NCBI RefSeq assembly: GCF_900089455.2
Contig: NZ_LT907988.1
Span: forward strand, 2,170,001 to 2,234,000
From: Orrella dioscoreae
GTDB lineage: Bacteria; Pseudomonadota; Gammaproteobacteria; Burkholderiales; Burkholderiaceae_B
Direction of reading: 5' to 3'
DNA length: 64,000 nt
The notes below the pieces were generated by a model that saw only the letters and a list, made by a program, of their open reading frames with translations, ran no database searches and was not told the origin of the DNA. The position numbers and the translations under genes were made by a program. Below, one piece after another: positions 1-64,000 of this stretch (position 1 is the first letter of the stretch; each line of letters begins with the position of its first letter).

Positions 1-1
1 G

Positions 2-205
2 TTGGTCGACACCTTGCGGGCGGAACTGCAATCCACGGAATATGAACGCGCCCGGCAGGTCTGGGCCAAGCGTTATGCCGACAAGCCCGCCACCACCCCC
101 ACGGAATACGCGCGGCAGGCGCGCTTCCTGGCCGCGCGCGGGTTTGGCGCGGGCATCATCAGCAAGATCCTGAAAGGCAGCGGTCTGGACGACGACGCGC
201 TGTAG
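2..205 (+). CDS. recX: RecX regulatory protein, C-terminal part (5' truncated by window edge)
   Basis: The frame is open from the first bases to a TAG at 203-205, so this is the 3' end of a gene that starts upstream. The 67 visible residues are helical and basic. The pattern LQSTEYERARQVWAKRY, then ARQARFLAARGF, then ISKILKG fits the last three-helix repeat of RecX, which binds RecA filaments and modulates their activity. The short length and missing N-terminus limit certainty, but the position close to sucCD is seen in Bordetella-type genomes. The apparent TTG start at base 2 is probably internal. Confidence 0.75.
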   Translation: MVDTLRAELQSTEYERARQVWAKRYADKPATTPTEYARQARFLAARGFGAGIISKILKGSGLDDDAL

Positions 206-207
206 CG

Positions 208-1128
208 CTATCCCCGCACCGACTTGATACCCGCCAGGGTCTTGAAGCAGCCCTCCCGGGCAATGTTCAGGAAGTCCTGGATATAGGACGCCTGCGCATC
301 TTCCGTCCGCACGGCGGCATGCAGCGTGCACCAGACGCCTTGGGGACCCAGGTGCACCACGTCCATCCAGCCTTGGTCCAGATACTCGGTCAACGCCCAA
401 TTGGGCAGCGCCGCAACGCCGCGGTTGCTGGCCACCAGTTGGGCAATGATGGGCGTGAGTTCCGCACGGCGGATGCTGGCGGGCTCGACGTCCGCCGGGT
501 CCAGGAACTGCGTGAAGACATCCAGGCGCTGCTTGTCCACCGGATAGGTGATGAGCACCTGGTCGGCCAGTTGCGCCGGATCAATGAACTTGCTGCCCGC
601 CAGCGGATTGGCCTGGGCCACGGCCAGCACTACTTCATAGCGAAAAAGCGGGATGTACTCCACGGCTTCCAGCGGCTGGGGGTCGGAGGTGATGACGAGG
701 TCCAGATCGCCGCGTACCAGGGCGGGCAGGGGGGCGAAGGAGAACGCGGCGGAGAGGTCCATGCTGACCTCGGGCCATTGGCCGCGGAAGGTATCCAGCG
801 CAGGCATCAGCCACTGGAAGCACGAGTGGCATTCGATGGCCAGGTGCAGCCTGCCCGTGCGGCCGGCTGCCAGGCGTTGCAGTTCCCGTTCCGTGGCGCG
901 GATGCGGGGCAGCACCTCATCGGCCAGGGCCAGCACGCGCAGGCCCGCGGTGGTCAGGCGCGCGGGACGCGTGCGGCGGTTCAGCAAGGGCGTGCCCAGG
1001 CGTGACTCCAGTTCGCGCAATTGATGCGACAGCGCCGATTGCGTCAGGTGCAGCCGCTCGGCGGCCTCGAGCAGGCTGCCGCCGTCACGGATGGCGGCCA
1101 GAGTTTCCAGGTGGCGAATTTCAAGCAT
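208..1128 (-). CDS. metR: LysR-family transcriptional activator MetR
   Basis: A 306-residue LysR-type regulator. The N-terminal winged helix-turn-helix occupies about residues 1-60 (GSLLEAAERLHLTQSALSHQLRELE region), followed by an effector-binding domain typical of MetR (LHLAIECHSCFQWLMPAL). MetR activates methionine biosynthesis genes with homocysteine as co-effector. The gene is divergent from metE across a 182-bp gap holding two MetR-box-like sites, the classical arrangement in which MetR controls metE and often its own gene. The stop lies two bases from the end of recX on the opposite strand, so the two genes converge tightly. Confidence 0.9.
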   Translation of the reverse strand: MLEIRHLETLAAIRDGGSLLEAAERLHLTQSALSHQLRELESRLGTPLLNRRTRPARLTTAGLRVLALADEVLPRIRATERELQRLAAGRTGRLHLAIECHSCFQWLMPALDTFRGQWPEVSMDLSAAFSFAPLPALVRGDLDLVITSDPQPLEAVEYIPLFRYEVVLAVAQANPLAGSKFIDPAQLADQVLITYPVDKQRLDVFTQFLDPADVEPASIRRAELTPIIAQLVASNRGVAALPNWALTEYLDQGWMDVVHLGPQGVWCTLHAAVRTEDAQASYIQDFLNIAREGCFKTLAGIKSVRG

Positions 1129-1204
1129 GGGAAAGGGCGGCGGGCGCGGCGGCAGGGAAGAGGGGCCCTGGCGATATGCGCCGGGGTCAGAAGTCTATAT
1201 GTTA

Positions 1205-1217
1205 TGAAATTTCCTCA
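1205..1217 (+). promoter_or_regulatory. Candidate MetR box 1
   Basis: The 13-mer TGAAATTTCCTCA differs from the enterobacterial MetR consensus TGAANNTNNTTCA at one position. It lies in the AT-rich part of the metR-metE gap, 94 bp before the metE start. Its centre is 31 bp (about three helical turns) from a second box. The function is inferred from sequence and gene context. Confidence 0.6.
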
Positions 1218-1235
1218 ATCATTTCATGCAAAATT

Positions 1236-1248
1236 TGATTTTGATTCA
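1236..1248 (+). promoter_or_regulatory. Candidate MetR box 2
   Basis: The 13-mer TGATTTTGATTCA also differs from TGAANNTNNTTCA at one position. It is 63 bp upstream of the metE start and in helical phase with box 1, as expected for two dimers acting together on the metE promoter. Inferred from motif and position. Confidence 0.6.
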
Positions 1249-1310
1249 TGGAATGGTCCGCTGACAATATCGCACTGATTGAAAATTCTTTGCGAAAAGG
1301 CGGACTCACC

Positions 1311-3608
1311 ATGACGACCATTCATAATCTGGGCTTCCCCCGCATCGGCGTGCAGCGTGAGCTGAAGCATGCGGTGGAGGCCTATTGGGCAGGCAAGCAG
1401 GATGCTGCTGCGCTGGAAAACGTGGGCCGCGAATTGCGCGCCCGCCATTGGCAGGTGCAGGCCAGCGCCGGCGTGGCGCACGTGCCGGTGGGCGACTTCG
1501 CCTGGTACGACCAGATCCTGGAGTGGACGACCACGCTGGGCGCCGTGCCCGCCCGCTTCGGCCAGCCGGAGGGCGCGCCCGTGTCGCTGGACACCTTGTT
1601 CCGCATGGGCCGGGGCCGCGCGCCCACGGGCACCCCGGCAGCGGCTTGCGAGATGACCAAGTGGTTCGATACGAACTACCACTACATCGTCCCCGAACTG
1701 ACGCCGGGCCAGACCTTCCGCATTGCCCGGGAAAGCCTGTTCGACCAGGTGCGCGAGGCGCAGGCCCTGGGCCATGACGTGAAGCCCGTCATTCCCGGGC
1801 CGCTGACCTGGCTGTGGCTGGGCAAGGGCGACAGCTTTGGCGCGGGCGCGGGCGACGAAGGCAAGTTGGCGCTGCTGGAGGCGCTGCTGCCTGTCTATGA
1901 AGACGTGCTGGCCCGCCTGGCCAAGCTGGGCGTGGCCTGGGTGCAGGTCGACGAGCCCGTCCTGGTGCTGGACCTGCCGCCGGCGTGGAAGCAGGCTTTC
2001 CAGGCGGTGTATGCCCGCCTGGCCGCCAGCCCGGTGAAGCTCCTGCTGGCGACGTATTTCGGCGGCCTGCGCGACAACCTGCAATGGGCGGCGGCGCTGC
2101 CGGTGGCGGGCCTGCACGTGGACCTGGTGCGCGCGCCGGACCAACTCCAGCCCGTGCTGGCTGCGCTGGGCAAGGACAAGGTCCTGTCGGCGGGCGTCAT
2201 CAATGGCCGCAACATCTGGCGCGCCGACCTGGATGCGGCGCAAGCGCTGCTGGCGCCTGCCGCCGCAGCCCTGGGCGAGCGGCTGTGGGTCGCGCCCTCG
2301 TGCTCGCTGCTGCACGTGCCGGTGGACTTGGCCAAGGAAAGCGGCCTGGACGCCGAGCTGCGCGGCTGGCTTTCCTTTGCCACGCAGAAGCTGGACGAAC
2401 TGAGCCTGCTGGCCCGCGCGCTGGGCGGATCGCCGGATCCCGCTGCCCAGCGGGCGCTGGCGGCGCAGCGCGATGCCCTGGCCGCGCGCCGCCAGTCGCC
2501 GCGCATCCACAATCCGGCCGTGGCGGCCCGGCTGGCAAAGATCCAGGCGGTTTCGCGTGACCGGGCACCCTTCGCCGAGCGTATCGCCGCCCAGCAGGCA
2601 GCGCTGTCGCTGCCGGCCTATCCCACCACCACCATCGGTTCCTTCCCGCAGACGGCCGAGATCCGCGGCCTGCGCCGTGACTGGAAGTCGGGCGCCCTGG
2701 GCGACGCGGCCTATGAGGAGGCCATCCGCGCCGAGATCGAGCGCGTGGTGCGCTTCCAGGAAAAGGCGGGCCTGGACGTGCTGGTGCACGGCGAACCCGA
2801 GCGCAACGACATGGTCGAGTATTTCGGCGAACTCCTGGCGGGCTTCGCCTTCACGCAGAACGGCTGGGTGCAGAGCTATGGTTCGCGTTGCGTGAAGCCG
2901 CCCATCATCTTCGGCGACGTGGCCCGCCCGGCGCCGATGACCGTGGGCTGGTCCGCCTATGCGCAGTCGCTGACCAGCAAGCCGATGAAGGGCATGCTGA
3001 CGGGCCCGGTCACCATCCTGCAGTGGTCCTTCGTGCGGGACGACCAGCCGCGCCAGGAAACCTGCCGCCAGCTGGCGTTGGCGCTGCGCGACGAAGTGGT
3101 GGACCTGGAGCAGGCGGGCATCCGCGTCATCCAGATCGACGAGCCGGCCTTCCGCGAAGGCCTGCCGTTGCGCCGTGACGACTGGCGGGCGTATCTCGAC
3201 TGGGCGGTGGATTGCTTCCGCCTGTCGACGGCGGGTGTGCGGGACGACACGCAGATCCACACCCATATGTGCTATTCCGAGTTCAACGACATCATCGCGT
3301 CGATCGCGGCGATGGATGCCGACGTGATCACCATCGAAACGTCGCGCTCGAACATGGAGCTGCTGGAAGCCTTCGAGGACTTCAGCTATCCGAACGACAT
3401 CGGACCCGGGGTGTACGACATCCACTCGCCGAACGTGCCCGAGGTGGACTGGATGGTGGGGCTCATGAAGAAGGCCGCCTCGCGCCTGCCCAAGGAACGC
3501 CTGTGGGTGAATCCGGACTGCGGGCTGAAGACGCGCGCCTGGCCCGAGACCGAGGCCGCGCTGGCCAGCATGGTCGAGGCCGCGCGCCAACTGCGCCAGG
3601 CGGCCTGA
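1311..3608 (+). CDS. metE: Cobalamin-independent methionine synthase
   Basis: 5-methyltetrahydropteroyltriglutamate-homocysteine methyltransferase, the B12-independent last step of methionine synthesis in the cytoplasm. The product is 765 residues, the usual family length. The N-terminal half begins with the family signature [16 protein letters not shown]. The C-terminal catalytic half carries zinc ligands visible as HTHMC (H652, C654) and NPDCG (C737), plus the [14 protein letters not shown] substrate loop. The start was placed at 1311 rather than the upstream in-frame ATG at 1248, because the family N-terminus begins here, a GGCGGA-type ribosome site precedes it, and the 1248 ATG overlaps MetR box 2. 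It is divergent from metR and very probably MetR-regulated. Confidence 0.96.
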
Positions 3609-3624
3609 GGGCGGCAGGGGCAGG

Positions 3625-3645
3625 GGTTCGGGTAAACCCGAATCC
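3625..3645 (+). terminator. Hairpin downstream of metE
   Basis: TTCGGG, loop TAAA, CCCGAA form a perfect 6-bp stem, extendable by flanking G/C pairs, 17 bp after the metE stop. No T-run follows, so it is a weak or Rho-assisted 3' end rather than a classical terminator. Confidence 0.4.
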
Positions 3646-3769
3646 TTGCTGCGCGCGGGTTGGCGGGACATGGGGTGTTCATTAGGCTGAGCTATACTTT
3701 TGTGCTTTGTTGCTCCGCAACACTCATCGTTTCAGCTTACAGGTCCGCCCACCGCCGCCCGCGTTCGTC

Positions 3770-4321
3770 ATGCCGCTTTCGCCCTCCACCGCCAGTCGCC
3801 AGCCGCTGCACACGCGTTGCGTGCGCGTCGAGGCATTTGGCCGTGACGATGGGCTCTGGGATCTGGAAGCCCAGATGACAGACGTGAAGTCGTACGACTT
3901 CCCCGGCAGGAAAGGCCTGCACAAGGCAGGCGATCCCGTGCACGACATGCACCTGCGGATCACCATCGACGCCGATTTCAACGTGCTTGCCGCCGAGGCC
4001 GCCTACGATGCGGCGCCCTATGGCACAGGCTGCTCCGCCATCGAACCCTCCTATGACGGCCTGGTCGGCCTGAACCTGCTGCGCGGCTTTCGCCAGCGGG
4101 TCAAGGAGCGCTTCAGCCGCGAGGCAGGCTGTACGCACATGACCGAACTTGCCGCCGTGCTGCCCACGGTGGCGGTGCAGACCATGGCGAATCGGCGCCG
4201 GACAGAACCCCAACCCGAGGACGTGCGTCCCTTCCAGCTGGGCGGCTGCCATGCCTTGCGCCTGGATGGGCCCATGGTCAAGGAACACTATCCCCGCTGG
4301 TACGTCGAGCCCACGGGCTAG
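3770..4321 (+). CDS. DUF2889 domain-containing protein
   Basis: A 183-residue protein of the DUF2889 family, recognised by RCVRVEAFGRDDGLWDLEAQMTDVKSY near the N-terminus, the LHDMHLRITID-like core and the C-terminal CHALRLDGPMVKEHYPRWY. The molecular function of the family is unknown. No signal peptide or membrane segment is visible, so it is probably cytoplasmic. The start at 3770 keeps the conserved N-terminal block; an in-frame codon at 3707 would add 21 residues unlike the family. It lies 54 bp upstream of sucC on the same strand and could be co-transcribed with it. Confidence 0.8.
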   Translation: MPLSPSTASRQPLHTRCVRVEAFGRDDGLWDLEAQMTDVKSYDFPGRKGLHKAGDPVHDMHLRITIDADFNVLAAEAAYDAAPYGTGCSAIEPSYDGLVGLNLLRGFRQRVKERFSREAGCTHMTELAAVLPTVAVQTMANRRRTEPQPEDVRPFQLGGCHALRLDGPMVKEHYPRWYVEPTG

Positions 4322-4375
4322 GCGATGGGGGCCGCTCTTTTGCTTTTCACTCTCCTTCTGACAGACAGGTAACAC

Positions 4376-5536
4376 ATGAAAATCCACGAGTACCAAGGCA
4401 AGGAACTTCTAAAGCAGTTCGGCGTTCCCGTGCCGCGCGGCATCCCCGCATTTTCCGTCGACGAAGCCGTGGCTGCCGCTGAAAAGCTGGGTGGACCGGT
4501 CTGGGTCGTCAAGGCGCAAATCCACGCGGGTGGCCGCGGCAAGGGCGGCGGCGTGAAGCTGGCCCGTTCGCTGGACGACGTGCGCAAGCTGGCCTCGGAA
4601 ATCCTGGGCATGCAGCTGATCACGCACCAGACCGGCCCGCAAGGCCAGAAGGTCAATCGCCTGTACATCGAAGACGGCGCCGACATCCAGAAGGAATACT
4701 ACGTCTCGCTGGTCACCGACCGCGGCACGCAGCAGGTCGCCTTCATCGCCTCCAGCGAAGGCGGCATGGACATCGAGGAAGTGGCCCACGCCACCCCCGA
4801 GAAGATCATCACCGAATTCGTCGATCCGCTGACCGGCCTGTCGGCCGAGCAAGCCAAGAAGATCGCCGACGCGATCGGCCTGCCCGCCGACTCGACCGCC
4901 CAGGCCGTGGATGTGTTCCAGAAGCTCTACAAGTGCTACATGGACACCGACGCCTCGCTGGTCGAAATCAACCCGCTGAACCGTGACGGCAAGGGCAACA
5001 TCATCGCCCTGGACGCCAAGTTCAACTTCGACTCGAACGCGCTGTTCCGCCATCCCGAAATCGTGGCCTACCGCGACCTGGACGAAGAAGACCCGGCTGA
5101 AATCGAAGCCAGCAAGTTCGACCTGGCCTACATCCAGCTCGACGGCAACATCGGCTGCCTGGTGAACGGCGCCGGCCTGGCCATGGCCACGATGGACACC
5201 ATCAAGCTGTTCGGCGGCGAGCCCGCGAACTTCCTGGACGTCGGCGGTGGCGCCACGGCCGAGAAGGTCACCGAAGCCTTCAAGATCATGCTGAAGAACG
5301 AAAGCGTGAAGGCGATCCTGGTCAACATCTTCGGCGGCATCATGCGCTGCGACGTGATCGCCGAAGGCGTGATCACCGCGTGCAAGGCCGTGAACCTGAG
5401 CGTGCCGCTGGTCGTGCGCATGAAGGGCACGAACGAAGAGCTGGGCAAGAAGATGCTGGCCGAGTCCGGCCTGCCGATCATCAGCGCCGACACGATGGCC
5501 GAAGCCGCCACCAAAGTCGTTGCCGCCGCCAAGTAA
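4376..5536 (+). CDS. sucC: Succinyl-CoA synthetase beta subunit (ADP-forming)
   Basis: The 386-residue beta subunit of succinate-CoA ligase, which makes ATP (or GTP) from succinyl-CoA in the TCA cycle. It starts [22 protein letters not shown], the hallmark N-terminus. The ATP-grasp region includes [16 protein letters not shown], and the CoA-ligase domain contains [13 protein letters not shown] and [13 protein letters not shown]. Length is normal. It is followed 22 bp later by sucD, forming the standard sucCD operon. Confidence 0.98.
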
Positions 5537-5558
5537 GAATTAGCCAAGGAAACTGTAA

Positions 5559-6440
<882 letters not shown>

Positions 6441-6454
6441 CAGGCACGGGCTTG

Positions 6455-6491
6455 CCGTGACCGGCGCGCCAGCAGGCGCGTCGGGTCACGG
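6455..6491 (+). other. Inverted repeat after sucD
   Basis: CCGTGACC and GGTCACGG form an 8-bp stem around a GC-rich interior starting 15 bp after the sucD stop. There is no T-run. It sits just before the intrinsic terminator and may stabilise the 3' end of the sucCD transcript. Confidence 0.5.
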
Positions 6492-6508
6492 CGCCAGGCA
6501 CGATCCCC

Positions 6509-6554
6509 ACCCCGCCAAGCAGGCGCATGCCTGTCTGGCGGGGTGTTTTGTTTT
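6509..6554 (+). terminator. Rho-independent terminator of sucCD
   Basis: ACCCCGCCA (6509-6517) pairs with TGGCGGGGT (6536-6544), with an inner CAGGC/GCCTG pairing, and is followed by GTTTTGTTTT. This is a textbook intrinsic terminator about 70 bp after sucD. The rest of the 369-bp gap to the next gene shows no further feature I can support. Confidence 0.85.
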
Positions 6555-6809
6555 CAGCGCACGTCCTGTCGTCATGGGTACCGATGCCGTGCCGCCCAGG
6601 CCCCACGGGCCTTTTCACGTTTTCCGCATTCAAGCAAACGTCAGGTGGGGAAAGCTGCCTGAAACTACAATGACAGGAAAGTCGACACAAGAACGACACA
6701 ATCATTCCGTCCGCAACAATCGCCACCCTCGGCTCGCGCAAGGCGATGGACGTCCGGCAACCACGCGCCTTTGCGTCTGCCCATACCTATATATTGGAAC
6801 CGAGGGAAA

Positions 6810-7514
6810 ATGGAACTGTCTTCCACCGCTTTCTGGATCGCCCTGATCCAGATCATCTGGGTCAACATCCTGCTGTCCGGCGACAACGCCGTCGTCATCG
6901 CGTTGGCCGCGCGCGCATTGCCACAACACCAGCAACGCACCGCCATCGTGGCGGGCTCGGCCGCCGCCATCATCATGCGGATCGTGCTGACGCTGGTGGC
7001 CGCCCAGTTGCTGCTGCTGCCGTGGCTGAAGGTCGTGGGTGCCATCCTGCTGGTCTATATCGGCGTGAGTCTGCTCATGCCCGAAGGCGAGGAAGAGGGC
7101 GGCGGCGCCAAGCAGGGCACGCTGTGGACGGCGATCCGCACCATCATGGTGGCGGACCTGGTGATGAGCCTGGACAACGTGGTGGCCGTGGCCGCCGCCG
7201 CCATGGGCGACACGACACTGCTGGTGGTGGGCCTGGCCATCAGCATCCCGCTGGTCATCTTCGGCAGCTCGCTGCTGCTCAAGATCATCGATCGCTTCCC
7301 GCTCATCGTCTGGGTCGGCGCCGCGCTACTGGGCTTCGTGGCGGGCGAGATGTTCGTCGGCGACCCCGCGCTGGACGCGCCGCTGCATCGCTTCGATGCC
7401 ATGCTGGGCATCTCGCATCACACGCTGTCGCTGGCTTCGGGTGTGGTGGGTGCGCTATTGGTGCTGGGGCTTGCTAGGGTTTTCCTTAAAAATAAGCAGA
7501 AAGTCGAAGGCTGA
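6810..7514 (+). CDS. TerC family integral membrane protein (paralogue 1)
   Basis: A 234-residue multi-pass inner-membrane protein of the TerC family (YjbE/YkoY group), linked to metal-ion homeostasis, notably Mn export, in several bacteria. The two family motifs are visible: LSGDNAVVIALAAR near residue 20 and VADLVMSLDNVVAVAAAA near residue 115, both with the conserved membrane-embedded Asp-Asn. About seven hydrophobic segments are present. ATG 6810 was chosen because GAGGGA precedes it and the family N-terminus (MELSSTAFW) starts there; an in-frame ATG at 6771 would add 13 residues. A second TerC paralogue follows after a terminator-like hairpin. Confidence 0.9.
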   Translation: MELSSTAFWIALIQIIWVNILLSGDNAVVIALAARALPQHQQRTAIVAGSAAAIIMRIVLTLVAAQLLLLPWLKVVGAILLVYIGVSLLMPEGEEEGGGAKQGTLWTAIRTIMVADLVMSLDNVVAVAAAAMGDTTLLVVGLAISIPLVIFGSSLLLKIIDRFPLIVWVGAALLGFVAGEMFVGDPALDAPLHRFDAMLGISHHTLSLASGVVGALLVLGLARVFLKNKQKVEG

Positions 7515-7540
7515 ATGAAAGCTGAACTACAATCCTCGGC

Positions 7541-7587
7541 CTCGACATAGCGAGAGGCGCCAAATTCCCGGCGCCGCCGTTTTTTTT
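7541..7587 (+). terminator. Overlapping hairpins and T-run between the two TerC genes
   Basis: GGCGCC (7556-7561) and GGCGCC (7570-7575) can form a hairpin, followed after GCCG by eight T (7580-7587). An upstream stem (GCCTCG pairing with CGAGAGGC, one bulge) ends at about 7557 and overlaps the first, so the two are partly exclusive. It may be a simple terminator for the first terC gene or an attenuator in the leader of the second. Confidence 0.5.
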
Positions 7588-7610
7588 CAAAGCCGTAGGG
7601 GGAGTTCAAA

Positions 7611-8318
7611 GTGCTAGAGTTTTTCCAGACCCTGAGCTGGGCAGCAGTGTTCCAGATCATCCTGATCGACATCCTGCTGGGGGGCGACAACGCCGTCGTG
7701 ATCGCGCTGGCGTGCCGCAACCTGGCGCCCAAGCAGCGCATGCAGGGCATTCTGTGGGGGACGGCGGGCGCCATCATCCTGCGCGTCATCCTGATCTTCT
7801 TCGCGCTGACGCTGCTGACCATCCCGTTCCTGAAGATCGTCGGCGCATTGCTGCTGGTGTGGATCGGCGTGAAGCTGCTGATTCCGGAAGATGACCATCA
7901 CGACAACATCAAGGGCGGGTCTTCCATCCTTGCGGCCATCAAGACCATCATCGTGGCCGACTTCGTGATGAGCCTGGACAACGTCATCGCCATCGCCGGC
8001 GCGGCGCAGAACGCCCACGCCGACCACCAGCTGGGCCTGGTGATCTTCGGTCTGGTCGTGAGCGTGCCCATCATCATCTGGGGCAGCACGCTGGTCCTGA
8101 AGCTGATCGACCGCTTCCCGCTGGTCGTGACTTTCGGCGCTGCACTGTTGGGCTGGATCGCCGGCGGCATGCTGATCACCGATATCATGATCGAGCGCAA
8201 CTTCGGCGTTCAGCCGCTTGTGGTCAAATTGACGGCTGAAGTCATCGGCGCCGTGCTGGTGGTCCTCCTGGGCCGCTACCTGGCTAGCCGCAAGAAAACC
8301 GCCGTCACGGAAGCCTGA
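7611..8318 (+). CDS. TerC family integral membrane protein (paralogue 2)
   Basis: A 235-residue TerC-family membrane protein, clearly paralogous to its upstream neighbour. It has LGGDNAVVIALACR near residue 22 and VADFVMSLDNVIAIAGAA near residue 121. A His/Asp-rich loop (EDDHHDN) after the third membrane segment distinguishes it from the first copy and could touch metal. It starts with GTG at 7611, with a very strong AGGGGGAG ribosome site at 7597-7604. A putative role in metal-ion transport is inferred from the family only. Confidence 0.9.
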   Translation: MLEFFQTLSWAAVFQIILIDILLGGDNAVVIALACRNLAPKQRMQGILWGTAGAIILRVILIFFALTLLTIPFLKIVGALLLVWIGVKLLIPEDDHHDNIKGGSSILAAIKTIIVADFVMSLDNVIAIAGAAQNAHADHQLGLVIFGLVVSVPIIIWGSTLVLKLIDRFPLVVTFGAALLGWIAGGMLITDIMIERNFGVQPLVVKLTAEVIGAVLVVLLGRYLASRKKTAVTEA

Positions 8319-8321
8319 GTC

Positions 8322-8444
8322 ATGAGTCTGCGCAAGTCCTCCCAGCCCCACCAAGCCGAAACTGGTCTTAGCCTGTTGGGAGGCTTGCTCGTGCTGGCGG
8401 TGATCGGCATCGCCGTCGCCGTCGCGGCCCAGTTCCTGATCTGA
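8322..8444 (+). CDS. Small single-pass membrane peptide (40 aa), unknown
   Basis: An ATG three bases after the second terC stop opens a 40-codon frame ending at TGA 8442-8444. The product has a basic N-terminus ([15 protein letters not shown]) and one strongly hydrophobic C-terminal helix ending AVAAQFLI. Tight spacing after terC suggests co-translation, and hemC follows 17 bp later. I do not recognise a family. A small inner-membrane peptide is plausible, but coding status rests on composition and spacing only. Confidence 0.55.
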
Positions 8445-8461
8445 TCGCCAGAACAGAAGCC

Positions 8462-9424
8462 GTGTCCGTGCCAGCATTGCCAGACCCGTCACGCTTGGTT
8501 ATTGCGACCCGCGCGAGCCGGCTTGCCCTGTGGCAAGCCGAGCACGTGCGGGATCGCCTGCTGAAGCTGTATCCGAACTGCGAGGTCGAGCTGCTCAAGC
8601 TCACGACCCGTGGTGACCAGATTCTCGACCGCACCCTGTCCAAGGTGGGCGGCAAAGGCCTCTTCATCAAGGAGCTGGAAACAGCCCTGCTGGACGGCCG
8701 CGCGGATCTCGCCGTGCACTCCCTGAAGGACGTGCCGGTCGATCTGCATTCTCCTTTCTCCCTGACCGCCGTGCTGCAGCGCGCCGACCCGCGCGACGCG
8801 CTGGTGTCCCCGCGCCATGTCTCGCTGGCCGAGCTGCACGATGGGGCCGTTGTCGGCACGTCCAGCCTGCGCCGCGAGGCGCAACTGCGCGCCCGCCATC
8901 CTGGCCTGGTCGTGCGGCCGCTGCGCGGCAATCTCGACACCCGGCTGGGCAAGCTCGACGCGGGCGAGTACGACGCCATCGTGCTGGCCGCAGCGGGCCT
9001 GGAGCGCCTGGGCCTGGGCCATCGCATCGCTGGCCGTCTTTCTCCCGAAGACAGCCTGCCGGCCGCGGGGCAGGGCGCGCTGGGCATCGAAGTCCTGGAG
9101 ACCCGCGATGACCTGCGCGCCTGGCTGGCGCCGCTGGCCTGCGCCGAGACGACCGCCTGCGCGCTTGCCGAGCGCGCGGTGTCTCGGGCCCTGGGCGGTT
9201 CCTGCCAGGTGCCGCTGGCGGCCTACGCGGAATGCGAGGCCGGGCAGTTGCACCTGCGAGCCCTGGTGGCATCGCCCGATGGCCGGGCCATCCTGCGCGC
9301 CGAGGGGAATGGCCCCGTGGCCCAGGCGCAGGCCCTGGGCGAGGCGGCGGCCCGCACCCTGGTCGAGCAGGGCGCCGACCGCCTGCTTGCCGGCCTGATC
9401 GAACCCTCGTCGCCGGACGCCTGA
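8462..9424 (+). CDS. hemC: Porphobilinogen deaminase (hydroxymethylbilane synthase)
   Basis: A 320-residue enzyme that condenses four porphobilinogens to hydroxymethylbilane in haem biosynthesis. It shows [16 protein letters not shown], the KGLFIKELE and [11 protein letters not shown] motifs, and GGSCQVPL with the dipyrromethane-cofactor cysteine (C248). The start is GTG at 8462. It overlaps no other gene and leads directly into hemD (2 bases between stop and ATG), forming hemCDXY. Confidence 0.97.
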
Positions 9425-9426
9425 GC

Positions 9427-10230
9427 ATGCAGGCGTCGCGCCTGGCCGTGCTGACCCGTCCGGCAGGGCGCAACGAGGCGCTGGCCGAGCGCCTGCGCGC
9501 GCAAGGCTGGGAGACGCTGGCGCTGCCCGCGCTGCGCATCGTGCCGCTGGTGCCCCAGCCCTTGCCGCGGCCCGCCGATTACGACGTGGTCGTTTTCGTC
9601 AGCGGCAATGCCGTAAGGCATTACTTCTCTTCCCTTGCACAGACACCCGGCACACCCGTGTGGCCTGCCGCCACGGCGGCCGCCGTCGTGGGAGAGGCCA
9701 GCGCAGCCGCGCTGCGCGCCGTGCCGCGCTGGCCGGCCGGCGCGGTGCTGCTGCAGCCCGCCGAGGGCGCCTCCCAGGATTCCGAGGCCTTGTGGGAGGT
9801 CTTGCGCGCCCGCCCGGCCTCGCGCCGCGTGCTGATCGTGCGCGGCACCGAAGGGCGGGACTGGCTGGCCGAGCAGTTGGCCGGGCAGGGCGTGCAGGTG
9901 GACATCTGCGCCGTCTATGCGCGACAGCCGGAAACCTGGTCCCCCGGGGCCCTGGCGCGCCTGCACGAGGCTGCCCGCGACGGCCAGGCCGCGCACTGGC
10001 TCATCACCAGTGCCGAGAGCCTGCAAGCCGTCACCCGGCAGCTCGAACAGGCGGGCCTGCAGGCCTGGTTCGCGGCCTGCCCCGGCGTCACCGTGCACCC
10101 GCGCCTGGCCGATCTGTGGCGGCGATACGCCGCTGATACCATCGGACATGACGAGGCCTCGCGGGCGATGGTACAAATCAGCATGCCTGCCGACGAAGCG
10201 CTTGCCCGGGCGTTTCCCCAGCAGAACTGA
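9427..10230 (+). CDS. hemD: Uroporphyrinogen-III synthase
   Basis: A 267-residue protein with the HemD fold signature: LTRPAGRNEALAERLRAQGW at the N-terminus, VVFVSGNAVRHYF, RVLIVRGTEGRDWLAEQL, and ITSAESLQAV near the C-terminus. It closes hydroxymethylbilane to uroporphyrinogen III after HemC. ATG 9427 is two bases past the hemC stop. The family is poorly conserved in sequence, so identity relies on these motifs and on the hemC-hemD-hemX-hemY order. Confidence 0.93.
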   Translation: MQASRLAVLTRPAGRNEALAERLRAQGWETLALPALRIVPLVPQPLPRPADYDVVVFVSGNAVRHYFSSLAQTPGTPVWPAATAAAVVGEASAAALRAVPRWPAGAVLLQPAEGASQDSEALWEVLRARPASRRVLIVRGTEGRDWLAEQLAGQGVQVDICAVYARQPETWSPGALARLHEAARDGQAAHWLITSAESLQAVTRQLEQAGLQAWFAACPGVTVHPRLADLWRRYAADTIGHDEASRAMVQISMPADEALARAFPQQN

Positions 10231-10305
10231 AGGTGGGCCTGATGCGCGGGGCGCATGGCGTCTGGCCGTGCGCCGTTGGATGGCCGCAACGACTACAATC
10301 GCGAC

Positions 10306-11541
10306 ATGACTGACAAGACTCCAGATACGACTCCGGGCGCCAAGCCGTCCGTGCCGAGCCCTACGCCAGCCAGCACGGCCCCCGTGCCGCCGCCCCCGCC
10401 GCCTGCCGCGCCTGCTTCACCGCCTGCCGGCAAGAAGCCCGCGCCCGTGCGCAAGTCCTCGTCCGGACTGGTCTTCATGCTGCTGATCCTGGGCGTGCTG
10501 GTGGTCGCCATGGCCGCCGCGCTCTGGTATCAACGCCAGCAGTCCGAGCGCACCACGCGTGAAATCGCCGCGCGCCTCGATACCCTCACCAGCCAGTTGA
10601 ACCAGGCCCGCAACGATGCGCGCCAGGCCATCACGCTGGCGCAGACGCAAGGCTCGCGCCTGGCCGGCCTGGAAACGGCCGTGCAGGACGCGCAGACCCA
10701 GTTCGACTCGCTGGAGCAGACCTGGCAAAGCTTCAGCGACAGCTCCGCCGGCGACGCCGTGCTGCTGAACGACGTGGAACGCATGCTGGCGCTGGCCAGC
10801 CAGCAACTGCGTCTTGCCGGCAACGTCAGCAATGCCATCGTCGCGATGGAAACGGTGCAGGCCCGCCTGGCGCGTGCCGACCGTCCGCGCCTGGCTTCCC
10901 TGCAGCAGGCCGTGAATGGCGACCTCGATCGCCTGCGCGCCGTGCCGCTGGTCGACGTGCCCGCCGTGTCGGGCCGCATCGACCGGCTGATCGACCTGGT
11001 TGGCCGGGCCCCGCTGCTGGTGCCCGACGCCGCCGCGCCCGAGGTCACCAGCGCGCCGATTTCCTCGCGTGAGCCCGGTCCGCCCGTGGCGGGCCGCAGC
11101 GAGCCCGACATCGCGGCCGATGCGCCGTGGTGGCAGCGCACCCGTGCCGAAATGGGCCTGTGGTGGGGCCAGGCCCTGCGCACGCTGGGCGGCGAGTTCG
11201 GCGATCTCATCAGCATCCAGCGCGTGGGCAATCCCGATGCGCTGCTGCTGTCGCCCGACCAGGGCGCGCAACTACGCGGCAACCTGCGCATGCGTCTCCT
11301 GACCGCGCAACTGTCGCTGCTGATGCGCCAGTCCGATGTCTGGACGAGCGAACTGGACACCGTGGAGCGCGCGCTGGCTGGCCAGTTCGACACCCATTCG
11401 GCCGATACCCAGCAGGCACAGCGCCTGGCGCGCGAACTGGCGGCCACCCGCATCGCGGTCAGCGTGCCTGACCTCGCCGACAGCCTGAGCGCACTCGAAG
11501 CCGTGCGAGCCGCCGGCAACGGCGCGGCCCGCGGAGAATAA
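10306..11541 (+). CDS. hemX: HemX-like uroporphyrinogen-III C-methyltransferase homologue
   Basis: A 411-residue membrane-anchored protein of the HemX family. An N-terminal Pro/Ala/Thr-rich cytoplasmic stretch (about residues 1-50) precedes one transmembrane helix (SGLVFMLLILGVLVVAMAAAL), then a long coiled-coil periplasmic domain. Despite the family's old name, methyltransferase activity is doubtful; the role in haem synthesis is unclear. ATG 10306 was preferred over an in-frame codon at 10255, because the shorter form begins with the typical MTDKTPD-type hydrophilic start. hemY follows with a 2-bp gap. Confidence 0.88.
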   Translation: MTDKTPDTTPGAKPSVPSPTPASTAPVPPPPPPAAPASPPAGKKPAPVRKSSSGLVFMLLILGVLVVAMAAALWYQRQQSERTTREIAARLDTLTSQLNQARNDARQAITLAQTQGSRLAGLETAVQDAQTQFDSLEQTWQSFSDSSAGDAVLLNDVERMLALASQQLRLAGNVSNAIVAMETVQARLARADRPRLASLQQAVNGDLDRLRAVPLVDVPAVSGRIDRLIDLVGRAPLLVPDAAAPEVTSAPISSREPGPPVAGRSEPDIAADAPWWQRTRAEMGLWWGQALRTLGGEFGDLISIQRVGNPDALLLSPDQGAQLRGNLRMRLLTAQLSLLMRQSDVWTSELDTVERALAGQFDTHSADTQQAQRLARELAATRIAVSVPDLADSLSALEAVRAAGNGAARGE

Positions 11542-11543
11542 GC

Positions 11544-13118
11544 ATGCGTACGTGGTTCTGGACGCTGTTGCTGGCCGCCGTGGCCGTCGCGCTGGCCGTG
11601 TTCCTGCGCGAACACGAAGGCAATGTACTCATCCTGGTTCAGCCCTGGCGCATCCAGGTGTCGCTGACCTTCGCCGTCCTGCTGATCGTCGGCGTCTTCC
11701 TGGCGCTGTACATCGGCCTGCGGCTGCTGGCCTGGCTGCTGTCCATTCCCAGCCGGGTGCGTGCCTGGCGTGGCCGCCGTGCCCAGGTGCGCGACCATGA
11801 GCTGCTGGAGCGCGGCTGGATCGGTTTCCTGGAAGGCCGTTACGCCCATGCCGAGAAAGACCTGACCCGCCTGCTGGGCCAGACGCGCGCGCAGAACCGC
11901 AAGGTGGTGGCGGCGTTGTCGGCCGCGCGCGCCGCGCATGCGCTGGCCGAGTTCAGCCGCCGCGACGAACTGCTGGCCCAGGCGCGTGACCACGCCGATG
12001 TCGATGCGGGCCTGAACGAAGCCGTGGCCACCGTCGCCGCCGACATGCTGCTGGAGCAGGGCAAGGCCGAAGAGGCGCTGGAGCTCTTGACGCCGCTGCA
12101 GGACGGCGGCGCCCGCCACCTGCACACGCAACGCCTGCTGCTGCGCGCCCACAGTGCGCTGGGCCATGACGAACAGACCTTCTCGCTGTCGCGCAGCCTG
12201 TTGCGCCGTGGCGTGCTGCCCGCCGCCGAGGGCCGCGTGCTGCTCGAAGGCGCGGCCGCGGCGCGCTTGCGGGCCGCCGGCCCTGGCGACGCCTGGCGTG
12301 CCGTCTGGAAGGACCTGAAGAGCGACGAGCGCGCATTGCCCGAAGTGGCGCTGGCCGCCGCCGTGCGTTTCGAGGCCGATGAACAGCCCGACGAAGCCGC
12401 CCGCGCGCTGGAAGCCGCCATTGCCGAGAAGCAGGACACGCGCCTGGTGCTGGCCTATGCGCGCTGCGAGCCCGCCCAGGTCAAGCGCCGCCTGGCCAAG
12501 GCCGAGGAATGGCTGGCGCGCAACCCGAATGATCCCGACCTGCTGTGTGCGCTGGGCATGCTGTGCCTGGCCGGCCAGATCTGGGGTCCGGCCGAGCGCT
12601 ACCTGCTGCGCAGCCTGAAGTACCGTAACGATCCGCGCAGCCATGCCTTGCTGGGCATCCTGTACGACCGCCTGGATCGTCCCTCGGATGCCACGCGTCA
12701 CTGGCGCCTGGCGACTGTCGCCGGCATGCCGCTGCCGGTGCTGGCTTCCGACGGCTCGCTGCCGGCCGCCGACACGGGCGCCGACCCGCTGGGCCTGGAC
12801 GCCGAAGGCATGGACTACTACCTGGCCGAGCCCGTGCCGTCGGAGTTGCCCGAAGCGCTGCCAGAGCCCGAGCCCCTGGAGGCCGCGAGCGCGGCCGACT
12901 ACGTGCTCGATCCCGATGCGCGCACGCATGGCGAGGCCGGCGCGGCCGCGCCCGCCACGGCGCCGGTGCGCCGCCTGGACGACGACCTGGACGAGTACTT
13001 CGACAGCGCGCCCATCCCGGGTGTGAACTTCGACGATGGCGACGACCACGCGCCCGCGGAGGGCAAGCCGGGGCAGGGTGGCGCGTCCGGCGCGTCCTGG
13101 TCCTCGCCCAAGAACTGA
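11544..13118 (+). CDS. hemY: HemY family protein (TPR, inner membrane)
   Basis: A 524-residue proteobacterial HemY. Two N-terminal transmembrane helices (about residues 3-22 and 38-63) are followed by a HemY_N domain with WRGRRAQVRDHELLERGWIGFLEGRYAHAEKDL, then TPR-like helical repeats. The acidic C-terminal tail (after about residue 415) is low complexity and longer than in E. coli HemY (about 400 residues). It acts with the haem pathway, possibly as a scaffold. It is last in hemCDXY. Confidence 0.92.
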   Translation: MRTWFWTLLLAAVAVALAVFLREHEGNVLILVQPWRIQVSLTFAVLLIVGVFLALYIGLRLLAWLLSIPSRVRAWRGRRAQVRDHELLERGWIGFLEGRYAHAEKDLTRLLGQTRAQNRKVVAALSAARAAHALAEFSRRDELLAQARDHADVDAGLNEAVATVAADMLLEQGKAEEALELLTPLQDGGARHLHTQRLLLRAHSALGHDEQTFSLSRSLLRRGVLPAAEGRVLLEGAAAARLRAAGPGDAWRAVWKDLKSDERALPEVALAAAVRFEADEQPDEAARALEAAIAEKQDTRLVLAYARCEPAQVKRRLAKAEEWLARNPNDPDLLCALGMLCLAGQIWGPAERYLLRSLKYRNDPRSHALLGILYDRLDRPSDATRHWRLATVAGMPLPVLASDGSLPAADTGADPLGLDAEGMDYYLAEPVPSELPEALPEPEPLEAASAADYVLDPDARTHGEAGAAAPATAPVRRLDDDLDEYFDSAPIPGVNFDDGDDHAPAEGKPGQGGASGASWSSPKN

Positions 13119-13151
13119 ATCCCCTTACCCTGATATATACAAGGTCGAACA

Positions 13152-13688
13152 ATGAGTCTTGATCGTGTCGCCGCTGGCAAGAACCTGCCCGACGAATTCA
13201 ACGTCATCATCGAAATTCCCGCCAATGCGAATCCGGTGAAATACGAAGTGGACAAGGAAACGGGCGCCGTTTTCGTTGACCGCTTCATGCTGACCGCCAT
13301 GCACTATCCGTGCAACTACGGCTACATCCCGCAGACCCTGTCCGACGATGGCGACCCCGCCGACGTGCTGGTCATCACCCCGTTCCCGGTCGCCATCGGC
13401 GCGGTCATCCGCTGCCGTCCGCTGGGCATCCTGCACATGGACGACGAAGGCGGCGGCGACGCCAAGCTGATCGCCCTGCCGGTCGACAAGCTCTACCCGG
13501 TGTACCGCGACATCAAGCGTCCGGAAGACCTGCCGGCCGAAGACCTGGCCCGCATCCAGCACTTCTTCGAGCACTACAAGGATCTCGAGAAGGGCAAGTG
13601 GGTGAAGGTCAAGGGCTGGGGCGGCCTCGATGAAGCCCGTGCCGAAGTCCAGAAAAGCGTCGCGGCCTACCAGGCCGCCAACAAGTAA
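13152..13688 (+). CDS. ppa: Inorganic pyrophosphatase (family I)
   Basis: A 178-residue soluble pyrophosphatase that hydrolyses PPi to drive biosynthesis. The family signature [19 protein letters not shown] contains the metal-binding aspartates, and the [13 protein letters not shown]-like and [17 protein letters not shown] blocks are present. Length is typical. It sits 33 bp after hemY with an AAGG-containing ribosome site. Confidence 0.97.
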
Positions 13689-13731
13689 TCGACAGCATCC
13701 AGCGATAGAAGACCCGGAGGAGACAGGCAGC

Positions 13732-14427
13732 ATGGCTTTCGTCATTGATTCAGTTCAGCAGGTGTCGGTGCCCGTCGCGGGCAGCGACAAGCGTTTCCCG
13801 GTGCGCCGCGTGTACTGCGTGGGCCGCAACTATGCCGAGCACGCGAAGGAAATGGGCTTCACCGGCCGTGAAGACCCGTTCTTCTTCTCGAAGCCGGCCG
13901 ATGCGATCCTGGCCGTGCCGCAAGGCGAGACGGGCAAGATGCCTTACCCCCCCAAGACGTCCAACCTGCACTACGAAATGGAGCTGGTGGTCGCGATCGG
14001 CAAGGGCGGCAAGGACATTCCCGTCGACCAGGCGCAAGCGCACGTCTGGGGCTACGCACTGGGCCTGGACATGACCCGTCGCGACCTGCAGGCCGATGCC
14101 AAGAAGCAGGGCCGTCCGTGGGAAACCGCCAAGGGTTTCGACCTGAGCGGCCCCATCGGCCCCATCCATCCGGTCTCGGCCACCGGTGTCATCGACAAGG
14201 CGGCCATCACGCTGGACGTCAACGGCACGCGCCGCCAGGTCAGCGATATCGACCAGCTGATCTGGAACATTCCCGAGACCATCGCCTATCTGTCGGGCCT
14301 GTTCGAACTGGCGCCTGGCGACCTGATCTTCACGGGCACGCCGGAAGGCGTGGGCGCCGTGGTGCAGGGCGACGTGCTGGTCGGCAAGGTCGATGGCCTG
14401 GGCGAACTGCGCGTGCAGATCGTCTGA
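13732..14427 (+). CDS. Fumarylacetoacetate hydrolase family protein
   Basis: A 231-residue enzyme of the FAH superfamily. Motifs: [16 protein letters not shown], the metal-binding [29 protein letters not shown], and [27 protein letters not shown]. Members cleave C-C bonds or decarboxylate or hydrate beta-keto acids (fumarylpyruvate hydrolase, oxaloacetate decarboxylase and similar); the exact substrate cannot be set from sequence. ATG 13732 follows a strong GGAGGAG site; an upstream in-frame ATG at 13630 lies inside ppa. A strong terminator follows. Confidence 0.9.
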
Positions 14428-14451
14428 GCGGCACGGTCTCTTCGTTCGTGG

Positions 14452-14482
14452 AAACGCCGCCTTCGGGCGGCGTTTGCGTTGG
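14452..14482 (+). terminator. Rho-independent terminator after the FAH-family gene
   Basis: AAACGCCGCC (14452-14461), loop TTCG, GGCGGCGTTT (14466-14475): a perfect 10-bp stem with a stable UUCG-type tetraloop, 24 bp after the stop. The A/T ends make it potentially bidirectional, also serving the convergent ProC-like gene. Confidence 0.85.
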
Positions 14483-14602
14483 CGAACCGTGTTGCTGCCG
14501 AGCAGACCAGGGAGCAGTCGCCTCCGGTTCGCCAGGCCTGCTGGCGATGGTTTGTCGCAGCCTGCCTGATGGGCCGCGCCATCGCGGTTGTGTAGATCCC
14601 GT

Positions 14603-15391
14603 TTAGCGTTCCGGGCTCGTCCCCTGTCCGCTGATGCGGGCCAGGACCGATTGCATGGCATGTGCCAGCGCTGTCGATCCGCCTTGCGCCGTGAACTGCG
14701 CGTGCAGCTGTTCGTTGATGCCGCCCGCCGTCGAATGGTCGGCGCGCAGCACCGACAGCTCGCGGTCCGGGTGCCGGCGCGCCACGTCCGTCACGCTGCC
14801 CACCAGGGATTCGACATAGCTGCGGGCGGCCTCGGGCGCCATGCCTTGCCCGGCCAGCCAGCCCGAGGCCGTCTCCAGCAAGCCGAAGAACGTACCCATC
14901 AAGGCGCTGCCCACGCCCGCCAGTTCGTACTCCGCCTGGGTCGAAATGGGGACCGCCGTGCCCAGCGCGTCGAACAGGGCCATGACCTGCGGCGTGGGCG
15001 GAAACACCGCCGTCACGCCCTGCTGCTGGGCGACGAAGGGCAGGGGAATGGCCTGCGTCAGCGTCACGTCCGGTCCTACCCAGCCGCGCAGGGTCTCGGC
15101 GGACGTCGCCGCGATCAGGCTCACGACCTGCTGCCCAGCGCGAAAGCGCAGCGCACCCAGCACCTCGGCGGCGATCTGGGGGCGAACGGCCAGGAACACC
15201 GTGTCGGCGCCATCGATGACGGCCTGATTGCCGTCGGCGATGCGCACGTGCGCGTGGCGTTCGGCCAGCCGCGCCGCGATGTCCGCATTGCGCGGCGAGA
15301 CGAGGATGGCGGAGACCGGGTGCGCCGTGCCGGCCAACCCGTCGATGATGGCTTCGGCGATGGTGCCGGTGCCGATGAATCCGAGTGTCAT
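14603..15391 (-). CDS. Pyrroline-5-carboxylate reductase family protein (ProC-like)
   Basis: A 262-residue NAD(P)-dependent reductase. The N-terminal Rossmann motif is LGFIGTGTIAEAIIDGL, followed by DTVFLAVRPQIAAEVLGAL and a C-terminal dimerisation domain with AGVGSALMGTFFGLLETASGWLAGQGM and HSTAGGINEQLHAQF. Closely related to ProC but divergent; it may act on proline precursors or another imine. ATG 15391 has an AAGGAG site; longer in-frame starts lack one. It is divergent from the FMN-barrel gene and convergent with the FAH-family gene. Confidence 0.82.
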   Translation of the reverse strand: MTLGFIGTGTIAEAIIDGLAGTAHPVSAILVSPRNADIAARLAERHAHVRIADGNQAVIDGADTVFLAVRPQIAAEVLGALRFRAGQQVVSLIAATSAETLRGWVGPDVTLTQAIPLPFVAQQQGVTAVFPPTPQVMALFDALGTAVPISTQAEYELAGVGSALMGTFFGLLETASGWLAGQGMAPEAARSYVESLVGSVTDVARRHPDRELSVLRADHSTAGGINEQLHAQFTAQGGSTALAHAMQSVLARISGQGTSPER

Positions 15392-15546
15392 GGGGCTCCT
15401 TTGCGTGCTTGGCTTCAGGCAGGGAGGATAGCCCGTATGTCCTGCCCGGGGCTTTTCGCTCAAGCTGCCACGCGGGCCAGGAGGCGTGCCTGCCGGATAT
15501 GATGGCTCACCGTCAGGCAGGACGGATTCAGGAAGGATGAGCCATC

Positions 15547-16188
15547 GTGAGTGAAACACCACCGCCACCGGGCAGCGCCCACCCAGTCACGGACCTGGCC
15601 GCATTGGAGGCCTTGTACGGCACCCCCGCCGCCGCATCGATCAGGAAAGAGATCGACTATCTGCATCCGCATTACCAGGCCTTCGTGAAGGCCGCGCCCT
15701 TCGTGGCCCTGGCGACCCAGGGCCCTGACGGCCTGGATGTCTCGCCCCGGGGCGACCCCGCGGGCTTCGTGCACCTCCACGACGACAGGACGCTGCTGCT
15801 GCCCGACCGCCGCGGCAACAGCCGCATCGACAGCCTGCGCAACATCGTGCACGACCCGCGCGTGGCCCTGCTGTTCCTGATTCCCGGTGTGGGCGAAACG
15901 CTGCGGGTGAATGGGCGGGCGGTGATTACCACGGATCCCGGCTTGCTGGCGCGCTTCGCGGTGGCGGGCAAGCTGCCCTTGTCGGTCCTGGTCGTGCACG
16001 TGGAAAAGGTGTTCTTCCAGTGCTCGCGCGCGGTGCTGCGCGCCAGGCTCTGGGATCCGGCAGTGCAGATTGCGCGGACGGCGCTGCCGAGCACCGGGAC
16101 GATCCTGCAGGACTTGAGCCAGGCGGAGATCGACGGGAAGGCGTACGACGCGGCCTTGCCCGGGCGGGTGAAGGCGACGATGTATTGA
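15547..16188 (+). CDS. Pyridoxamine 5'-phosphate oxidase family (FMN-binding split barrel) protein
   Basis: A 213-residue split-barrel flavoprotein of the MSMEG_1061/DR2398 type (PPOX-related). It shows IDYLHPHYQAFVKAAPFVALATQGPDGLDVSPRGDPAGFV, the RRGNSRIDSLRNIVHDPRVALLFLIPGVGETLRVNGRA FMN-site region, and a C-terminal VFFQCSRAVLRARLWDP. The physiological substrate is unknown. It starts at GTG 15547 behind AGGAAGGA. It is adjacent to the Tad locus but shows no functional link to it. Confidence 0.85.
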   Translation: MSETPPPPGSAHPVTDLAALEALYGTPAAASIRKEIDYLHPHYQAFVKAAPFVALATQGPDGLDVSPRGDPAGFVHLHDDRTLLLPDRRGNSRIDSLRNIVHDPRVALLFLIPGVGETLRVNGRAVITTDPGLLARFAVAGKLPLSVLVVHVEKVFFQCSRAVLRARLWDPAVQIARTALPSTGTILQDLSQAEIDGKAYDAALPGRVKATMY

Positions 16189-16322
16189 TGCCGCCGGGCA
16201 CGAGGGGGACGAGGTAGGCGCGAAGGCCGGACGTTCCCACCCATCACGGCTTTCGCGCATGGCGCGCCGGGCTTGGCACGGCCAGACTGGCTCCTGCACA
16301 TACCGTGCAACGGGAGCCCATC

Positions 16323-16604
16323 ATGACCTCAGTCCAGCTGCATCCTTTTGTTCATGCCCGCCGCCGCCAGTCCGGCCAGGGGATGACCGAGTACATCATC
16401 GTCGTCGCCCTCATCGCGGTGGCGGCCATCGCGGTCTATCAACTCTTCGGCCAGGTCGTGCGCTCGCAGACCGCGGCCATGGCCCGTGAACTGGCGGGGG
16501 AAGACGGCACGGCCCAATCGCGTGCCGCTGCCCAGGCGGCTGGCTCGGCCGCACGCCAGACCAGCGAGCGCACGCTCAAGTCCTTCACCGGCAACGGCAA
16601 GTGA
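16323..16604 (+). CDS. flp: Flp-type (type IVb) prepilin
   Basis: A 93-residue pilin-like protein with a short basic leader (HARRRQSG) and the hydrophobic stem GMTEYIIVVALIAVAAIAVY. Cutting after the leader glycine at residue 18 (SG|QGMTEY) puts Glu at +5 and Tyr at +6, as in Flp pilins processed by TadV-type peptidases. The C-terminal half is hydrophilic and Ala/Gln/Arg-rich. It is the first gene of the Tad operon, preceded by GGGAG, and its stop overlaps the next start (GTGA). Confidence 0.85.
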   Translation: MTSVQLHPFVHARRRQSGQGMTEYIIVVALIAVAAIAVYQLFGQVVRSQTAAMARELAGEDGTAQSRAAAQAAGSAARQTSERTLKSFTGNGK

Positions 16605-17923
16605 TCGCCATGCGCGCGCGCATGGACCGCATGGCTGGCCAGGCCCTGCCGCTGGCCTTGTTGCTGGCGGCTGCCATTGCCGTCATGTGGCGTCATCTGC
16701 ACGAGGTGGGCACGACCGCCGCGGCGCGCACGCAGCTCACGCACGCCGCGGATGCGGCGGCCTACAGCGGCGCGGTGGTGCAGGCCCGCGGCCTGAACCT
16801 GCTGGCCACGATGAATCGCGCGCAGGTGGCCCACCAGGTCGCCATGGCGCATCTCGCGACCCTGGCAAGCTGGGCGCAGTTCGGCGCGGCGCAGGCGGAA
16901 CGTGGCGGCAGGGGAAACCCGCCGTCGGTGCTGATCGGCATGCTGTTCGGGCCGTCCCATGCAACCGGGTATTCCGCCGCGCGCGCGGCGCGTTCCTTCG
17001 GCAGCCTGAGCCAGCCCGGGGGCGGCTTTGCCCAGGCCCAGGCGCGACACGAGGAAACCGTGCATGTCATCCTGGAGCAGGCACGCCATGCTGTCGCCAA
17101 TGACCTGGGGCGCGCGCGAGACGCCGCCATCGCGGCCGTGCTCGCGGCGAACTATGCCGCGACGGCAGGCGAGCCTTCATTCACCGTCAACGACGACACC
17201 TTGCCAGGCAAGCTGGTGCACCATGGCGCGTCGCCGCGTGGCGACCTGCGGGCGATGGTCGAGCTCGCGGTGTCACCCTATGGCTTCCTGAAAGCCAGGA
17301 ATGACACCGCCCGCAACCCCTGGCCGGTGTCCAGGCAATGTCCGTGGCTGCGCCATGAGTTGCGCCGCCGCGGAGACACCCGGTTCGGGCTGGACGGCCG
17401 CTGGCAGGCGCACGACACGCTGTCGTTCCACGCCTTGCGCAGCAACCGCCGCATCGGTTGCTATTTCCGCGAATACGCCATGGGCTGGGGGCGTGTATCG
17501 GTGCGCGATGGCGAGCCGCCCGGCTTCGTGTTCCATGATGATCCTCCGCAGGATTTCTCCGAACAGGATTTCTGGCGCTGGGTCAGGGCGGCAACCGATT
17601 GGGGCCTGCTGGATGGCCGCGACAACCGCCTGGCGAATTCCTATGCGGTCTTGCGCGGCAGCCGCTGGGCGGCGCGGGGGCTGCCGGGTTTCACGGACCT
17701 GCGGCGCCAGGGCGATGGCGCGCAAAGCCTGTCCTTCGGCTTGCGGGTGGTGTTGTCCGTGCCGGGCAAAGGCGCGGGCGGCGTGTCTGCCGTGACGGTT
17801 CACAGCGCGGCCCAGACCGACTTCCTGCGTCCCGGCCGGCGTGCGGACGGCCGTCATGAATTGCCCAACCTGTTTCACCCTTATTGGCAGGCCAGGCTGC
17901 GTGAAAGCGGGGAGCCGACATGA
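16601..17923 (+). CDS. TadE/TadG-like (Tad domain) pilus-associated membrane protein
   Basis: A 440-residue protein with an N-terminal hydrophobic anchor (GQALPLALLLAAAIAVMW) followed by TAAARTQLTHAADAAAYSGAVVQARGLNLLATMNRA, the Tad/TadG-like N-terminal pattern of a pseudopilin-style anchor plus a helical stretch. The large C-terminal part is periplasmic and not otherwise recognised. GTG 16601 overlaps the flp stop; ATG 16610 is an alternative. It is part of the Tad operon and overlaps the next ATG by 4 bp. Confidence 0.75.
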   Translation: MIAMRARMDRMAGQALPLALLLAAAIAVMWRHLHEVGTTAAARTQLTHAADAAAYSGAVVQARGLNLLATMNRAQVAHQVAMAHLATLASWAQFGAAQAERGGRGNPPSVLIGMLFGPSHATGYSAARAARSFGSLSQPGGGFAQAQARHEETVHVILEQARHAVANDLGRARDAAIAAVLAANYAATAGEPSFTVNDDTLPGKLVHHGASPRGDLRAMVELAVSPYGFLKARNDTARNPWPVSRQCPWLRHELRRRGDTRFGLDGRWQAHDTLSFHALRSNRRIGCYFREYAMGWGRVSVRDGEPPGFVFHDDPPQDFSEQDFWRWVRAATDWGLLDGRDNRLANSYAVLRGSRWAARGLPGFTDLRRQGDGAQSLSFGLRVVLSVPGKGAGGVSAVTVHSAAQTDFLRPGRRADGRHELPNLFHPYWQARLRESGEPT

Positions 17924-18609
17924 GCGGCCATGCATTGCGCCAGGAAGGGCAAGCCCTTGCAGAGGGCCTGGCCATGCTGCCACTGCTGGCGCTCCTGTGG
18001 GTGGGTGTCACGTGGACAGGCCAGGGCTTGCGGGCCGGCAGCGTGGCGCAGGATGCGTCGCGGCATCTGGCTTTCCTGGCGGCAGCCAGGCAGGACACCC
18101 AGCGTCCCGCTGCCGTCGCCGTCGATGCGTCCTCCTGGCAGGGAGCGGCGCTCGTGACCCAGGCAGCGGCGTCACGCCTCGCGCCGCTCGGCAATGGCGC
18201 CCAGGCTGGCGGGGACCATCCGCATGCTCGCCGCTTGCGTGAGGAATGGCAGGCCGCGGACGCCGGGCTGCTGCGCAGCGCTGCCACCGCGACATTCCAG
18301 CCCTTGCTGGGCGCGCGAGGCGGATTCCTGCCCCAGGCTGCCACGACCTTGCGGCGAGAGACCTGGCTGCTGACGGGCGCCGCGCACAGCGGCTCCGATG
18401 CCTTGGCGCAGGCAAGAATCGCGGATTCCGCGCTGGGGTGGGGCTTTGCCGCCAATCTGACGGCGCAGCAGGGTCGGCGCGTGGCCGACGTCATGCGGCG
18501 CGTGGATCGTCCGTGGGGGCGGCCGCAACCCGATTTCGATTGGCTGCAACCTTGGCGTGGCGCGGTGCCACAGGCGGTGCTGCGACGCGGCGGAGGGAGC
18601 GGAGGATGA
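17920..18609 (+). CDS. TadE-like minor pilin
   Basis: A 229-residue protein starting with RQEGQALAEGLAMLPLLALLWVGVTW, a class III signal-like segment: Gly before the cleavage point, Glu five residues into the mature form, then a hydrophobic stem. This is the TadE/TadF pattern. The remainder is soluble, probably extracytoplasmic, and not recognised. Start and stop overlap the neighbours in ATGA fashion, so it is translationally coupled within the Tad operon. Confidence 0.75.
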   Translation: MSGHALRQEGQALAEGLAMLPLLALLWVGVTWTGQGLRAGSVAQDASRHLAFLAAARQDTQRPAAVAVDASSWQGAALVTQAAASRLAPLGNGAQAGGDHPHARRLREEWQAADAGLLRSAATATFQPLLGARGGFLPQAATTLRRETWLLTGAAHSGSDALAQARIADSALGWGFAANLTAQQGRRVADVMRRVDRPWGRPQPDFDWLQPWRGAVPQAVLRRGGGSGG

Positions 18610-19328
18610 GGGGCCTGAGCAGGAAAACGTCCAGCCGTCATGCACGCGCATCGGGCCGGAAAGGGCTGGCTTCGACAGGGCTGCTTTGCCTGGCGGCGGC
18701 GCTTCCCGGCATCGCTGCCGCCGCGCCGGTGCTGCAAGCGGGGGCGACGCGCCTGGCCTTGCCGGCGGATAGCGAGGTCCAGCCAGCCATGACGCAATGT
18801 TGGCAGGGAAAGTCCCTGTGGCGCCAAGCCTTCCTGGCACGCCGCTCCGTGGATGGCTTGCTTTCCGCGTGGCGGGCGCAGGCGCCGGCGGGGGCCGACC
18901 TCTTCATCACGCCTGGCCTGGCCACGCTGGCCTGGTATGCCGCGCCCATGCACTGGATGGTCCAGTTGTCGGGGCGGGGCAAGCACGCCGTCGGACAGGT
19001 GTCCGGCATGAGCCTGACGGGCCAGTGCGACAGCAGCCTGGGGATAGCAGGCATGCCGGGACGGTTGGCCCTGTTGCAGCGGCAAGAGGAAGGCGAACGC
19101 GTGGCATTCGTGTATCGCGACCCCCGGCCCTTGCCAGGCAGCCTGGCCGACGTGCGCGAATCGATGGCAGGCGCGGGATGGATGCCGCTGCAGGGGGGCA
19201 CGGGCGTGTCTTCCGCCGAGGTCGATCATTGGCGGCGGTCCGGCATGGCCCTGACCGTCGTGGCCGTGGCCCATGAGGGGGGCAGCGGCTATGTGGCGGT
19301 CATGGCCCCGGCGGAGGGGGCGCCATGA
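18606..19328 (+). CDS. Unrecognised exported protein in the Tad operon
   Basis: A 240-residue protein with a Sec-type signal peptide (basic start, then GLASTGLLCLAAALPGIAAAAP, predicted cut near residue 39). The mature part has two cysteines (MTQCWQ and TGQCDSS) that could form a disulfide, and no lipobox. I do not recognise a family. It overlaps its neighbours by 4 bp on both sides (ATGA; start at 18606 chosen for that reason), so it almost certainly serves the pilus machine, perhaps in place of an accessory factor missing from this locus. Confidence 0.6.
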   Translation: MRGLSRKTSSRHARASGRKGLASTGLLCLAAALPGIAAAAPVLQAGATRLALPADSEVQPAMTQCWQGKSLWRQAFLARRSVDGLLSAWRAQAPAGADLFITPGLATLAWYAAPMHWMVQLSGRGKHAVGQVSGMSLTGQCDSSLGIAGMPGRLALLQRQEEGERVAFVYRDPRPLPGSLADVRESMAGAGWMPLQGGTGVSSAEVDHWRRSGMALTVVAVAHEGGSGYVAVMAPAEGAP

Positions 19329-20191
19329 TGCGCTGGCCAGTCACCGCCCCGCGGCATGCGCGCAGCGTCGTCCTGTTGTTGCTGGCGATCGCTGCCGCGG
19401 GCGTGGCAGCCTGGGCGGCTCGTGCCCACATCCAGGGCACGGTTGCCCGGATCGAGGCGCAGAACCGGCGCGAGTGGGTCGCGCGCATCGTGGCAGACCA
19501 GGACCTGATGCCAGGCTTGCGGCTGGATGCCTCGCATCTGGCATTGCGGGATTTTCCCGCGGACGCGGTGCCGGCGGCGGCGTTGCCGGCGCAAGCCCTG
19601 GGTGCCTTGGAAGGACGGACCCTGGCACACGGCGTGCCGGGTGGCGATGCCGTGCTGTGGGCGCATCTGGCGGATGAAACGCCCAATGCCCTGTCTGCGA
19701 TGCTGGCACCGGGCCGCCGCGCCCTGACGCTGACGCGTGACGATCTTCGGCTGCCGGGCGGCTTGCTGGCGCCGGGCGATGCGCTCGATATCTACGTGGC
19801 CTTCGACCACGATGACCGGCGCGTCACCATGCCCCTGCTGCAGGCCGCGCGCGTGCTGGCGGTGGGGGATTGGCTGCTTTCCGATATGCCAGGTCCTGGC
19901 AGCGAGAGCGGCACGCTGACACTGGACCTGAGCCCGGACGACGCCGTCCGTGTGCTGGCGGCCCGCCAGGAAGGTGAGCTGACCGCCCTGTTGCGGCATG
20001 CCAGGGACGCCGCGCCCGCCGCGGCGGGCGCGCGGGGCGGCCTGGCCCGCGTGCTGGGGATGCCCCGGCCGCCCGCGCCGCCGCCCGTGCCCGTGGTGAT
20101 CTATGGCGACGCCATGGGGGCGCTGGACGCGGCCTTGCCGCTTGCGGACTGGCCCGGGGAAATGCCGTCGTCCGGGACGGGCAGGCCATGA
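19325..20191 (+). CDS. cpaB: Flp pilus assembly protein CpaB/RcpC
   Basis: A 288-residue CpaB/RcpC-family protein: an N-terminal membrane anchor (VVLLLLAIAAAGVAAWAAR), a SAF-like domain (VADQDLMPGLRLDASHLALRDFP), then the RcpC/CpaB core with PGRRALTLTRDDLRLPGGLLAPGDALDIYVAF and SGTLTLDLSPDDAVRVLAARQEGEL. It is thought to assist the outer-membrane secretin in the periplasm. ATG overlaps the previous stop, and the stop overlaps cpaC. Confidence 0.88.
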   Translation: MMRWPVTAPRHARSVVLLLLAIAAAGVAAWAARAHIQGTVARIEAQNRREWVARIVADQDLMPGLRLDASHLALRDFPADAVPAAALPAQALGALEGRTLAHGVPGGDAVLWAHLADETPNALSAMLAPGRRALTLTRDDLRLPGGLLAPGDALDIYVAFDHDDRRVTMPLLQAARVLAVGDWLLSDMPGPGSESGTLTLDLSPDDAVRVLAARQEGELTALLRHARDAAPAAAGARGGLARVLGMPRPPAPPPVPVVIYGDAMGALDAALPLADWPGEMPSSGTGRP

Positions 20192-21579
20192 TGCGCCGAT
20201 TGCCCAGGCATGCGTGGCAGGGATGCGTGGCGAGCCTGCTTGCGCTGTGGAGCATGCAGGGAGCGGCCGCCCAGGGTGGGCCCGCCGCGGACACGCAGGC
20301 CCTGTCGCTGCAGGTGGGTGAAACCCGCGTGCTGGATGTGCCTGGCGTGCGCCGCGTGACGGTCGGACAAGGCGACGTGCTGAGCGCGGTCACCGCCGAC
20401 GGCCGCGAAGTGGTGGTGTTCGGGCGCCAGTCAGGCACGACGTCCCTGCACATCTGGAGCGGCCAGGGCAGCAGGCAGGCCTATACGGTGGAGGTCGCGC
20501 CCGCCGGCATGCGGCGCGTGCAGCGTGAGCTCGATGCCCTGCTGGCCCGCGTGCCCGGCGCGCGCAGCAAGACGGTGGGGGAAAAGATCGTCATCGAGGG
20601 CGAGGATCTTTCCGATTCCGATCAGGCACGCATCGCCGCGCTGGCGCAGCGTTATCCCGAGATCGTCGACTTCACCAGCCGGGTCGGCTGGGATCGCATG
20701 GTGATGCTGGACGTGCAGGTCATCGAGATCCCCACCGCGCGCCTGCAGGAGCTGGGCCTGCGTTGGGATGCGGCCAGCCTGGGCGGCATCCAGGCGGGCG
20801 TGGCCTGGGAGGCGGGCGGATCGCGCTTGCTCGAACGGCCCGGAGAGGTCGTGTTGCCCGCGCCTTTCCCCGCGTCATCGGCGCGGGGCTACTTCGGGGT
20901 CGATGCCATGTTGCCGGCGCGTCTGCACGCGCTTGCCCAAAGCGGCGAAGCGGTCATCCTGGCGCAGCCCCAGTTGCTGGCGCGCAGCGGCGCCACGGCC
21001 AGCTTCCTGGCGGGTGGCGAGGTGCCTTATGTCAGCACCGACCAGGACGGGCGCAGCAATACCGTTTTCAAGCCTTATGGCGTGTCCTTGCAGATCACGC
21101 CGCAGGTGGATCGCAGCGGCACGGTCCGCTCGCGCATCGATGTCGAGGTCAGCGCGGTCGATGCCGCCATGACGACGCCTTCCGGTCCCGCCTTGACCAC
21201 GCGCCGCGCGGCCACGGAATTCAACGTGCGATCGGGGCAGACGCTGGTGCTGGGAGGTTTCCTTTCGCGGGAGCAGTCCCGCGAGCGGCATGCCGTGCCG
21301 GGGCTGGGCAGCCTGCCCATCCTGGGCGCGCTCTTTCGTTCAGAGCGCTTCCAGCGCCGCGAAACCGAACTGGCGATCTTCGTCACGCCGATCGTCGTGT
21401 CGGCCTCGCATCCGGATCTCGCCGAACGCGTCAGGTTGGGACGGGAGGCGCTGCAAGACGCGTTTCCCGGGCCCGCCAGGCTCAATACCGAGCTGCGCCC
21501 GGCCGAAGACCGTCCAGGCTGGAATCCCTATACAGGGCCGGGGACCCAATGGTCCGGCCAGGACGCGCGCTTGCGCTAG
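20188..21579 (+). CDS. cpaC: Tad outer-membrane secretin (CpaC/RcpA)
   Basis: A 463-residue secretin forming the outer-membrane channel of the Flp pilus. A signal peptide ends near AAA (residue 28). The N-terminal pilus-secretin domain contains ETRVLDVPGVRRVTVGQGDVLSAV; a BON-like segment follows; then the C-terminal secretin core with GEVPYVSTDQ, GVSLQITPQVD, TEFNVRSGQTLVLGGFLSRE and VPGLGSLPILGALFRSERFQRRETELAIFVTPIV. It is shorter than type II secretins, as expected for the family. Confidence 0.93.
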   Translation: MMRRLPRHAWQGCVASLLALWSMQGAAAQGGPAADTQALSLQVGETRVLDVPGVRRVTVGQGDVLSAVTADGREVVVFGRQSGTTSLHIWSGQGSRQAYTVEVAPAGMRRVQRELDALLARVPGARSKTVGEKIVIEGEDLSDSDQARIAALAQRYPEIVDFTSRVGWDRMVMLDVQVIEIPTARLQELGLRWDAASLGGIQAGVAWEAGGSRLLERPGEVVLPAPFPASSARGYFGVDAMLPARLHALAQSGEAVILAQPQLLARSGATASFLAGGEVPYVSTDQDGRSNTVFKPYGVSLQITPQVDRSGTVRSRIDVEVSAVDAAMTTPSGPALTTRRAATEFNVRSGQTLVLGGFLSREQSRERHAVPGLGSLPILGALFRSERFQRRETELAIFVTPIVVSASHPDLAERVRLGREALQDAFPGPARLNTELRPAEDRPGWNPYTGPGTQWSGQDARLR

Positions 21580-21589
21580 GAGTCATGCC

Positions 21590-23401
21590 ATGTTGAGGAT
21601 TCACCAGCACTTCCAGGACGGTAGCCGGCACACCCTGTGCGTCGCGTCTCCCGCCACGATCGGGCGCGATCCCTCCTGCGCGATCCGCCTGCGTCACTGG
21701 CGCGTGGCGCGCCTGCACGCCCGGCTGAGCCGAAGCGAGGCGGGCGTCGTGCTGGAGGACCTCGGGTCGCTGGCGGGCACCCACGTCAATGGACGCCGGG
21801 TGGCCCAGTTCGCGCCGATTGCGCGCCGCGATCAGGTACTGATCGGATCCTGCCTGTTCGAGGTGGAGGTCGTGGAGCAGGGGGAGTCCGCTGCCCCGGC
21901 CAGGGAAACCGTGCCGCACGCGTTGTCGGTGATGCCGCAGGGAAACGAGGGGGGGCTGGCGGCGACCGAGCAGAACGGGGACGTGGATGGGGGCGCTGTG
22001 TGGGGGACTGACGCCGTCGTGCCGGGTATCCTGCCGCAAGCCCCCGAGTTGCCTCAAGGAAGCGCCAGCATGGCCGATGCCGCGGCCGGCACTCGCGCCT
22101 TGCACGCGGCCTTGAGGCAGGAGTTGCGCGCGGCGCTGCTGCACGCGCTCGACCTGCGGCGGCGGGACGTCGCAAACATGTCCGATGCCATGCTGCGCAC
22201 CGAGGCCAGCCAGCTGCTGGCGCAGATCGTCGCCCAGCGGGTGGCGGCGGGCGCCCTGATTGCGCCGGGCGTGCCTGGCGAGGTGCTGGATGAAACCATA
22301 GGCCTGGGGCCGCTGGAGCCCCTGCTGGGCGATCCCGCCATCACGGAAGTCATGGTGAACCGCTACGACGAGATCTTCGTCGAGCGCGCGGGCACCTTGC
22401 AGCCGCACGAGGCTTTCTTCAGCAGCGAGCAGTCCTTGCTGGGCGTCATAGAGAAAATCGTGGCTCCCTTGGGACGCCGGATCGATGAGAGCTCCCCGCT
22501 GGTCGATGCCCGGCTGCCGGATGGCTCCCGCGTGCATGCGGTGATCCCGCCGGTCGCGCTGAAAGGCGCCGCGCTGACGCTGCGCAAGTTTCCCGTCCGC
22601 CGGCCGGGCTTGCAGGACCTGCTGGCCGGTGGCGCGCTCGATGCCCGGATGGCGAGCTTCCTGTCCTTGTGCGTGGCCCGCCGCAAGAACCTGGTCGTGG
22701 CGGGCGGCACGGGGTCGGGCAAGACCACGTTGCTGAACGTACTGTCGCATTGCGTGCCGGAAGGCGAGCGGATCGTCACCATCGAGGATGCCGCGGAGCT
22801 GAAGTTGCTGCACGGGCACCTGGTTTCCCTGGAAGCCCGGCCTCCCAACCTCGAGGGCAAGGGCGCGGTCACGATCCGGGACCTGGTGCGCAACGCGCTG
22901 CGCATGCGCCCCGACCGCATCATCGTGGGCGAGTGCCGTGGCGCCGAGGCCTTCGACATGCTGGCAGCCATGAACACCGGCCATGAAGGCTCGTTGACGA
23001 CCCTGCACGCCAACAGCCCGCGTGACGCGCTGGCCCGGCTGGAGACCATGATCCTGATGGCGGGCATGGCCTTGCCCTTGCAGGCGGTGCGCGAGCACAT
23101 CGCGGCCAGCATCGACGTCGTGGTGCAGCAGACGCGCCTGCCGTCGGGCAGGCGCCTGGTCAGTGCCATCGTCGAGGTCACCGGCATCGAAAGCGGCCGC
23201 ATCCAGCTGCAGGAACTGTTCCGTTATGACCGCAGGTCGCAGGCCTTCCAGGCTTGCGGCCTGGTGCCGTCGTTCTTCGACGAATGGCGCGAACAAGGCC
23301 TGGCCTGCGACGCTCGCCTGTTCTCGGCCGAGACCGCGGCGATGGACGGCGGCTCCCTTGCGTATGCGGGTCCGGGGCATGTGGAGGCTGCGGCATGCTG
23401 A
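21590..23401 (+). CDS. tadA: FHA-CpaF/TadA fusion: Tad pilus assembly ATPase
   Basis: A 603-residue cytoplasmic ATPase that powers Flp pilus assembly. Residues 1 to about 90 form an FHA phosphopeptide-binding domain (ATIGRDPSCAIRL, LHARLSR, GTHVNGRRV), followed by a low-complexity linker to about residue 160. The CpaF/TadA kinase domain follows, with Walker A GGTGSGKTT at 372-380, IEDAAELKL (Walker B/Asp-box region) and TGHEGSLTTLHANSPRDAL (His box). Ordinary CpaF lacks the FHA domain. ATG 21590 was chosen because a TAGGAG site precedes it and the FHA fold starts there. It overlaps tadB by 7 bp. Confidence 0.93.
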   Translation: MLRIHQHFQDGSRHTLCVASPATIGRDPSCAIRLRHWRVARLHARLSRSEAGVVLEDLGSLAGTHVNGRRVAQFAPIARRDQVLIGSCLFEVEVVEQGESAAPARETVPHALSVMPQGNEGGLAATEQNGDVDGGAVWGTDAVVPGILPQAPELPQGSASMADAAAGTRALHAALRQELRAALLHALDLRRRDVANMSDAMLRTEASQLLAQIVAQRVAAGALIAPGVPGEVLDETIGLGPLEPLLGDPAITEVMVNRYDEIFVERAGTLQPHEAFFSSEQSLLGVIEKIVAPLGRRIDESSPLVDARLPDGSRVHAVIPPVALKGAALTLRKFPVRRPGLQDLLAGGALDARMASFLSLCVARRKNLVVAGGTGSGKTTLLNVLSHCVPEGERIVTIEDAAELKLLHGHLVSLEARPPNLEGKGAVTIRDLVRNALRMRPDRIIVGECRGAEAFDMLAAMNTGHEGSLTTLHANSPRDALARLETMILMAGMALPLQAVREHIAASIDVVVQQTRLPSGRRLVSAIVEVTGIESGRIQLQELFRYDRRSQAFQACGLVPSFFDEWREQGLACDARLFSAETAAMDGGSLAYAGPGHVEAAAC

Positions 23402-24240
23402 CCCTCGCCCTGCTCAGCGCCGGGCTGGCGGCGGGACTGCTGGCCTGGTGGGCCTCGCGCTGGCTCAAGCACGGATGGGAGGGGTATCGCGACGCGTTCA
23501 CCGAAGAGGCCCGCTGGCGGCTGGATGAGTTCTTCGTGTTCGTCGACCCGGGCCAGCTTTGGCTATTGACCGTTGCGCTTTGCGCGGCGGCGGTGGCAGC
23601 GGCGTATCTGCTGAGCGGCAGTGTGACGGTGGCCTTGTCGTGCGGCGGGCTGGGCTTGCTGTTGCCGCGCTGGCTGGCCGGGCGTGCGCGCCATCAGCGC
23701 CTGGCGCGTTTCGACACGCAGTTGCCCGATGCCCTGCTGGCGCTTGCCTGGTCCTTGCGCGCGGGCGCCAGCCTGCCGGTGGCCTTGCGCTCGCTCATGG
23801 AAGAGAGCCAGGCGCCGCTTTCCCAGGAGTTCGCCTTGCTGATGCGCGAGCAGCGCATGGGCGTGTCGCTGGACGCCTGCCTGAGCAACCTGCACAGCCG
23901 CATGCCGACCGAGTCGGCGGGGCTCATGTGCGCCGCCTTGCGCATCGCGACGCGCACGGGCGGCAACCTGGCCGATGCGCTGGAACGCATTGCCGCCAAC
24001 CTGCGTGCCCGCCTGCTCATCCACCGCCGCATCCATGCATTGACGGCACAGGGACGCCTGCAGGCCTGGGTGGTGGGGGCCTTGCCGCTGGTCATCGGCC
24101 TGGCCTTGCAGCGCCTGGAGCCCGAGGCGATGCAGGCCATGTGGCAAACACCGGCAGGCTGGGGTGTCCTGGCGCTGATCGTGCTGCTCGAAGTGGTGGG
24201 CGTGTGGATGATCCGGCGCGTGATGCGCATCGAGGTATGA
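23395..24240 (+). CDS. tadB: Tad pilus inner-membrane platform protein TadB
   Basis: A 281-residue member of the T2SSF (GspF/TadB) family. Two N-terminal transmembrane segments, a cytoplasmic helical domain with FDTQLPDALLALAWSLRAGASLPVALRSLMEESQAPLSQEFALLMREQRMG and ALRIATRTGGNLADALERIAANLR, then two C-terminal transmembrane segments. It forms the platform on which TadA acts, paired with TadC. The start lies inside the end of tadA. Confidence 0.92.
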   Translation: MLTLALLSAGLAAGLLAWWASRWLKHGWEGYRDAFTEEARWRLDEFFVFVDPGQLWLLTVALCAAAVAAAYLLSGSVTVALSCGGLGLLLPRWLAGRARHQRLARFDTQLPDALLALAWSLRAGASLPVALRSLMEESQAPLSQEFALLMREQRMGVSLDACLSNLHSRMPTESAGLMCAALRIATRTGGNLADALERIAANLRARLLIHRRIHALTAQGRLQAWVVGALPLVIGLALQRLEPEAMQAMWQTPAGWGVLALIVLLEVVGVWMIRRVMRIEV

Positions 24241-24273
24241 CATGGCGCCAGATGTTGCGATCGAGGGCGCGGG

Positions 24274-25149
24274 ATGCTGACGTGGCTGAGCATGGGAGCG
24301 GCGGCGTGCGCCGTGGGCTGCGTGGTGCTGCTGGTCTTGCGGCCCTGGACGCGCAGCCTGTCGCTGCCTGCGGGCGAAGCGCGGCTGCCCTGGCCATGGC
24401 GCTGGGCCTGGCCCTGGTTGCAGGCTGCCGAGCCGGCGCTGCACGGCCTGGTGGGCTGGCGCCGCCGTGCCATCCTGGCCGAGGCGATCGCGCGTGCAGG
24501 CTACGGCGGCGCGCTGCGTCCTGGCCACGTGGCGGCGGCGCAGGTGTTGTCAGCCTGTGTCGGCGCAGGCGTCGTGTCGCTGATCGCGATCTGGCTGGAC
24601 GCCGTGTCGTCGCGCATGGCCTGGCTGGCGCTGGGACTGGGCATCGTGGCGGCGCTTGTGCCGGGCGTCTGGCTGGGCGCTCGCCGGCGGGAACGCGCGC
24701 GACGCATGGGGCGGGAGTTGCCGTTCCTGCTGGACATGATGACCTTGTGCATGGAGGCCGGGCTCAACGTGCAAGGCGCCTTGCAGCAAGCGGTGGAGCG
24801 TGGCGCGGCGGGCCCCTTGCGTGATGGCCTGGGCGACGTGCTGGCAGACGTCCGTGCGGGCATGTCGCGCGTGGCCGCCTTGCGGGCCCTGGCACAGCGC
24901 AGCGGCTTGCCGTCGCTGCATGCCTTGGCCTCCGCCATCGCGCAAGCCGACAGCCTGGGCATGAACCTGGGGCCGGTGTTGCGGGCACAGGCCGAGCGGC
25001 TGCGCGCCGAGCGTCTGCTGCGGGCGGAGCAGCAGGCGCTGGAGGCGCCAGTGAAAATGCTGGCGCCGCTCATCCTGTGCATCTTCCCCTGCACCTTCCT
25101 GGTGTTGGGGTTTCCGATCGGCTATCGCCTGCTGCAGGCATCGTTCTGA
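24274..25149 (+). CDS. tadC: Tad pilus inner-membrane platform protein TadC
   Basis: A 291-residue T2SSF-domain protein with ELPFLLDMMTLCMEAGLNVQGALQQAVERG, ADVRAGMSRVAALRALAQRSGLPSLHALASAIAQADSLGMNLGPVLRAQAERLR and C-terminal hydrophobic segments (PLILCIFPCTFLVLGFPIGYRL). It is paralogous to TadB and follows it after 33 bp. The stop overlaps the next ATG by one base. Confidence 0.92.
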   Translation: MLTWLSMGAAACAVGCVVLLVLRPWTRSLSLPAGEARLPWPWRWAWPWLQAAEPALHGLVGWRRRAILAEAIARAGYGGALRPGHVAAAQVLSACVGAGVVSLIAIWLDAVSSRMAWLALGLGIVAALVPGVWLGARRRERARRMGRELPFLLDMMTLCMEAGLNVQGALQQAVERGAAGPLRDGLGDVLADVRAGMSRVAALRALAQRSGLPSLHALASAIAQADSLGMNLGPVLRAQAERLRAERLLRAEQQALEAPVKMLAPLILCIFPCTFLVLGFPIGYRLLQASF

Positions 25150-25490
25150 TGCGTGCGCCACCCCCCTTGCGCCTCATCCGGGCCGTCTCCTTCCCCCAGC
25201 GGCTGGCGGGCTGGTTCGGCCAGCCGCCGCCCGACCAGCATCATGGGCTGTGGATCCGCCCCTGCCGTGCCATCCACACGCTGGGGCTGCGTGATGCCAT
25301 CTGCGTGGCGTTCGTGGATCGGGAAGGGCGGGTGCTGCGTGTCATTCCCGCTTTGAAACCCTGGCGGTTCGCCGCGTGCCTGCGCGCCGCCAGCGTGGTC
25401 GAGCTGCGGGTGGGGGCGCTCGACCACGCGCAGGGCGGCATCGCCCGCCTGCAGGCTGCCATCCGGCGTGCCATCCCACCCATTGCTTAA
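25149..25490 (+). CDS. DUF192 family protein
   Basis: A 113-residue DUF192 protein: HHGLWIRPCRAIHTLGLRDAICVAFVDREGRVLRVIPALKPWRFAACLRAASVVELRVG matches the family core (the typical W.C..IHT.GM...ID..F.D..G.V pattern). Function unknown. No signal peptide is evident. The ATG overlaps the tadC stop, making it the last gene of the Tad operon. Confidence 0.8.
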   Translation: MRAPPPLRLIRAVSFPQRLAGWFGQPPPDQHHGLWIRPCRAIHTLGLRDAICVAFVDREGRVLRVIPALKPWRFAACLRAASVVELRVGALDHAQGGIARLQAAIRRAIPPIA

Positions 25491-25581
25491 GCAGGCTAAC
25501 CAGCCTGATCAGCCCTGCCTGGCTAGTCGCCGCCCCAGGCGCTCCCTAACATTCGTTCAAGCAACTGTCAGAGAGACCCCC

Positions 25582-26607
25582 ATGCAACGACGCGACATCC
25601 TGCGGATCACCGCCGCCCTGGCCGCGCTGCCTTTCGCCCGCCACGCCCAGGCCCAGGCCAGCGCGCCGCAATGGACCACCGCCGCCGCGGCCTCCCTGGC
25701 CCGCCAGGAGCTTTACCCCACGGTGCTGAACAGCCGCATCTACGTGGCCGGGGGCTTGCTGAACCCCAACACGGGCTACTCGGCGCATTTCGAGTCCTAT
25801 GACCCCGCCGCGGACCGCTGGACCCGCCTGGCCACCTTGCCAGCGGCCCGCCACCACATCGCGCTGGCCACCGCCGGTGGGCTGATCTACGGCGTGGGGG
25901 GCTTCAGCGGCGGCTTTCCCAATTGGCGCGCCGAGGCCTCGACCTATGTCTACGAGCCGGACGCCGACCGTTGGACCGACGGTGTGCCGCTGCCGTATCC
26001 GTCGGCCGAGGGCGTGTGCGCCGCCATCGGCAGCCGGGTGTATCTGGTGGGCGGACGCATCCGCGAGCATGACGGCGCGCGCCACTTCAACGCACACGCG
26101 GATACGACGCAAGGCGTGGTGTTCGACCCGGCCCAGGGCCGCTGGTCCGCCATTGCCCCCGCGCCCACCGCCCGCAACAGCGCGGCGGCGGCGGTGATCG
26201 ATGGGCGCCTGTATGTGGTGGGCGGACGCCAGGCCATCAAGCAGGCCGATGGCTCGCTGCGGCAGGTGAATGTGCCTGCGCTGGAGGTCTATGACCCGGC
26301 CCGGGACCGCTGGACCTCGCGCGCACCCATGCCGCAGGCGCAAGGCGGCCTGGCGGCGGCGGCCCTGGATGGCCGTCTGTATGCGTTCGGTGGTGAGCAA
26401 TGGGTGCCCGAGCAGAAGGTGTTCGCCGAGGCCTGGGTCTACGAGCCCAAGCGCGACAGTTGGGCCGCGCTGCCTGCGCTGCCCACGCCGCGGCACGGCC
26501 TGGGGGCGGCCACGCTGGGCAATCGCATCCACGTGTTCGGCGGCGGCACGCGTGTCGGCGGCGACCACGCCAGCACGGTGCACGAGGTGTTGAGGATCCA
26601 GGGCTGA
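25582..26607 (+). CDS. Exported kelch-repeat protein
   Basis: A 341-residue protein with an N-terminal signal (MQRRDILRITAALAALPFARHAQA) containing an Arg pair typical of Tat-type leaders. The mature part is a beta-propeller of five to six kelch repeats, seen as recurring GRLYVVGG, GGLIYGVGGF, SRVYLVGGR, GRLYAFGGE and RIHVFGGG strands, each followed by a D..W motif (YDPAADRWTRL, YEPDADRWTDG). Such proteins bind ligands or sugars. The actual role is unknown. It is followed by the convergent LysR gene 4 bp later. Confidence 0.85.
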   Translation: MQRRDILRITAALAALPFARHAQAQASAPQWTTAAAASLARQELYPTVLNSRIYVAGGLLNPNTGYSAHFESYDPAADRWTRLATLPAARHHIALATAGGLIYGVGGFSGGFPNWRAEASTYVYEPDADRWTDGVPLPYPSAEGVCAAIGSRVYLVGGRIREHDGARHFNAHADTTQGVVFDPAQGRWSAIAPAPTARNSAAAAVIDGRLYVVGGRQAIKQADGSLRQVNVPALEVYDPARDRWTSRAPMPQAQGGLAAAALDGRLYAFGGEQWVPEQKVFAEAWVYEPKRDSWAALPALPTPRHGLGAATLGNRIHVFGGGTRVGGDHASTVHEVLRIQG

Positions 26608-26611
26608 CGGC

Positions 26612-27511
26612 TCATGGCCACGGGTAGTCGCGGATGAAACCCAGGAAGGCGCGCATGGCGGCGCTGGTGTGCCGCCGGCTGGGGTAATACAGATACCAGC
26701 TGGGCAGGGTCTGCCTCCAGTCGAGCAGGACTTCGACCAGGCTGCCTGCCGCCACGTGCGCGTGGACGTAGTCATCGAGGGTGTGCGCGATGCCGGCACC
26801 CGCCAGCGCGGCCTGCAGTTCCTGCTGGGCCGAACTCAGCGTCAGGCGCCCCTTGGGCACGATTTCCAGCGTCTCGCCGTCCTTGGCGAATTTCCAGGTG
26901 ACGAGCGTGCCGCCAGGAAAGCGCCGCCGGATGCATTCATGCGCCAGCAGGTCGCCGGGCTGTTCGGGCGTGCCGTGCGCTTGCAGGTATGCCGGCGAGG
27001 CCACGATGGCGTAGTGCAGGCGCGGCCCCAGCGGCATGGCGATCATGTCCTGCGCCAGCTGGTTGCCGAAGCGCACGCCCGCGTCGAAGCCTTGCTCGAC
27101 GATGTCCACGATGGCGGCATCGCTGATCAGTTCGATGTTGACGTCGGGATGCGTCTGCATGAACTGGAAGGCCAGGGGGCACAGGACGTGATCGACGGCG
27201 GGGCCGGGGGCATTGATGCGCAGCGTGCCCGAGGGGTTTTCGCGGAATTGGTTCAGGCCGTCCACGGCCACCCGGATGTCCTGCAGCGCGGGCGTCAGCA
27301 AATGCAGCAGGTGCTCGCCGGCCTCCGTGGGCGCGACGCTGCGCGTGGTCCGGTGCAGCAGGCGGATGCCCAGCGCTTCTTCCAGCGCGTTGATGGACTG
27401 GCTGATGGCCGATGACGAGACGCCCCGGCTGGCGGCGGCAGCGCGAAAGCCGCCGTGCCGTACGACGTCACCGAAGATTTCCAGGCTGTCCAGGCGTAGG
27501 GGAGGGGGCAT
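26612..27511 (-). CDS. LysR-family transcriptional regulator
   Basis: A 299-residue LTTR. The N-terminal winged HTH (GGFRAAAASRGVSSSAISQSINALEEALGIRLLHRTTRSV) is followed by the substrate-binding domain (PSGTLRINAP, GFDAGVRFGNQLAQDMIAMPLG) of the CrgA/DsdC-like group. It is divergent from the molybdenum oxidoreductase operon across a 142-bp gap, so that operon is the likely target. The effector cannot be named. Confidence 0.88.
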   Translation of the reverse strand: MPPPLRLDSLEIFGDVVRHGGFRAAAASRGVSSSAISQSINALEEALGIRLLHRTTRSVAPTEAGEHLLHLLTPALQDIRVAVDGLNQFRENPSGTLRINAPGPAVDHVLCPLAFQFMQTHPDVNIELISDAAIVDIVEQGFDAGVRFGNQLAQDMIAMPLGPRLHYAIVASPAYLQAHGTPEQPGDLLAHECIRRRFPGGTLVTWKFAKDGETLEIVPKGRLTLSSAQQELQAALAGAGIAHTLDDYVHAHVAAGSLVEVLLDWRQTLPSWYLYYPSRRHTSAAMRAFLGFIRDYPWP

Positions 27512-27653
27512 TGCAAAGCTCTGCTTAACACGCTGATCGGCCCTAATTTAGCGCATCCGACGGCTGCACAAGGGATGCCTTGGCTAAGATTTTCAAGACG
27601 CTTCCCGGTACTCGGATCCAGGGCTGGGGCGAAGACTCGAACAAAGGAAAACC

Positions 27654-28298
27654 ATGACCAGACTTGCATGCGCATCCAGGGACCCAGGCGAGACACTGTC
27701 GTTCACGCGGCGGGACATCCTGCGGGGCGGCGTGGCCGTCACGGGGGTATCCGTCACCGGCATCGGCCTCTCCGGCACATCAGGCGCCGCCGCGTCGCCG
27801 CAGGCGGAAGCAAGGCCGGGACAGGACGTTCCCCTGCGGCTGCAGGTCAACGGACTGCCGGTGGACGTGCTGATCGATACGCGCAGTTCGCTGCTGGATG
27901 TGCTGCGCGAGCAGCTCGGGCTGACCGGCGCCAAGAAGGGCTGCGACCACGGCCAGTGCGGCGCCTGTACGGTGCACGTCGATGGCCGGCGCGTGGTGGC
28001 TTGCCTGACGCTGGCGGCCAAGATGCAGGGGCGCTCGGTGCTGACCATAGAAGGGCTCGCGCCCGAGGCTGGCACGTTGCATCCCATGCAGCAGGCCTTC
28101 ATCGATCATGACGCGCTTCAGTGCGGTTATTGCACGCCGGGGCAGATCATGGCGGCGGTCGCCTGCGTGCGCGAAGGGCATGCCAGCTGTGCGGCGGACA
28201 TCCGGGAGTCCATGAGCGGCAACCTGTGCCGTTGCGGCGCCTACGCCGGCATCGTGACGGCCATCCAGGATGCCGCGGCCAACATGGAGGCGACCTGA
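27654..28298 (+). CDS. paoA: Aldehyde oxidoreductase iron-sulfur subunit (PaoA-like)
   Basis: A 214-residue [2Fe-2S] subunit of a periplasmic molybdenum-cofactor aldehyde oxidase. A Tat leader is visible (FTRRDILRGGVAVTG). The plant-type ferredoxin cluster is GCDHGQCGACTVHVDG with a downstream Cys; the second cluster is CGYCTPGQ plus LCRCGAY. It passes electrons from PaoC to the FAD subunit. AAAGGAAA precedes the ATG. The stop overlaps the next ATG by one base. Confidence 0.92.
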   Translation: MTRLACASRDPGETLSFTRRDILRGGVAVTGVSVTGIGLSGTSGAAASPQAEARPGQDVPLRLQVNGLPVDVLIDTRSSLLDVLREQLGLTGAKKGCDHGQCGACTVHVDGRRVVACLTLAAKMQGRSVLTIEGLAPEAGTLHPMQQAFIDHDALQCGYCTPGQIMAAVACVREGHASCAADIRESMSGNLCRCGAYAGIVTAIQDAAANMEAT

Positions 28299-29314
28299 TG
28301 CAGCCATTCGCCTATACCCGGGCCGCCACCCACGAGGATGTCCTGGCCGAGCAGGCGCGCACGGGCGCGCGCATCCTGGCCGGCGGCACCACGCTGTATG
28401 ACCTGATGAAGCTCGGCCTCGAAACGCCGGCGCACGTGATCGACGTGACCGGCGTGGCAGGCCTGGCCGAGATCGGCGAAGCAGGCGGCGAACTGGTCTT
28501 CGACGCCCTGGCGACCATGGGCGACGCGGCCGCGCATCCCCTCGTGCAACAGCGGGCGCCGGTGTTGGCCGAGTCCCTGTCGAAGGCGGCTTCCCAGCAA
28601 CTGCGCAACATGGCGACGCTGGGGGGCAATCTCCTGCAACGTACCCGTTGCGCCTATTTCCGCAATGGGCCGGCCTATCCCTGCAACAAGCGTGCGCCGG
28701 GCAGCGGCTGCGCGGCACAAGAGGGGCTGGATCGTGGCCACGCGCTGTTCGGCGGCAGCCCGTCCTGCATCGCGGTCTATCCGGGCGACTGGGCCGTGGC
28801 GCTGGTGGCGCTGGATGCCAGCCTGGACGTGGCGGGCCCCGGCGGCGTGCGTCGCGTGCCGGTTGCCGGGCTGCACCGCTTGCCGCAACAGACGCCGCAA
28901 CTGGAAACCGTGCTGGCGCCTGACGAGATGATCCTGCGCATCCGGGTGCCGCTGGGGCAGCGCGGGCAGTTGGGCAGGGCCTCCACGTATCACAAGATCC
29001 GTGATCGCGAGTCCTATGCCTTTGCGACGGTATCCGCCGCGGTGGCGCTGGAACTGGACGGCGGCGTCGTGACGCAGGCGCGTATCGCGCTGGGCGGCGT
29101 CGCGACCCGTCCCTGGCGCGTGCCCGCCGCCGAGCGTGCGCTGGCGGGAAAACCGCTGGATCGCGCGGCGGCGCGGCAGGCTGGCGTCATCGCCTTTGCC
29201 CAGGCCCGCCCGGGCCGCCACAACGGATTCAAGATCGCGCTTGGCGCAGAGGTTGTCGCCGATGCATTGATGATCGCTGCCGAACGCGGCAGCCAGGCAG
29301 GAGAGCAGGCATGA
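28298..29314 (+). CDS. paoB: Aldehyde oxidoreductase FAD-binding subunit (PaoB-like)
   Basis: A 338-residue FAD subunit of the xanthine-oxidase family. FAD-binding motifs are ARILAGGTTLYDLMKL and RNMATLGGNLLQRTRC. The insertion RCAYFRNGPAYPCNKRAPGSGC has the cysteine set that holds the extra [4Fe-4S] cluster of PaoB-type subunits. The CO-dehydrogenase flavoprotein C-terminal domain follows. It overlaps paoA and paoC by a few bases. Confidence 0.92.
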   Translation: MQPFAYTRAATHEDVLAEQARTGARILAGGTTLYDLMKLGLETPAHVIDVTGVAGLAEIGEAGGELVFDALATMGDAAAHPLVQQRAPVLAESLSKAASQQLRNMATLGGNLLQRTRCAYFRNGPAYPCNKRAPGSGCAAQEGLDRGHALFGGSPSCIAVYPGDWAVALVALDASLDVAGPGGVRRVPVAGLHRLPQQTPQLETVLAPDEMILRIRVPLGQRGQLGRASTYHKIRDRESYAFATVSAAVALELDGGVVTQARIALGGVATRPWRVPAAERALAGKPLDRAAARQAGVIAFAQARPGRHNGFKIALGAEVVADALMIAAERGSQAGEQA

Positions 29315-31485
29315 CGACGGCCACGTATCCCGACCGCGCCCGGGTCGATGCGCGCGACAAGGTGCTGGGCAAGACCCGGTTTGCCGCGGATGTGCCGTTG
29401 GCGCGCATGGCCCATGCCATGACGGTGCCCTCGCGCATCGTGCGCGGGCGCATCGTGTCGTTCGATCTCGCGGCCGCCCGGGCCGTCAAGGGCGTGCTGG
29501 CCGTCCTCACCTGGCACGACTTCGAGGGCGTCAAATCGCCGGGCTTCTTGATGCGGGGCGGTTATGCGTTCCAGGGCCACCAGCCGATGCTGTCCGACAG
29601 GCTGGTGCACCGCGGAGAACCGATAGCGCTGGTGGTCGCGGAAAGTCTCGCCATTGCGAGCGACGCCGCGGCGCGGGTCCGGGTCGAGTACGAGGAAATG
29701 CCTTTCGGCGCCGTGATGGAATCCCCCCTGGCGCAGACGCTCGAGGCGACACCCACGCACACGCGTGGCGATACCAGGGCCGCGCTGGCGACGGCCGCGT
29801 TCCGTGTCGAAGGTGAGTACCTGTCGCCACTGCAATGCCAGAACCCGATGGAGCTCATCTCGACCACCGCCGCGTGGCAGGATGGCACGCTGACCCTGCA
29901 CGAGGGCACGCAGAACTCCGGCGCGCTGAAATTTGGCGTGGCGGCGGCGCTGGGCCTGGACCCGGCCCGGGTCGAGGTCAAGAGTCCCTATCTTGGTGGC
30001 GGTTTCGGCCAGAAGAATTCCCTGCAGGGCCAGACGGTCCTGGTCGCGCGCGCCGCCATGTTGCTGGACCGCCCGGTGAAGCTGGTCATGCCCCGCGCCC
30101 AGCTTTTCCACACCTCGAGCTTTCGTCCGGCCAGCCGCCACAGGGTCCGCCTGGGCGCGGATGCAGAGGGGCGACTGGTGGCCGCCAGCCACGAGGCCGA
30201 CATGCAGAACGGCCGCGAGGATACCTTCGCCGCGAACTTCAGCGAGCTGACCGCGCGCCTCTACGACACGCCCAATTATGAAAGCAGCGTCAGGCTGGTG
30301 CGCACGGATGTGCAGACGCCGGGCTTCATGCGCGCGCCATTCGAGCAGCCGGCGGCGTTCGCCTTCGAAAGCGCGATGGATGAACTGGCCCATGCCGCGG
30401 GGCGAGACCCCTTGGCGTTCCGGTTGGCGAACGATGCCGTGCGTGACCCGGTCACGGGGCATCCCTTTTCCTCGCGGTTCCTGAAGGCCTGCCTGGAAGA
30501 GGGCGCGCGGCGTTTTGGCTGGGAACGGCGCGGCACGGCCCCTGCGTCGATGCGTGCCGCCGACGGCACGCGCATCGGCTGGGGCGTCGCGGTGGGCGCC
30601 TACAAGGCGGCCATGTCGCCGTCGATTGCCCGCCTGCGGGTGCGCGCCGACGGCAGCACACGCCTGTCGGTCAGCGGCCACGAAATGGGGCAAGGCATAC
30701 GCACCGCCATCTTTGCCGCCCTGACGGAAGGGCTGGCCATCGACCCGGACCGGGTCGAGATCGTCATCGGCGACCCGGGCGCCGTGCCGCAACACCTGAC
30801 GGCGGGGTCGTGGGGCACGGCAAGCACCGTGCCGGTGGTGAGGCAGGCGGCCCAGGCCTTGCAGGCCCGCTTCGACGCCCTGCGCGACGGCCGGCCTGTC
30901 CACGGCAATCTGCACCAGATGCTGGCGCGTTGGCGGCGTCCGCATATCGAAGTCGAAGTGCGCCTGCAGGCGCCTGGCCAGCCGGACGCGGTGTTCCAGC
31001 GCCTGCAGCGGGGGCTGCCCGCCGCGGGCGGCCCGGACTATCCGGCGTTCGTGAGTTTCAGCCATGTCGCGCACTTCGTGGAAGTGCGTATCGAGCCGGG
31101 CACGCGCCGCATCCGCGTGCCCAGGGTGGTCAGCGTGGTCGATTGTGGCCGGGTGGTCAGTCCTCGCACGGCCGCCAGCCAGGTGCGGGGCGGGGTGGTG
31201 TGGGGGATAGGCGCCGCGCTGCGCGAGGCCGCCGAGGTCGATCCGCGCCATGGCGGTGTGCTGAACAACGACCTGGCCGAGTATGTCCTGCCGGTGAATG
31301 CCGATATCGGGGAGATCGACGTCGGTTTCATCGACCGGCCGGACCCGCTGCTGAACGAGGCCGGCGTGAAGGGTATCGGCGAGGTGGCGATGGTGGGCGT
31401 GGCAGCGGCGATCGCCAACGCGATCTTCCACGCCACGGGGCGCCGGCTGCGGACGCTCCCGATGCGCGCCGAGGACCTGCTATAG
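29311..31485 (+). CDS. paoC: Aldehyde oxidoreductase molybdenum-binding subunit (PaoC-like)
   Basis: The 724-residue catalytic subunit that oxidises aldehydes to acids using molybdopterin cofactor. Signatures: GKTRFAADVPLARMAHA near the N-terminus, PYLGGGFGQKNSLQ, GFMRAPFEQPAAFAFESAMDELA, and GHEMGQGIRTAI. The catalytic glutamate lies in VKGIGEVA (E691), at the position expected from E. coli PaoC. The operon has no paoD/xdhC-type maturation gene next to it; instead the gene ends in a 6-bp convergent overlap with the BPSS1780-type gene. Confidence 0.93.
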   Translation: MTTATYPDRARVDARDKVLGKTRFAADVPLARMAHAMTVPSRIVRGRIVSFDLAAARAVKGVLAVLTWHDFEGVKSPGFLMRGGYAFQGHQPMLSDRLVHRGEPIALVVAESLAIASDAAARVRVEYEEMPFGAVMESPLAQTLEATPTHTRGDTRAALATAAFRVEGEYLSPLQCQNPMELISTTAAWQDGTLTLHEGTQNSGALKFGVAAALGLDPARVEVKSPYLGGGFGQKNSLQGQTVLVARAAMLLDRPVKLVMPRAQLFHTSSFRPASRHRVRLGADAEGRLVAASHEADMQNGREDTFAANFSELTARLYDTPNYESSVRLVRTDVQTPGFMRAPFEQPAAFAFESAMDELAHAAGRDPLAFRLANDAVRDPVTGHPFSSRFLKACLEEGARRFGWERRGTAPASMRAADGTRIGWGVAVGAYKAAMSPSIARLRVRADGSTRLSVSGHEMGQGIRTAIFAALTEGLAIDPDRVEIVIGDPGAVPQHLTAGSWGTASTVPVVRQAAQALQARFDALRDGRPVHGNLHQMLARWRRPHIEVEVRLQAPGQPDAVFQRLQRGLPAAGGPDYPAFVSFSHVAHFVEVRIEPGTRRIRVPRVVSVVDCGRVVSPRTAASQVRGGVVWGIGAALREAAEVDPRHGGVLNNDLAEYVLPVNADIGEIDVGFIDRPDPLLNEAGVKGIGEVAMVGVAAAIANAIFHATGRRLRTLPMRAEDLL

Positions 31486-32280
31486 CGGGTCCTGCGCCTG
31501 CGCGCGTTCGATGCCGAACACCGTGGTGTAGTTGGCATAGAAGCTGCAATACAGCACGGCGCCCAGGATGATGTTCAGCGGTACCTGCAGCATGCCCACC
31601 AGTTGCGAGGACAGGCCGATGCCGGCCAGCAGCGTGCCCAGCAGGTCGATGGCCAGGAAGACGCCGCCCCAGACGATGCCATAGATGGCAAAGGCCCACT
31701 TGTTGCGCCAGCAGGCCAGGAGGGAGAAGAACAGGGCCTGGCGCAGCGGCACGTCGTTCAGCGCCACCAGGGGCGGCGTGAACCAGAAGAGCGTGGCCAC
31801 CAGCACGTAGAGCACCGCGAAGATGATGAGCGGCGTGCGCATCGCATCCAGCAGCAGGGTGACTTCGGCGACGGCGTTGCCGTCGGCTGCCACCACTGCT
31901 TCCATGGCGGTCGTCAGCTCGCCCAGGAAGGGGACGAAGGCGATGAGGCCAGCCAGCAGGCTCAGGCCCACGTACAGCGCACCGATGCCGCTCAGGCGCT
32001 TGAAGACGCCCGGCCGCTTGAGCGGATGCGTCCACATGGCGGGCACGAGCTTCTGGCCGGATTCGGCGAAGCGCGCGGCCGACAGCGTCATGACCGTGAC
32101 GGTGGGCATGAGGCCGACGAAGAAGATGGGGCCGATGGGCGGCGTGAAGCTGGCCAGCATCAGGAAGAGGCTGATGCACATGGCCCAGGTGAACCAGGGC
32201 ATGGGCTGGCTGGCGAAGAGCGCGTAGCCGGCGCGCACCCAGTACCAGCCTGCGGAGACGGGAAGGGAAAGTGCTTGCAT
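31480..32280 (-). CDS. BPSS1780 family membrane protein
   Basis: A 266-residue multi-pass inner-membrane protein with about six hydrophobic segments. It starts MQALSLPVSAGWYWVRAGYALFASQP, the usual N-terminus of the betaproteobacterial BPSS1780 family. The GIxxLxxxP-type helical bundle resembles permease-like DUF2189/YciC proteins. Function unknown. ATG 32280 was taken over a longer frame extending to 32529, which would overlap thrB. It converges with paoC and follows thrB by 46 bp on the same strand. Confidence 0.85.
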   Translation of the reverse strand: MQALSLPVSAGWYWVRAGYALFASQPMPWFTWAMCISLFLMLASFTPPIGPIFFVGLMPTVTVMTLSAARFAESGQKLVPAMWTHPLKRPGVFKRLSGIGALYVGLSLLAGLIAFVPFLGELTTAMEAVVAADGNAVAEVTLLLDAMRTPLIIFAVLYVLVATLFWFTPPLVALNDVPLRQALFFSLLACWRNKWAFAIYGIVWGGVFLAIDLLGTLLAGIGLSSQLVGMLQVPLNIILGAVLYCSFYANYTTVFGIERAQAQDPL

Positions 32281-32326
32281 GTGTGGTGGCGTCGTCAGGG
32301 TGAGGCGTCTTTGAGGCGTTGGAGGC

Positions 32327-33295
32327 TCAGGGCAGCTGCGGCAGGTCCTGGCCCTGGCGCGCGCGCAGCACGCGCTCGAAGTGGCGCGGATCGTGCGGCT
32401 TGAGCGTTTGCGCGGGGCGGGGACGATGGTAGTCAAACAGCCGTGACAGCCAGAAGCGCAGGGCCGCGCCGCGCAGCATCGCGGGCCAGGCCTGGCGCTC
32501 GGCGTCGGTGAAGGGGCGGATCCCGGCATAGGCCTTCAGCCAGGCGTGCAGGCAGGGCAGGTCGAAGGCGCCGGTCTCGCGCACGATGCACCAGTCGTTC
32601 ACCGACACGGCCACGTCGAAGAGCCAGGTGTCCCAGCCCGCGAAGTAGAAGTCGATGAAGCCACCCATGCGGGGCGATTCGAAGGTGCCGGCAAAGAGCA
32701 CGTTGTCGCGGAACAGGTCGCAGTGGCCCGGGCCTTGGGGCAGGCCCTGCCAGGCCGGCGTGGCCGCCAGCGTGCGCTGTTCGGCCAGCGTGGCCTGGAG
32801 CAGCTCGGCTTGACCAGCATCAAGGAAAGGCAAGACTTGCGGGGTGGTGCTTTCCCACCAGGAAAGGCCGCGCAGGTTGGGCTGGCGAATGCCGAAGTCC
32901 TGGCCGGCCAGGTGGGCTCGGGCCAGCGTGGCGCCAGCCAGCGCGCAGTGGTCGGGGCCGGGCGCGGGCTCATAGCCGCCGGGCAGGCGCGTGACGATGG
33001 CCGCGGGCTTGCCGTTCAGGCTGGTCAGGCGGGTGCCGTCCTTCAGCGTCTGGGGCTGCGGCACGGGAATGCCACGCTCGGCCAGGTGGTGCATCAGCTC
33101 GATATAGAACGGCAGTTGTTCCGCTGTCAGCACCTCGAACAGGGTCAGGACGTATTCGCCGCGCGTGGTGTGCAGGAAGAAGTTGGTGTTTTCGATGCCG
33201 GCCGTGATGCCGCGAAGAGAAACCAATTCTCCCAGGTTGTAACGGTTTAGCAGTGCGCGGGCGTCGTCGTCGGAAACAGCGGTGAATACGGCCAT
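32327..33295 (-). CDS. thrB: Homoserine kinase (type II)
   Basis: A 322-residue kinase of the aminoglycoside-phosphotransferase-like fold (ThrB2). It phosphorylates homoserine in threonine biosynthesis. Motifs: MAVFTAVSDDDARALLNRYNLGELVSLRGITAGIENTNFFL, the catalytic loop GPGHCDLFRDNVLF and metal-binding GFIDFYFAGWDTWLFDVAVSVNDW. Start ATG 33295 fits the family N-terminus; the frame stays open further upstream without family similarity. Confidence 0.95.
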   Translation of the reverse strand: MAVFTAVSDDDARALLNRYNLGELVSLRGITAGIENTNFFLHTTRGEYVLTLFEVLTAEQLPFYIELMHHLAERGIPVPQPQTLKDGTRLTSLNGKPAAIVTRLPGGYEPAPGPDHCALAGATLARAHLAGQDFGIRQPNLRGLSWWESTTPQVLPFLDAGQAELLQATLAEQRTLAATPAWQGLPQGPGHCDLFRDNVLFAGTFESPRMGGFIDFYFAGWDTWLFDVAVSVNDWCIVRETGAFDLPCLHAWLKAYAGIRPFTDAERQAWPAMLRGAALRFWLSRLFDYHRPRPAQTLKPHDPRHFERVLRARQGQDLPQLP

Positions 33296-33568
33296 TGGGG
33301 TGTGTAGTAGGGGAATGTCCGGGGATAAAAAGAAGGGGGCGGTGCGAGTTTCGGCCCTTCGGTCACGGGATTTTAGACCACCCTGGCTGGGGGTGTTTGA
33401 CCAGTGCCCCAAGCCGCGCATACACTGCGCGCTGCAAAGATCTTTCAAGCGACGCGGTTAGTTCAGGTTGTCGCCGTCACTGGTGTAATTGCTGTGGCCA
33501 ATCTCTTCCTTGATCGTCTGGCGTATTGGGCATTCAGCCCGGTTTTTCACAACATTTAAGGAATTAAG

Positions 33569-33772
33569 ATGGCTAACGGTATCGTCAAGTGGTTCAACGC
33601 CGAAAAGGGTTATGGTTTCATCACCCCCGATGAAGGCGGCAAGGACCTGTTCGCGCACTTCTCGGAAATCCAGACCAACGGCTTCAAGACCCTGGAAGAA
33701 AACCAGCGCGTCAGCTACGAAGTGGGTCAAGGCGCCAAGGGCCCGACCGCGACCAACATCCAGGTTCTGTAA
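33569..33772 (+). CDS. Cold-shock domain protein (CspA family)
   Basis: A 67-residue single CSD protein that binds single-stranded nucleic acid as an RNA chaperone. RNP1 (KGYGFI) and RNP2 (DLFAHFSEI) are visible, with [18 protein letters not shown] at the N-terminus. AAGGA at 33558-33562 is the ribosome site. The 273-bp gap upstream is long enough for a structured 5' leader of the kind that gives temperature control in csp genes; no cold-box is confirmed. Hairpins follow the gene. Confidence 0.95.
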
Positions 33773-33779
33773 GAACCCC

Positions 33780-33860
33780 AGGCGGCTCTGCCGCCTCGCC
33801 GGATGATCGCCGTCCTCGTTGACGGCGCCAGACCCCCGACGGGAAACCGCCGGGGGTTTT
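33780..33860 (+). terminator. Terminator hairpins after the cold-shock gene
   Basis: AGGCGG, CTCTG, CCGCCT forms a first 6-bp hairpin at 33780-33796. A stronger one follows at 33832-33857 (CCCCCG, one unpaired base, CGG, loop GAAA, CCG, one base, CGGGGG), ending in TTTT. The second is a convincing intrinsic terminator. Confidence 0.75.
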
Positions 33861-33935
33861 GCTTTGTGGGGCAGGGCCACGGCGCTGGGCGCTTTTCCCG
33901 CCGCGCCCGGCGTGCGGCGTGACCGCGTGCGTGCG

Positions 33936-34265
33936 TTACAGCGGCTTCAGGCCCACGGTGTACGCGCCGGCATTGCCGTGGGCGGTGTTGCGGATCTTCA
34001 GCATGGTGCCGTTCGGGGCGAAGTCGAACGACTGCTGCGGCGCTTCGAACCAGACGTGGAAGCTGGTGCGCGCGAACTCGGGCACCCAGATGCGGGGACG
34101 GTTCTCGTCGCAGTTGAATTCGACGGTGGTGCGTTCCACCGTCAGCGGGCGCGTGTTGCCGATGCGATAGCTGGCCTTCAGCTCGGCGCGTTGCGTCTTG
34201 CCGGGCGTCCAGGGCAGGCCCAGGCTGGCAAGGAAGTTCTTCATGGCGTCGACGTCTTTGGACAC
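33936..34265 (-). CDS. Hypothetical protein (109 aa)
   Basis: A small soluble protein I do not recognise. GTG 34265 was chosen because GGAG sits six bases upstream; ATG 34244 and a longer form from 34361 are alternatives. The sequence has many beta-prone stretches (RTTVEFNCDENRPRIWVPEF, TSFHVWFEA) and a C-terminal NTAHGNAGAYTVGLKPL. No signal peptide in the short form. It lies convergent to the cold-shock gene and divergent from ompW. Confidence 0.6.
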   Translation of the reverse strand: MSKDVDAMKNFLASLGLPWTPGKTQRAELKASYRIGNTRPLTVERTTVEFNCDENRPRIWVPEFARTSFHVWFEAPQQSFDFAPNGTMLKIRNTAHGNAGAYTVGLKPL

Positions 34266-34474
34266 GGTGATCTCCGGCGCGGGGGCGCGCAAGGCAGGAC
34301 TGCGGGGGATGATGAATGCCGCGCAAAACAGGGGCGCTGTGGTGCTGGCGCAACCCGGCATTCTAGGCGGCGTGCGCCCGGCGGGGCAAACCGGCGCGGC
34401 TTGATATGCCGCAAGGCGGGACCGCGGGGCGGCTGAGACAGTATGGCTTCGACATATTCCCTTTGGAGAAGACC

Positions 34475-35113
34475 ATGAATTCCTCCGTACGCGCTGGCCT
34501 GATTGCCGCCAGTCTGCTGGCCACCGGCCTGACCATGGCGCCCGTTCAGGCGCACGAGGCAGGCGATTGGCTGCTCAAGGCTGGCGTCACGCAGGTGCGT
34601 CCGAAGTCGGACAACGGCAGCGCGCTGAACGGCGCGATCAATCTGGATGCGGACAGCTCCACGCGTCCCAGCCTGAGCCTGACCTACATGGCCACGCGCA
34701 ACGTCGGGATCGAATTGCTGGCCGCCGTTCCCTTCAAGCACGATGTGCACGGCTCGGGCGCCGTGAACGGCAAGATCGTCGAAAGCAAGCAACTGCCGCC
34801 CACCCTGACGGTGCAGTGGCACTTCCTGCCTGAGTCGCGCGTGCAGCCTTACGTGGGCATCGGCCTGAACTACACGAACTTCTTCGACACCAAGGCCGTG
34901 GGCGCGCTGCAAGGCAGCAAGGTCAGCCTGTCCGATTCCTGGGGCTTCGCCGCCCAGATCGGCGCCGACGTGATGATCGACAAGAACTGGTTCTTCAACG
35001 CCAGCCTGCGCTACATCGACATCTCGACCGACGTGAAGCTCAACGGCCAGAAGATCGGCACCGCCAAGATCGATCCGTGGGTGCCCACGATCGCCGTCGG
35101 CTACCGCTTCTGA
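34475..35113 (+). CDS. ompW: OmpW family outer-membrane protein
   Basis: A 212-residue beta-barrel protein. The signal peptide MNSSVRAGLIAASLLATGLTMAPVQA is followed by AGDWLLKAGVTQVRPKSDNG, LTYMATRNVGIELLAAVPFKHDV, PTLTVQWHFLPESRVQPYVGIGLNYTNFF and a C-terminal aromatic residue (VGYRF), all typical of OmpW, an 8-stranded porin for small hydrophobic compounds. TTTGGAGAAG precedes the ATG. Confidence 0.95.
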   Translation: MNSSVRAGLIAASLLATGLTMAPVQAHEAGDWLLKAGVTQVRPKSDNGSALNGAINLDADSSTRPSLSLTYMATRNVGIELLAAVPFKHDVHGSGAVNGKIVESKQLPPTLTVQWHFLPESRVQPYVGIGLNYTNFFDTKAVGALQGSKVSLSDSWGFAAQIGADVMIDKNWFFNASLRYIDISTDVKLNGQKIGTAKIDPWVPTIAVGYRF

Positions 35114-35188
35114 GCATTGCCTGGCATGGACCGTGCCCGTCCGATGGCGGGCGCGGGATTGGGGGGAAGGCTCATGCTCCCGCCTGGC

Positions 35189-35222
35189 CGCCTCGGCGCG
35201 TTGCGCCGCTGGCGTTTTTTTT
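35189..35222 (+). terminator. Rho-independent terminator of ompW
   Basis: CGGCG, CGTTG, CGCCG with outer GCC/GGC pairs is followed by GTTTTTTTT (35215-35222), about 75 bp after the ompW stop and just before the end of the convergent serine-hydrolase gene. Confidence 0.8.
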
Positions 35223-35225
35223 CGT

Positions 35226-36320
35226 TCAAGGCCGACGATGCGTCGATCGCGTCGGCGGCGCGTCGTCGACCGACGCGATGATCTGGCCCAGCAACCGGTG
35301 CAGGTCGCCGCGGTGGCCGTTGCGGGCCGAGGCGCTGCGCGCGTCCGAGGTCATGACGGCGGTCATGCCCAGCCTGGGCACGACATAGAGCATCTGCCCG
35401 CCATAGCCCCAGCCGTAGCGCACGTCTTCGCCCGCGATACGCGTCAGGAACCAGGCATAGCCATGGCCGTCGCCGGTCCAGGGCGATTGCGTGCGTGGTT
35501 GCCACGAGGCGTCGATCCAGGCCTGCGAGAGCAGGCGCTCGCCGGAGGCGTTGACCCCGCCGCGGCGATACAGTTCGCCGAAGGCCAGCAGCGAGCGCGG
35601 GCTCATGGCCATTTCATTGCCGCCCAGCGGAATGCCTTGCGGATCGCGGGTCCAACTGGTGATCTCGAAGCCCTCCAGCGGTCCCAGCCAGTCGCGCGCC
35701 AGTTGCAAGGACGAGCGCCCGCTCTGGCGCGTCAGGATGGCCGACAGCAGGTGCGTCGAACCGGTGGAGTAGATCATCCGGCCGCCCGGCTCGCCCTCGA
35801 AGGGACGCGCCAGCGCCGCGCGCACCCAGTTGCGGCTGGCGACCCAGGCGCCATAGTTCGCGCCGGATGTCGAGCCCAGCCCGGCCTGCATGGACAGCAG
35901 GTGGCCGATCGTCAGCGCCTGCAGGCGCGGGTCGGGGTCGGGTGGCAGCGCGGAAGCCAGCAGCGGCGCCACGCGCTGCTCGGTGCCCGTCAGCACGCCC
36001 TTGTCGATGGCGATGCCCACCAGCGCGGACATGACCAACTTGGAGGCAGACTTGATGTTGGTGGGTTCGGTGGTGCGATGCTTGCGGCAGCCGCGTTCCG
36101 CAAGCACCTGCCCCTCGCGGGCGACGATGACCGTTTCCAGCGGCGCCAGCGCGCAGGCCTGCGCCAGCACGGTGCCCAGGGGCGTGGCGGATACGGCGTC
36201 GGCGGCACGCGCGGAGGATGCGCCCGATGTCAGCAGGGTGGCCGTGGCAACGAGCGCCAGGGCCTTGCGCATCAGCGGTGCGCGGGCACGGCACGGGCGG
36301 AGGAGGGCTGGGACGGGCAT
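35226..36320 (-). CDS. Exported serine hydrolase (beta-lactamase/class C-like fold)
   Basis: A secreted penicillin-recognising-family hydrolase of about 364 residues. A signal-like segment (RKALALVATATLLTSGASSARA) is followed by the nucleophile motif SASK (SxxK), the Tyr motif IYSTGS and a late YGWGYGGQMLYVVP block in place of the usual KTG. Homologues include esterases and 6-aminohexanoate-dimer hydrolases; beta-lactam hydrolysis is not implied. Start codons at 36272, 36320 and 36362 are all possible; 36320 is used, although the tidiest signal peptide begins at 36272. It follows map on the same strand. Confidence 0.85.
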   Translation of the reverse strand: MPVPALLRPCRARAPLMRKALALVATATLLTSGASSARAADAVSATPLGTVLAQACALAPLETVIVAREGQVLAERGCRKHRTTEPTNIKSASKLVMSALVGIAIDKGVLTGTEQRVAPLLASALPPDPDPRLQALTIGHLLSMQAGLGSTSGANYGAWVASRNWVRAALARPFEGEPGGRMIYSTGSTHLLSAILTRQSGRSSLQLARDWLGPLEGFEITSWTRDPQGIPLGGNEMAMSPRSLLAFGELYRRGGVNASGERLLSQAWIDASWQPRTQSPWTGDGHGYAWFLTRIAGEDVRYGWGYGGQMLYVVPRLGMTAVMTSDARSASARNGHRGDLHRLLGQIIASVDDAPPTRSTHRRP

Positions 36321-36405
36321 GGCGGGTCGCTCTGTGACGGTGTTCTGGTTCAGACGCGTCATGCCCGCCAATGTTCCATGCGCCGGCGCGCGTCCGCGCC
36401 GCCCT

Positions 36406-37173
36406 TCAGCGCAAGGGCTTTTCCCCCGGCCGCAGCGTCAGCACCCGGACCCCGTCCGCCGTGACGGCCACCGTGTGCTCGAACTGGGCCGAGAGTTTGC
36501 CGTCGCGGGTGACCACCGTCCAGCCATCGTCCTCGGTCTCGACCTCGCGGCGGCCCTGGTTGATCATGGGCTCGATGGTGAAGGTCATGCCTTCGCGCAA
36601 GGCCTGGCCGGTGCGCGGCTTGCCCCAGTGCAGGATCTGAGGCGACTCGTGCATCTCGCGGCCGATGCCGTGCCCGCAGTATTCCTGCACGACGGAATAA
36701 CCGTTGCGCCTGGCATGCTGCTCGATGGCGTGGCCGATGTCGCCCAGGCGCGCGCCGGGGCGCACCGCCTGGATGCCTTTCCACATGGCTTCGTAGGTGA
36801 TCTGCACCAGCCGCCGGGCGGCGGGCGAGACCTCGCCGACCAGGTAGGTCTTGCTGGAATCGGCGATGTAGCCGTGCTTCTCCAGCGTAATGTCGAAGTT
36901 GACGATGTCGCCGTCGCGCAGGATCTCGGTGGCCGATGGCACGCCGTGGCAGACGACCTGGTTGCGCGAGGAATTGAGCGCATGGGCATAGCCGTACTGC
37001 CCCTTGCTGGCCGGCCGGGCCTGCAGCGTGTCCGTGATGTAGCGGTCCACCATATTGTTGACCTGCAGGGTCGACATGCCGATGAGCGGCAGGGTGTCCA
37101 GGTAGGTGAAAACTTCCGCCAGCAGCCTGCCCGATTCCGCCATCAGGGCGATTTCCTCCGGCCGCTTGCTCAT
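36406..37173 (-). CDS. map: Type I methionine aminopeptidase
   Basis: A 255-residue metalloprotease that removes initiator methionine. The five metal ligands lie in INFDITL-type DGDIVNFDITLEKHGYIADSSKT, CGHGIGREMHE and FTIEPMINQG, followed by the EHTVAVT motif. Normal length. The start overlaps the stop of the upstream ParD-like gene (ATGA), so they are translated as a pair. The gene is probably a second map copy; the usual one lies by rpsB/tsf outside this window (inference). Confidence 0.95.
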   Translation of the reverse strand: MSKRPEEIALMAESGRLLAEVFTYLDTLPLIGMSTLQVNNMVDRYITDTLQARPASKGQYGYAHALNSSRNQVVCHGVPSATEILRDGDIVNFDITLEKHGYIADSSKTYLVGEVSPAARRLVQITYEAMWKGIQAVRPGARLGDIGHAIEQHARRNGYSVVQEYCGHGIGREMHESPQILHWGKPRTGQALREGMTFTIEPMINQGRREVETEDDGWTVVTRDGKLSAQFEHTVAVTADGVRVLTLRPGEKPLR

Positions 37174-37382
37174 GCCGGGGCGCCGGTGAGCGCCTGCGCG
37201 TCGACGCCGGCCGCGCGCAACTCGCGGCGCACGATCTCGTTGAAGCTCAGCGTGGGGTTCATTTCGCTCAGCATGCCGATCTTGATCCAGAACGCGGCTT
37301 GCGCGTTGATGGAACGGCAGGCCACGGCGCTGGCTTTGCGGAGTTGGTCGTGCAGCTCATCGTCGATGTTTACGATGCCCAT
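37170..37382 (-). CDS. ParD-like protein (antitoxin-type, no toxin partner)
   Basis: A 70-residue ribbon-helix-helix-type protein of the ParD_like family: MGIVNIDDELHDQLRKASAVACRSINAQAAFWIKIGMLSEMNPTLSFNEIVRREL. The name comes from similarity to type II antitoxins, but no ParE toxin is adjacent; instead its stop overlaps the map start. It may be a small DNA-binding autoregulator of the pair. Confidence 0.8.
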   Translation of the reverse strand: MGIVNIDDELHDQLRKASAVACRSINAQAAFWIKIGMLSEMNPTLSFNEIVRRELRAAGVDAQALTGAPA

Positions 37383-37512
37383 GGAATACGCCTTTATATG
37401 AATCGTATATGGATCATATCATTCCTGTCTTTCCCAGGCAGGGAGGAGGCCTTGCCGGGCGTAAGATCAAAGGCTTGCCGCCTGTCTCCCGCCACTGTCT
37501 TCAGGAGCGTTC

Positions 37513-38187
37513 ATGGTTCACCCCGATCCCGCGTCGCGTCCCTCGGCCACGATTGAAATGTGGTTCGATTTCGCCAGTCCCTACAGCTATCTGTCCTTGG
37601 TGCGTGGAGGGCCACTGGCTGCGCAGGCGGGTGTGACGGTGGTCTTGCGGCCCTTCATGCTGGGGCCCATCTTCAAGGCCCAGGGCTGGGATGACACGCC
37701 GTTCCGGCTCTATCCGAGCAAGGGCCTCTACATGCTGCGCGACGTCGTGCGCCGCGCCACGCGTTTCGGGGTGCCGTACCGGCAGCCCAGCGCCGTACCG
37801 CGCCTGGGCCTGCTGGCCGCGCGCATCGCCATCCAGGGGCAGGACGAGGCGTGGTGCCGGCCTTTCTGCGAGGCGGTGTTTCGCGAGAACTTCGTGCACG
37901 ATCGCGATATCCAGTCTCCAGCGGTCATCGCGGCGGTGCTCCAGGCGCTGGGGTTGCCCTCCACGCTGCTCGAACAGGCGGGCGAGGCGCCCGCCAAGGC
38001 GGCGCTGAAGGCCCAGACCGAAGCGGCGGCCCGGCGGGGCGTGTTCGGCGCGCCGTCGTTCTTCGTGGGAGAGGAAATGTTCTGGGGCGATGACCGCCTG
38101 GAGGACGCGCTGGCATGGGCCCGCGCGCCCGGCCTGCCGCCTGCCGCGTCACCGGCCACGCTGGCGGGCAGCGCGCTTCAGAAATAG
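37513..38187 (+). CDS. 2-hydroxychromene-2-carboxylate isomerase family (DsbA-like) protein
   Basis: A 224-residue member of the DsbA/HCCA-isomerase superfamily (kappa-GST like). Signatures: IEMWFDFASPYSYLSL at the N-terminus (active Ser in the ASPYSYL position rather than a CxxC), PFMLGPIFKAQGW, and RRGVFGAPSFFVGEEMFWGDDRLEDAL. It is probably glutathione-dependent and catabolic. CAGGAG ribosome site. The 3' end overlaps the convergent ABC ATPase gene by 10 bp. Confidence 0.88.
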   Translation: MVHPDPASRPSATIEMWFDFASPYSYLSLVRGGPLAAQAGVTVVLRPFMLGPIFKAQGWDDTPFRLYPSKGLYMLRDVVRRATRFGVPYRQPSAVPRLGLLAARIAIQGQDEAWCRPFCEAVFRENFVHDRDIQSPAVIAAVLQALGLPSTLLEQAGEAPAKAALKAQTEAAARRGVFGAPSFFVGEEMFWGDDRLEDALAWARAPGLPPAASPATLAGSALQK

Positions 38188-38933
38188 ACGCAGATGCGCT
38201 GGCCGTCCAGTTCGTGGACGGCGATGTCCATCTGGTAAAGCTCGCGCAACACTGGGGGCTGGATGATCTCGTCGGGCGTGCCGTGATAGGCCAGCTTGCC
38301 GTCGCGCATGGCGATGATGCGGTCGGCATAGCACGACGCGAAGTTGATGTCGTGCAGCACCACCAACACGGTCTTGCCCAACTCGCGGGCGGCGCGCCTG
38401 AGCAGCTGCATCATGGCTACGGCGTGGCGCATGTCCAGGTTGTTCAGCGGCTCGTCCAGCAGGACGTAGTCGGTGTCCTGGCACAGCACCATCGCCACGA
38501 ACGCGCGCTGGCGCTGGCCGCCGGACAGCTCGTCCAGGTAGCGGTCGGCCAGCGGCCCCAGCGACAGGTAGTCGATGGCCCGGTCGATGTGCGTCTTGTC
38601 GTCCAGCGTCAGCCGTCCGCCGCTGTGCGGATAACGGCCGAAGCCCACGAGGTCCCGCACCGTCAGGCGTAGCGGCAGGTGGTTGTCCTGGCGCAGGATG
38701 GCCAGGCGGCGCGCCAGCTCGCGGCTGTCGCAGCGCGTGACGTCCAGGCCGTCGACGCTGACCCGGCCTTCGCTCATGGGCAGCAGGCGGCTGATCATGG
38801 ACAGCAGCGTGGACTTGCCCGCGCCGTTCGGGCCGATGATGGCGGTCAGGCCTTTCGCGGGAATGGTGAGCGTGACGCCGTCTACCACGACGGTGTCTTC
38901 ATAGCGTTTGCTGAGTTGCTTGACTTCGATCAT
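38178..38933 (-). CDS. Iron-siderophore ABC transporter ATP-binding protein
   Basis: A 251-residue FecE/FepC/VctC-type ATPase. Walker A GPNGAGKST, signature LSGGQRQRA, Walker B YVLLDEPLNNLD and the H-loop LHDINFA are all present. It energises import of ferric siderophore through the two permeases. Last gene of the minus-strand uptake operon, overlapping the upstream permease by 4 bp. Confidence 0.93.
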   Translation of the reverse strand: MIEVKQLSKRYEDTVVVDGVTLTIPAKGLTAIIGPNGAGKSTLLSMISRLLPMSEGRVSVDGLDVTRCDSRELARRLAILRQDNHLPLRLTVRDLVGFGRYPHSGGRLTLDDKTHIDRAIDYLSLGPLADRYLDELSGGQRQRAFVAMVLCQDTDYVLLDEPLNNLDMRHAVAMMQLLRRAARELGKTVLVVLHDINFASCYADRIIAMRDGKLAYHGTPDEIIQPPVLRELYQMDIAVHELDGQRICVYF

Positions 38934-39922
38934 CGGCGCAATCTACGGGTGACGAGGGCGAGGAAGACGAGTCCGCCCAGGAATTCAATGACGACGCTGA
39001 CGGGTACGCTCAATCCCATGACGCGCTCGAGCAGCGCCTGGCCACCCACCAGCATGACGACGCCCAGCAGCACCGCGGCGGGCACGACCAGGCGATGCCG
39101 GTCCGAGCCCATCAGGTGATAGGCCAGGTTGCTGACGAGCAGGCCGAAGAACGTGACGGGTCCGACCAGCGCGGTGGACACGGACACCATGACGGCGATG
39201 AGCGCCAGCGTCAGCATGAGCGTGCGGCGATAGTCCACGCCCAGGTTGATGGCGACGTCGCGGCCCATGGCCAGCACGTCGTAGCGATGGCGCAGGCGCC
39301 AGGCCACCAGCGACGCGCCCGCCACGGCCACCGCCGAGGCGCCCAGCAGCTCGGTCTGGATGCTGTTGAAGCTGGCGAACATGCGGTCCTGCAGCACCAG
39401 GAACTCGTTCGGGTCGATGAGCCGCATCATGAACGAGGACAGGCTGCGGAACAGCAGGCCGAACACGATGCCCACCAGCATCACGCGGTGCAGGCTGTGG
39501 GCGGCGCCGGTGAAGAGCCAGCGGAACAGCAGGCAGGCAAAGGCCGTCATGAGCGCGACCTCGGCCAGGAACTTCGCCACGGGCGGCGCGCCCTTGCCGT
39601 TCAACTCCAGGCCGAGGCCGAAGACCAGGATGGTCTGGATGAGCACGTACATCGCGTCGAAGCCCATGATGGAGGGCGTCAGGATGCGGTTGTGCGTGAT
39701 CGTCTGGAACAGCACCGACGAGACGGCGATGGCGTAGGCCACCAGCAGCATGCCGGCCAGCTTGCCGCTGCGAAAGGGCAGCACGAAGCCCCAGTTGCCG
39801 TTGGCGCCCAGCGTCATGAACGCGGTGATGGCGCCGGCCGCGGCCAGCGCAAGCAGCGCCAGCCGCCAGGGGGCGGTCAGGCGCGAGGCGCGGGGAAGAA
39901 GGGATATCAGGCTTGCGGTCAC
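38930..39922 (-). CDS. Iron-siderophore ABC transporter permease 2 (FecCD family)
   Basis: A 330-residue FecCD/BtuC-type permease with about nine hydrophobic segments. Characteristic LGVDYRRTLMLTLALIAVMVSVSTALVGPVTFFGLLVSNLAYHLMG contains the cytoplasmic coupling region. Most like the second permease of the Vct/Fat/Ceu group (VctG type). It pairs with the next permease upstream and overlaps the ATPase. Confidence 0.92.
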   Translation of the reverse strand: MTASLISLLPRASRLTAPWRLALLALAAAGAITAFMTLGANGNWGFVLPFRSGKLAGMLLVAYAIAVSSVLFQTITHNRILTPSIMGFDAMYVLIQTILVFGLGLELNGKGAPPVAKFLAEVALMTAFACLLFRWLFTGAAHSLHRVMLVGIVFGLLFRSLSSFMMRLIDPNEFLVLQDRMFASFNSIQTELLGASAVAVAGASLVAWRLRHRYDVLAMGRDVAINLGVDYRRTLMLTLALIAVMVSVSTALVGPVTFFGLLVSNLAYHLMGSDRHRLVVPAAVLLGVVMLVGGQALLERVMGLSVPVSVVIEFLGGLVFLALVTRRLRR

Positions 39923-39939
39923 GGTGCGTCGTCGCGGGC

Positions 39940-40968
39940 TCAGCCGGCGCGGGTCCGGCGGTTGAGCAGCAGGGTCAGGAAGAGGGCGCTGCCGACGATG
40001 CCCACCACGGTGCCGATGGGGATTTCATAGGGGAAGTGCACCAGCCGGCCCAGGATGTCGCAGGCCAGCACGAAGCCGCCGCCCAGCAGCGCCACCCAGG
40101 GCACCGAGCGCCGCACGTTGTCGCCCAGCAGCATGCTGACCGCGTTCGGCACGATGAGGCCCAGGAAGGGAATGCTGCCCACGGTCACCACCACGACCGC
40201 CGCGATGGCCGAGACGATGAGCAGGCCGGTCAGCAGCAGCTTGCGGTGGTTCAGGCCCAGGTTGGTGGTGAAGTCGCGGCCCATGCCGACCACGGTGTAG
40301 CGGTCGGCGGCGAGCATGGCGGCACAGGACAGGCCCAGGCCGATCCACAGCAGTTCGTAGCGGCCGCGCAGCACGCCCGAGAAATCGCCCACGGTCCAGG
40401 CGCGCAGGGACTGCAGCATTTCATAGCGGTAGGCGAAGAAGGTGGTGGTGGCTTCCACCACGCCGCCCAGCACCAGACCCACCAGCGGCACCATGAACGG
40501 CGAGCGCAGCGGCACGCGGCGCAGGATGCCCAGGAACAGCAGCGTGCCCGCCATGGCGAAGGCCGTGGCGACGAGCATCTTGCCGACCACGGGCAGGCCG
40601 GGCGCCAGCAGCGCGACGGTCAGCATGCCCAGCGCGGCCGACTCCATGGTGCCCGCGGTCGAGGGTTCGACATAGCGGTTGCGCACGAGCATCTGCATCA
40701 TCATGCCCGCGACGGCGAGCGAGACGCCGGCCAACAGCAGCGCCAGGGTGCGGGGCACCCGGCTGATCAGCAGCAATTGCCAGGCGTCGGAGTCCAGCCG
40801 CCCGGCCAGGAGGTCATCGCGCAGCGCGGGCCAGGAGAGGTCGCCGGCGCCGATGCCCACGCTGATGACGCAAAGGCCCAGCAGCAACGCCACCAGGCCG
40901 AACAACCACGCAGGGTTGGCCAGCCGCGCGGATGGCGCAGCGGCCAGTGGGGCACTACTTGGCGGCAT
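39940..40968 (-). CDS. Iron-siderophore ABC transporter permease 1 (FecCD family)
   Basis: A 342-residue FecCD permease. Motifs: SRVPRTLALLLAGVSLAVAGMMMQMLVRN, LGLNHRKLLLTGLLIVSAIAAVVVVTVGSIPFLGLIVPNAVSMLLG and HFPYEIPIGTVVGIVGSALFLTLLL. It forms the membrane channel with permease 2. ATG 40968 overlaps the end of the binding-protein gene by 14 bp; a further in-frame ATG at 41022 would deepen the overlap. Confidence 0.92.
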   Translation of the reverse strand: MPPSSAPLAAAPSARLANPAWLFGLVALLLGLCVISVGIGAGDLSWPALRDDLLAGRLDSDAWQLLLISRVPRTLALLLAGVSLAVAGMMMQMLVRNRYVEPSTAGTMESAALGMLTVALLAPGLPVVGKMLVATAFAMAGTLLFLGILRRVPLRSPFMVPLVGLVLGGVVEATTTFFAYRYEMLQSLRAWTVGDFSGVLRGRYELLWIGLGLSCAAMLAADRYTVVGMGRDFTTNLGLNHRKLLLTGLLIVSAIAAVVVVTVGSIPFLGLIVPNAVSMLLGDNVRRSVPWVALLGGGFVLACDILGRLVHFPYEIPIGTVVGIVGSALFLTLLLNRRTRAG

Positions 40969-41890
40969 CGAGGGCGTCGACGATCTGCTTGATGTTGGAG
41001 AGCATGGCAGGGACGCTGGCATTGCCCAGCAGGTACCAGTTGGTGCTGTCGAGGTAGATCACCTGCTTCTTCTTCCAGGCGGTGGTGCGGCGCACCAGTT
41101 CATTGTCCAGGTACTTGTTGGCGGCGACCCCTTCGCGGCCGATGGCGGCGTCGCGGTCGATGACCAGCAGCCAGTCGGGATTGGTCTTGGCGATGAACTC
41201 GAAGGAGATGGCCTGGCCGTGGTTGGCCATGTTCAGGTCGCGCACGGCCGGCGGGAAACCGTAGGCGTCATGGATGACGCCGAAACGCGAGCCGGGGCCA
41301 TAGGCGCTCATCTTGCCGCCGGTGGTCAGCACGATGAGGCCGGTGCCGGCGCCCGCCGCGCGCTGCTTCAGGCCGGCGATGGCCTCCTGCAGCTGCCTGG
41401 ACAGGGCCGCGCCTTCGGCTTCCTTGTGGAACAGCCTGGCCAGCGTGTCGGTGTTGCGCAGCACGCTGCCCACGAGGTCCTTCTGGTCGACGGTTAGGTC
41501 GATGGTGGGGGCGATGCGTGCCACGTCCGGGTACTTCTCGGCCGAACGGCCGCCCACGATGACGAGGTCGGGCTTGGCGGCGTGGATGACTTCGTAGTTG
41601 GGCTCGAAGAGCGTGCCGGTGCGCAGCACCTGGTCGGTCTCGTAGCGCGACAGGCGGGGCGGGAACCTGGCGACCGGCACGCCGGCGACGTTCACGCCCA
41701 GGGCATTCAGCGTGTCCAGCGAGGCCACGTCCATGGAGATGACCTTGGCGGGCGGCGACGCGACGGCGGTGGTGCCGCGGGCGTGCTTGACCTGCTGGGT
41801 GTCGGCATGGGCGAAGGTTGCGCACAGGCTCAGGGCGAGCGTGGCCGCGCCGCGCGTCCAGCGCCGGACGGAAAGGGAAGGGGTGGACAT
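40955..41890 (-). CDS. Siderophore-binding periplasmic protein
   Basis: A 311-residue FepB/CeuE/VctP-type solute-binding protein. Signal peptide MSTPSLSVRRWTRGAATLALSLCATFAHA has no lipobox, so it is soluble in the periplasm. The mature protein shows VISMDVASLDTLNALGVNVAGVP, KPDLVIVGGRSAEKYPDVARIAPTIDL and ANHGQAISFEFIAKTNPDWLLVIDRD, typical of type III binding proteins for catecholate siderophores. AAGGAG ribosome site. It follows the receptor by 157 bp. Confidence 0.92.
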   Translation of the reverse strand: MSTPSLSVRRWTRGAATLALSLCATFAHADTQQVKHARGTTAVASPPAKVISMDVASLDTLNALGVNVAGVPVARFPPRLSRYETDQVLRTGTLFEPNYEVIHAAKPDLVIVGGRSAEKYPDVARIAPTIDLTVDQKDLVGSVLRNTDTLARLFHKEAEGAALSRQLQEAIAGLKQRAAGAGTGLIVLTTGGKMSAYGPGSRFGVIHDAYGFPPAVRDLNMANHGQAISFEFIAKTNPDWLLVIDRDAAIGREGVAANKYLDNELVRRTTAWKKKQVIYLDSTNWYLLGNASVPAMLSNIKQIVDALDAAK

Positions 41891-42047
41891 TGGGATGGAA
41901 CTCCTTGTGCTGCGGAGGAAACGTAACGGTCGTGCCAGGCGAAGCATGTGCGGCGGATGGACAATCCTGATGACAAGACGCGCATCACATCATGGGTGGC
42001 GCCACCCGCGCAAGACGAGCGGCGCCGAACTGTTTCAAATCGATGAA

Positions 42048-44036
42048 TCAGAACTTCACGCCCAGACCGAGCCAATAGCGGCGTCCGTCTTCCACATAGC
42101 CGTAATCGTCGTTGGTGACCGTCTTGTCGAAAAGGTTGTAGATGCCGGCATAGGCCGTCACGCGTTCGGTCATGGCGTAGGATGCGCCCAGATCGAAGAA
42201 CGTGTAGGAAGGCGCCACGATGGTGCTCGAAGATGCCTGGGTGATGGGCTGGCTCTCACGGCCGCGATAGGTGACGCGTGCCCAGGTCTGCAGTCCTTCC
42301 GTGGCTTGCCAGTTCAGCGAGGTGGTAAAGATGTGGCGGGGCAATTGGTTCAAAGGCTGACCTTTGTACTGGCCGGACTTCTGCTCCGACTTCGTATAGG
42401 TATAGCTGCTCTTCACCGACCAGGCGGCCGACAGATCCCAGCCCAGGCTGGCTTCCACGCCGCGCGAGATCGCGTCATCGACGTTTTCGTAGGTGGTGGG
42501 GTCGCGCCCGAATTGGTTGGGACCATCCGTGCATTGCGTCGCCGGGCAAGTCACGCGGGTGATCTTGTCCTTGAAGTCGTTGTTGAATAGCGTCAGGCCG
42601 GCATTCAAGCCCGCGCCGTCGTCATAGTTCAGGCCGATCTCTTGCGTGACCGACTTTTCGGGCTTCAGGTCGGGGTTGCCGTACATGTTGCCACCGCGAC
42701 TCACCTGGCCCCAGCCCGCGACGGTCTGGCGCAGGTTGGGGGCGCGGAAGCCGGTGGAGACGCCGCCTTTCAGCGTCCAGCGGTCGGCGAGGTGCCACAC
42801 GCCATACACGCGGGGGCTGTAGTGGGTGCCGAAATTCTCGTCGTCATCCATGCGCAAGCCCGCCGTCAGTGCGAAGCTGTCGGTCATCTGCCACTCGTTC
42901 TCGGCGAAGAGCGCCCATTGGTAGCGTTCGACGTTGGTGATGCCGGTGCGCAACTGGTTGCCGGTCTGATCATCCAGCTTCTGCTCCAGATAGTTGGCGC
43001 CGACGGTCAGCATATGGTCGCCCAGAGGCAGCGACCAACTCGATTGCGCCTCGAAGTTCTTGATCTTCATCTGGCGCGAGCGGTTGTCGAAGGTCTCGTG
43101 TTGCACGTAGCTGTCCGAGACTGCCTTGCCCCAGCGGCCTGTGTGCGAGAGCGAGTACTTTTCCTCGCGGTAGTCGTTCAGCGACAGCGCGCCAGTGGCC
43201 TCGAGGGTCTTGCCAGGCGTTTCTTCCCGCTTCTGGCGTCCGGTGGTGGCCTGCAGGACGATGTCGTGGTCGCGCGTCGGCGTCAGTGCGAGCTTGGCGG
43301 TGGCGCTGGTTGCGCGGCGGTCACGGAAGCCACCGATGATGCGGTCTTCGTCGCGCTGGGTGTATTGGCCGTAGACCTGCAGTCCCAGCAGGTCGGTCTT
43401 GATAGGGCCGCCCAGGTAGAAGTTGCCCTGGTAGATATCGCCCGACCGATTGTTCTCCTGGATCGTCACATCGGTGCGGATTTCACCCGACCACTCGGTG
43501 GGGACCTTGCGCGTGATGATGTTGATGACGCCACCCATGGCATCGGAGCCATACAGCGAGGACATCGGGCCGCGGACGACCTCGATGCGCTCGATGGCCG
43601 ACAGGGGAGGGGTCCAGCCGCCTTCGACGCCAGCGCCGTCGGAGTTGGTGCGCGTCTCACGAGAGTTCTGGCGCTTGCCGTCGATCAGGATCAAGGTGTA
43701 TTGCGAGCCCATGCCGCGCAGCAGGATTTCCTGGCGATCGCCACCGCCATCCACGATCACGCCCGGCACATCGGCCAGTGCGTCGTGCACATCGCGATAG
43801 AATTTCTTGTCGAGATCATCGCGGGTGATGACGCTGATGGAGGCGGGCGCATCCTGGATGGCCTGCGCGTGCCCGGAGGCGGTCACGACCACATTGTCCA
43901 GCGTCTGCACGGCGACAGCTTGCGACTGTGCCAGCGCGCTGGAGAAAGCGCTGCCAGTGCCAAGCAGGCACAGTGCCGCGGCAAGCCTGGTGCGCCGCGG
44001 GACGCGAGAAATGTGATGTGTTGCCTGGGGCTGCAT
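42048..44036 (-). CDS. TonB-dependent siderophore receptor (FepA/BfeA-like)
   Basis: A 662-residue outer-membrane receptor. Signal peptide ends near FSSALAQ. TonB box region QTLDNVVVTASGHAQ; plug domain with DAPASISVITRDDLDKKFYRDVHDALADVPGVIVDGGG and IERIEVVRGPMSSLYGSDAMGGVINIITRK; then a 22-strand barrel with C-terminal YWLGLGVKF. Overall closest to ferric enterobactin/catecholate receptors (FepA, BfeA, PfeA), including NSDGAGVEGGWTPPLSAIERIE. First gene of the uptake operon; a Fur-box-like palindrome lies 69 bp upstream. Confidence 0.92.
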   Translation of the reverse strand: MQPQATHHISRVPRRTRLAAALCLLGTGSAFSSALAQSQAVAVQTLDNVVVTASGHAQAIQDAPASISVITRDDLDKKFYRDVHDALADVPGVIVDGGGDRQEILLRGMGSQYTLILIDGKRQNSRETRTNSDGAGVEGGWTPPLSAIERIEVVRGPMSSLYGSDAMGGVINIITRKVPTEWSGEIRTDVTIQENNRSGDIYQGNFYLGGPIKTDLLGLQVYGQYTQRDEDRIIGGFRDRRATSATAKLALTPTRDHDIVLQATTGRQKREETPGKTLEATGALSLNDYREEKYSLSHTGRWGKAVSDSYVQHETFDNRSRQMKIKNFEAQSSWSLPLGDHMLTVGANYLEQKLDDQTGNQLRTGITNVERYQWALFAENEWQMTDSFALTAGLRMDDDENFGTHYSPRVYGVWHLADRWTLKGGVSTGFRAPNLRQTVAGWGQVSRGGNMYGNPDLKPEKSVTQEIGLNYDDGAGLNAGLTLFNNDFKDKITRVTCPATQCTDGPNQFGRDPTTYENVDDAISRGVEASLGWDLSAAWSVKSSYTYTKSEQKSGQYKGQPLNQLPRHIFTTSLNWQATEGLQTWARVTYRGRESQPITQASSSTIVAPSYTFFDLGASYAMTERVTAYAGIYNLFDKTVTNDDYGYVEDGRRYWLGLGVKF

Positions 44037-44104
44037 GATTCGAGCTTCTCCGTACTGTCGAGGCTGTGCTGGCACCGTCTGCCAAAGCCGTTTCTGAATA
44101 TGAA

Positions 44105-44121
44105 TGAAAACAATTCTCATA
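44105..44121 (-). promoter_or_regulatory. Candidate Fur box of the siderophore operon
   Basis: ATGAAAACAATTCTCAT is a near-perfect dyad (ATGA.AA and TT.TCAT mirror each other) in an AT-rich patch of an otherwise GC-rich window. It matches the Fur-box half-site pattern (ATGANAAT, NATTNTCAT) and lies 69 bp before the receptor start and 111 bp before the divergent response-regulator start. Confidence 0.7.
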
Positions 44122-44231
44122 TTAGAATTGCCCCAAAATGCCTCAGCAACACCTCTTGCCCATACTTTGATGTTCTTTGCATTTCTTGACTCTGGCGCTG
44201 CCTTGCACGCCGCGCGTGGAGGATGGCCCGC

Positions 44232-44963
44232 ATGACTCCCTTTCCTCCCTCCGCCGACGAGAAGCGGCGTGTGCTGCTCGTGGATGACGACGTCGAGTTG
44301 GCGCAGATGCTGTGCGAGTACCTCGAACCCGACAACTACGTGGTGTCGCTGGCCCACACGGGCGCCCGGGCACGCGAACTGCTTGCCCAGCAGGACTTCG
44401 ACATCGCCTTGCTGGACCTGATGCTGCCCGACGCCAATGGCCTGGATCTATTACGCCGCTACCGTGGCGCGTCCCACAAACCCGTGATCATGTTCACGGC
44501 CCACGGGTCGGAAACCGACAGGGTGCTGGGGCTGGAGCTGGGCGCCGACGATTACCTGGCCAAGCCTTTCAGTCCGCGTGAACTGAAGGCGCGTATCCAC
44601 GCCGTGCTGCGCCGTTTCAGCGTGGCGGACAGCCAGGCGCGGCAGCCAGGCCTGCTGACGGCCGGCGCCCTGTCGATGGATCCGGCCAGCGGCCGCACGC
44701 GCCTGGGCGAGACCGCGGTGGAGCTCACCGGCGCCGAGCAGCGCATCCTGGAACTGCTCCTGCGCTCGCTGGGGCAGATCGTCTCGCGCGAGCGCATCGG
44801 GCTTTACGCACTGGGCCGCGCGCCCGGGCCGTATGACCGCAGCGTCGAGACCCACATCAGCAGCCTGCGCAAGAAACTCGACTTGACGGCCGACGATGCG
44901 CCGCTGACCTTGCGCAACGTGCGCGGGCAGGGCTACGTGCTGGCCTGCCCCTCGGTGCCCTGA
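44232..44963 (+). CDS. OmpR/CpxR-family response regulator
   Basis: A 243-residue regulator. Receiver domain: RRVLLVDDDVELAQML (acidic pair), phospho-Asp in ALLDLMLPDANGL, Thr/Lys switch residues in IMFTAHGSE and YLAKPFSPREL. Winged-helix DNA-binding domain: GAEQRILELLLRSLGQIVSRERI and RSVETHISSLRKKL. CpxR/RstA-like. ATG 44232 was chosen because GGAGG lies nine bases upstream; ATG 44223 is directly against that site. The sensor kinase follows by 5 bp. Confidence 0.93.
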   Translation: MTPFPPSADEKRRVLLVDDDVELAQMLCEYLEPDNYVVSLAHTGARARELLAQQDFDIALLDLMLPDANGLDLLRRYRGASHKPVIMFTAHGSETDRVLGLELGADDYLAKPFSPRELKARIHAVLRRFSVADSQARQPGLLTAGALSMDPASGRTRLGETAVELTGAEQRILELLLRSLGQIVSRERIGLYALGRAPGPYDRSVETHISSLRKKLDLTADDAPLTLRNVRGQGYVLACPSVP

Positions 44964-44968
44964 GCGCC

Positions 44969-46468
44969 ATGTTCTGGCGCAGCTTCCTGGCGTTCTGGTT
45001 GGGCATGGCCGCGATCGTGGCGGTGGGCGTCGCGCTGACGGCGTCCGTTGCCTGGCAGCGCGTCACCTCGCTGGACCGCCTGAGTCCGGCCAACCTGATG
45101 CAGGACGCCAGCCAGCTGGCGCGCCTTGAAGGGGAGACCGGCTTGCGGCGCTGGGTCCAGGCCATGGACCGCCGCTATTCCGCCTTGCGCATCTACCTGG
45201 TGGGCGAGAACGGCCAGGACCTGCTGGGCCGGGAGATTCCCTTGCGCGTGCGTGACCTGCTGGACAGCACGCCGGAAAGCTATGCCAGCGATGCGCTGCG
45301 CGGCATGGCCTATTACGCCGCGCCTTCCAGCCCCGATGCCGTGCGCCTGTCGTGGTGGGAGCCGCAATCCGTGGTGCTGCCGTCGGGTGAGTCGTTGCGC
45401 GTGGTGTTCCAGCCCTACGATGCCTCGCAATGGGATGCCCTGGGCGCCTGGCAGGTGCTGGTGGCGCTCATCGCCATTGCGCTGGTCGTGACGGCGCCCT
45501 TGTGCTGGCTGCTGGCGCGGGCCGTGAACAAGCCGGTGCAAGGCATCCAGCACGCCGCGCGCCTGCTTGCCGTGGGCAGGCTCGATGCCCGGACGCCCGC
45601 CGCCTTGAGCGGCCGGGGCGACGCGCTGGGCCAACTGTCGCGCGATTTCGACGCCATGGCCGAGCGCATGCAGGATTTCGTGCAGGCCCACGAGGCCTTG
45701 CTGCGCAACGTGGCGCATGAACTGCGTTCGCCGCTTGCGCGCCTGCAGTTGTCGGTGGAGCTGGCGCGGCGCAAGGACGGCACGCTGGACCTGCAGCTGG
45801 ACCGGATCGCGCGCGAAGGCGAACGGCTGGACGAGCTGGTGGGCAACACCTTGCGCCTGGCCCGCCTGGGCGGCATGACGCTGCCGGCCGATGCCGTGGA
45901 CCTCTCCGAGATCGTCGACCAGGTCGTGGAAAACGGCCGCTTCGAGGCCTCTGCGCGGGGCGTGCGGATTGCCTGGCATGTGGCGAACGCGGTGCCGATG
46001 CGCGGCGATCACGCCAGCCTGGAAAGCGCCGTCGAGAACATCCTGCGCAATGCCATCCGGCACAGCCGGCAGGACGGCCTGGTGCAGGTGTCCCTGTCGG
46101 CCGACGCCGACCGTGCGCGGGTGGAAATCCTGGATGCGGGCCCGGGCGTGCCCGAGGCGGAACTGGCACGCATCTTCCAGCCGTTCTACCGGGTGCGCAG
46201 CGCGGTGCCGACGGGCGGCGGCGCAGGCCTGGGCCTGAGCATCGTGCAGGCCTGCGCACGCGCGCATGGCGGCGAGGTGCTTGCCGCCAATGCCGGCGGC
46301 CAGGATGGCCAGGGCGGGCTGCGGGTCAGCCTGGTGCTGCCGCGCCGCCTGGCACGTGAGGGCGGGGCGTCAGGCCGCGACGGCTTCGCGGCGCCACACC
46401 AGTTTGCCGCCGAAGCCGAGCAACCGGTTGTCGGTCAGCTTCAGATGGTTCAGCGCGATGCGCCATAG
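44969..46468 (+). CDS. Sensor histidine kinase (CpxA-like)
   Basis: A 499-residue membrane kinase, partner of the preceding regulator. Two transmembrane helices (about residues 5-27 and 163-183) flank a periplasmic sensor region. HAMP domain with RAVNKPVQGIQHAARLLAVGRLD, H-box LLRNVAHELRSPLARLQLS, N-box ENILRNAIRHS, and G-boxes DAGPGVPEAEL and GGGAGLGLSIVQACARAHGGE. The kinase fold ends near LPRRLARE; the last roughly 40 residues (positions 46370-46468) run antisense through the next gene and have no domain. Confidence 0.92.
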   Translation: MFWRSFLAFWLGMAAIVAVGVALTASVAWQRVTSLDRLSPANLMQDASQLARLEGETGLRRWVQAMDRRYSALRIYLVGENGQDLLGREIPLRVRDLLDSTPESYASDALRGMAYYAAPSSPDAVRLSWWEPQSVVLPSGESLRVVFQPYDASQWDALGAWQVLVALIAIALVVTAPLCWLLARAVNKPVQGIQHAARLLAVGRLDARTPAALSGRGDALGQLSRDFDAMAERMQDFVQAHEALLRNVAHELRSPLARLQLSVELARRKDGTLDLQLDRIAREGERLDELVGNTLRLARLGGMTLPADAVDLSEIVDQVVENGRFEASARGVRIAWHVANAVPMRGDHASLESAVENILRNAIRHSRQDGLVQVSLSADADRARVEILDAGPGVPEAELARIFQPFYRVRSAVPTGGGAGLGLSIVQACARAHGGEVLAANAGGQDGQGGLRVSLVLPRRLAREGGASGRDGFAAPHQFAAEAEQPVVGQLQMVQRDAP

Positions 46469-46813
46469 CGGCGCCGCCATCGCGATGGCCGAGGGGAAGC
46501 GGCAATAGAAGGCGCGCTGGGCGCTTTCGAGTTCTTCCATGGGGATGAGCCGGGCCGTGCCCGAGAACTGCACACCCAGGATGTCATCGACGGACAGCGC
46601 CTGCCCGGCAATGCAGCCCGCCACGCTGGGATTCAGCGGCAAGGTGCCGCCATGCCAGGTGTCGTGCGCGGCCTGGATGATGAGGCTGGTGTCGGCGTCG
46701 TCGTAAAGATAGAAACCGTTGGCGGCCCAGGGCTTGCCGGCCCAGCAGGTGGCCAGGGAAAGCACATGGTTGTCCTCCAGGAAGCTGGCGATGCGGGCGT
46801 CGAGTGTCTGCAT
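46370..46813 (-). CDS. UPF0306 family (YhbP-like) FMN-barrel protein
   Basis: A 147-residue split-barrel protein of the YhbP/UPF0306 family, recognised by FYLYDDADTSLIIQAAHDT, AGCIAGQALSVDDILGVQFSGTARLIPMEELESAQRAFYCRFP and the C-terminal LKLTDNRLLGFGGKLVWRR, close in pattern to E. coli YhbP. Function unknown. ATG 46813 follows AAGGACT; a longer frame to 46900 has no family match. The 3' end overlaps the sensor-kinase gene by 99 bp. Confidence 0.87.
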   Translation of the reverse strand: MQTLDARIASFLEDNHVLSLATCWAGKPWAANGFYLYDDADTSLIIQAAHDTWHGGTLPLNPSVAGCIAGQALSVDDILGVQFSGTARLIPMEELESAQRAFYCRFPSAIAMAAPLWRIALNHLKLTDNRLLGFGGKLVWRREAVAA

Positions 46814-47150
46814 TGAGAGTCCTTGGGCCGCGGCAGGCGGCGGAGGAGAGAAGCGCGCTTGCGGCGCCTCGGGGTTGGCACGGCCTGACCGGCCCGGCAT
46901 GGCGTTTAAGGGGGGGCGCCAAACCGGACCGGGGGCCGTTGACGGAACAATAAGGGAGGGGGAGGTAGGGGGTATTGACGCAGGTCAATGGGGGGGAATT
47001 TGCCAGGTTTGGGGGTGTGTGCTGCTAGGTCGACGGTCATGCGCCGCTGGGTTGATGGCTTGTGTTGTGCGCCGCTGGGTTGACGGCTTGTGCACCGCTA
47101 GGTTGACGGCCGCCGAGGGTGGTCGTGCCGTCGGGCGCCTGCCGCGTGGT

Positions 47151-47169
47151 GGGGCGCCCACAGCGCCCC
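47151..47169 (+). other. GGGGCGC-CCACA-GCGCCCC hairpin, left arm
   Basis: A 7-bp stem with the same CCACA loop as the larger hairpins. The mirrored copy is at 47853-47871 in the right arm. The core GGGCGC, CCACA, GCGCCC therefore occurs four times within the inverted repeat. Confidence 0.75.
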
Positions 47170-47307
47170 GCCCCCCGCAGAAGGCGCCCGCCGTCCCGCC
47201 CACCCTCGACGTCCTGCGGTTGAGTGGTGTGTACCGGAGTCAGCCGCCGGAGTCCTGCTCGCATTCTTGCCTGCCGCTCGCTGCCTGCCCGAAGATCTTG
47301 GCTTGCC

Positions 47308-47344
47308 GCTGACCAATGGGCGCCCACAGCGCCCATTGGTCAGC
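47308..47344 (+). other. Hairpin in left arm of the inverted repeat (16-bp stem)
   Basis: GCTGACCAATGGGCGC (47308-47323), loop CCACA, then its exact reverse complement (47329-47344): a perfect 16-bp stem. The equivalent hairpin in the right arm keeps pairing with three changed stem base pairs. Confidence 0.85.
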
Positions 47345-47677
47345 ATTCGCGAAAGAAAAAGGGGCAGCTTTTGAGAGAGGGGGGAAGGGGAGTGGAGGTG
47401 GGTGGCATCGCGCTTCGGGCGGGGGCCCCCGTGAGGCTGCGTTGTCTGCTTGGAGGCGTTGTTCCGTCAGCGTGACTGAATGGCGGGAGTCTTGCGCGGG
47501 CAGAGGCACCGAGACGCATGATGAGCCAGGCGGCTTCGGCAAATTGGTGGCGGTGGTGGAGCAGCCTCCCCAAGCAGGCAACACGGCCAAGCGGCGCCCG
47601 TAGCCCGAAGCGCGCTGCCTCCCCCCTCCACCTCTCGCCCCCACTCTCCCAAAAGCTGCCCTATTGCTTTCCCGAAT

Positions 47678-47714
47678 GCTGACCGGAGGGCGCTGTGGGC
47701 GCCCTCCGGCCAGC
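47678..47714 (-). other. Hairpin in right arm of the inverted repeat (compensated stem)
   Basis: Read on the minus strand: GCTGGCCGGAGGGCGC, loop CCACA, GCGCCCTCCGGTCAGC. Stem of 16 bp with one G-T pair. Against the left copy the stem core AAT/ATT has become GGA/TCC, so pairing is kept while the sequence changed. Confidence 0.85.
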
Positions 47715-47852
47715 GGCAAGCCAAGATCTTCGGGCAGGCAGCGAGCAGAAGGCAAGAATGCGAGCAGGACCAAGGTGGCTACCCAAGGTCCAGAACACAA
47801 CATTGCAGGACGTCGAGGGTGGGCGGGACGGCGGGCGCCTTCTGCGGGGGGC

Positions 47853-47871
47853 GGGGCGCTGTGGGCGCCCC
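47853..47871 (-). other. GGGGCGC-CCACA-GCGCCCC hairpin, right arm
   Basis: Mirror copy of the hairpin at 47151-47169, with stem and loop unchanged on the minus strand. The surrounding 115 bp are almost identical between arms. Confidence 0.75.
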
Positions 47872-48036
47872 ACCACGCGGCAGGCGACCGACGGCACGAC
47901 CACCCTCGGCGGCCGTCAACGAAGCGGTGCGCAAGCCGTCAACCTAGCAGTGCACAACACAAGCCATCAACCCAGCGGCGCATGACAACCCAAGCCAACG
48001 CCCCCGAATCCAATCAAGCCCCCTCCAGCAGCGTCT

Positions 48037-49245
48037 CTACTTGATCATCTGGTTCATCTCGATGATCGGCATCATCACCGCCAGCACGATCACCAGCACG
48101 ACTCCGCCCATGATCAGGATCATCAGCGGCTCCAGCATCGCCGTCATCGCCATCGCCCGTCGCTCCAGGTCGCGCGACAAGGTTCCCGCCGCGCGCTCCA
48201 GCATCGGCGGCATGTCCCCGGTCCGTTCGCCGCTGGCGATCAGGTGGACCAGCAGGGGCGGAAAGACCTGCTGGGTTTGCAGCGAGGCGGCCAGTGCCGC
48301 GCCCTCGCGTACGCGGCTGGTGGCGTCGGTCACGGCGGCGCGCAGGCGCACGTTCGTCAGCGTGTCGCGCGCCGCGTCCAGTGCCCGCAGCAGCGACACG
48401 CCGCTGCCGCCCAGGATCGCCAGCGTCGACGCGAAGCGCGCCGCGTTCACGCCCAGTTCGAAGCGGCCGAACACCGGCAGCTTCAGCAGCTTGGCGTGCC
48501 ACGCCAGCCGCGCCGCCGGCGCGCGCAGGCGCAGCCGCCACAGCGTCACGGCCAGGGCCAGCGCCACCGCTGCGATCACGCCCCAGTCGCGCACCAGGCT
48601 GCTGGCGCCCATCATCATGCGGGTCAGCAGCGGCAATTGCTGCTTGGTGTGGGCGAAGGCGCCCACCACCTGCGGCACCACGTAGCCCAGCAGGAAGAAC
48701 ACGATGCAGACGGACACCACCGCCACGATGGCGGGATAGATGAAGGCCGTCATCACCTTGCCGCGCAAGGCGTTGCGTTCCTCGATGTAGTCGGCCAGCT
48801 TCTCCATCACGCGGGCGAGGTCGCCGGATTCCTCGCCGGCCGCCACCAGCGCCCGATAGATCTCGGGGAAGTCGCGCGGGCGGGCGCCCAGCGCGTCCTG
48901 CAGGCGGTGGCCGGCGCGCACGTCCGCGCGGACGGCCGCCAGGGCGTGGGCCACGTGGCGTTTTTCCGACTGGTCCAGCGTCGCCGAGAGCGCCGCGTCC
49001 AGCGACAGGCCGGCGGCCAGCAGGCCCGACAGCTGGCGCGTCAGCCAGCCCAGGTCCGCGTCGGACAGCGTCGGTCCGAAGCGGCCCTGCACGCCCGCGC
49101 GGGTGCGGCCGGCTTCCTTGACCGACAGCGGCACCAGGCCGCGGCCGCGCAGGACGCCGCGCGCGCCGCGGTCGGAATCGGCGTCGACGAGACCGCGTTC
49201 GCGCTTGCCCGCGGCATCGACGGCTTCGTAATGAAAGGACGGCAT
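48037..49245 (-). CDS. gspF: Type II secretion inner-membrane platform protein GspF
   Basis: A 402-residue T2SSF protein. N-terminal FHYEAVDAAGKRERGLVDADSDRGARGVLRGRGLVPLSV, two T2SSF domains (LTRQLSGLLAAGLSLDAALSATLDQ and FASTLAILGGSGVSLLRALDAARDTLTNV) and three transmembrane segments; ends MMPIIEMNQMIK. It anchors the GspE ATPase to the pseudopilus base. Last gene of the minus-strand gsp operon, 19 bp after gspE. Confidence 0.95.
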   Translation of the reverse strand: MPSFHYEAVDAAGKRERGLVDADSDRGARGVLRGRGLVPLSVKEAGRTRAGVQGRFGPTLSDADLGWLTRQLSGLLAAGLSLDAALSATLDQSEKRHVAHALAAVRADVRAGHRLQDALGARPRDFPEIYRALVAAGEESGDLARVMEKLADYIEERNALRGKVMTAFIYPAIVAVVSVCIVFFLLGYVVPQVVGAFAHTKQQLPLLTRMMMGASSLVRDWGVIAAVALALAVTLWRLRLRAPAARLAWHAKLLKLPVFGRFELGVNAARFASTLAILGGSGVSLLRALDAARDTLTNVRLRAAVTDATSRVREGAALAASLQTQQVFPPLLVHLIASGERTGDMPPMLERAAGTLSRDLERRAMAMTAMLEPLMILIMGGVVLVIVLAVMMPIIEMNQMIK

Positions 49246-49264
49246 GGCGGTCTCCTGTCCGGGC

Positions 49265-50698
49265 TCAGGCGTCGCGCGTGGCGCGGATGACTTCCTCTTG
49301 CGAGGTCAGGCCTTCGCGCACCCAGCGTTCGCCGTCTTCGCGCAGCGTGCGCATCCCGTTGGCGCGCGCGGCTTCGCGCAGCGCGGGTTCGCCCGCGTCG
49401 GCGTGGATGAGCCCGCGCAGGTTTTCGTCGATGACGAAGAGTTCGTGGATACCCGTGCGGCCTGAATAGCCGGTGTGATTGCAGCGTTCGCAGCCCACGG
49501 CGCGCCAGGCCGGCGAGCCGTCGGGCGTGGCGGTGGTCTCGCGGCAATGCGGGCAGAGCTTGCGCACCAGGCGCTGGGCCAGCACGCCGAGCAGCGAGGA
49601 CGACAGCAGGAAGGGCTCGACACCCATGTCAGTCAGGCGCGTCAGCGCCGAGACCGAATCGTTGGTGTGCAGCGTGGCCAGCACCAGGTGGCCCGTCAGC
49701 GACGCCTGCACGGCGATCTGTGCGGTTTCCAGGTCGCGGATCTCGCCGATCATGATGACGTCCGGGTCCTGGCGCAGGATGGCGCGCAGGGCCAGGGCGA
49801 AAGACATGTCGATGCGCGAGTTGACCTGGGTCTGGCCGATGCCGGGCAGGTCGTATTCGATCGGATCCTCGACCGTCAGGATGTTGCTGGTGGTGGCATC
49901 CAGCCGCGCCAGCGAGGCATAGAGGGTGGTGGTCTTGCCGCTGCCTGTCGGGCCGGTCACCAGCACGATGCCGTGGGGCTGGCGCACCAGCCGGTCCAGC
50001 TGGCCCAGGATGTCCGGCGCCATGCCCAGCCTTTCCAGTTGCAGGCGGCCGGCTTCCTTGTCCAGCAGGCGCAGCACGGCGCGTTCGCCGTGGCCCGTGG
50101 GCAGGGTCGACACCCGCACGTCGATGGGGCGGCCGCCCACGCGCAGGGCAATGCGGCCGTCCTGGGGCAGGCGCTTCTCGGCGATGTCCAGGTTGGCCAT
50201 GATCTTGATGCGGGAGATCAATGCATTGTGCAGCGCGCGGCGCGGACTGACCACGTCGCGCAGCGTGCCGTCGACGCGGTAGCGCACCACCGAGTGCGTC
50301 TCGAAGGCCTCGATGTGGATATCGCTGGCGCCGTCGCGCGCGGCTTGCGTGAAGAGCGCGTTGATCATGCGGATGATGGGCGCGTCGTCCTGTGCGTCCA
50401 GCAGGTCGGTCACGTCTGGCATGTCCTGCAGCAGGCGGTCCAGGTCGATCTCGTTCTGGGCCGTGTCCATGACGGTGGCGGCATCGCCGTTGCCGGCATA
50501 GGCCGCTGCCAGCAGCGTTTCCAGCTCTTCGTCGGGCGCTTCGCGCACCTGTGCCTGCGGATTGCAGCGCATGGCCTCGGCGCGCGCCCATTTGGGTGTG
50601 CGCGGGCTGAAGGTCAGCCAGACGCCGTCCGGCCGCACCGAAAGCAGCGCGCGTTGCGCGCGCGCCCAGGCATAGGGCAGCGAGTTCGAGGCCTGCAT
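49265..50698 (-). CDS. gspE: Type II secretion ATPase GspE
   Basis: A 477-residue hexameric ATPase driving pseudopilus growth. Walker A GPTGSGKTT near residue 249, Asp box VEDPIEYDLPGIGQTQV, Walker B DVIMIGEIRD, His box ATLHTND, and the zinc-binding CPHC plus CERCN set. The N1E region is short, giving a protein at the small end of the family. It sits 10 bp after gspD. Confidence 0.96.
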   Translation of the reverse strand: MQASNSLPYAWARAQRALLSVRPDGVWLTFSPRTPKWARAEAMRCNPQAQVREAPDEELETLLAAAYAGNGDAATVMDTAQNEIDLDRLLQDMPDVTDLLDAQDDAPIIRMINALFTQAARDGASDIHIEAFETHSVVRYRVDGTLRDVVSPRRALHNALISRIKIMANLDIAEKRLPQDGRIALRVGGRPIDVRVSTLPTGHGERAVLRLLDKEAGRLQLERLGMAPDILGQLDRLVRQPHGIVLVTGPTGSGKTTTLYASLARLDATTSNILTVEDPIEYDLPGIGQTQVNSRIDMSFALALRAILRQDPDVIMIGEIRDLETAQIAVQASLTGHLVLATLHTNDSVSALTRLTDMGVEPFLLSSSLLGVLAQRLVRKLCPHCRETTATPDGSPAWRAVGCERCNHTGYSGRTGIHELFVIDENLRGLIHADAGEPALREAARANGMRTLREDGERWVREGLTSQEEVIRATRDA

Positions 50699-50708
50699 CC
50701 CTGTCTCC

Positions 50709-53471
50709 TTACAGCGGCTGGGCGTTGTAGCCCAGGCCGCGCAGCAGCGCCTGGGCTGCCTGCACGGATTCGTTGTTGGCCACGCGGGTGCGCACCAGCG
50801 TGCCTGTCCCGCCCGGAGCCACCTGCGTATAGGCGTTCAGGCCGGTGGCGCGGATGCGCTTGACGATGCGCTGCGCCTCGTCGGGGGTGGCGGCGTTGGC
50901 CACTTCCAGCACGCGCGCGGGGCCGTCCTGCGGCACGTCCTCGGCCGCCGTGCTGGCGATGCGGGGCGGGCCGCCGACGGGCGCGGCGGGCACGGGCGGC
51001 TGCACCGGCGCGGCATGGCGCTCGACGGTTTCCGCCGTGGCGGGCGGCGTGCCGTGGCGCAGCGTGTCGTCGACGTTCCCGGGGCGCAGGTCCAGCGACA
51101 CGGGCTGGCCCTTGTCGTCCAGCGCGGGCAGTTGCGGCGTATCCGTGTCGGGCAGCGCGAAGTGGCTTTCCGGGCGTGCGTTGTCCTGCAGGCGGCGCAT
51201 GTAGTCGTAGCGATCCAGCGAGACGCGGCTGCTGTCCTGGGCGGAGCGCACGATGTGCGGGCGCAGGAAGATCATCAGGTTGGTCTTCGAGCGCTGGCGG
51301 CGGTCGTAGCGGAACAGCGAGCCGATGAGCGGCAGGTCGCCCAGCAGGGGCACCGATTGCGTGCTGTCGCTGCTGGTGTCTTCCAGCAGGCCGCCCAGCA
51401 CGATGATCTGGCCGTTGTCGACCAGCACGCTGGTTTCCAGCGCGCGCTTGCGCGTGATGATGCCGGCGGTCGACTGCACGGCCTCGTCGATGCTGCTCAC
51501 TTCCTGGTAGAGATCGAGCTTGACGGTGCCGCCTTCGGAAATCTGCGGACGCAGGCGCAGCGTCAGGCCGACGTCTTCGCGTTCGATGGTCTGGAAGGGA
51601 TTGCCCGCGCCGTCGCCCGAGTTGGTGACGTAGGAGCCCGTGACGAAGGGCACGGTGCGGCCGACGATGATGCTGGCCTGTTCGTTGTCCAGCGTCAGCA
51701 GGTTGGGCGTGGAGAGGATGTTCGTGCCCGAGACGCGCTGCAGCGCGGTGGCCAGCACGCCCAGGTTGACGATCTGCTGGCCCAGCACGTTGACCGTGCC
51801 GCGCACCACGCCCAGGCTCAGGCCGGCGCCCAGCGCGTCGATGGTCGTGCCGGCGTTGGGGTTGAGGCCGGTGCCGCCGAAGTTCGCGCCGCCGATGAAG
51901 GAGGTGCCATTGCCGTCCAGGCCGCCGCCGCCCGTCATCCACTGGATGCCGAATTCCGCCGCGTTCTCGCTGGAAATTTCCACGATCAGGGTTTCGACCA
52001 GCACCTGCGCGCGGCGCTGGTCGAGCTGGTCGATGACTTCGCGCAGGCTGCGATAGAGCGGTTCGGGCGCGGAGATGATGAGCGTGTTGGTGGTGGGGTC
52101 GGCCTGCACGGTGGCGCCGCCGGCGGAGAAAGCCACCGACTGGGTGGTGTTGCCGCCGCCCAGCTGGCCGCTGCCGCCCATGGCGCCGCTGGTGTTGCTG
52201 TCGCCGAAAGCGCCGCCCATGCCATTGCGTGCGGTGGAGGCGTTGTTCGTGCCGGTGTTGCGGTTGCTGCTGCCGAAAGCGCCGCCCGCGCTGCCGCCGC
52301 CGCTGCTCAGGCTGGACTCGCCGCCGGTCGGGTTGCCGCTCTGGCCCGTCAGCGTGCCGCGCAGCACTTCGGCCAGCTTCACCGCCTGGGCGTTGCGCAG
52401 ATAGACCACGTGCAGGTTGCCGGGGCGCGTGTTGGGGCTGTCCATGCGGCGCACCAGCTCGCGCGCGAGCTGCGCCCGCGCCGGGCTGCTGGCGCGCACC
52501 AGCACGCTGTTGCTGCGCGGATCGGCGATGACGGTCACGCGTTGCGAGGCATCGTTGCCGGCAGCGCCCTGGGGGGCGTCCAGCAACTGGCCCACCAGCA
52601 CCGCGATGTCGCTGGCCACGCCGTGGTTCACGGGGATGATGTCGGCGTTCAGCGACGCCGGCGTATCGATCCCGGCGATGACCTGGGCGATGCGCGCCAT
52701 GTTGTCCGCATAGTCGGTCACGACCAGGGTGTTGTTGTTGGGGTAGGCGTTGATCGGGTTGCTGGGCGCGATCATGGGGCGCAGCACGGGCACCAGGTTC
52801 GCCGCGTTTTCATACTGCAAGGCGAACACGCGCGTGACCAGGCCGCCGCTGCCGGTGGGGCTGCCGCTGCCGTCGGTGACGACGCCGCCCAGCAGCTTGG
52901 CGTCCGCCTCGGGCACCACGCGGCTGATGCCGTCCGATTCCGCGATGGCGAAGCCCTGCATGCGCAAGGCGGCCACCAGCATGTCGTAGGCCGTGCGGGA
53001 GGTGACGGGGGCTTCGGAAACCAGCGTCAGCTGGCCCTTCACGCGCGGATCGACGATGAAGTTGCGGCCGGTGAAGCGGGCCAGGGCGCGCACGACGGCG
53101 GGCAGGTCGGCCTCGACGAAGTTCAGCGTGACGCGCTCGCCGCTGTCCTGGGCGCCGGCCGCTTCGGCTGCCGCAACGGCGCGGGTGGGTTCATTGCGCA
53201 CGCGCAGCGGACCGAGGTCGCGCTGGCGCGGCGCTTCCTGCATGCGCACCGGGGCGCCGCTCACGCCCGATACCGTGGCGGGCGTGCCGCCATCGGTGGT
53301 GGCGCGTACCAGCGGGGAATCCGGCAGCGCCATGGGCGCCGGACGCTGCTGCTTGTCGGTGGCGCAGCCGGCCAGTAGCAGCAGGGCGCTGGCCAGGGCG
53401 AGCGCCAGCGGGGCGCGGCGCGGCGCCGGTTGCAGGGAGCGGGAGAGGTGCGGGGCACGCATGGGCATCAT
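50709..53471 (-). CDS. gspD: Type II secretion outer-membrane secretin GspD with C-terminal SPOR-like extension
   Basis: A secretin of about 920 residues, longer than the usual 650-780. Lipoprotein signal with LLLLAGC. N0 domain VTLNFVEADLPAVVRALARFTGRNFIVDPRVKGQLTLVSEAPV, then N1-N3 with a Gly/Ser/Asn-rich loop (about 52130-52350), and the secretin core ending GDLPLIGSLFRYDRRQRSKTNLMIFLRPHIVR. The last 70 residues (50709-50921) follow a Pro-rich linker and look like a SPOR peptidoglycan-binding domain (ARVLEVANAATPDEAQRIV, VRTRVANNESVQAAQALLRG). ATG 53471 is used; ATG 53462 and TTG 53486 are alternatives. Confidence 0.93.
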   Translation of the reverse strand: MMPMRAPHLSRSLQPAPRRAPLALALASALLLLAGCATDKQQRPAPMALPDSPLVRATTDGGTPATVSGVSGAPVRMQEAPRQRDLGPLRVRNEPTRAVAAAEAAGAQDSGERVTLNFVEADLPAVVRALARFTGRNFIVDPRVKGQLTLVSEAPVTSRTAYDMLVAALRMQGFAIAESDGISRVVPEADAKLLGGVVTDGSGSPTGSGGLVTRVFALQYENAANLVPVLRPMIAPSNPINAYPNNNTLVVTDYADNMARIAQVIAGIDTPASLNADIIPVNHGVASDIAVLVGQLLDAPQGAAGNDASQRVTVIADPRSNSVLVRASSPARAQLARELVRRMDSPNTRPGNLHVVYLRNAQAVKLAEVLRGTLTGQSGNPTGGESSLSSGGGSAGGAFGSSNRNTGTNNASTARNGMGGAFGDSNTSGAMGGSGQLGGGNTTQSVAFSAGGATVQADPTTNTLIISAPEPLYRSLREVIDQLDQRRAQVLVETLIVEISSENAAEFGIQWMTGGGGLDGNGTSFIGGANFGGTGLNPNAGTTIDALGAGLSLGVVRGTVNVLGQQIVNLGVLATALQRVSGTNILSTPNLLTLDNEQASIIVGRTVPFVTGSYVTNSGDGAGNPFQTIEREDVGLTLRLRPQISEGGTVKLDLYQEVSSIDEAVQSTAGIITRKRALETSVLVDNGQIIVLGGLLEDTSSDSTQSVPLLGDLPLIGSLFRYDRRQRSKTNLMIFLRPHIVRSAQDSSRVSLDRYDYMRRLQDNARPESHFALPDTDTPQLPALDDKGQPVSLDLRPGNVDDTLRHGTPPATAETVERHAAPVQPPVPAAPVGGPPRIASTAAEDVPQDGPARVLEVANAATPDEAQRIVKRIRATGLNAYTQVAPGGTGTLVRTRVANNESVQAAQALLRGLGYNAQPL

Positions 53472-53482
53472 GCTGTCGGTAC

Positions 53483-54232
53483 TCAATGAAGTCTCAGTTG
53501 GGTGACGCCATTCCTGCTTGGGCCGACGAGGCCCAGCAGGGGCGCGAGCGCCTCGCGGGTGGCGGGGTCGCTATCGGGGGCAGCCTGGGCGGTGCCGGCG
53601 AATCGGGAAAGGCGCCCGCGCGTCAAGGCGCCTTCGGCCTCCACGCGCAGGGGGCCGTTCAAGGTATTGATCTTCAGCGCGATGGCGCCGTCTTCCTGCG
53701 CGCTGACCTGCGCGCGGTAGCTGCCCAGCGGCTGGATGCGCACGCGGGCCGACGAGGCATCGCGCCAATCCAGCGTGAGCAGCGGGCCCGCGGCGGGACG
53801 CGCGCGCAGCACCTGGGCAGGCCAGCTGGCGCGCAGTTCGCCGCCGGGCGAGAGGGTATTGAGCGGCGCGCCGGCCGCCATCAGCGTGGTGGCGGGCAGG
53901 CGCAGCGTCTGGGCCGAGACCGCCATGCCCGAGACTGTCGGGCGCAACTGCAGCGGACCTGCCAGCCAGGGATGCGTGACGGCCATCGCGGGCTGCCAGC
54001 CGGACGCGAGCGTCCAGCGCCATTGCAGCGGATCGGGCAGCGTGCGGCGCTGGCCGGGCGGGCCCACGGCGACCAGGGCCTGGCCGCGCCAGAGGCTGCC
54101 CGAGGCATCCACCAGCGCGAAAGGCAGGGTCTCGGGCACCCAGGCCATCATCCAGCGTGCCGGCAGCACGGCCAGCGCGGCGCACAGCGCGACCAGCAGC
54201 GCGGCCAGGGGCATGAGGAGCCGGCGCATCAT
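53483..54232 (-). CDS. gspN: Type II secretion protein GspN
   Basis: A 249-residue bitopic GspN: one N-terminal membrane anchor (LLMPLAALLVALCAALAVLPARW), then MAWVPETLPFALVDASGSLWRGQALVAVG and a periplasmic beta-rich domain. Role in the inner-membrane assembly is minor or dispensable in some systems. The start overlaps gspM by 4 bp (ATGA). Confidence 0.88.
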   Translation of the reverse strand: MMRRLLMPLAALLVALCAALAVLPARWMMAWVPETLPFALVDASGSLWRGQALVAVGPPGQRRTLPDPLQWRWTLASGWQPAMAVTHPWLAGPLQLRPTVSGMAVSAQTLRLPATTLMAAGAPLNTLSPGGELRASWPAQVLRARPAAGPLLTLDWRDASSARVRIQPLGSYRAQVSAQEDGAIALKINTLNGPLRVEAEGALTRGRLSRFAGTAQAAPDSDPATREALAPLLGLVGPSRNGVTQLRLH

Positions 54233-54831
54233 GAGCCTTCCCCCGTCGCCACCAGGCGCAGCGTGCCCGTCAGGCGCGCGGCCACGGGCTTGCCGGCCGC
54301 GTCTTCGGAACGTGCAAGCTCGCCTGATTGCAAGGACAGCCGGAACTGGGCGGGGGCAGTGGCCAGCCAGTTGAAGAGCGCGGCGGCGGAGACCTCGGAG
54401 ACACGCAGGTCCCAGGCGGGGTCCGCGCCGTCCGCGACGGCTGCCACCGCATGCTCGCCATTCAGGCCGGCCTGCGCCAGACTGGCCGCCAGTTCGCTGC
54501 CCAGTTCGGCGGGCGGGATGCGGCCGCGCACGGCGCCTTGCAGCGCCTGGGCTTCCTGCACCATGGCGTCCACCTGCGCGGCCTGGGCGCGCAGGCGCGG
54601 CAGCTCGGTGCCGCTGCGGGCGATGTCGTTCAAGGCCGGGCGCACGGCCAGCTGCACCACCAGGGCCAGCAGCAGGATCGCGCCCAGCGCGGCCAGCAGG
54701 GCCTGCTCGCGCGAGGTCAACTGGCGCCAGCGGGCAGCCGCCTTGTCGCGGGCGGCATGCCAGCGCTGGCGCCAGGCGGGCGGCAGCACGGGCAGCTTGG
54801 CGGCCAGGCGGCCTGACAGCTTGCTGTTCAT
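54229..54831 (-). CDS. gspM: Type II secretion protein GspM
   Basis: A 200-residue bitopic protein. A basic cytoplasmic start with a helix of W/R (LTSREQALLAALGAILLLALVVQLAVRP is the membrane anchor), then a coiled-coil and a ferredoxin-like periplasmic domain (AAVADGADPAWDLRVSEVSAAALFNWLATAPAQF). It partners GspL. 4-bp overlaps with gspL and gspN. Confidence 0.9.
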   Translation of the reverse strand: MNSKLSGRLAAKLPVLPPAWRQRWHAARDKAAARWRQLTSREQALLAALGAILLLALVVQLAVRPALNDIARSGTELPRLRAQAAQVDAMVQEAQALQGAVRGRIPPAELGSELAASLAQAGLNGEHAVAAVADGADPAWDLRVSEVSAAALFNWLATAPAQFRLSLQSGELARSEDAAGKPVAARLTGTLRLVATGEGS

Positions 54832-55895
54832 GGGCGGCCTCCTTGCTGGATCTGGATGCGTGGCGCGCCGTTGTCGCCCGCGTGTTGGGTGCCTGCCCCA
54901 CCGCCGGCACGGGCGATGCGCCAGCCGGATTCCGTGCGCGACAGCGCCAGCCCCAGCGCGGCGGCCTGCTTGACCGGGGCGGCATCGGGGGCGGCGGTTT
55001 CGCCCTGGTCGTCCAGCAGCGTCAGGTCCAGCGTGCCCTTGTCATAGCGCAAGCCCGCCAGCCGCTGGGCGTCGGGTGGCAGCAGCTTGGCGGCGGAGAG
55101 CGCCAGGGGCAGGAAGTCGTTCTCGCTGGCGGTGCCCTGTGCGGCGCGCAGGCTGTCGCGCCGTTGCGTGGCCTGCTTCAAGGGGTCGACCACCACCGGG
55201 ATGTCGGGAAAGGCCTGGCGCACCTGTTGCTGCATGGCCGTGCGCAGTTGCGCGGCTTCCTGGCGCAACTGGGAGGCATGAAGATTGAGCCCGACCAGCC
55301 AGATCACCGCCGCGGCAGCGGCCCAGCGCAGCGGGCCGTGCCAGCGCGTGAGGGGCGCCGCCGCCGGCCGCAACGCGGGCAGCGCCAGCGACCAGCGCCG
55401 CGCGGCGCCTTGCCAGCGGGCATCGGCGGGCAGGCGCAAGGGCAGCTCGGGATGCGCGTCGTCATCGGGCAGCACGGCGGCGGTGGGCAGCAGCTCATGC
55501 ACGGACAGGCCGGCGTCGCTCAGTTGGCGCCAGGCGCGGGCCAACTGTGTCTTGTCGGTCCACGCGACCGCCACGCGGCCGTCCGCTTCGCGCGCGGTGT
55601 GGCCCACCGCCAGGTCCTGGACAGAGGACAGCGTCAGGGGCTCGATCATCGCGGCGACCGCGGTCGCCATCTGGCGGCGCGGCACCGGCGGCACGACCAG
55701 GTCGGTGACGACGGTGTCGGCGGGATGCAGCACGGCTTCCAGGCGGTGGCCGCGCGCCAGCGGCGCCAGTTCTTCCAGCGGCAGCGCGTCGGCGCGCAGC
55801 ACGCGCCGGTCGCGGCCCAGCAGCGCATAGGCGACGGGCGTGGCGGCAGCCAGCGAGCCCAGGGGCGGCAAGGCCAGTCGCATCACGGTTTTCAA
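54828..55895 (-). CDS. gspL: Type II secretion protein GspL
   Basis: An approximately 355-residue bitopic protein that links the ATPase to GspM. The cytoplasmic actin-like domain has LPLEELAPLARGHRLEAVLHPADTVVTDLVVPPVPRRQMATAVAAMIEPLTLSSVQDLAVGH; the membrane anchor is LRWAAAAAVIWLVGLNLHASQLR; then a periplasmic domain. The TTG at 55895 is taken as start since GGAGG precedes it and it overlaps the gspK stop (TTGA); GTG 55886 and ATG 55883 are alternatives. Confidence 0.88.
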   Translation of the reverse strand: MKTVMRLALPPLGSLAAATPVAYALLGRDRRVLRADALPLEELAPLARGHRLEAVLHPADTVVTDLVVPPVPRRQMATAVAAMIEPLTLSSVQDLAVGHTAREADGRVAVAWTDKTQLARAWRQLSDAGLSVHELLPTAAVLPDDDAHPELPLRLPADARWQGAARRWSLALPALRPAAAPLTRWHGPLRWAAAAAVIWLVGLNLHASQLRQEAAQLRTAMQQQVRQAFPDIPVVVDPLKQATQRRDSLRAAQGTASENDFLPLALSAAKLLPPDAQRLAGLRYDKGTLDLTLLDDQGETAAPDAAPVKQAAALGLALSRTESGWRIARAGGGAGTQHAGDNGAPRIQIQQGGRP

Positions 55896-56956
55896 AGGAC
55901 CTCCATCATCCAGATGACGCGCGGCATGTTCTGTCCGTCGCGTTGCAGCAGCGCGCGCATATCCACCGTGGCGCGGTCCAGCCGGACCGTGCCGAAGACG
56001 GCGAACCAGTCGCTGTCCACGGCCACGGCATCGCTGCCGATCTCGATCTCGGGGTTGGCCAGGCGGTTGATGAAATCCGCGCGGTTGTTGAATGTCTGTC
56101 CGCGGTCGCGCTGGTCGGCCACGCTCATGGCCAGCGACAGCGATAGCGCGGGCGACAGCGTGGCCAGTACTTCGGCGGGCGCGGTGTTCACGTTGATGGC
56201 GGTGCGCGCGGGCAGCACCGTCAGGTAAGGGGTGAGCGCGGTGAGGGCGCTTTCGTCCAGCCCGCGCATGCCGCGCAGGTCGTCGATGCTGCGCAGGCCG
56301 GGCGCGAGCGCCGTGCCGGCCCGGCCGCCCGACGGGCTTGGCGTGCCGGTGTCCGTGCCGGACTCGGCATCGCCATCGGTTTGCGCGGCGCCGGATTCGC
56401 CATCCGTCCTGGACGACGCCGGGCGGGATTGCGCGCGCGCCATGCGCTCGGCGATGCGCGGCGCCAGCTCGGCGGGCAGGCGCAGGGATTGCAGCAGGCG
56501 GCTCAAGGCCTGCACCTGTTCGGGCAGGACCTGGCCGTCGCGCGCCAGGTTCTGCAGGTTGAACTTGCCTTGTTCGTCTTCGGCACGCCCCGAGAACACG
56601 GCCTGGCGCGCCGCGCCTTCCTCGCTGATGCGCAGGTCGGTGATGGGCGTGGCCCACAGCTGGCCGTTGTGCGTGACGCTGCTGCGCCGGGCTTCGCCGC
56701 GCAAGGTGGCGCGGGCCCAGTCCATGCCGCCTGACAGCAGCCAGCGCGCCTGCACGCGTGCCTGCTCGCTTTCCAGCGTGCGCACGCGCGTGGCCTGGCG
56801 GTCGATCATGCCTGCGGCGATGAGCGAGACGGTCGCCACCACCAGCAAGGCGCTGATGACCGCCATGCCGGCCTGGCGCGCCGCAACCGGAACCGGCACC
56901 GGGACCGGGCCCGGGGCACGGGCGAAGGAGGGCAGGTGCGAGCGCAGGCGCTTCAT
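55892..56956 (-). CDS. gspK: Type II secretion minor pseudopilin GspK
   Basis: A 354-residue GspK, the large pseudopilin at the pilus tip. Leader ends RQAG, then MAVISALLVVATVSLIAAGM; as usual for GspK, Glu at +5 is missing. The soluble domain contains DEQGKFNLQNLARDGQVL, LRSIDDLRGMRGLDESALTALTPYLTVLPARTAINVNTAPAEVLATL and ADFINRLAN. Two odd low-complexity stretches are present: a Pro-Val run before the leader cut and a Ser/Gly/Asp loop at about 185-215. Confidence 0.92.
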   Translation of the reverse strand: MKRLRSHLPSFARAPGPVPVPVPVAARQAGMAVISALLVVATVSLIAAGMIDRQATRVRTLESEQARVQARWLLSGGMDWARATLRGEARRSSVTHNGQLWATPITDLRISEEGAARQAVFSGRAEDEQGKFNLQNLARDGQVLPEQVQALSRLLQSLRLPAELAPRIAERMARAQSRPASSRTDGESGAAQTDGDAESGTDTGTPSPSGGRAGTALAPGLRSIDDLRGMRGLDESALTALTPYLTVLPARTAINVNTAPAEVLATLSPALSLSLAMSVADQRDRGQTFNNRADFINRLANPEIEIGSDAVAVDSDWFAVFGTVRLDRATVDMRALLQRDGQNMPRVIWMMEVL

Positions 56957-57585
56957 GGCAGCGACACCACACGGCGGTATTCCTGCGGCGGCTGGCCATT
57001 GGCCGCCAGGCGCAACGTGAACTCGAGGCCGCTGGCCGCTTGCGCGGCCTGGTTGGCGGACTGGGGCAGGGCCATCCAGCCGCGGCCAGGAATATAGGCG
57101 CGCACGGAGAAGCCGGTCACGCCGGCCAGCACGGGCTGGCTTGGGACGGATTCAGGATCGGGCAGCGGGTAGGCGTCGCTGGCGGGCGGCGCGGCGCGGC
57201 GCAACACGCCGTCCTGCTGCCACCATTGCACGCGCTGCCAGGCGCCTTCGCCTTCGGCGGGCGTGCGCACGACGTCCAGGCGCCAGGATTGGCCGGCCTG
57301 CGCCAGCGCCACGGCGGGCGGCAGCAGGCGCGGTCCCACCGCGGCGCTTGCCAGCGCACCGCCATCCAGCACGTGGTCGGGCGCGCGCATGCGTACGTCG
57401 CGCTCCAGCTGGCCGAGCGCGCGCAGGATGGCTTCATCGCGCTCGCCGTCGCGCTCGAGGTGTTCGCGGATGCGGGTCACGCTGTCCAGCCCGCGCCACG
57501 AAACGAGGCTGAGCACGGCCATGAGGAGCAGGGCGACCAGCACCTCGACCAGCGTGAAGCCGCCTTGGGGCGCTCGCGGCGTCAT
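56953..57585 (-). CDS. gspJ: Type II secretion minor pseudopilin GspJ
   Basis: A 210-residue pseudopilin with the prepilin motif QGGFTLVEVLVALLLMAVLSLVSWRGLDSV (cut between GG and F, Glu+5). GspJ body with RDGERDEAILRALGQLERDVR and a C-terminal SGLEFTLRLAANGQPPQEYRRVVSLP. ATG 57585 overlaps the gspI stop (ATGA) in keeping with the other junctions; ATG 57591 is the alternative. Confidence 0.92.
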   Translation of the reverse strand: MTPRAPQGGFTLVEVLVALLLMAVLSLVSWRGLDSVTRIREHLERDGERDEAILRALGQLERDVRMRAPDHVLDGGALASAAVGPRLLPPAVALAQAGQSWRLDVVRTPAEGEGAWQRVQWWQQDGVLRRAAPPASDAYPLPDPESVPSQPVLAGVTGFSVRAYIPGRGWMALPQSANQAAQAASGLEFTLRLAANGQPPQEYRRVVSLP

Positions 57586-57986
57586 GGCCATGCTGACGCC
57601 AGGCTGCGCAGTTCCGCCAGCAGGGGGCCGTCGGGTCCCTCGGTCACGCGCACGGTGACTTGCCGGAATGCATTGTTGGCGGTGCCCGACACCTCGCGTT
57701 CGCAGACGAGGACCAGCGCGCCTTGCGGGCAAGGCGCGCGCTGGCTGCCCAGTGCAGGATAGGTACGGGTGGCGCGCAGTTCGGCCAGCACGTTCTCGGC
57801 CGACACCAATGCCAGGGAACGGTTGCGCAATTGCGCGTGCGTGTCGGCCATCTGTCCGGTGGCGCGCATGCATGCCGCCAGCGCCACCGCGACGATGGCC
57901 AGCGCGACCAGCACCTCGATCAGGCTGAAGCCCTGCTGCGCCATGGTGCCCAGGTTGCCGGTGGGCATGGCCAGGCGCGGTGTCAT
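57582..57986 (-). CDS. gspI: Type II secretion minor pseudopilin GspI
   Basis: A 134-residue pseudopilin with prepilin motif QQGFSLIEVLVALAIVAVALAACMRATGQ and the GspI body (NRSLALVSAENVLAELRATRTYPALGSQ). ATG 57986 overlaps the gspH stop. It partners GspJ and GspK at the tip. Confidence 0.92.
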   Translation of the reverse strand: MTPRLAMPTGNLGTMAQQGFSLIEVLVALAIVAVALAACMRATGQMADTHAQLRNRSLALVSAENVLAELRATRTYPALGSQRAPCPQGALVLVCEREVSGTANNAFRQVTVRVTEGPDGPLLAELRSLASAWP

Positions 57987-58513
57987 TGCTGCACCTCGTA
58001 GCGGCCGGCGGCATCGCGCACGATGGCGATCTGCCGTGATCCGTCGCTCAGCTGGATGCGCAGCGGGTCGGCGATCCATTCGCTGTTGAAGACGGCTGCG
58101 CGTGCGGGGCCCAGGGTCACCTGCACGCTGCCTGCCTCCCAGGCGCGCGGGCGCAAGGCCTGGTCGCGTTCGAAGAGATCATCGGGCATGGCTTGGGTAA
58201 TGGCATCGTGTGCGCTGTTGGGGCGCCAGTCGGCGCGTCGGCGAAAGCGGTAGTCCTGTTCACGGGGCTCCCAGACGATCGGGCGTCCGCCCGCGCGCGC
58301 CTCGGCCTGCGCGACCGCGAATAGCTGGACCAGGCGGTCGGCATCGCGGCGCAGGGCGGAGACATTGGGCGGGAAGGCGGCCAGACCGACTGCCGCCGTC
58401 GCGATGCCGATGATGGCGATCACGACGAGCAGTTCGATCAGCGAGAAACCGGACTGTCGCCCGAGCGGGCGGCGAACGCGCCGGTCAGAGCATCCAGGAA
58501 CCGATGTCGGCAT
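57983..58513 (-). CDS. gspH: Type II secretion minor pseudopilin GspH
   Basis: A 176-residue pseudopilin with QSGFSLIELLVVIAIIGIATAAVGLAAF and the GspH body (ALRRDADRLVQLFAVAQAEARAGGRPIVWEP). It overlaps the end of gspG by 29 bp. Start at ATG 58513; a longer frame to 58573 would run deeper into gspG. Confidence 0.92.
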   Translation of the reverse strand: MPTSVPGCSDRRVRRPLGRQSGFSLIELLVVIAIIGIATAAVGLAAFPPNVSALRRDADRLVQLFAVAQAEARAGGRPIVWEPREQDYRFRRRADWRPNSAHDAITQAMPDDLFERDQALRPRAWEAGSVQVTLGPARAAVFNSEWIADPLRIQLSDGSRQIAIVRDAAGRYEVQQ

Positions 58514-58967
58514 CGGCGCCGTCTCCGCCAGGCTGGCTGTCGGCGCCCAGCGAGAACACATCGAACTCGCCATGCACGCCGGGGCTCAGGTACTGATAAG
58601 GCTGGCCCCAAGGATCGTTGGGCAGGCGTTCAAGATAATTGCGCCAGTTGTTCGCGCCGTTGGCGGGACGCTCCACGAGCGCGCGCAGGCCTTGTTCGGA
58701 GCTGGGGTAGCGGCCATTGTCCAGCCGGTAGAGCTTGAGCGCCTGCGCGATGCTGGCGATGTCCTGGCGGGCCGCGACGGCGCGCGCCTGGTCGGGCCGG
58801 TCAAGCAGGTTGGGCACGACCAGCGCGGCCAGGATGCCCATGATGACCACCACCACCATGATCTCGATGAGAGAGAAGCCGCGCTGGCGACAGGCGTGTC
58901 CGGCGCGAAAGGCGCGGCGCGAGCGGGACAGGGCGGAGGCGGGGAGGGATCGGGAGGGAATAGACAT
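58485..58967 (-). CDS. gspG: Type II secretion major pseudopilin GspG
   Basis: A 160-residue major pseudopilin. Prepilin motif QRGFSLIEIMVVVVIMGILAALVVPNLLDRPDQAR; body KLYRLDNGRYPSSEQGLRALVERP and NDPWGQPYQYLSPGVHGEFDVFSLGADSQ with the calcium-site region. The leader is longer than usual (about 32 residues). First gene of the minus-strand gsp operon; its promoter must lie in the 58968-59327 gap. Confidence 0.95.
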   Translation of the reverse strand: MSIPSRSLPASALSRSRRAFRAGHACRQRGFSLIEIMVVVVIMGILAALVVPNLLDRPDQARAVAARQDIASIAQALKLYRLDNGRYPSSEQGLRALVERPANGANNWRNYLERLPNDPWGQPYQYLSPGVHGEFDVFSLGADSQPGGDGADADIGSWML

Positions 58968-59050
58968 CAATGGCGGGGGTTGAAGCGATACGGATGGAAG
59001 CGATGCTGGCAGGCTGCACGCGTTGGGCGGCGGTCCCGGGAAGCGAGGCA

Positions 59051-59131
59051 TGACTGTCACAACACATACGTCGGACTGTCATGAACCGTGGCTATGATGC
59101 GGCTCTTTTGTGACAGTCATATGTATGTCAC
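59051..59131. promoter_or_regulatory. TGTCA-box cluster in the divergent gspG/gspC control region
   Basis: Motifs: TGACTGTCACAA at 59051-59062, CTGTCAT at 59076-59082 (22 bp on), TTGTGACAGTCA at 59108-59119 (exact reverse complement of the first) and ATGTCAC at 59125-59131. CAGTCAT (59114) and ATGTCAC (59125) are 11 bp apart, the 7+4+7 spacing of a Pho box. The 22-bp sequence 59110-59131 is also a near-dyad (GTGACA to TGTCAC around CATATG), so another dimeric regulator is possible. Confidence 0.55.
59076..59125 (+). repeat. 50-bp direct repeat, copy A (promoter region)
   Basis: Pairs with copy B at 59243-59292, 167 bp apart; 37 of 50 positions match. Conserved parts: YTGTCA at the left, GGCTATNAT (a possible -10 element) in the middle and TTGTGACAG..CATATGTA at the right. 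Confidence 0.75.
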
Positions 59132-59242
59132 CTGTCTTTTTGCTGGCAGGGGCCCAAGGGGGAGGCAGCGTGGCAAAGCCCGTTGATGCAAGCGTTGCGA
59201 TCTGCGCGAGCTTTGGCAAAGTGCGGACAGATAAACACTCAA

Positions 59243-59292
59243 TTGTCACGAGACCCGGCTATCATCGGCCTCCGTTGTGACAGCCATATGTA
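59243..59292 (+). repeat. 50-bp direct repeat, copy B (promoter region)
   Basis: Second copy of the element at 59076-59125, ending 35 bp before gspC. It keeps TTGTCAC, GGCTATCAT and TTGTGACAGCCATATGTA. The two copies may be tandem promoter/operator units facing gspC. Confidence 0.75.
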
Positions 59293-59327
59293 GAACGCCG
59301 CATTGTTGCGGCCGGACCGCGCTTCCC

Positions 59328-59756
59328 ATGTATTTCAATTTCATAACACTCGCCCGCCGTGGCGCCATGCTTGCCTGCGCCGCCGGCGTCGGCGTCTGGG
59401 GGGCGCTGCTGCTCGCGCCCAAGCCCCAGGCCTTGCCGCCCGGCCTGACCGCGCCACCGCCCGCGCGCAGCGACATCGCGCCGCTGGCGCAGTGGTTCGG
59501 CGCGTCGGCATCGTCCGCCATCAAGGTCGTCATCGTCGGCCTCATCTCTGCCGGCGAGCGTGGCACCGCGGTGCTGCGTGTCGACGGCCAGCCGCCCCAG
59601 GCCTATCGGGTGGGCCAGCCCTTGGCCCAGGGCGTGACCTTGGCGCGCGTGGAGGCCGACGGCGTCGTGCTGTCGGCGGATGGCGCCACGCAGCGCGTGC
59701 AGGCACCGGCCGCGCCCGCGCTGTCTTCGCCAGGGTTCGTGCCGGTCCAGCGCTGA
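59328..59756 (+). CDS. gspC: Short GspC-like type II secretion protein
   Basis: A 142-residue bitopic protein: a cytoplasmic start, one membrane helix (AMLACAAGVGVWGALLLAP), a Pro-rich linker, and a homology-region-like domain (IAPLAQWFGASASSAIKVVIVGLISAGERGTAVLRVDGQPPQAYRVGQPLAQGVTLARVEADGVVLSADG). It lacks the C-terminal PDZ or coiled-coil of long GspC proteins. GspC connects GspD to the inner-membrane platform. It is divergent from the rest of gsp. Confidence 0.85.
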   Translation: MYFNFITLARRGAMLACAAGVGVWGALLLAPKPQALPPGLTAPPPARSDIAPLAQWFGASASSAIKVVIVGLISAGERGTAVLRVDGQPPQAYRVGQPLAQGVTLARVEADGVVLSADGATQRVQAPAAPALSSPGFVPVQR

Positions 59757-59784
59757 GCGCGTTCTTCCTGCATCGCCAGAATGC

Positions 59785-59815
59785 AAAACGCCCTGTCCAT
59801 TGGACGGGGCGTTTT
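59785..59815. terminator. Bidirectional terminator between gspC and the anchor-I lipoprotein gene
   Basis: AAAACGCCCTGTCC, loop ATT, GGACGGGGCGTTTT: a 14-bp stem with one G-T pair, A-run on one side and T-run on the other, placed between two convergent genes. Confidence 0.85.
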
Positions 59816-59856
59816 CGCTTGCGGCCAGGCCGCAAGCGCCGCAGTCATGACGAGGC

Positions 59857-61839
59857 TTACTGCGCGTGCGCCGCCGTGTCGCCGCTGTCCTCGAACAGCT
59901 GACCGACCGTGTAGATCGCGGTCGTGCCGCTGACTTCATTGCCGACCACCAGCAGGGCTTCACCCGTGGGCGACTCCGGGGGCGAGATGAACTTCAGGCC
60001 TTCCGGACCGAGGTCGCCGACCGTCGACAGGACGGTGCTGGGGTCCGCGGTGTCCCAGTCTTCGCGGGTGTTGAAGTAGTCGACGAAGACCGGCGCCGTG
60101 GGCGTGCTCACGTCGTAGACCATGACGCCGCCCATGCGCTCCAGGCCGATGAAGGCGAAGGTCTTGTCGCCCAGGCGGCCCAGTTCGATGCCTTCGGGTT
60201 CCGGACCCTTGGCATCGCTGCGGCTGTCCATCGCGCCGCCTTCATCGTGGCCGCTGTTGAAGTAGGTCTTGCAGGGGATGTTGCGTGCCGCACCCAGCTG
60301 GCACGCGTCGGAAGCCAGGAAGCGTTCGAACTGGTCGCCCGATTCCCAGACCTTCTTGCCGTCCTCGCCCCAGATGGCGAATGAGCGGGCGCCGAAGCTG
60401 TAGAGCTTGTCGTACATCAACAGCGTGCCGGCAGGGTCTTCGGCGCCGGTGGCGTTGAACTTCACGGGGGCGCCGGTGGCGTCGGCGCGATAGCCCATCG
60501 TCCAGGTGACGTTCAGGCGGCCGAGTTCTTCGTCCTCGCGGCAATCGCCGCTGGTGGTGGACGTGCCGCCCGAGGCGATGGTCATGGCGCCGCAATAGCC
60601 GAAGGTGGCAGGATTCAGCAGTGCGCGCGTGGCGAGCGCGTCCAACTGCGGGGGCAGGTCGTCGCCACGGCGGCGGGCGAAGCCGCTGTTGTGCACCAGA
60701 TGCTTCACGCGGAACTCTTCCACGAAGCCCAGGTTGACATCGCCCGGCGTGGCGGACGTGCCCCAGTAAGCCGGCATGTCCTCGCCCCAGGCGCGCGCAT
60801 CGCCTTCGTTGGCGGTGACGAGGAAGGTCTTGCCCGACACGTCGTAGGCGGCCATGGCGTCGGGCATGTACATGCCCATCACGCCCGGACGCTCGCGGAT
60901 GTCGATGACCTGGTCCTCGTCGTTGGTGTCCATGCCGTTGCCGGCCACGCCGTGGTCCTTGAAGCCCAACGGCAGGATCGCGGTGACGGTGGCGGTCTCG
61001 ATGTCGATGCGCGCCAGGGCGTTGTTTTCCTGCAGGGTGGCCCAGGCCGTCTTGCTGTCGGCCGAGACCGCGATGTACTCGGGCTCCAGGTCCTTCGACG
61101 CGCTCGCTCTCGGTCCGAAGATGCGCACGCCCTGGTCGCGCAGTTCCTGTTCCTTGCTGTCCCAGGCGGCGAAGCGCGCGGTGCGCACGCCGGGACGGGC
61201 GATGTTGCTCACGTCGATGATGCTGATCGAGCCTTCCGGATCGCGCTGGTAGTCATCGCTGGGTTCGCCTTCGTTGGCGACCAGCACGGTCTTGCCATCG
61301 GGCGTGAACACCAGGTTGTCGGGCAGGGCGCCCACGACCACGTGGGTCAGCGGGGCCAGCGTGTCGGCACGGTAGAAGCCCACGAAGCCGGGGTCGGTCT
61401 TGTCGGCGGCCTGGATGGCCAGGGCGACCACGCCGTCCTTCACAGCCACGCTGTTGACTTCGGCGCCGGCGGCGACGGCCGATGCGTCGATTTCGCCCAG
61501 GTGCCTGGGCGCGGCGGCATCGCTCATGTCCAGCACGTCGACGGAACCCTTGCGGGCATTGACCACGAAGGCGCGCTTGCTGGCGGCGTCGTAGGCGGGG
61601 ATTTCGGCGGCGCTCACGCCGAATTCGCCCGACTGGTAGCGCGACAGCAGGGACAGTTTCACGCTTGAGGGCGTGGGCACTGGCGTGGGCACCGGCGTTG
61701 GCGTCGGCTCGACGGCAGGCGGCGTGCTGGCCGGCTCGTCGTCATTCGAGCTGCCGCAAGCGGCGAGGGTCAGGGCGAGCGAGCAGGCAGCGACGGCGTG
61801 GGCGCAGCGCGCCAGGCGGAACCGGGAGGGGAGGGACAT
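59857..61839 (-). CDS. Choice-of-anchor I family lipoprotein (alkaline-phosphatase-like beta-propeller)
   Basis: A 660-residue exported lipoprotein: signal with lipobox LTLAACGSS, a Thr/Pro/Val linker, then a beta-propeller-like domain with repeated WD40-like strands (AAEIPAYDAASKRAFVVNARKGSVDVLDM, LVFTPDGKTVLVANEGEPSDDYQRDPEGSISIIDVS, EYIAVSADSKTAWATLQENNALARIDIE) and the C-terminal GPEPEGIELGRLGDKTFAFIGLERMGGVMVYDV, all typical of choice-of-anchor I proteins, some of which sit near phosphate-starvation genes. Enzymatic role not proven. It is divergent from phoX. Confidence 0.87.
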   Translation of the reverse strand: MSLPSRFRLARCAHAVAACSLALTLAACGSSNDDEPASTPPAVEPTPTPVPTPVPTPSSVKLSLLSRYQSGEFGVSAAEIPAYDAASKRAFVVNARKGSVDVLDMSDAAAPRHLGEIDASAVAAGAEVNSVAVKDGVVALAIQAADKTDPGFVGFYRADTLAPLTHVVVGALPDNLVFTPDGKTVLVANEGEPSDDYQRDPEGSISIIDVSNIARPGVRTARFAAWDSKEQELRDQGVRIFGPRASASKDLEPEYIAVSADSKTAWATLQENNALARIDIETATVTAILPLGFKDHGVAGNGMDTNDEDQVIDIRERPGVMGMYMPDAMAAYDVSGKTFLVTANEGDARAWGEDMPAYWGTSATPGDVNLGFVEEFRVKHLVHNSGFARRRGDDLPPQLDALATRALLNPATFGYCGAMTIASGGTSTTSGDCREDEELGRLNVTWTMGYRADATGAPVKFNATGAEDPAGTLLMYDKLYSFGARSFAIWGEDGKKVWESGDQFERFLASDACQLGAARNIPCKTYFNSGHDEGGAMDSRSDAKGPEPEGIELGRLGDKTFAFIGLERMGGVMVYDVSTPTAPVFVDYFNTREDWDTADPSTVLSTVGDLGPEGLKFISPPESPTGEALLVVGNEVSGTTAIYTVGQLFEDSGDTAAHAQ

Positions 61840-61971
61840 GTGTTCTGAAGGTGAAAGGGGTCTGAAAGAAAGCGGGATTCTCCTGGCCTCTTGTTTCAGT
61901 GTTGTTGCGGCTGGCTGTGGAAATGCAAGGGAGTCGTCGTCACTGCATTTCCTTACAGACTGCTTTCGAAA

Positions 61972-61989
61972 GCGTCATCCGTACGTCAT
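61972..61989 (+). promoter_or_regulatory. Pho-box-like direct repeat between the anchor-I gene and phoX
   Basis: GCGTCAT, CCGT, ACGTCAT: two 7-mers separated by 4 bp (11-bp period), as in the PhoB box CTGTCAT-N4-CTGTCAT, matching it at 5 of 7 positions in each half. It lies 114 bp before phoX and 133 bp before the divergent lipoprotein gene. Confidence 0.5.
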
Positions 61990-62102
61990 TTGCGGTGCTT
62001 AGCATCGTCGCGCCATCTCCTGACTCCCCTGCCTCATTGGCGGCAGGCCCGGAAAGCGGGATGCTCGCCCAGCTCCATTTTTCTATTTCAAGAAGGTGAA
62101 CC

Positions 62103-64000
62103 ATGCCCCTCATCGATCCCGAGAACATCCCCACCAATGCTTCTGGCAACACGACCTTCAATGAGATCGTGGCACGCGCGCAGGCTCGCCGCGGCTTCCT
62201 CAAAACCGGCCTGGGCCTTGGGGCTGTCGGCTTCTTCGGCATGGGACTGAGCGCCTGTAGCAGCAGCGACAATGACGACGCGCCGGCGCCTGGCGAAGAG
62301 CCGCCCGAAACCCCCACGCCCGATGCGCCCCTGCTGGGCTTCCAGGCCATCCCCGCCAGCACGGGCGACGACATCGTCGTGCCCGCCGGCTATCGCTCCG
62401 CCGTGTTCTGTCGCTGGGGCGATCCGCTGGTGAATGCGGCTGCCGCCTGGAAAACCGACGCCACCAATACCGCTGCCGAGCAAACGCTGCAATTCGGCGA
62501 CAACCATGACGGCATGCACTTCTTCCCGCTGGACGGCGAGACCAGCACCGAAGGCCTGCTGGTGATGAACCACGAGTACCTGAACCCCGAGTTCTTCTAT
62601 CCGCCCACGGTGGTGCCGGGTGGCGCGGGCTGGGATCTCGAACAGATCCGCAAGGGCCAGCACGCCCATGGCGTGTCGGTCGCGCACGTGCGGCTGGTCG
62701 ACGGCAACTGGCAAGTGGTCATCCCCTCCACGTACAACCGCCGCATTCACCTGAATACGCCCATGCTGCTGACCGGCCCCGTGGCCGGCCACCCCCTGGT
62801 GCAGACGGCGGCCGACCCGACCGGCACGCTGTCCTTCGGCACGGTCAACAACTGCGGCAACGGCTACACCCTGTGGGGCACGTATCTGACCTGCGAAGAG
62901 AACTTCAATGGCTATTTCGGCACCACCACCGGCGCCGATGCGCGCGATGCCAGCCAGCGCCGCTACGGCCTGAGCGCCACCACCAGCGGCTATCGCTGGG
63001 AAGACCACGATACGCGTTTCGACTATGTCCAGACGCCGAACGAATCGAACCGCTTCGGCTGGATCGTCGAAATCGATCCCTTCGATTCGAACTCCACCCC
63101 CAAGAAGCGCACCGCGCTGGGTCGCATCAAGCACGAGAACGCCGCGCAGACCCTGGCCGCCGACAGCCGCGTCGTCGTCTACATGGGCGATGACCAGGCC
63201 AACGACTACATCTACAAGTTCGTGTCCGACGGCAAGTACGACGCCGCCACGCCGAACCTGAACCGCAACTTGCTGGAAACCGGCACGCTCTACGTTGCCG
63301 TGTTCGAGGAAGGCGCAGCCACGGGCGATATGATGGGCACCGGCCGCTGGATCCCGTTGCGCCTGGACACGCCGAAGACGGCGGGCGGCACGCTGGCCGA
63401 CGACTTCGCCGACATCGGCGAGCTGCTGGTCCACACCCGCCTGGCCGCCGACGCCGCGGGCGCCACGCCCATGGACCGTCCCGAGTGGGTCACGGTGCAT
63501 CCTCAGACGGGCGAGGTCTATTGCACCCTGACCAACAACAGCGGCCGCGCCGCCGGTGCGGAAGACGACGCCAACCCGCGTGCGAACAACGTCTACGGTC
63601 AGATCGTGCGTTGGCGCGAGACCGGCAACGATGCCGCCGCCCTGACCTTCGAATGGGACCTGTTCGTGCTGGCCGGCAACCCCAACGCGGGTGACGGCCT
63701 GGTGGCCGGCTCGGCCAACATCACGGCGGACAACACCTTCAACAGCCCGGACGGCCTGGCTTTCGACAAGTATGGCCGCCTCTGGATCCAGACCGACGGC
63801 AACTACTCCAACACCGGCCGCTATGCTGGCCAGGGCAACAACCAGATGCTGGTGGCCGATCCGCAAGCGGGCGCCGGCAATGGCGAGATCCGCCGTTTCC
63901 TGGTCGGCCCGTCGGGCTGCGAAATCACGGGCATCACGTGGACGCCGGATCACAAGTATGTCTTCGTGAACGTGCAGCACCCGGGCGAGTACGGCCAGCA
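62103..64000 (+). CDS. phoX: PhoX family alkaline phosphatase (3' end outside window)
   Basis: At least 632 residues, open to the window edge. Tat-type leader with RRGFLKTGLGLGAVGFFGMG (Arg pair at 29-30) ending in a lipobox-like LSAC (C52). Family blocks: FGDNHDGMHFFPL, LLVMNHEYLNPEFFYPP, GTVNNCGNGYTLWGTYLTCEENFNGYF, RFGWIVEIDPFD, KHENAAQTLAADSRVVVYMGDDQANDYIYKFV, and FNSPDGLAFDKYGRLWIQTDG. PhoX enzymes are Ca/Fe phosphomonoesterases exported folded by Tat and induced by phosphate shortage. Ribosome site GAAGGTG. No internal stop seen. Confidence 0.95.
   Translation, partial: MPLIDPENIPTNASGNTTFNEIVARAQARRGFLKTGLGLGAVGFFGMGLSACSSSDNDDAPAPGEEPPETPTPDAPLLGFQAIPASTGDDIVVPAGYRSAVFCRWGDPLVNAAAAWKTDATNTAAEQTLQFGDNHDGMHFFPLDGETSTEGLLVMNHEYLNPEFFYPPTVVPGGAGWDLEQIRKGQHAHGVSVAHVRLVDGNWQVVIPSTYNRRIHLNTPMLLTGPVAGHPLVQTAADPTGTLSFGTVNNCGNGYTLWGTYLTCEENFNGYFGTTTGADARDASQRRYGLSATTSGYRWEDHDTRFDYVQTPNESNRFGWIVEIDPFDSNSTPKKRTALGRIKHENAAQTLAADSRVVVYMGDDQANDYIYKFVSDGKYDAATPNLNRNLLETGTLYVAVFEEGAATGDMMGTGRWIPLRLDTPKTAGGTLADDFADIGELLVHTRLAADAAGATPMDRPEWVTVHPQTGEVYCTLTNNSGRAAGAEDDANPRANNVYGQIVRWRETGNDAAALTFEWDLFVLAGNPNAGDGLVAGSANITADNTFNSPDGLAFDKYGRLWIQTDGNYSNTGRYAGQGNNQMLVADPQAGAGNGEIRRFLVGPSGCEITGITWTPDHKYVFVNVQHPGEYGQ

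Follow-up and report, generated by a model that had tools for sequence, protein, structure and literature searches.

A dispersed family of giant nested palindromes with one replication orientation in the genome of Orrella dioscoreae

We describe a family of long, nested palindromes in which a core of about 0.82 kb is dispersed as a unit at 10 loci of a single bacterial genome, with remnants at 4 further loci. All ten long copies lie in one orientation relative to the replication fork, and at one locus the element is extra DNA that two relatives lack. Judging from sequence comparison, we give an even chance to the view that these are non-autonomous, REPIN/MITE-like, mobile-like elements of nested-palindrome build that would spread via a hairpin in lagging-strand template DNA.

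Results

A real, long palindrome in the analysed window

The window, that is, the whole 64-kb stretch of DNA that was analysed, covers positions 2,170,001-2,234,000 of a genome assembled as one contig of 4,848,101 bp. A sequence-only reading had pointed to a near-palindrome at 47036-47986 of the window, and this palindrome is real, if imperfect. Its outer arms (47036-47363 and 47659-47986, 328 nt) are 89% complementary, and its inner arms (47362-47489 and 47534-47661, 128 nt) are 71% complementary with 44 nt in between. Aligned to its own reverse complement the stretch gives 955 columns at 81.7% identity. The + strand has a fold energy of -889 kcal/mol, as compared with a mean of -469 (s.d. 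9) in 20 shuffles, and the - strand one of -856 kcal/mol, as compared with -453 (20 shuffles); since these energies are far below those of the shuffles, a chance origin of the palindrome is excluded. When 20 stretches of 20 kb sampled from this genome were screened with an identical threshold, palindromes and nearby inverted repeats reached at most 46 bp.

None of the six open reading frames (ORFs) in the palindrome had a Pfam match up to an E value of 0.1. A coding element was rejected on this ground, and the earlier remark that the element holds no transposase or integrase was upheld. An insertion associated with a tRNA was also rejected, as the window is without any tRNA.

Parts of the element

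Complete copies are ordered, from the outside in, as 23-nt arrays, a 107-bp outer hairpin, a middle stretch, a 37-nt inner hairpin with an inner arm, and a unique centre (Table 1).

Table 1. Features of the palindromic element and its neighbours (window coordinates)
Feature	Position	Strand	Remarks
Core, 817 bp, TTGACGGCCGCCGAG ... CTCGGCGGCCGTCAA	47103..47919	+	Long in 10 places of the genome
Left array, degenerate 23-nt units TTGTGCACCGCTNNGTTGACGGC	47016..47102	+	4 recognisable units including the core-edge one; outermost decayed
Right array, 23-nt unit inverted	47912..47986	-	3 recognisable units including the core-edge one
Left outer hairpin, 107-bp imperfect palindrome	47108..47214	+	~98% identical across arms and copies
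Right outer hairpin, inverted copy of the left one, 107 bp	47808..47914	-	
Left inner hairpin, 16-bp stem, 5-nt loop	47308..47344	+	Copies differ by compensatory changes at two pairs
Right inner hairpin, 16-bp stem, 94% complementary	47678..47714	+	
17-nt direct repeat GGGCGCCCACAGCGCCC in left outer hairpin	47152..47168	+	
17-nt repeat, second copy, inside left inner hairpin	47318..47334	+	
17-nt repeat inside right inner hairpin	47688..47704	-	
17-nt repeat in right outer hairpin	47854..47870	-	
Centre between inner arms	47490..47533	+	Helps give the element an orientation
Neighbour gspF (T2SSF)	48037..49245	-	Stop codon 51 bp from element
Neighbour pyridoxamine 5'-phosphate oxidase-like gene	46370..46900	-	5' end faces element

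Copies are named here by their kb position, and win (2217) is the copy in the window. Counting the core-edge unit, seven of the 10 long copies have at least two array units on both sides; c1759 and c4550 carry the core-edge unit alone on each side, and c3551 has its core-edge units plus one distant weak match to the 23-nt unit. The outer edge of the arrays is fuzzy, and a fixed terminus is absent. Searched for with up to 3 mismatches, a pattern of two array units turns up at 22 positions in the genome, all of them adjacent to family members, as compared with 0 for a reversed-pattern control. A 16-nt end motif has 30 exact matches, all of them at family members; when mismatches were permitted this motif gave 86 forward and 94 reverse matches, as compared with 55 and 31 in the control, and some of the matches listed lie at places outside family members. 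Copy c3551 (L026:2911-2998 and 3667-3714) lacks 23-nt arrays outside its core edges; both of its ends are instead accompanied by repeats of a 9-bp unit (GCGGTACTG/A) in inverted orientation, which look as if a new array had grown out of the local flank.

The core measures 815-819 bp in seven copies, which are complete, and 651-652 bp in three, which have one arm shortened. A deletion of ~166 bp between the 17-nt repeats affects the left arm of c3551 and c3522 (between the equivalents of 47152-47168 and 47318-47334), and a mirror deletion of ~166 bp affects the right arm of c4550 (between the equivalents of 47688-47704 and 47854-47870).

Fourteen places in one genome

A BLAST search of the genome gave at least 39 matches, both strands counted (40 scored of 68 candidates), which resolve to 14 places: 10 long copies and 4 short remnants (Table 2). 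A covariance model of the outer hairpin gave at least 42 matches (150 scored of 9734 candidates), all at the same 14 places. The nine other long copies are 89-95% identical to win, in register, in their best BLAST matches, and the long copies have distinct flanks. The sequence-only reading would have been refuted by a lack of further copies, which these matches contradict. Its proposal of a non-autonomous dispersed repeat family stood; a tail-to-tail pair built of units that occur on their own as well was not what we saw, a lone arm of ~420 bp being absent from the BLAST matches.

Table 2. The 14 places of the family, with Pfam assignments of the flanking genes
Place	Type	Strand	Flanks
win (2217)	Long copy	+	gspF / PNPOx-like
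c3203	Long copy	-	Response regulator / thiolase
c1145	Long copy	+	Acyl-CoA dehydrogenase / glyoxalase family
c3775	Long copy	-	Fumarase / 73-aa Sel_put protein and CstA
c3642	Long copy	-	YbeY / GntR
c3469	Long copy	-	Histidine phosphatase / SDR
c1759	Long copy	+	RmuC / RpiA
c3551	Long copy	-	Aminotransferase class IV / ThiF
c3522	Long copy	-	Histidine kinase / Glu-Gln tRNA synthetase
c4550	Long copy	-	Thiolase / PP-loop protein
c3527	Lone outer hairpin (~135 bp)		Cytochrome bd subunit II / MinC
c683	Lone outer hairpin (~135 bp)		EAL / aminotransferase
c4435	Fragment		CheD / POR family
c660	Fragment		PhoD / GntR

Two members, c3522 and c3527, lie ~4.4 kb apart (L027:3043-3792 and 8189-8374) and have a tRNA synthetase gene as well as those of cytochrome bd between them.

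Arms that probably diverged before the spread, and mosaic copies

Left and right arms are as similar within a copy as between copies. In the 7 complete copies the left-right identity is 0.981 within and 0.982 between copies for the outer hairpin, 0.804 and 0.808 for the middle stretch, and 0.686 and 0.683 for the inner hairpin with the inner arm. A homogenisation of the arms within each core was rejected on this basis. From this equality we infer that the arms diverged before the family spread and that the whole palindrome, rather than a single arm, was probably the unit of spread.

The long copies are mosaics of one another. The part common to all 10 copies yields 561 pairs of informative two-state sites; all four combinations occur in 352 of them, namely in 33 of the 84 pairs no more than 30 bp apart and in 319 of the 477 more widely spaced pairs. 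Short-tract exchange between copies would give this pattern. As read from the alignment, the right arms of c1759 and c3775 carry middle-stretch variants that are otherwise of left-arm type. Hypervariable short blocks (47216-47252, 47272-47275 and the NN of the 23-nt unit) were also seen in otherwise invariant sequence, and some of their variants recur in the left arm of one copy and the right arm of another.

Structure across the copies

The consensus long fold of the 7 complete copies comprises 351 pairs with 97.9% of cells paired, and 9 of these pairs show a compensatory double change, as compared with 2, 4, 1 and 0 in four slid controls; a fold into local hairpins comprises 265 pairs with 7 compensatory changes, as compared with 3, 0, 2 and 0, in a test that favours both folds because they were derived from the same sequences. 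At pairs that vary, the share of cells still paired is 87% for the long fold and 92% for the local fold. The clearest covariation consists of two swapped pairs in the left inner hairpin. These data lend modest backing to a maintained structure, and the compensatory changes could also stem from hairpin-templated repair.

In all 10 copies the + strand of the element folds better than the - strand, with more G-T pairs. The lagging-strand template undergoes strand-biased cytosine deamination, and strand-biased C-to-T change alone could result in the better + fold. Since the copies moreover share ancestry, so that the ten are not ten independent tests, this regularity is weaker as a sign of selection.

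One orientation relative to the fork

The dnaA gene lies at 4,846.6-4,846.8 kb. Up to 2.5 Mb the GC skew has a positive sign in 9 of 12 samples, the negative ones being those at 100, 2120 and 2300 kb; it is likewise positive in 7 of 8 pieces of the window, and it is negative in all 8 samples from 2.6 Mb on. The terminus is therefore placed near the sign change at 2.5-2.6 Mb, and only roughly so, because 3 of the 12 samples before 2.5 Mb are exceptions. By the strands given in Table 2, every long copy is turned the same way with respect to the fork (10 of 10, two-sided p = 0.002; the 4 short remnants, which are not orientable, were left out of the count), and in each of them the + strand of the element is the lagging-strand template. 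Gene direction does not explain this orientation, because the long copies between tandem genes split 2:2, with c1759 and c4550 along transcription and win and c3203 against it.

Sites behind genes

A stop codon lies within 52 bp of the element at all 14 places, with element edges taken to include the arrays where BLAST matched them. Eight of the places are between convergent genes, six between tandem genes and none between divergent genes. In a 400-kb sample, with genes called by a simple codon-composition rule, convergent gaps make up 20% of the intergenic bases (10.2 of 50.9 kb); the excess of convergent sites has p = 0.002 for 8 of 14 places and p = 0.006 for 6 of 10 long copies, and the chance of seeing no divergent case is 0.025. 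A Pfam family was found for 32 of 34 flanking ORF queries, the other two being alternative frames without a match.

Extra DNA at rmuC-rpiA

We compared 30 rpiA loci, drawn from the 41 genomes that had a match. The rmuC gene adjoins rpiA in three of these 30 loci: in the present genome and in two relatives, G005 and G014, whose RmuC proteins are 79% and 78% identical to that of the present genome. Between the stop codon of rmuC and the start of rpiA lie 966 bp here (assuming the rpiA start codon judged to match the relatives), as compared with 82 bp in G005 and, depending on the start codon chosen, 137 or 227 bp in G014. The core of c1759 lies 18 bp behind the rmuC stop, and the element constitutes extra DNA missing from the two relatives. 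Between core and rpiA a single piece of 27 bp is recognisable in G005 (81%, E = 0.03), and the exact insertion point is for this reason not readable across genera.

We make no claim that the palindrome grows into its flanks: inverted similarity of the flanks is 7.3, slightly above the 6.4 of a different-copy control, and is strongest in c4550 and c3469.

Distribution

In a DNA search of 61 genomes (up to 7 candidates scored per genome, with the genus represented by the present genome alone) the family was found in the present genome only. The covariance model of the outer hairpin, run with strict filters over 268 genomes of the family from 43 genera (11 candidates scored for each of the genomes listed), likewise matched this genome only. 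With blastn at E 1e-5 there was no match in 72,556 plasmid records or 50,697 phage records, and two exact motifs were absent from viral contigs; a phage or plasmid origin was rejected on these grounds. Among genome contigs other than our own, a 22-base motif occurs in four records, namely two actinobacteria, an actinobacterial MAG and a planctomycete MAG. We read these as chance, since the shared pieces, around the motif or elsewhere, are at most 43 bp.

Transposase and SbcD

The Y1 transposase model (PF01797; RAYT/IS200 type) has no match in the present genome and matches in 5 of 14 control genomes, and an element borne by a resident RAYT or IS200 was accordingly rejected. The SbcD model (TIGR00619) also has no match here, and matches in 13 of 14 controls, 8 of them over the cut-off. 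Long palindromes are held to be unstable, partly via cleavage by SbcCD. Among 61 related genomes the SbcD model has some match in 32 and one above the cut-off in 4; because only these 4 exceed it, the absence is permissive, not specific. Here, as in much of the order, the genetic background may tolerate long palindromes, which does not set this species apart. In 20 of 36 same-family relatives (G001-G036) we observed a protein with an open frame of 379-568 aa and a weak match of ~44-58 bits to the SbcD model, and the present genome (G000) has none.

Discussion

Comparison with known systems

Stem-loop repeat families of bacteria are mostly short: in one survey, 67 of 92 measured 31-200 bp (PMC2267715). 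REPINs, which go with RAYT transposases, are described as dispersed, extragenic and hairpin-forming, with a suspected single-stranded DNA hairpin intermediate (PMC3116915). The present element resembles them in these traits and also in its inverted conserved ends, which form one hairpin, in its compensatory two-sided changes and in its spread as a unit (PMC3116915). It does so in a much larger form, and differs in its unit of ~0.8-0.95 kb, its nested hairpins, its 23-nt arrays and its number of about 10 long copies; the genome has 0 PF01797 matches, that is, no cognate RAYT.

IS200/IS605 elements and their non-autonomous derivatives are likewise reported to follow replication in their orientation, to have their secondary structures recognised and to use the lagging-strand template (PMC5371812, PMC6006769), an orientation found in all 10 long copies here. 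They have short subterminal hairpins, whereas the present element is a giant end-to-end palindrome, and its genome gave no match for a source of the Y1 transposase TnpA. By analogy, the element would work most like a REPIN or an IS200/IS605 derivative. We do not file it as either, because the Y1 transposase, a defining feature of each, has no match in the genome.

Two further comparisons concern dispersed repeats as such. The BRE of Bordetella is, like the present element, a GC-rich dispersed repeat of the Alcaligenaceae (a placing of the present genome that is a label from the sequence-only reading), usually intergenic and sometimes tandem (PMC3110155). It is set apart by description, in size and distribution: it measures ~90 bp, occurs in several Betaproteobacteria and is reported as not co-oriented with the fork (PMC3110155). 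Ppu-1 (617 bp, intergenic) and REPLEP (740 bp), large stem-loop repeat families from a 2008 survey, share dispersal, intergenic position, stem-loops and a length of hundreds of bp; the section of that survey devoted to them does not describe them as one full-length palindrome, which sets them apart by description (PMC2267715). The published families compared differ from the present one in size or shape. In a largely open-access literature on dispersed palindromic repeats, MITEs and SbcCD with palindromes, we found no description of the present family.

Proposed spread and its alternatives

We propose that one strand of the element, the lagging-strand template, would fold into a giant hairpin when single-stranded. 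This hairpin would then have been copied to other sites, either by a trans-acting enzyme or through repair or recombination by the host, in the manner supposed for REPINs or IS200/IS605-type elements. In favour of this view we count the dispersed copies with distinct flanks, the single fork orientation, the stop-codon and convergent sites, the extra DNA at rmuC-rpiA, the mosaic copies, the deletions at the 17-nt repeats, the better + fold and the missing SbcD match. Against it stand the failure to find a Y1 transposase in the genome or any transposase among the 34 flanking ORF queries, the lack of a target duplication and the fuzzy outer edge of the arrays. Once inserted, the copies could persist owing to their diverged arms and the missing SbcD, and could exchange tracts by gene conversion. 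Incidentally, the element may serve the flanking transcripts on both sides as a two-way hairpin at their 3' ends.

Only tentatively do we go further and suggest that the family might represent a class of giant hairpins, nearly 1 kb long and palindromic over their whole length, which replicate via single-stranded lagging-strand DNA in a lineage without SbcD. Their mover would then be unrelated to Y1/RAYT, or would be host replication and repair alone, and the 23-nt arrays would be growing ends.

It seems unlikely to us that the family is a MITE-type derivative of a lost DDE transposon, with the 23-nt arrays as transposase binding sites and the fork orientation brought about by clamp-coupled target choice. 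MITEs are defined as non-autonomous with inverted terminal sequences, and Tn7- or IS21-like elements have ends with several 22-23-bp transposase sites; the present element has terminal inverted repeats in its inverted 23-nt units and core ends. Bacterial MITEs are the subject of PMC6382973 and PMC2229807, and a replication-linked orientation bias is reported for Tn7, where TnsE mediates it, as well as for several IS families (PMC5371812). A DDE origin is opposed by the edges of the 10 long copies, where the longest exact direct match averages 2.30 in same-copy and 2.30 in different-copy comparisons; there is thus no target duplication above the control, just as the sequence-only reading had reported. 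Also contrary to a DDE origin, the number of array units varies without a fixed outer terminus, being down to the core-edge unit per side in c1759 and c4550, and the Pfam scan of the 34 flanking ORF queries found no transposase. Unlike MITEs, the element is palindromic over its whole length, and no parent element came to light among these ORFs or at the 30 exact matches of the 16-nt end motif, which all lie at family members.

We also doubt that the element is a functional structured RNA, or a two-way terminator or 3'-end stabiliser, that was duplicated by recombination and selected behind genes. The nearness of stop codons at 14 of 14 places, the very high conservation of the outer hairpins and the compensatory double changes at 9 of 351 long-fold pairs (0-4 in the controls, with the fold drawn from the same sequences) would all suit such a role, although hairpin-templated repair can yield the last of these as well. 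The flanking genes are mutually unrelated, and the element has no match in the related genomes searched and is absent at rmuC-rpiA of two relatives. Consensus scans of 46300-48600 found neither a promoter-like nor a terminator-like site within the element, and a promoter there was rejected. Rfam gave nothing credible for the element over the whole 64-kb window at the gathering cut-off, and at E up to 1 only two matches in 46900-48060, far below gathering scores; a group II intron or other known structured RNA was rejected accordingly.

Very improbable, in our judgement, is a selfish spread that relies on homologous recombination or template switching and nothing else, in which fork breakage at the palindrome is repaired at another site and no transposase takes part. 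It would agree with the mosaic copies, with the exchange of arm types in c1759 and c3775, and with the lack of both a Y1 transposase and a target duplication; it leaves unexplained the discrete core edges common to 10 copies, and an unsystematic look noticed no common homology at the new sites. Assembly artefacts are known to arise at palindromes, but an inverted duplication of reads is hardly credible for ten loci with different flanks and different sequence variants, in a single-contig genome and with arms 68-98% alike by zone, not identical.

On the reading that we prefer, of non-autonomous elements spread via a lagging-strand hairpin, the family would let one test whether such hairpins drive mobility without a known transposase. 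Palindromes of ~0.9 kb from end to end, at ten fork-oriented sites in one genome of those searched, would also constitute a natural system for the survival of long palindromes, and the family would show how nested hairpins evolve by conversion and repeat-bounded deletion.
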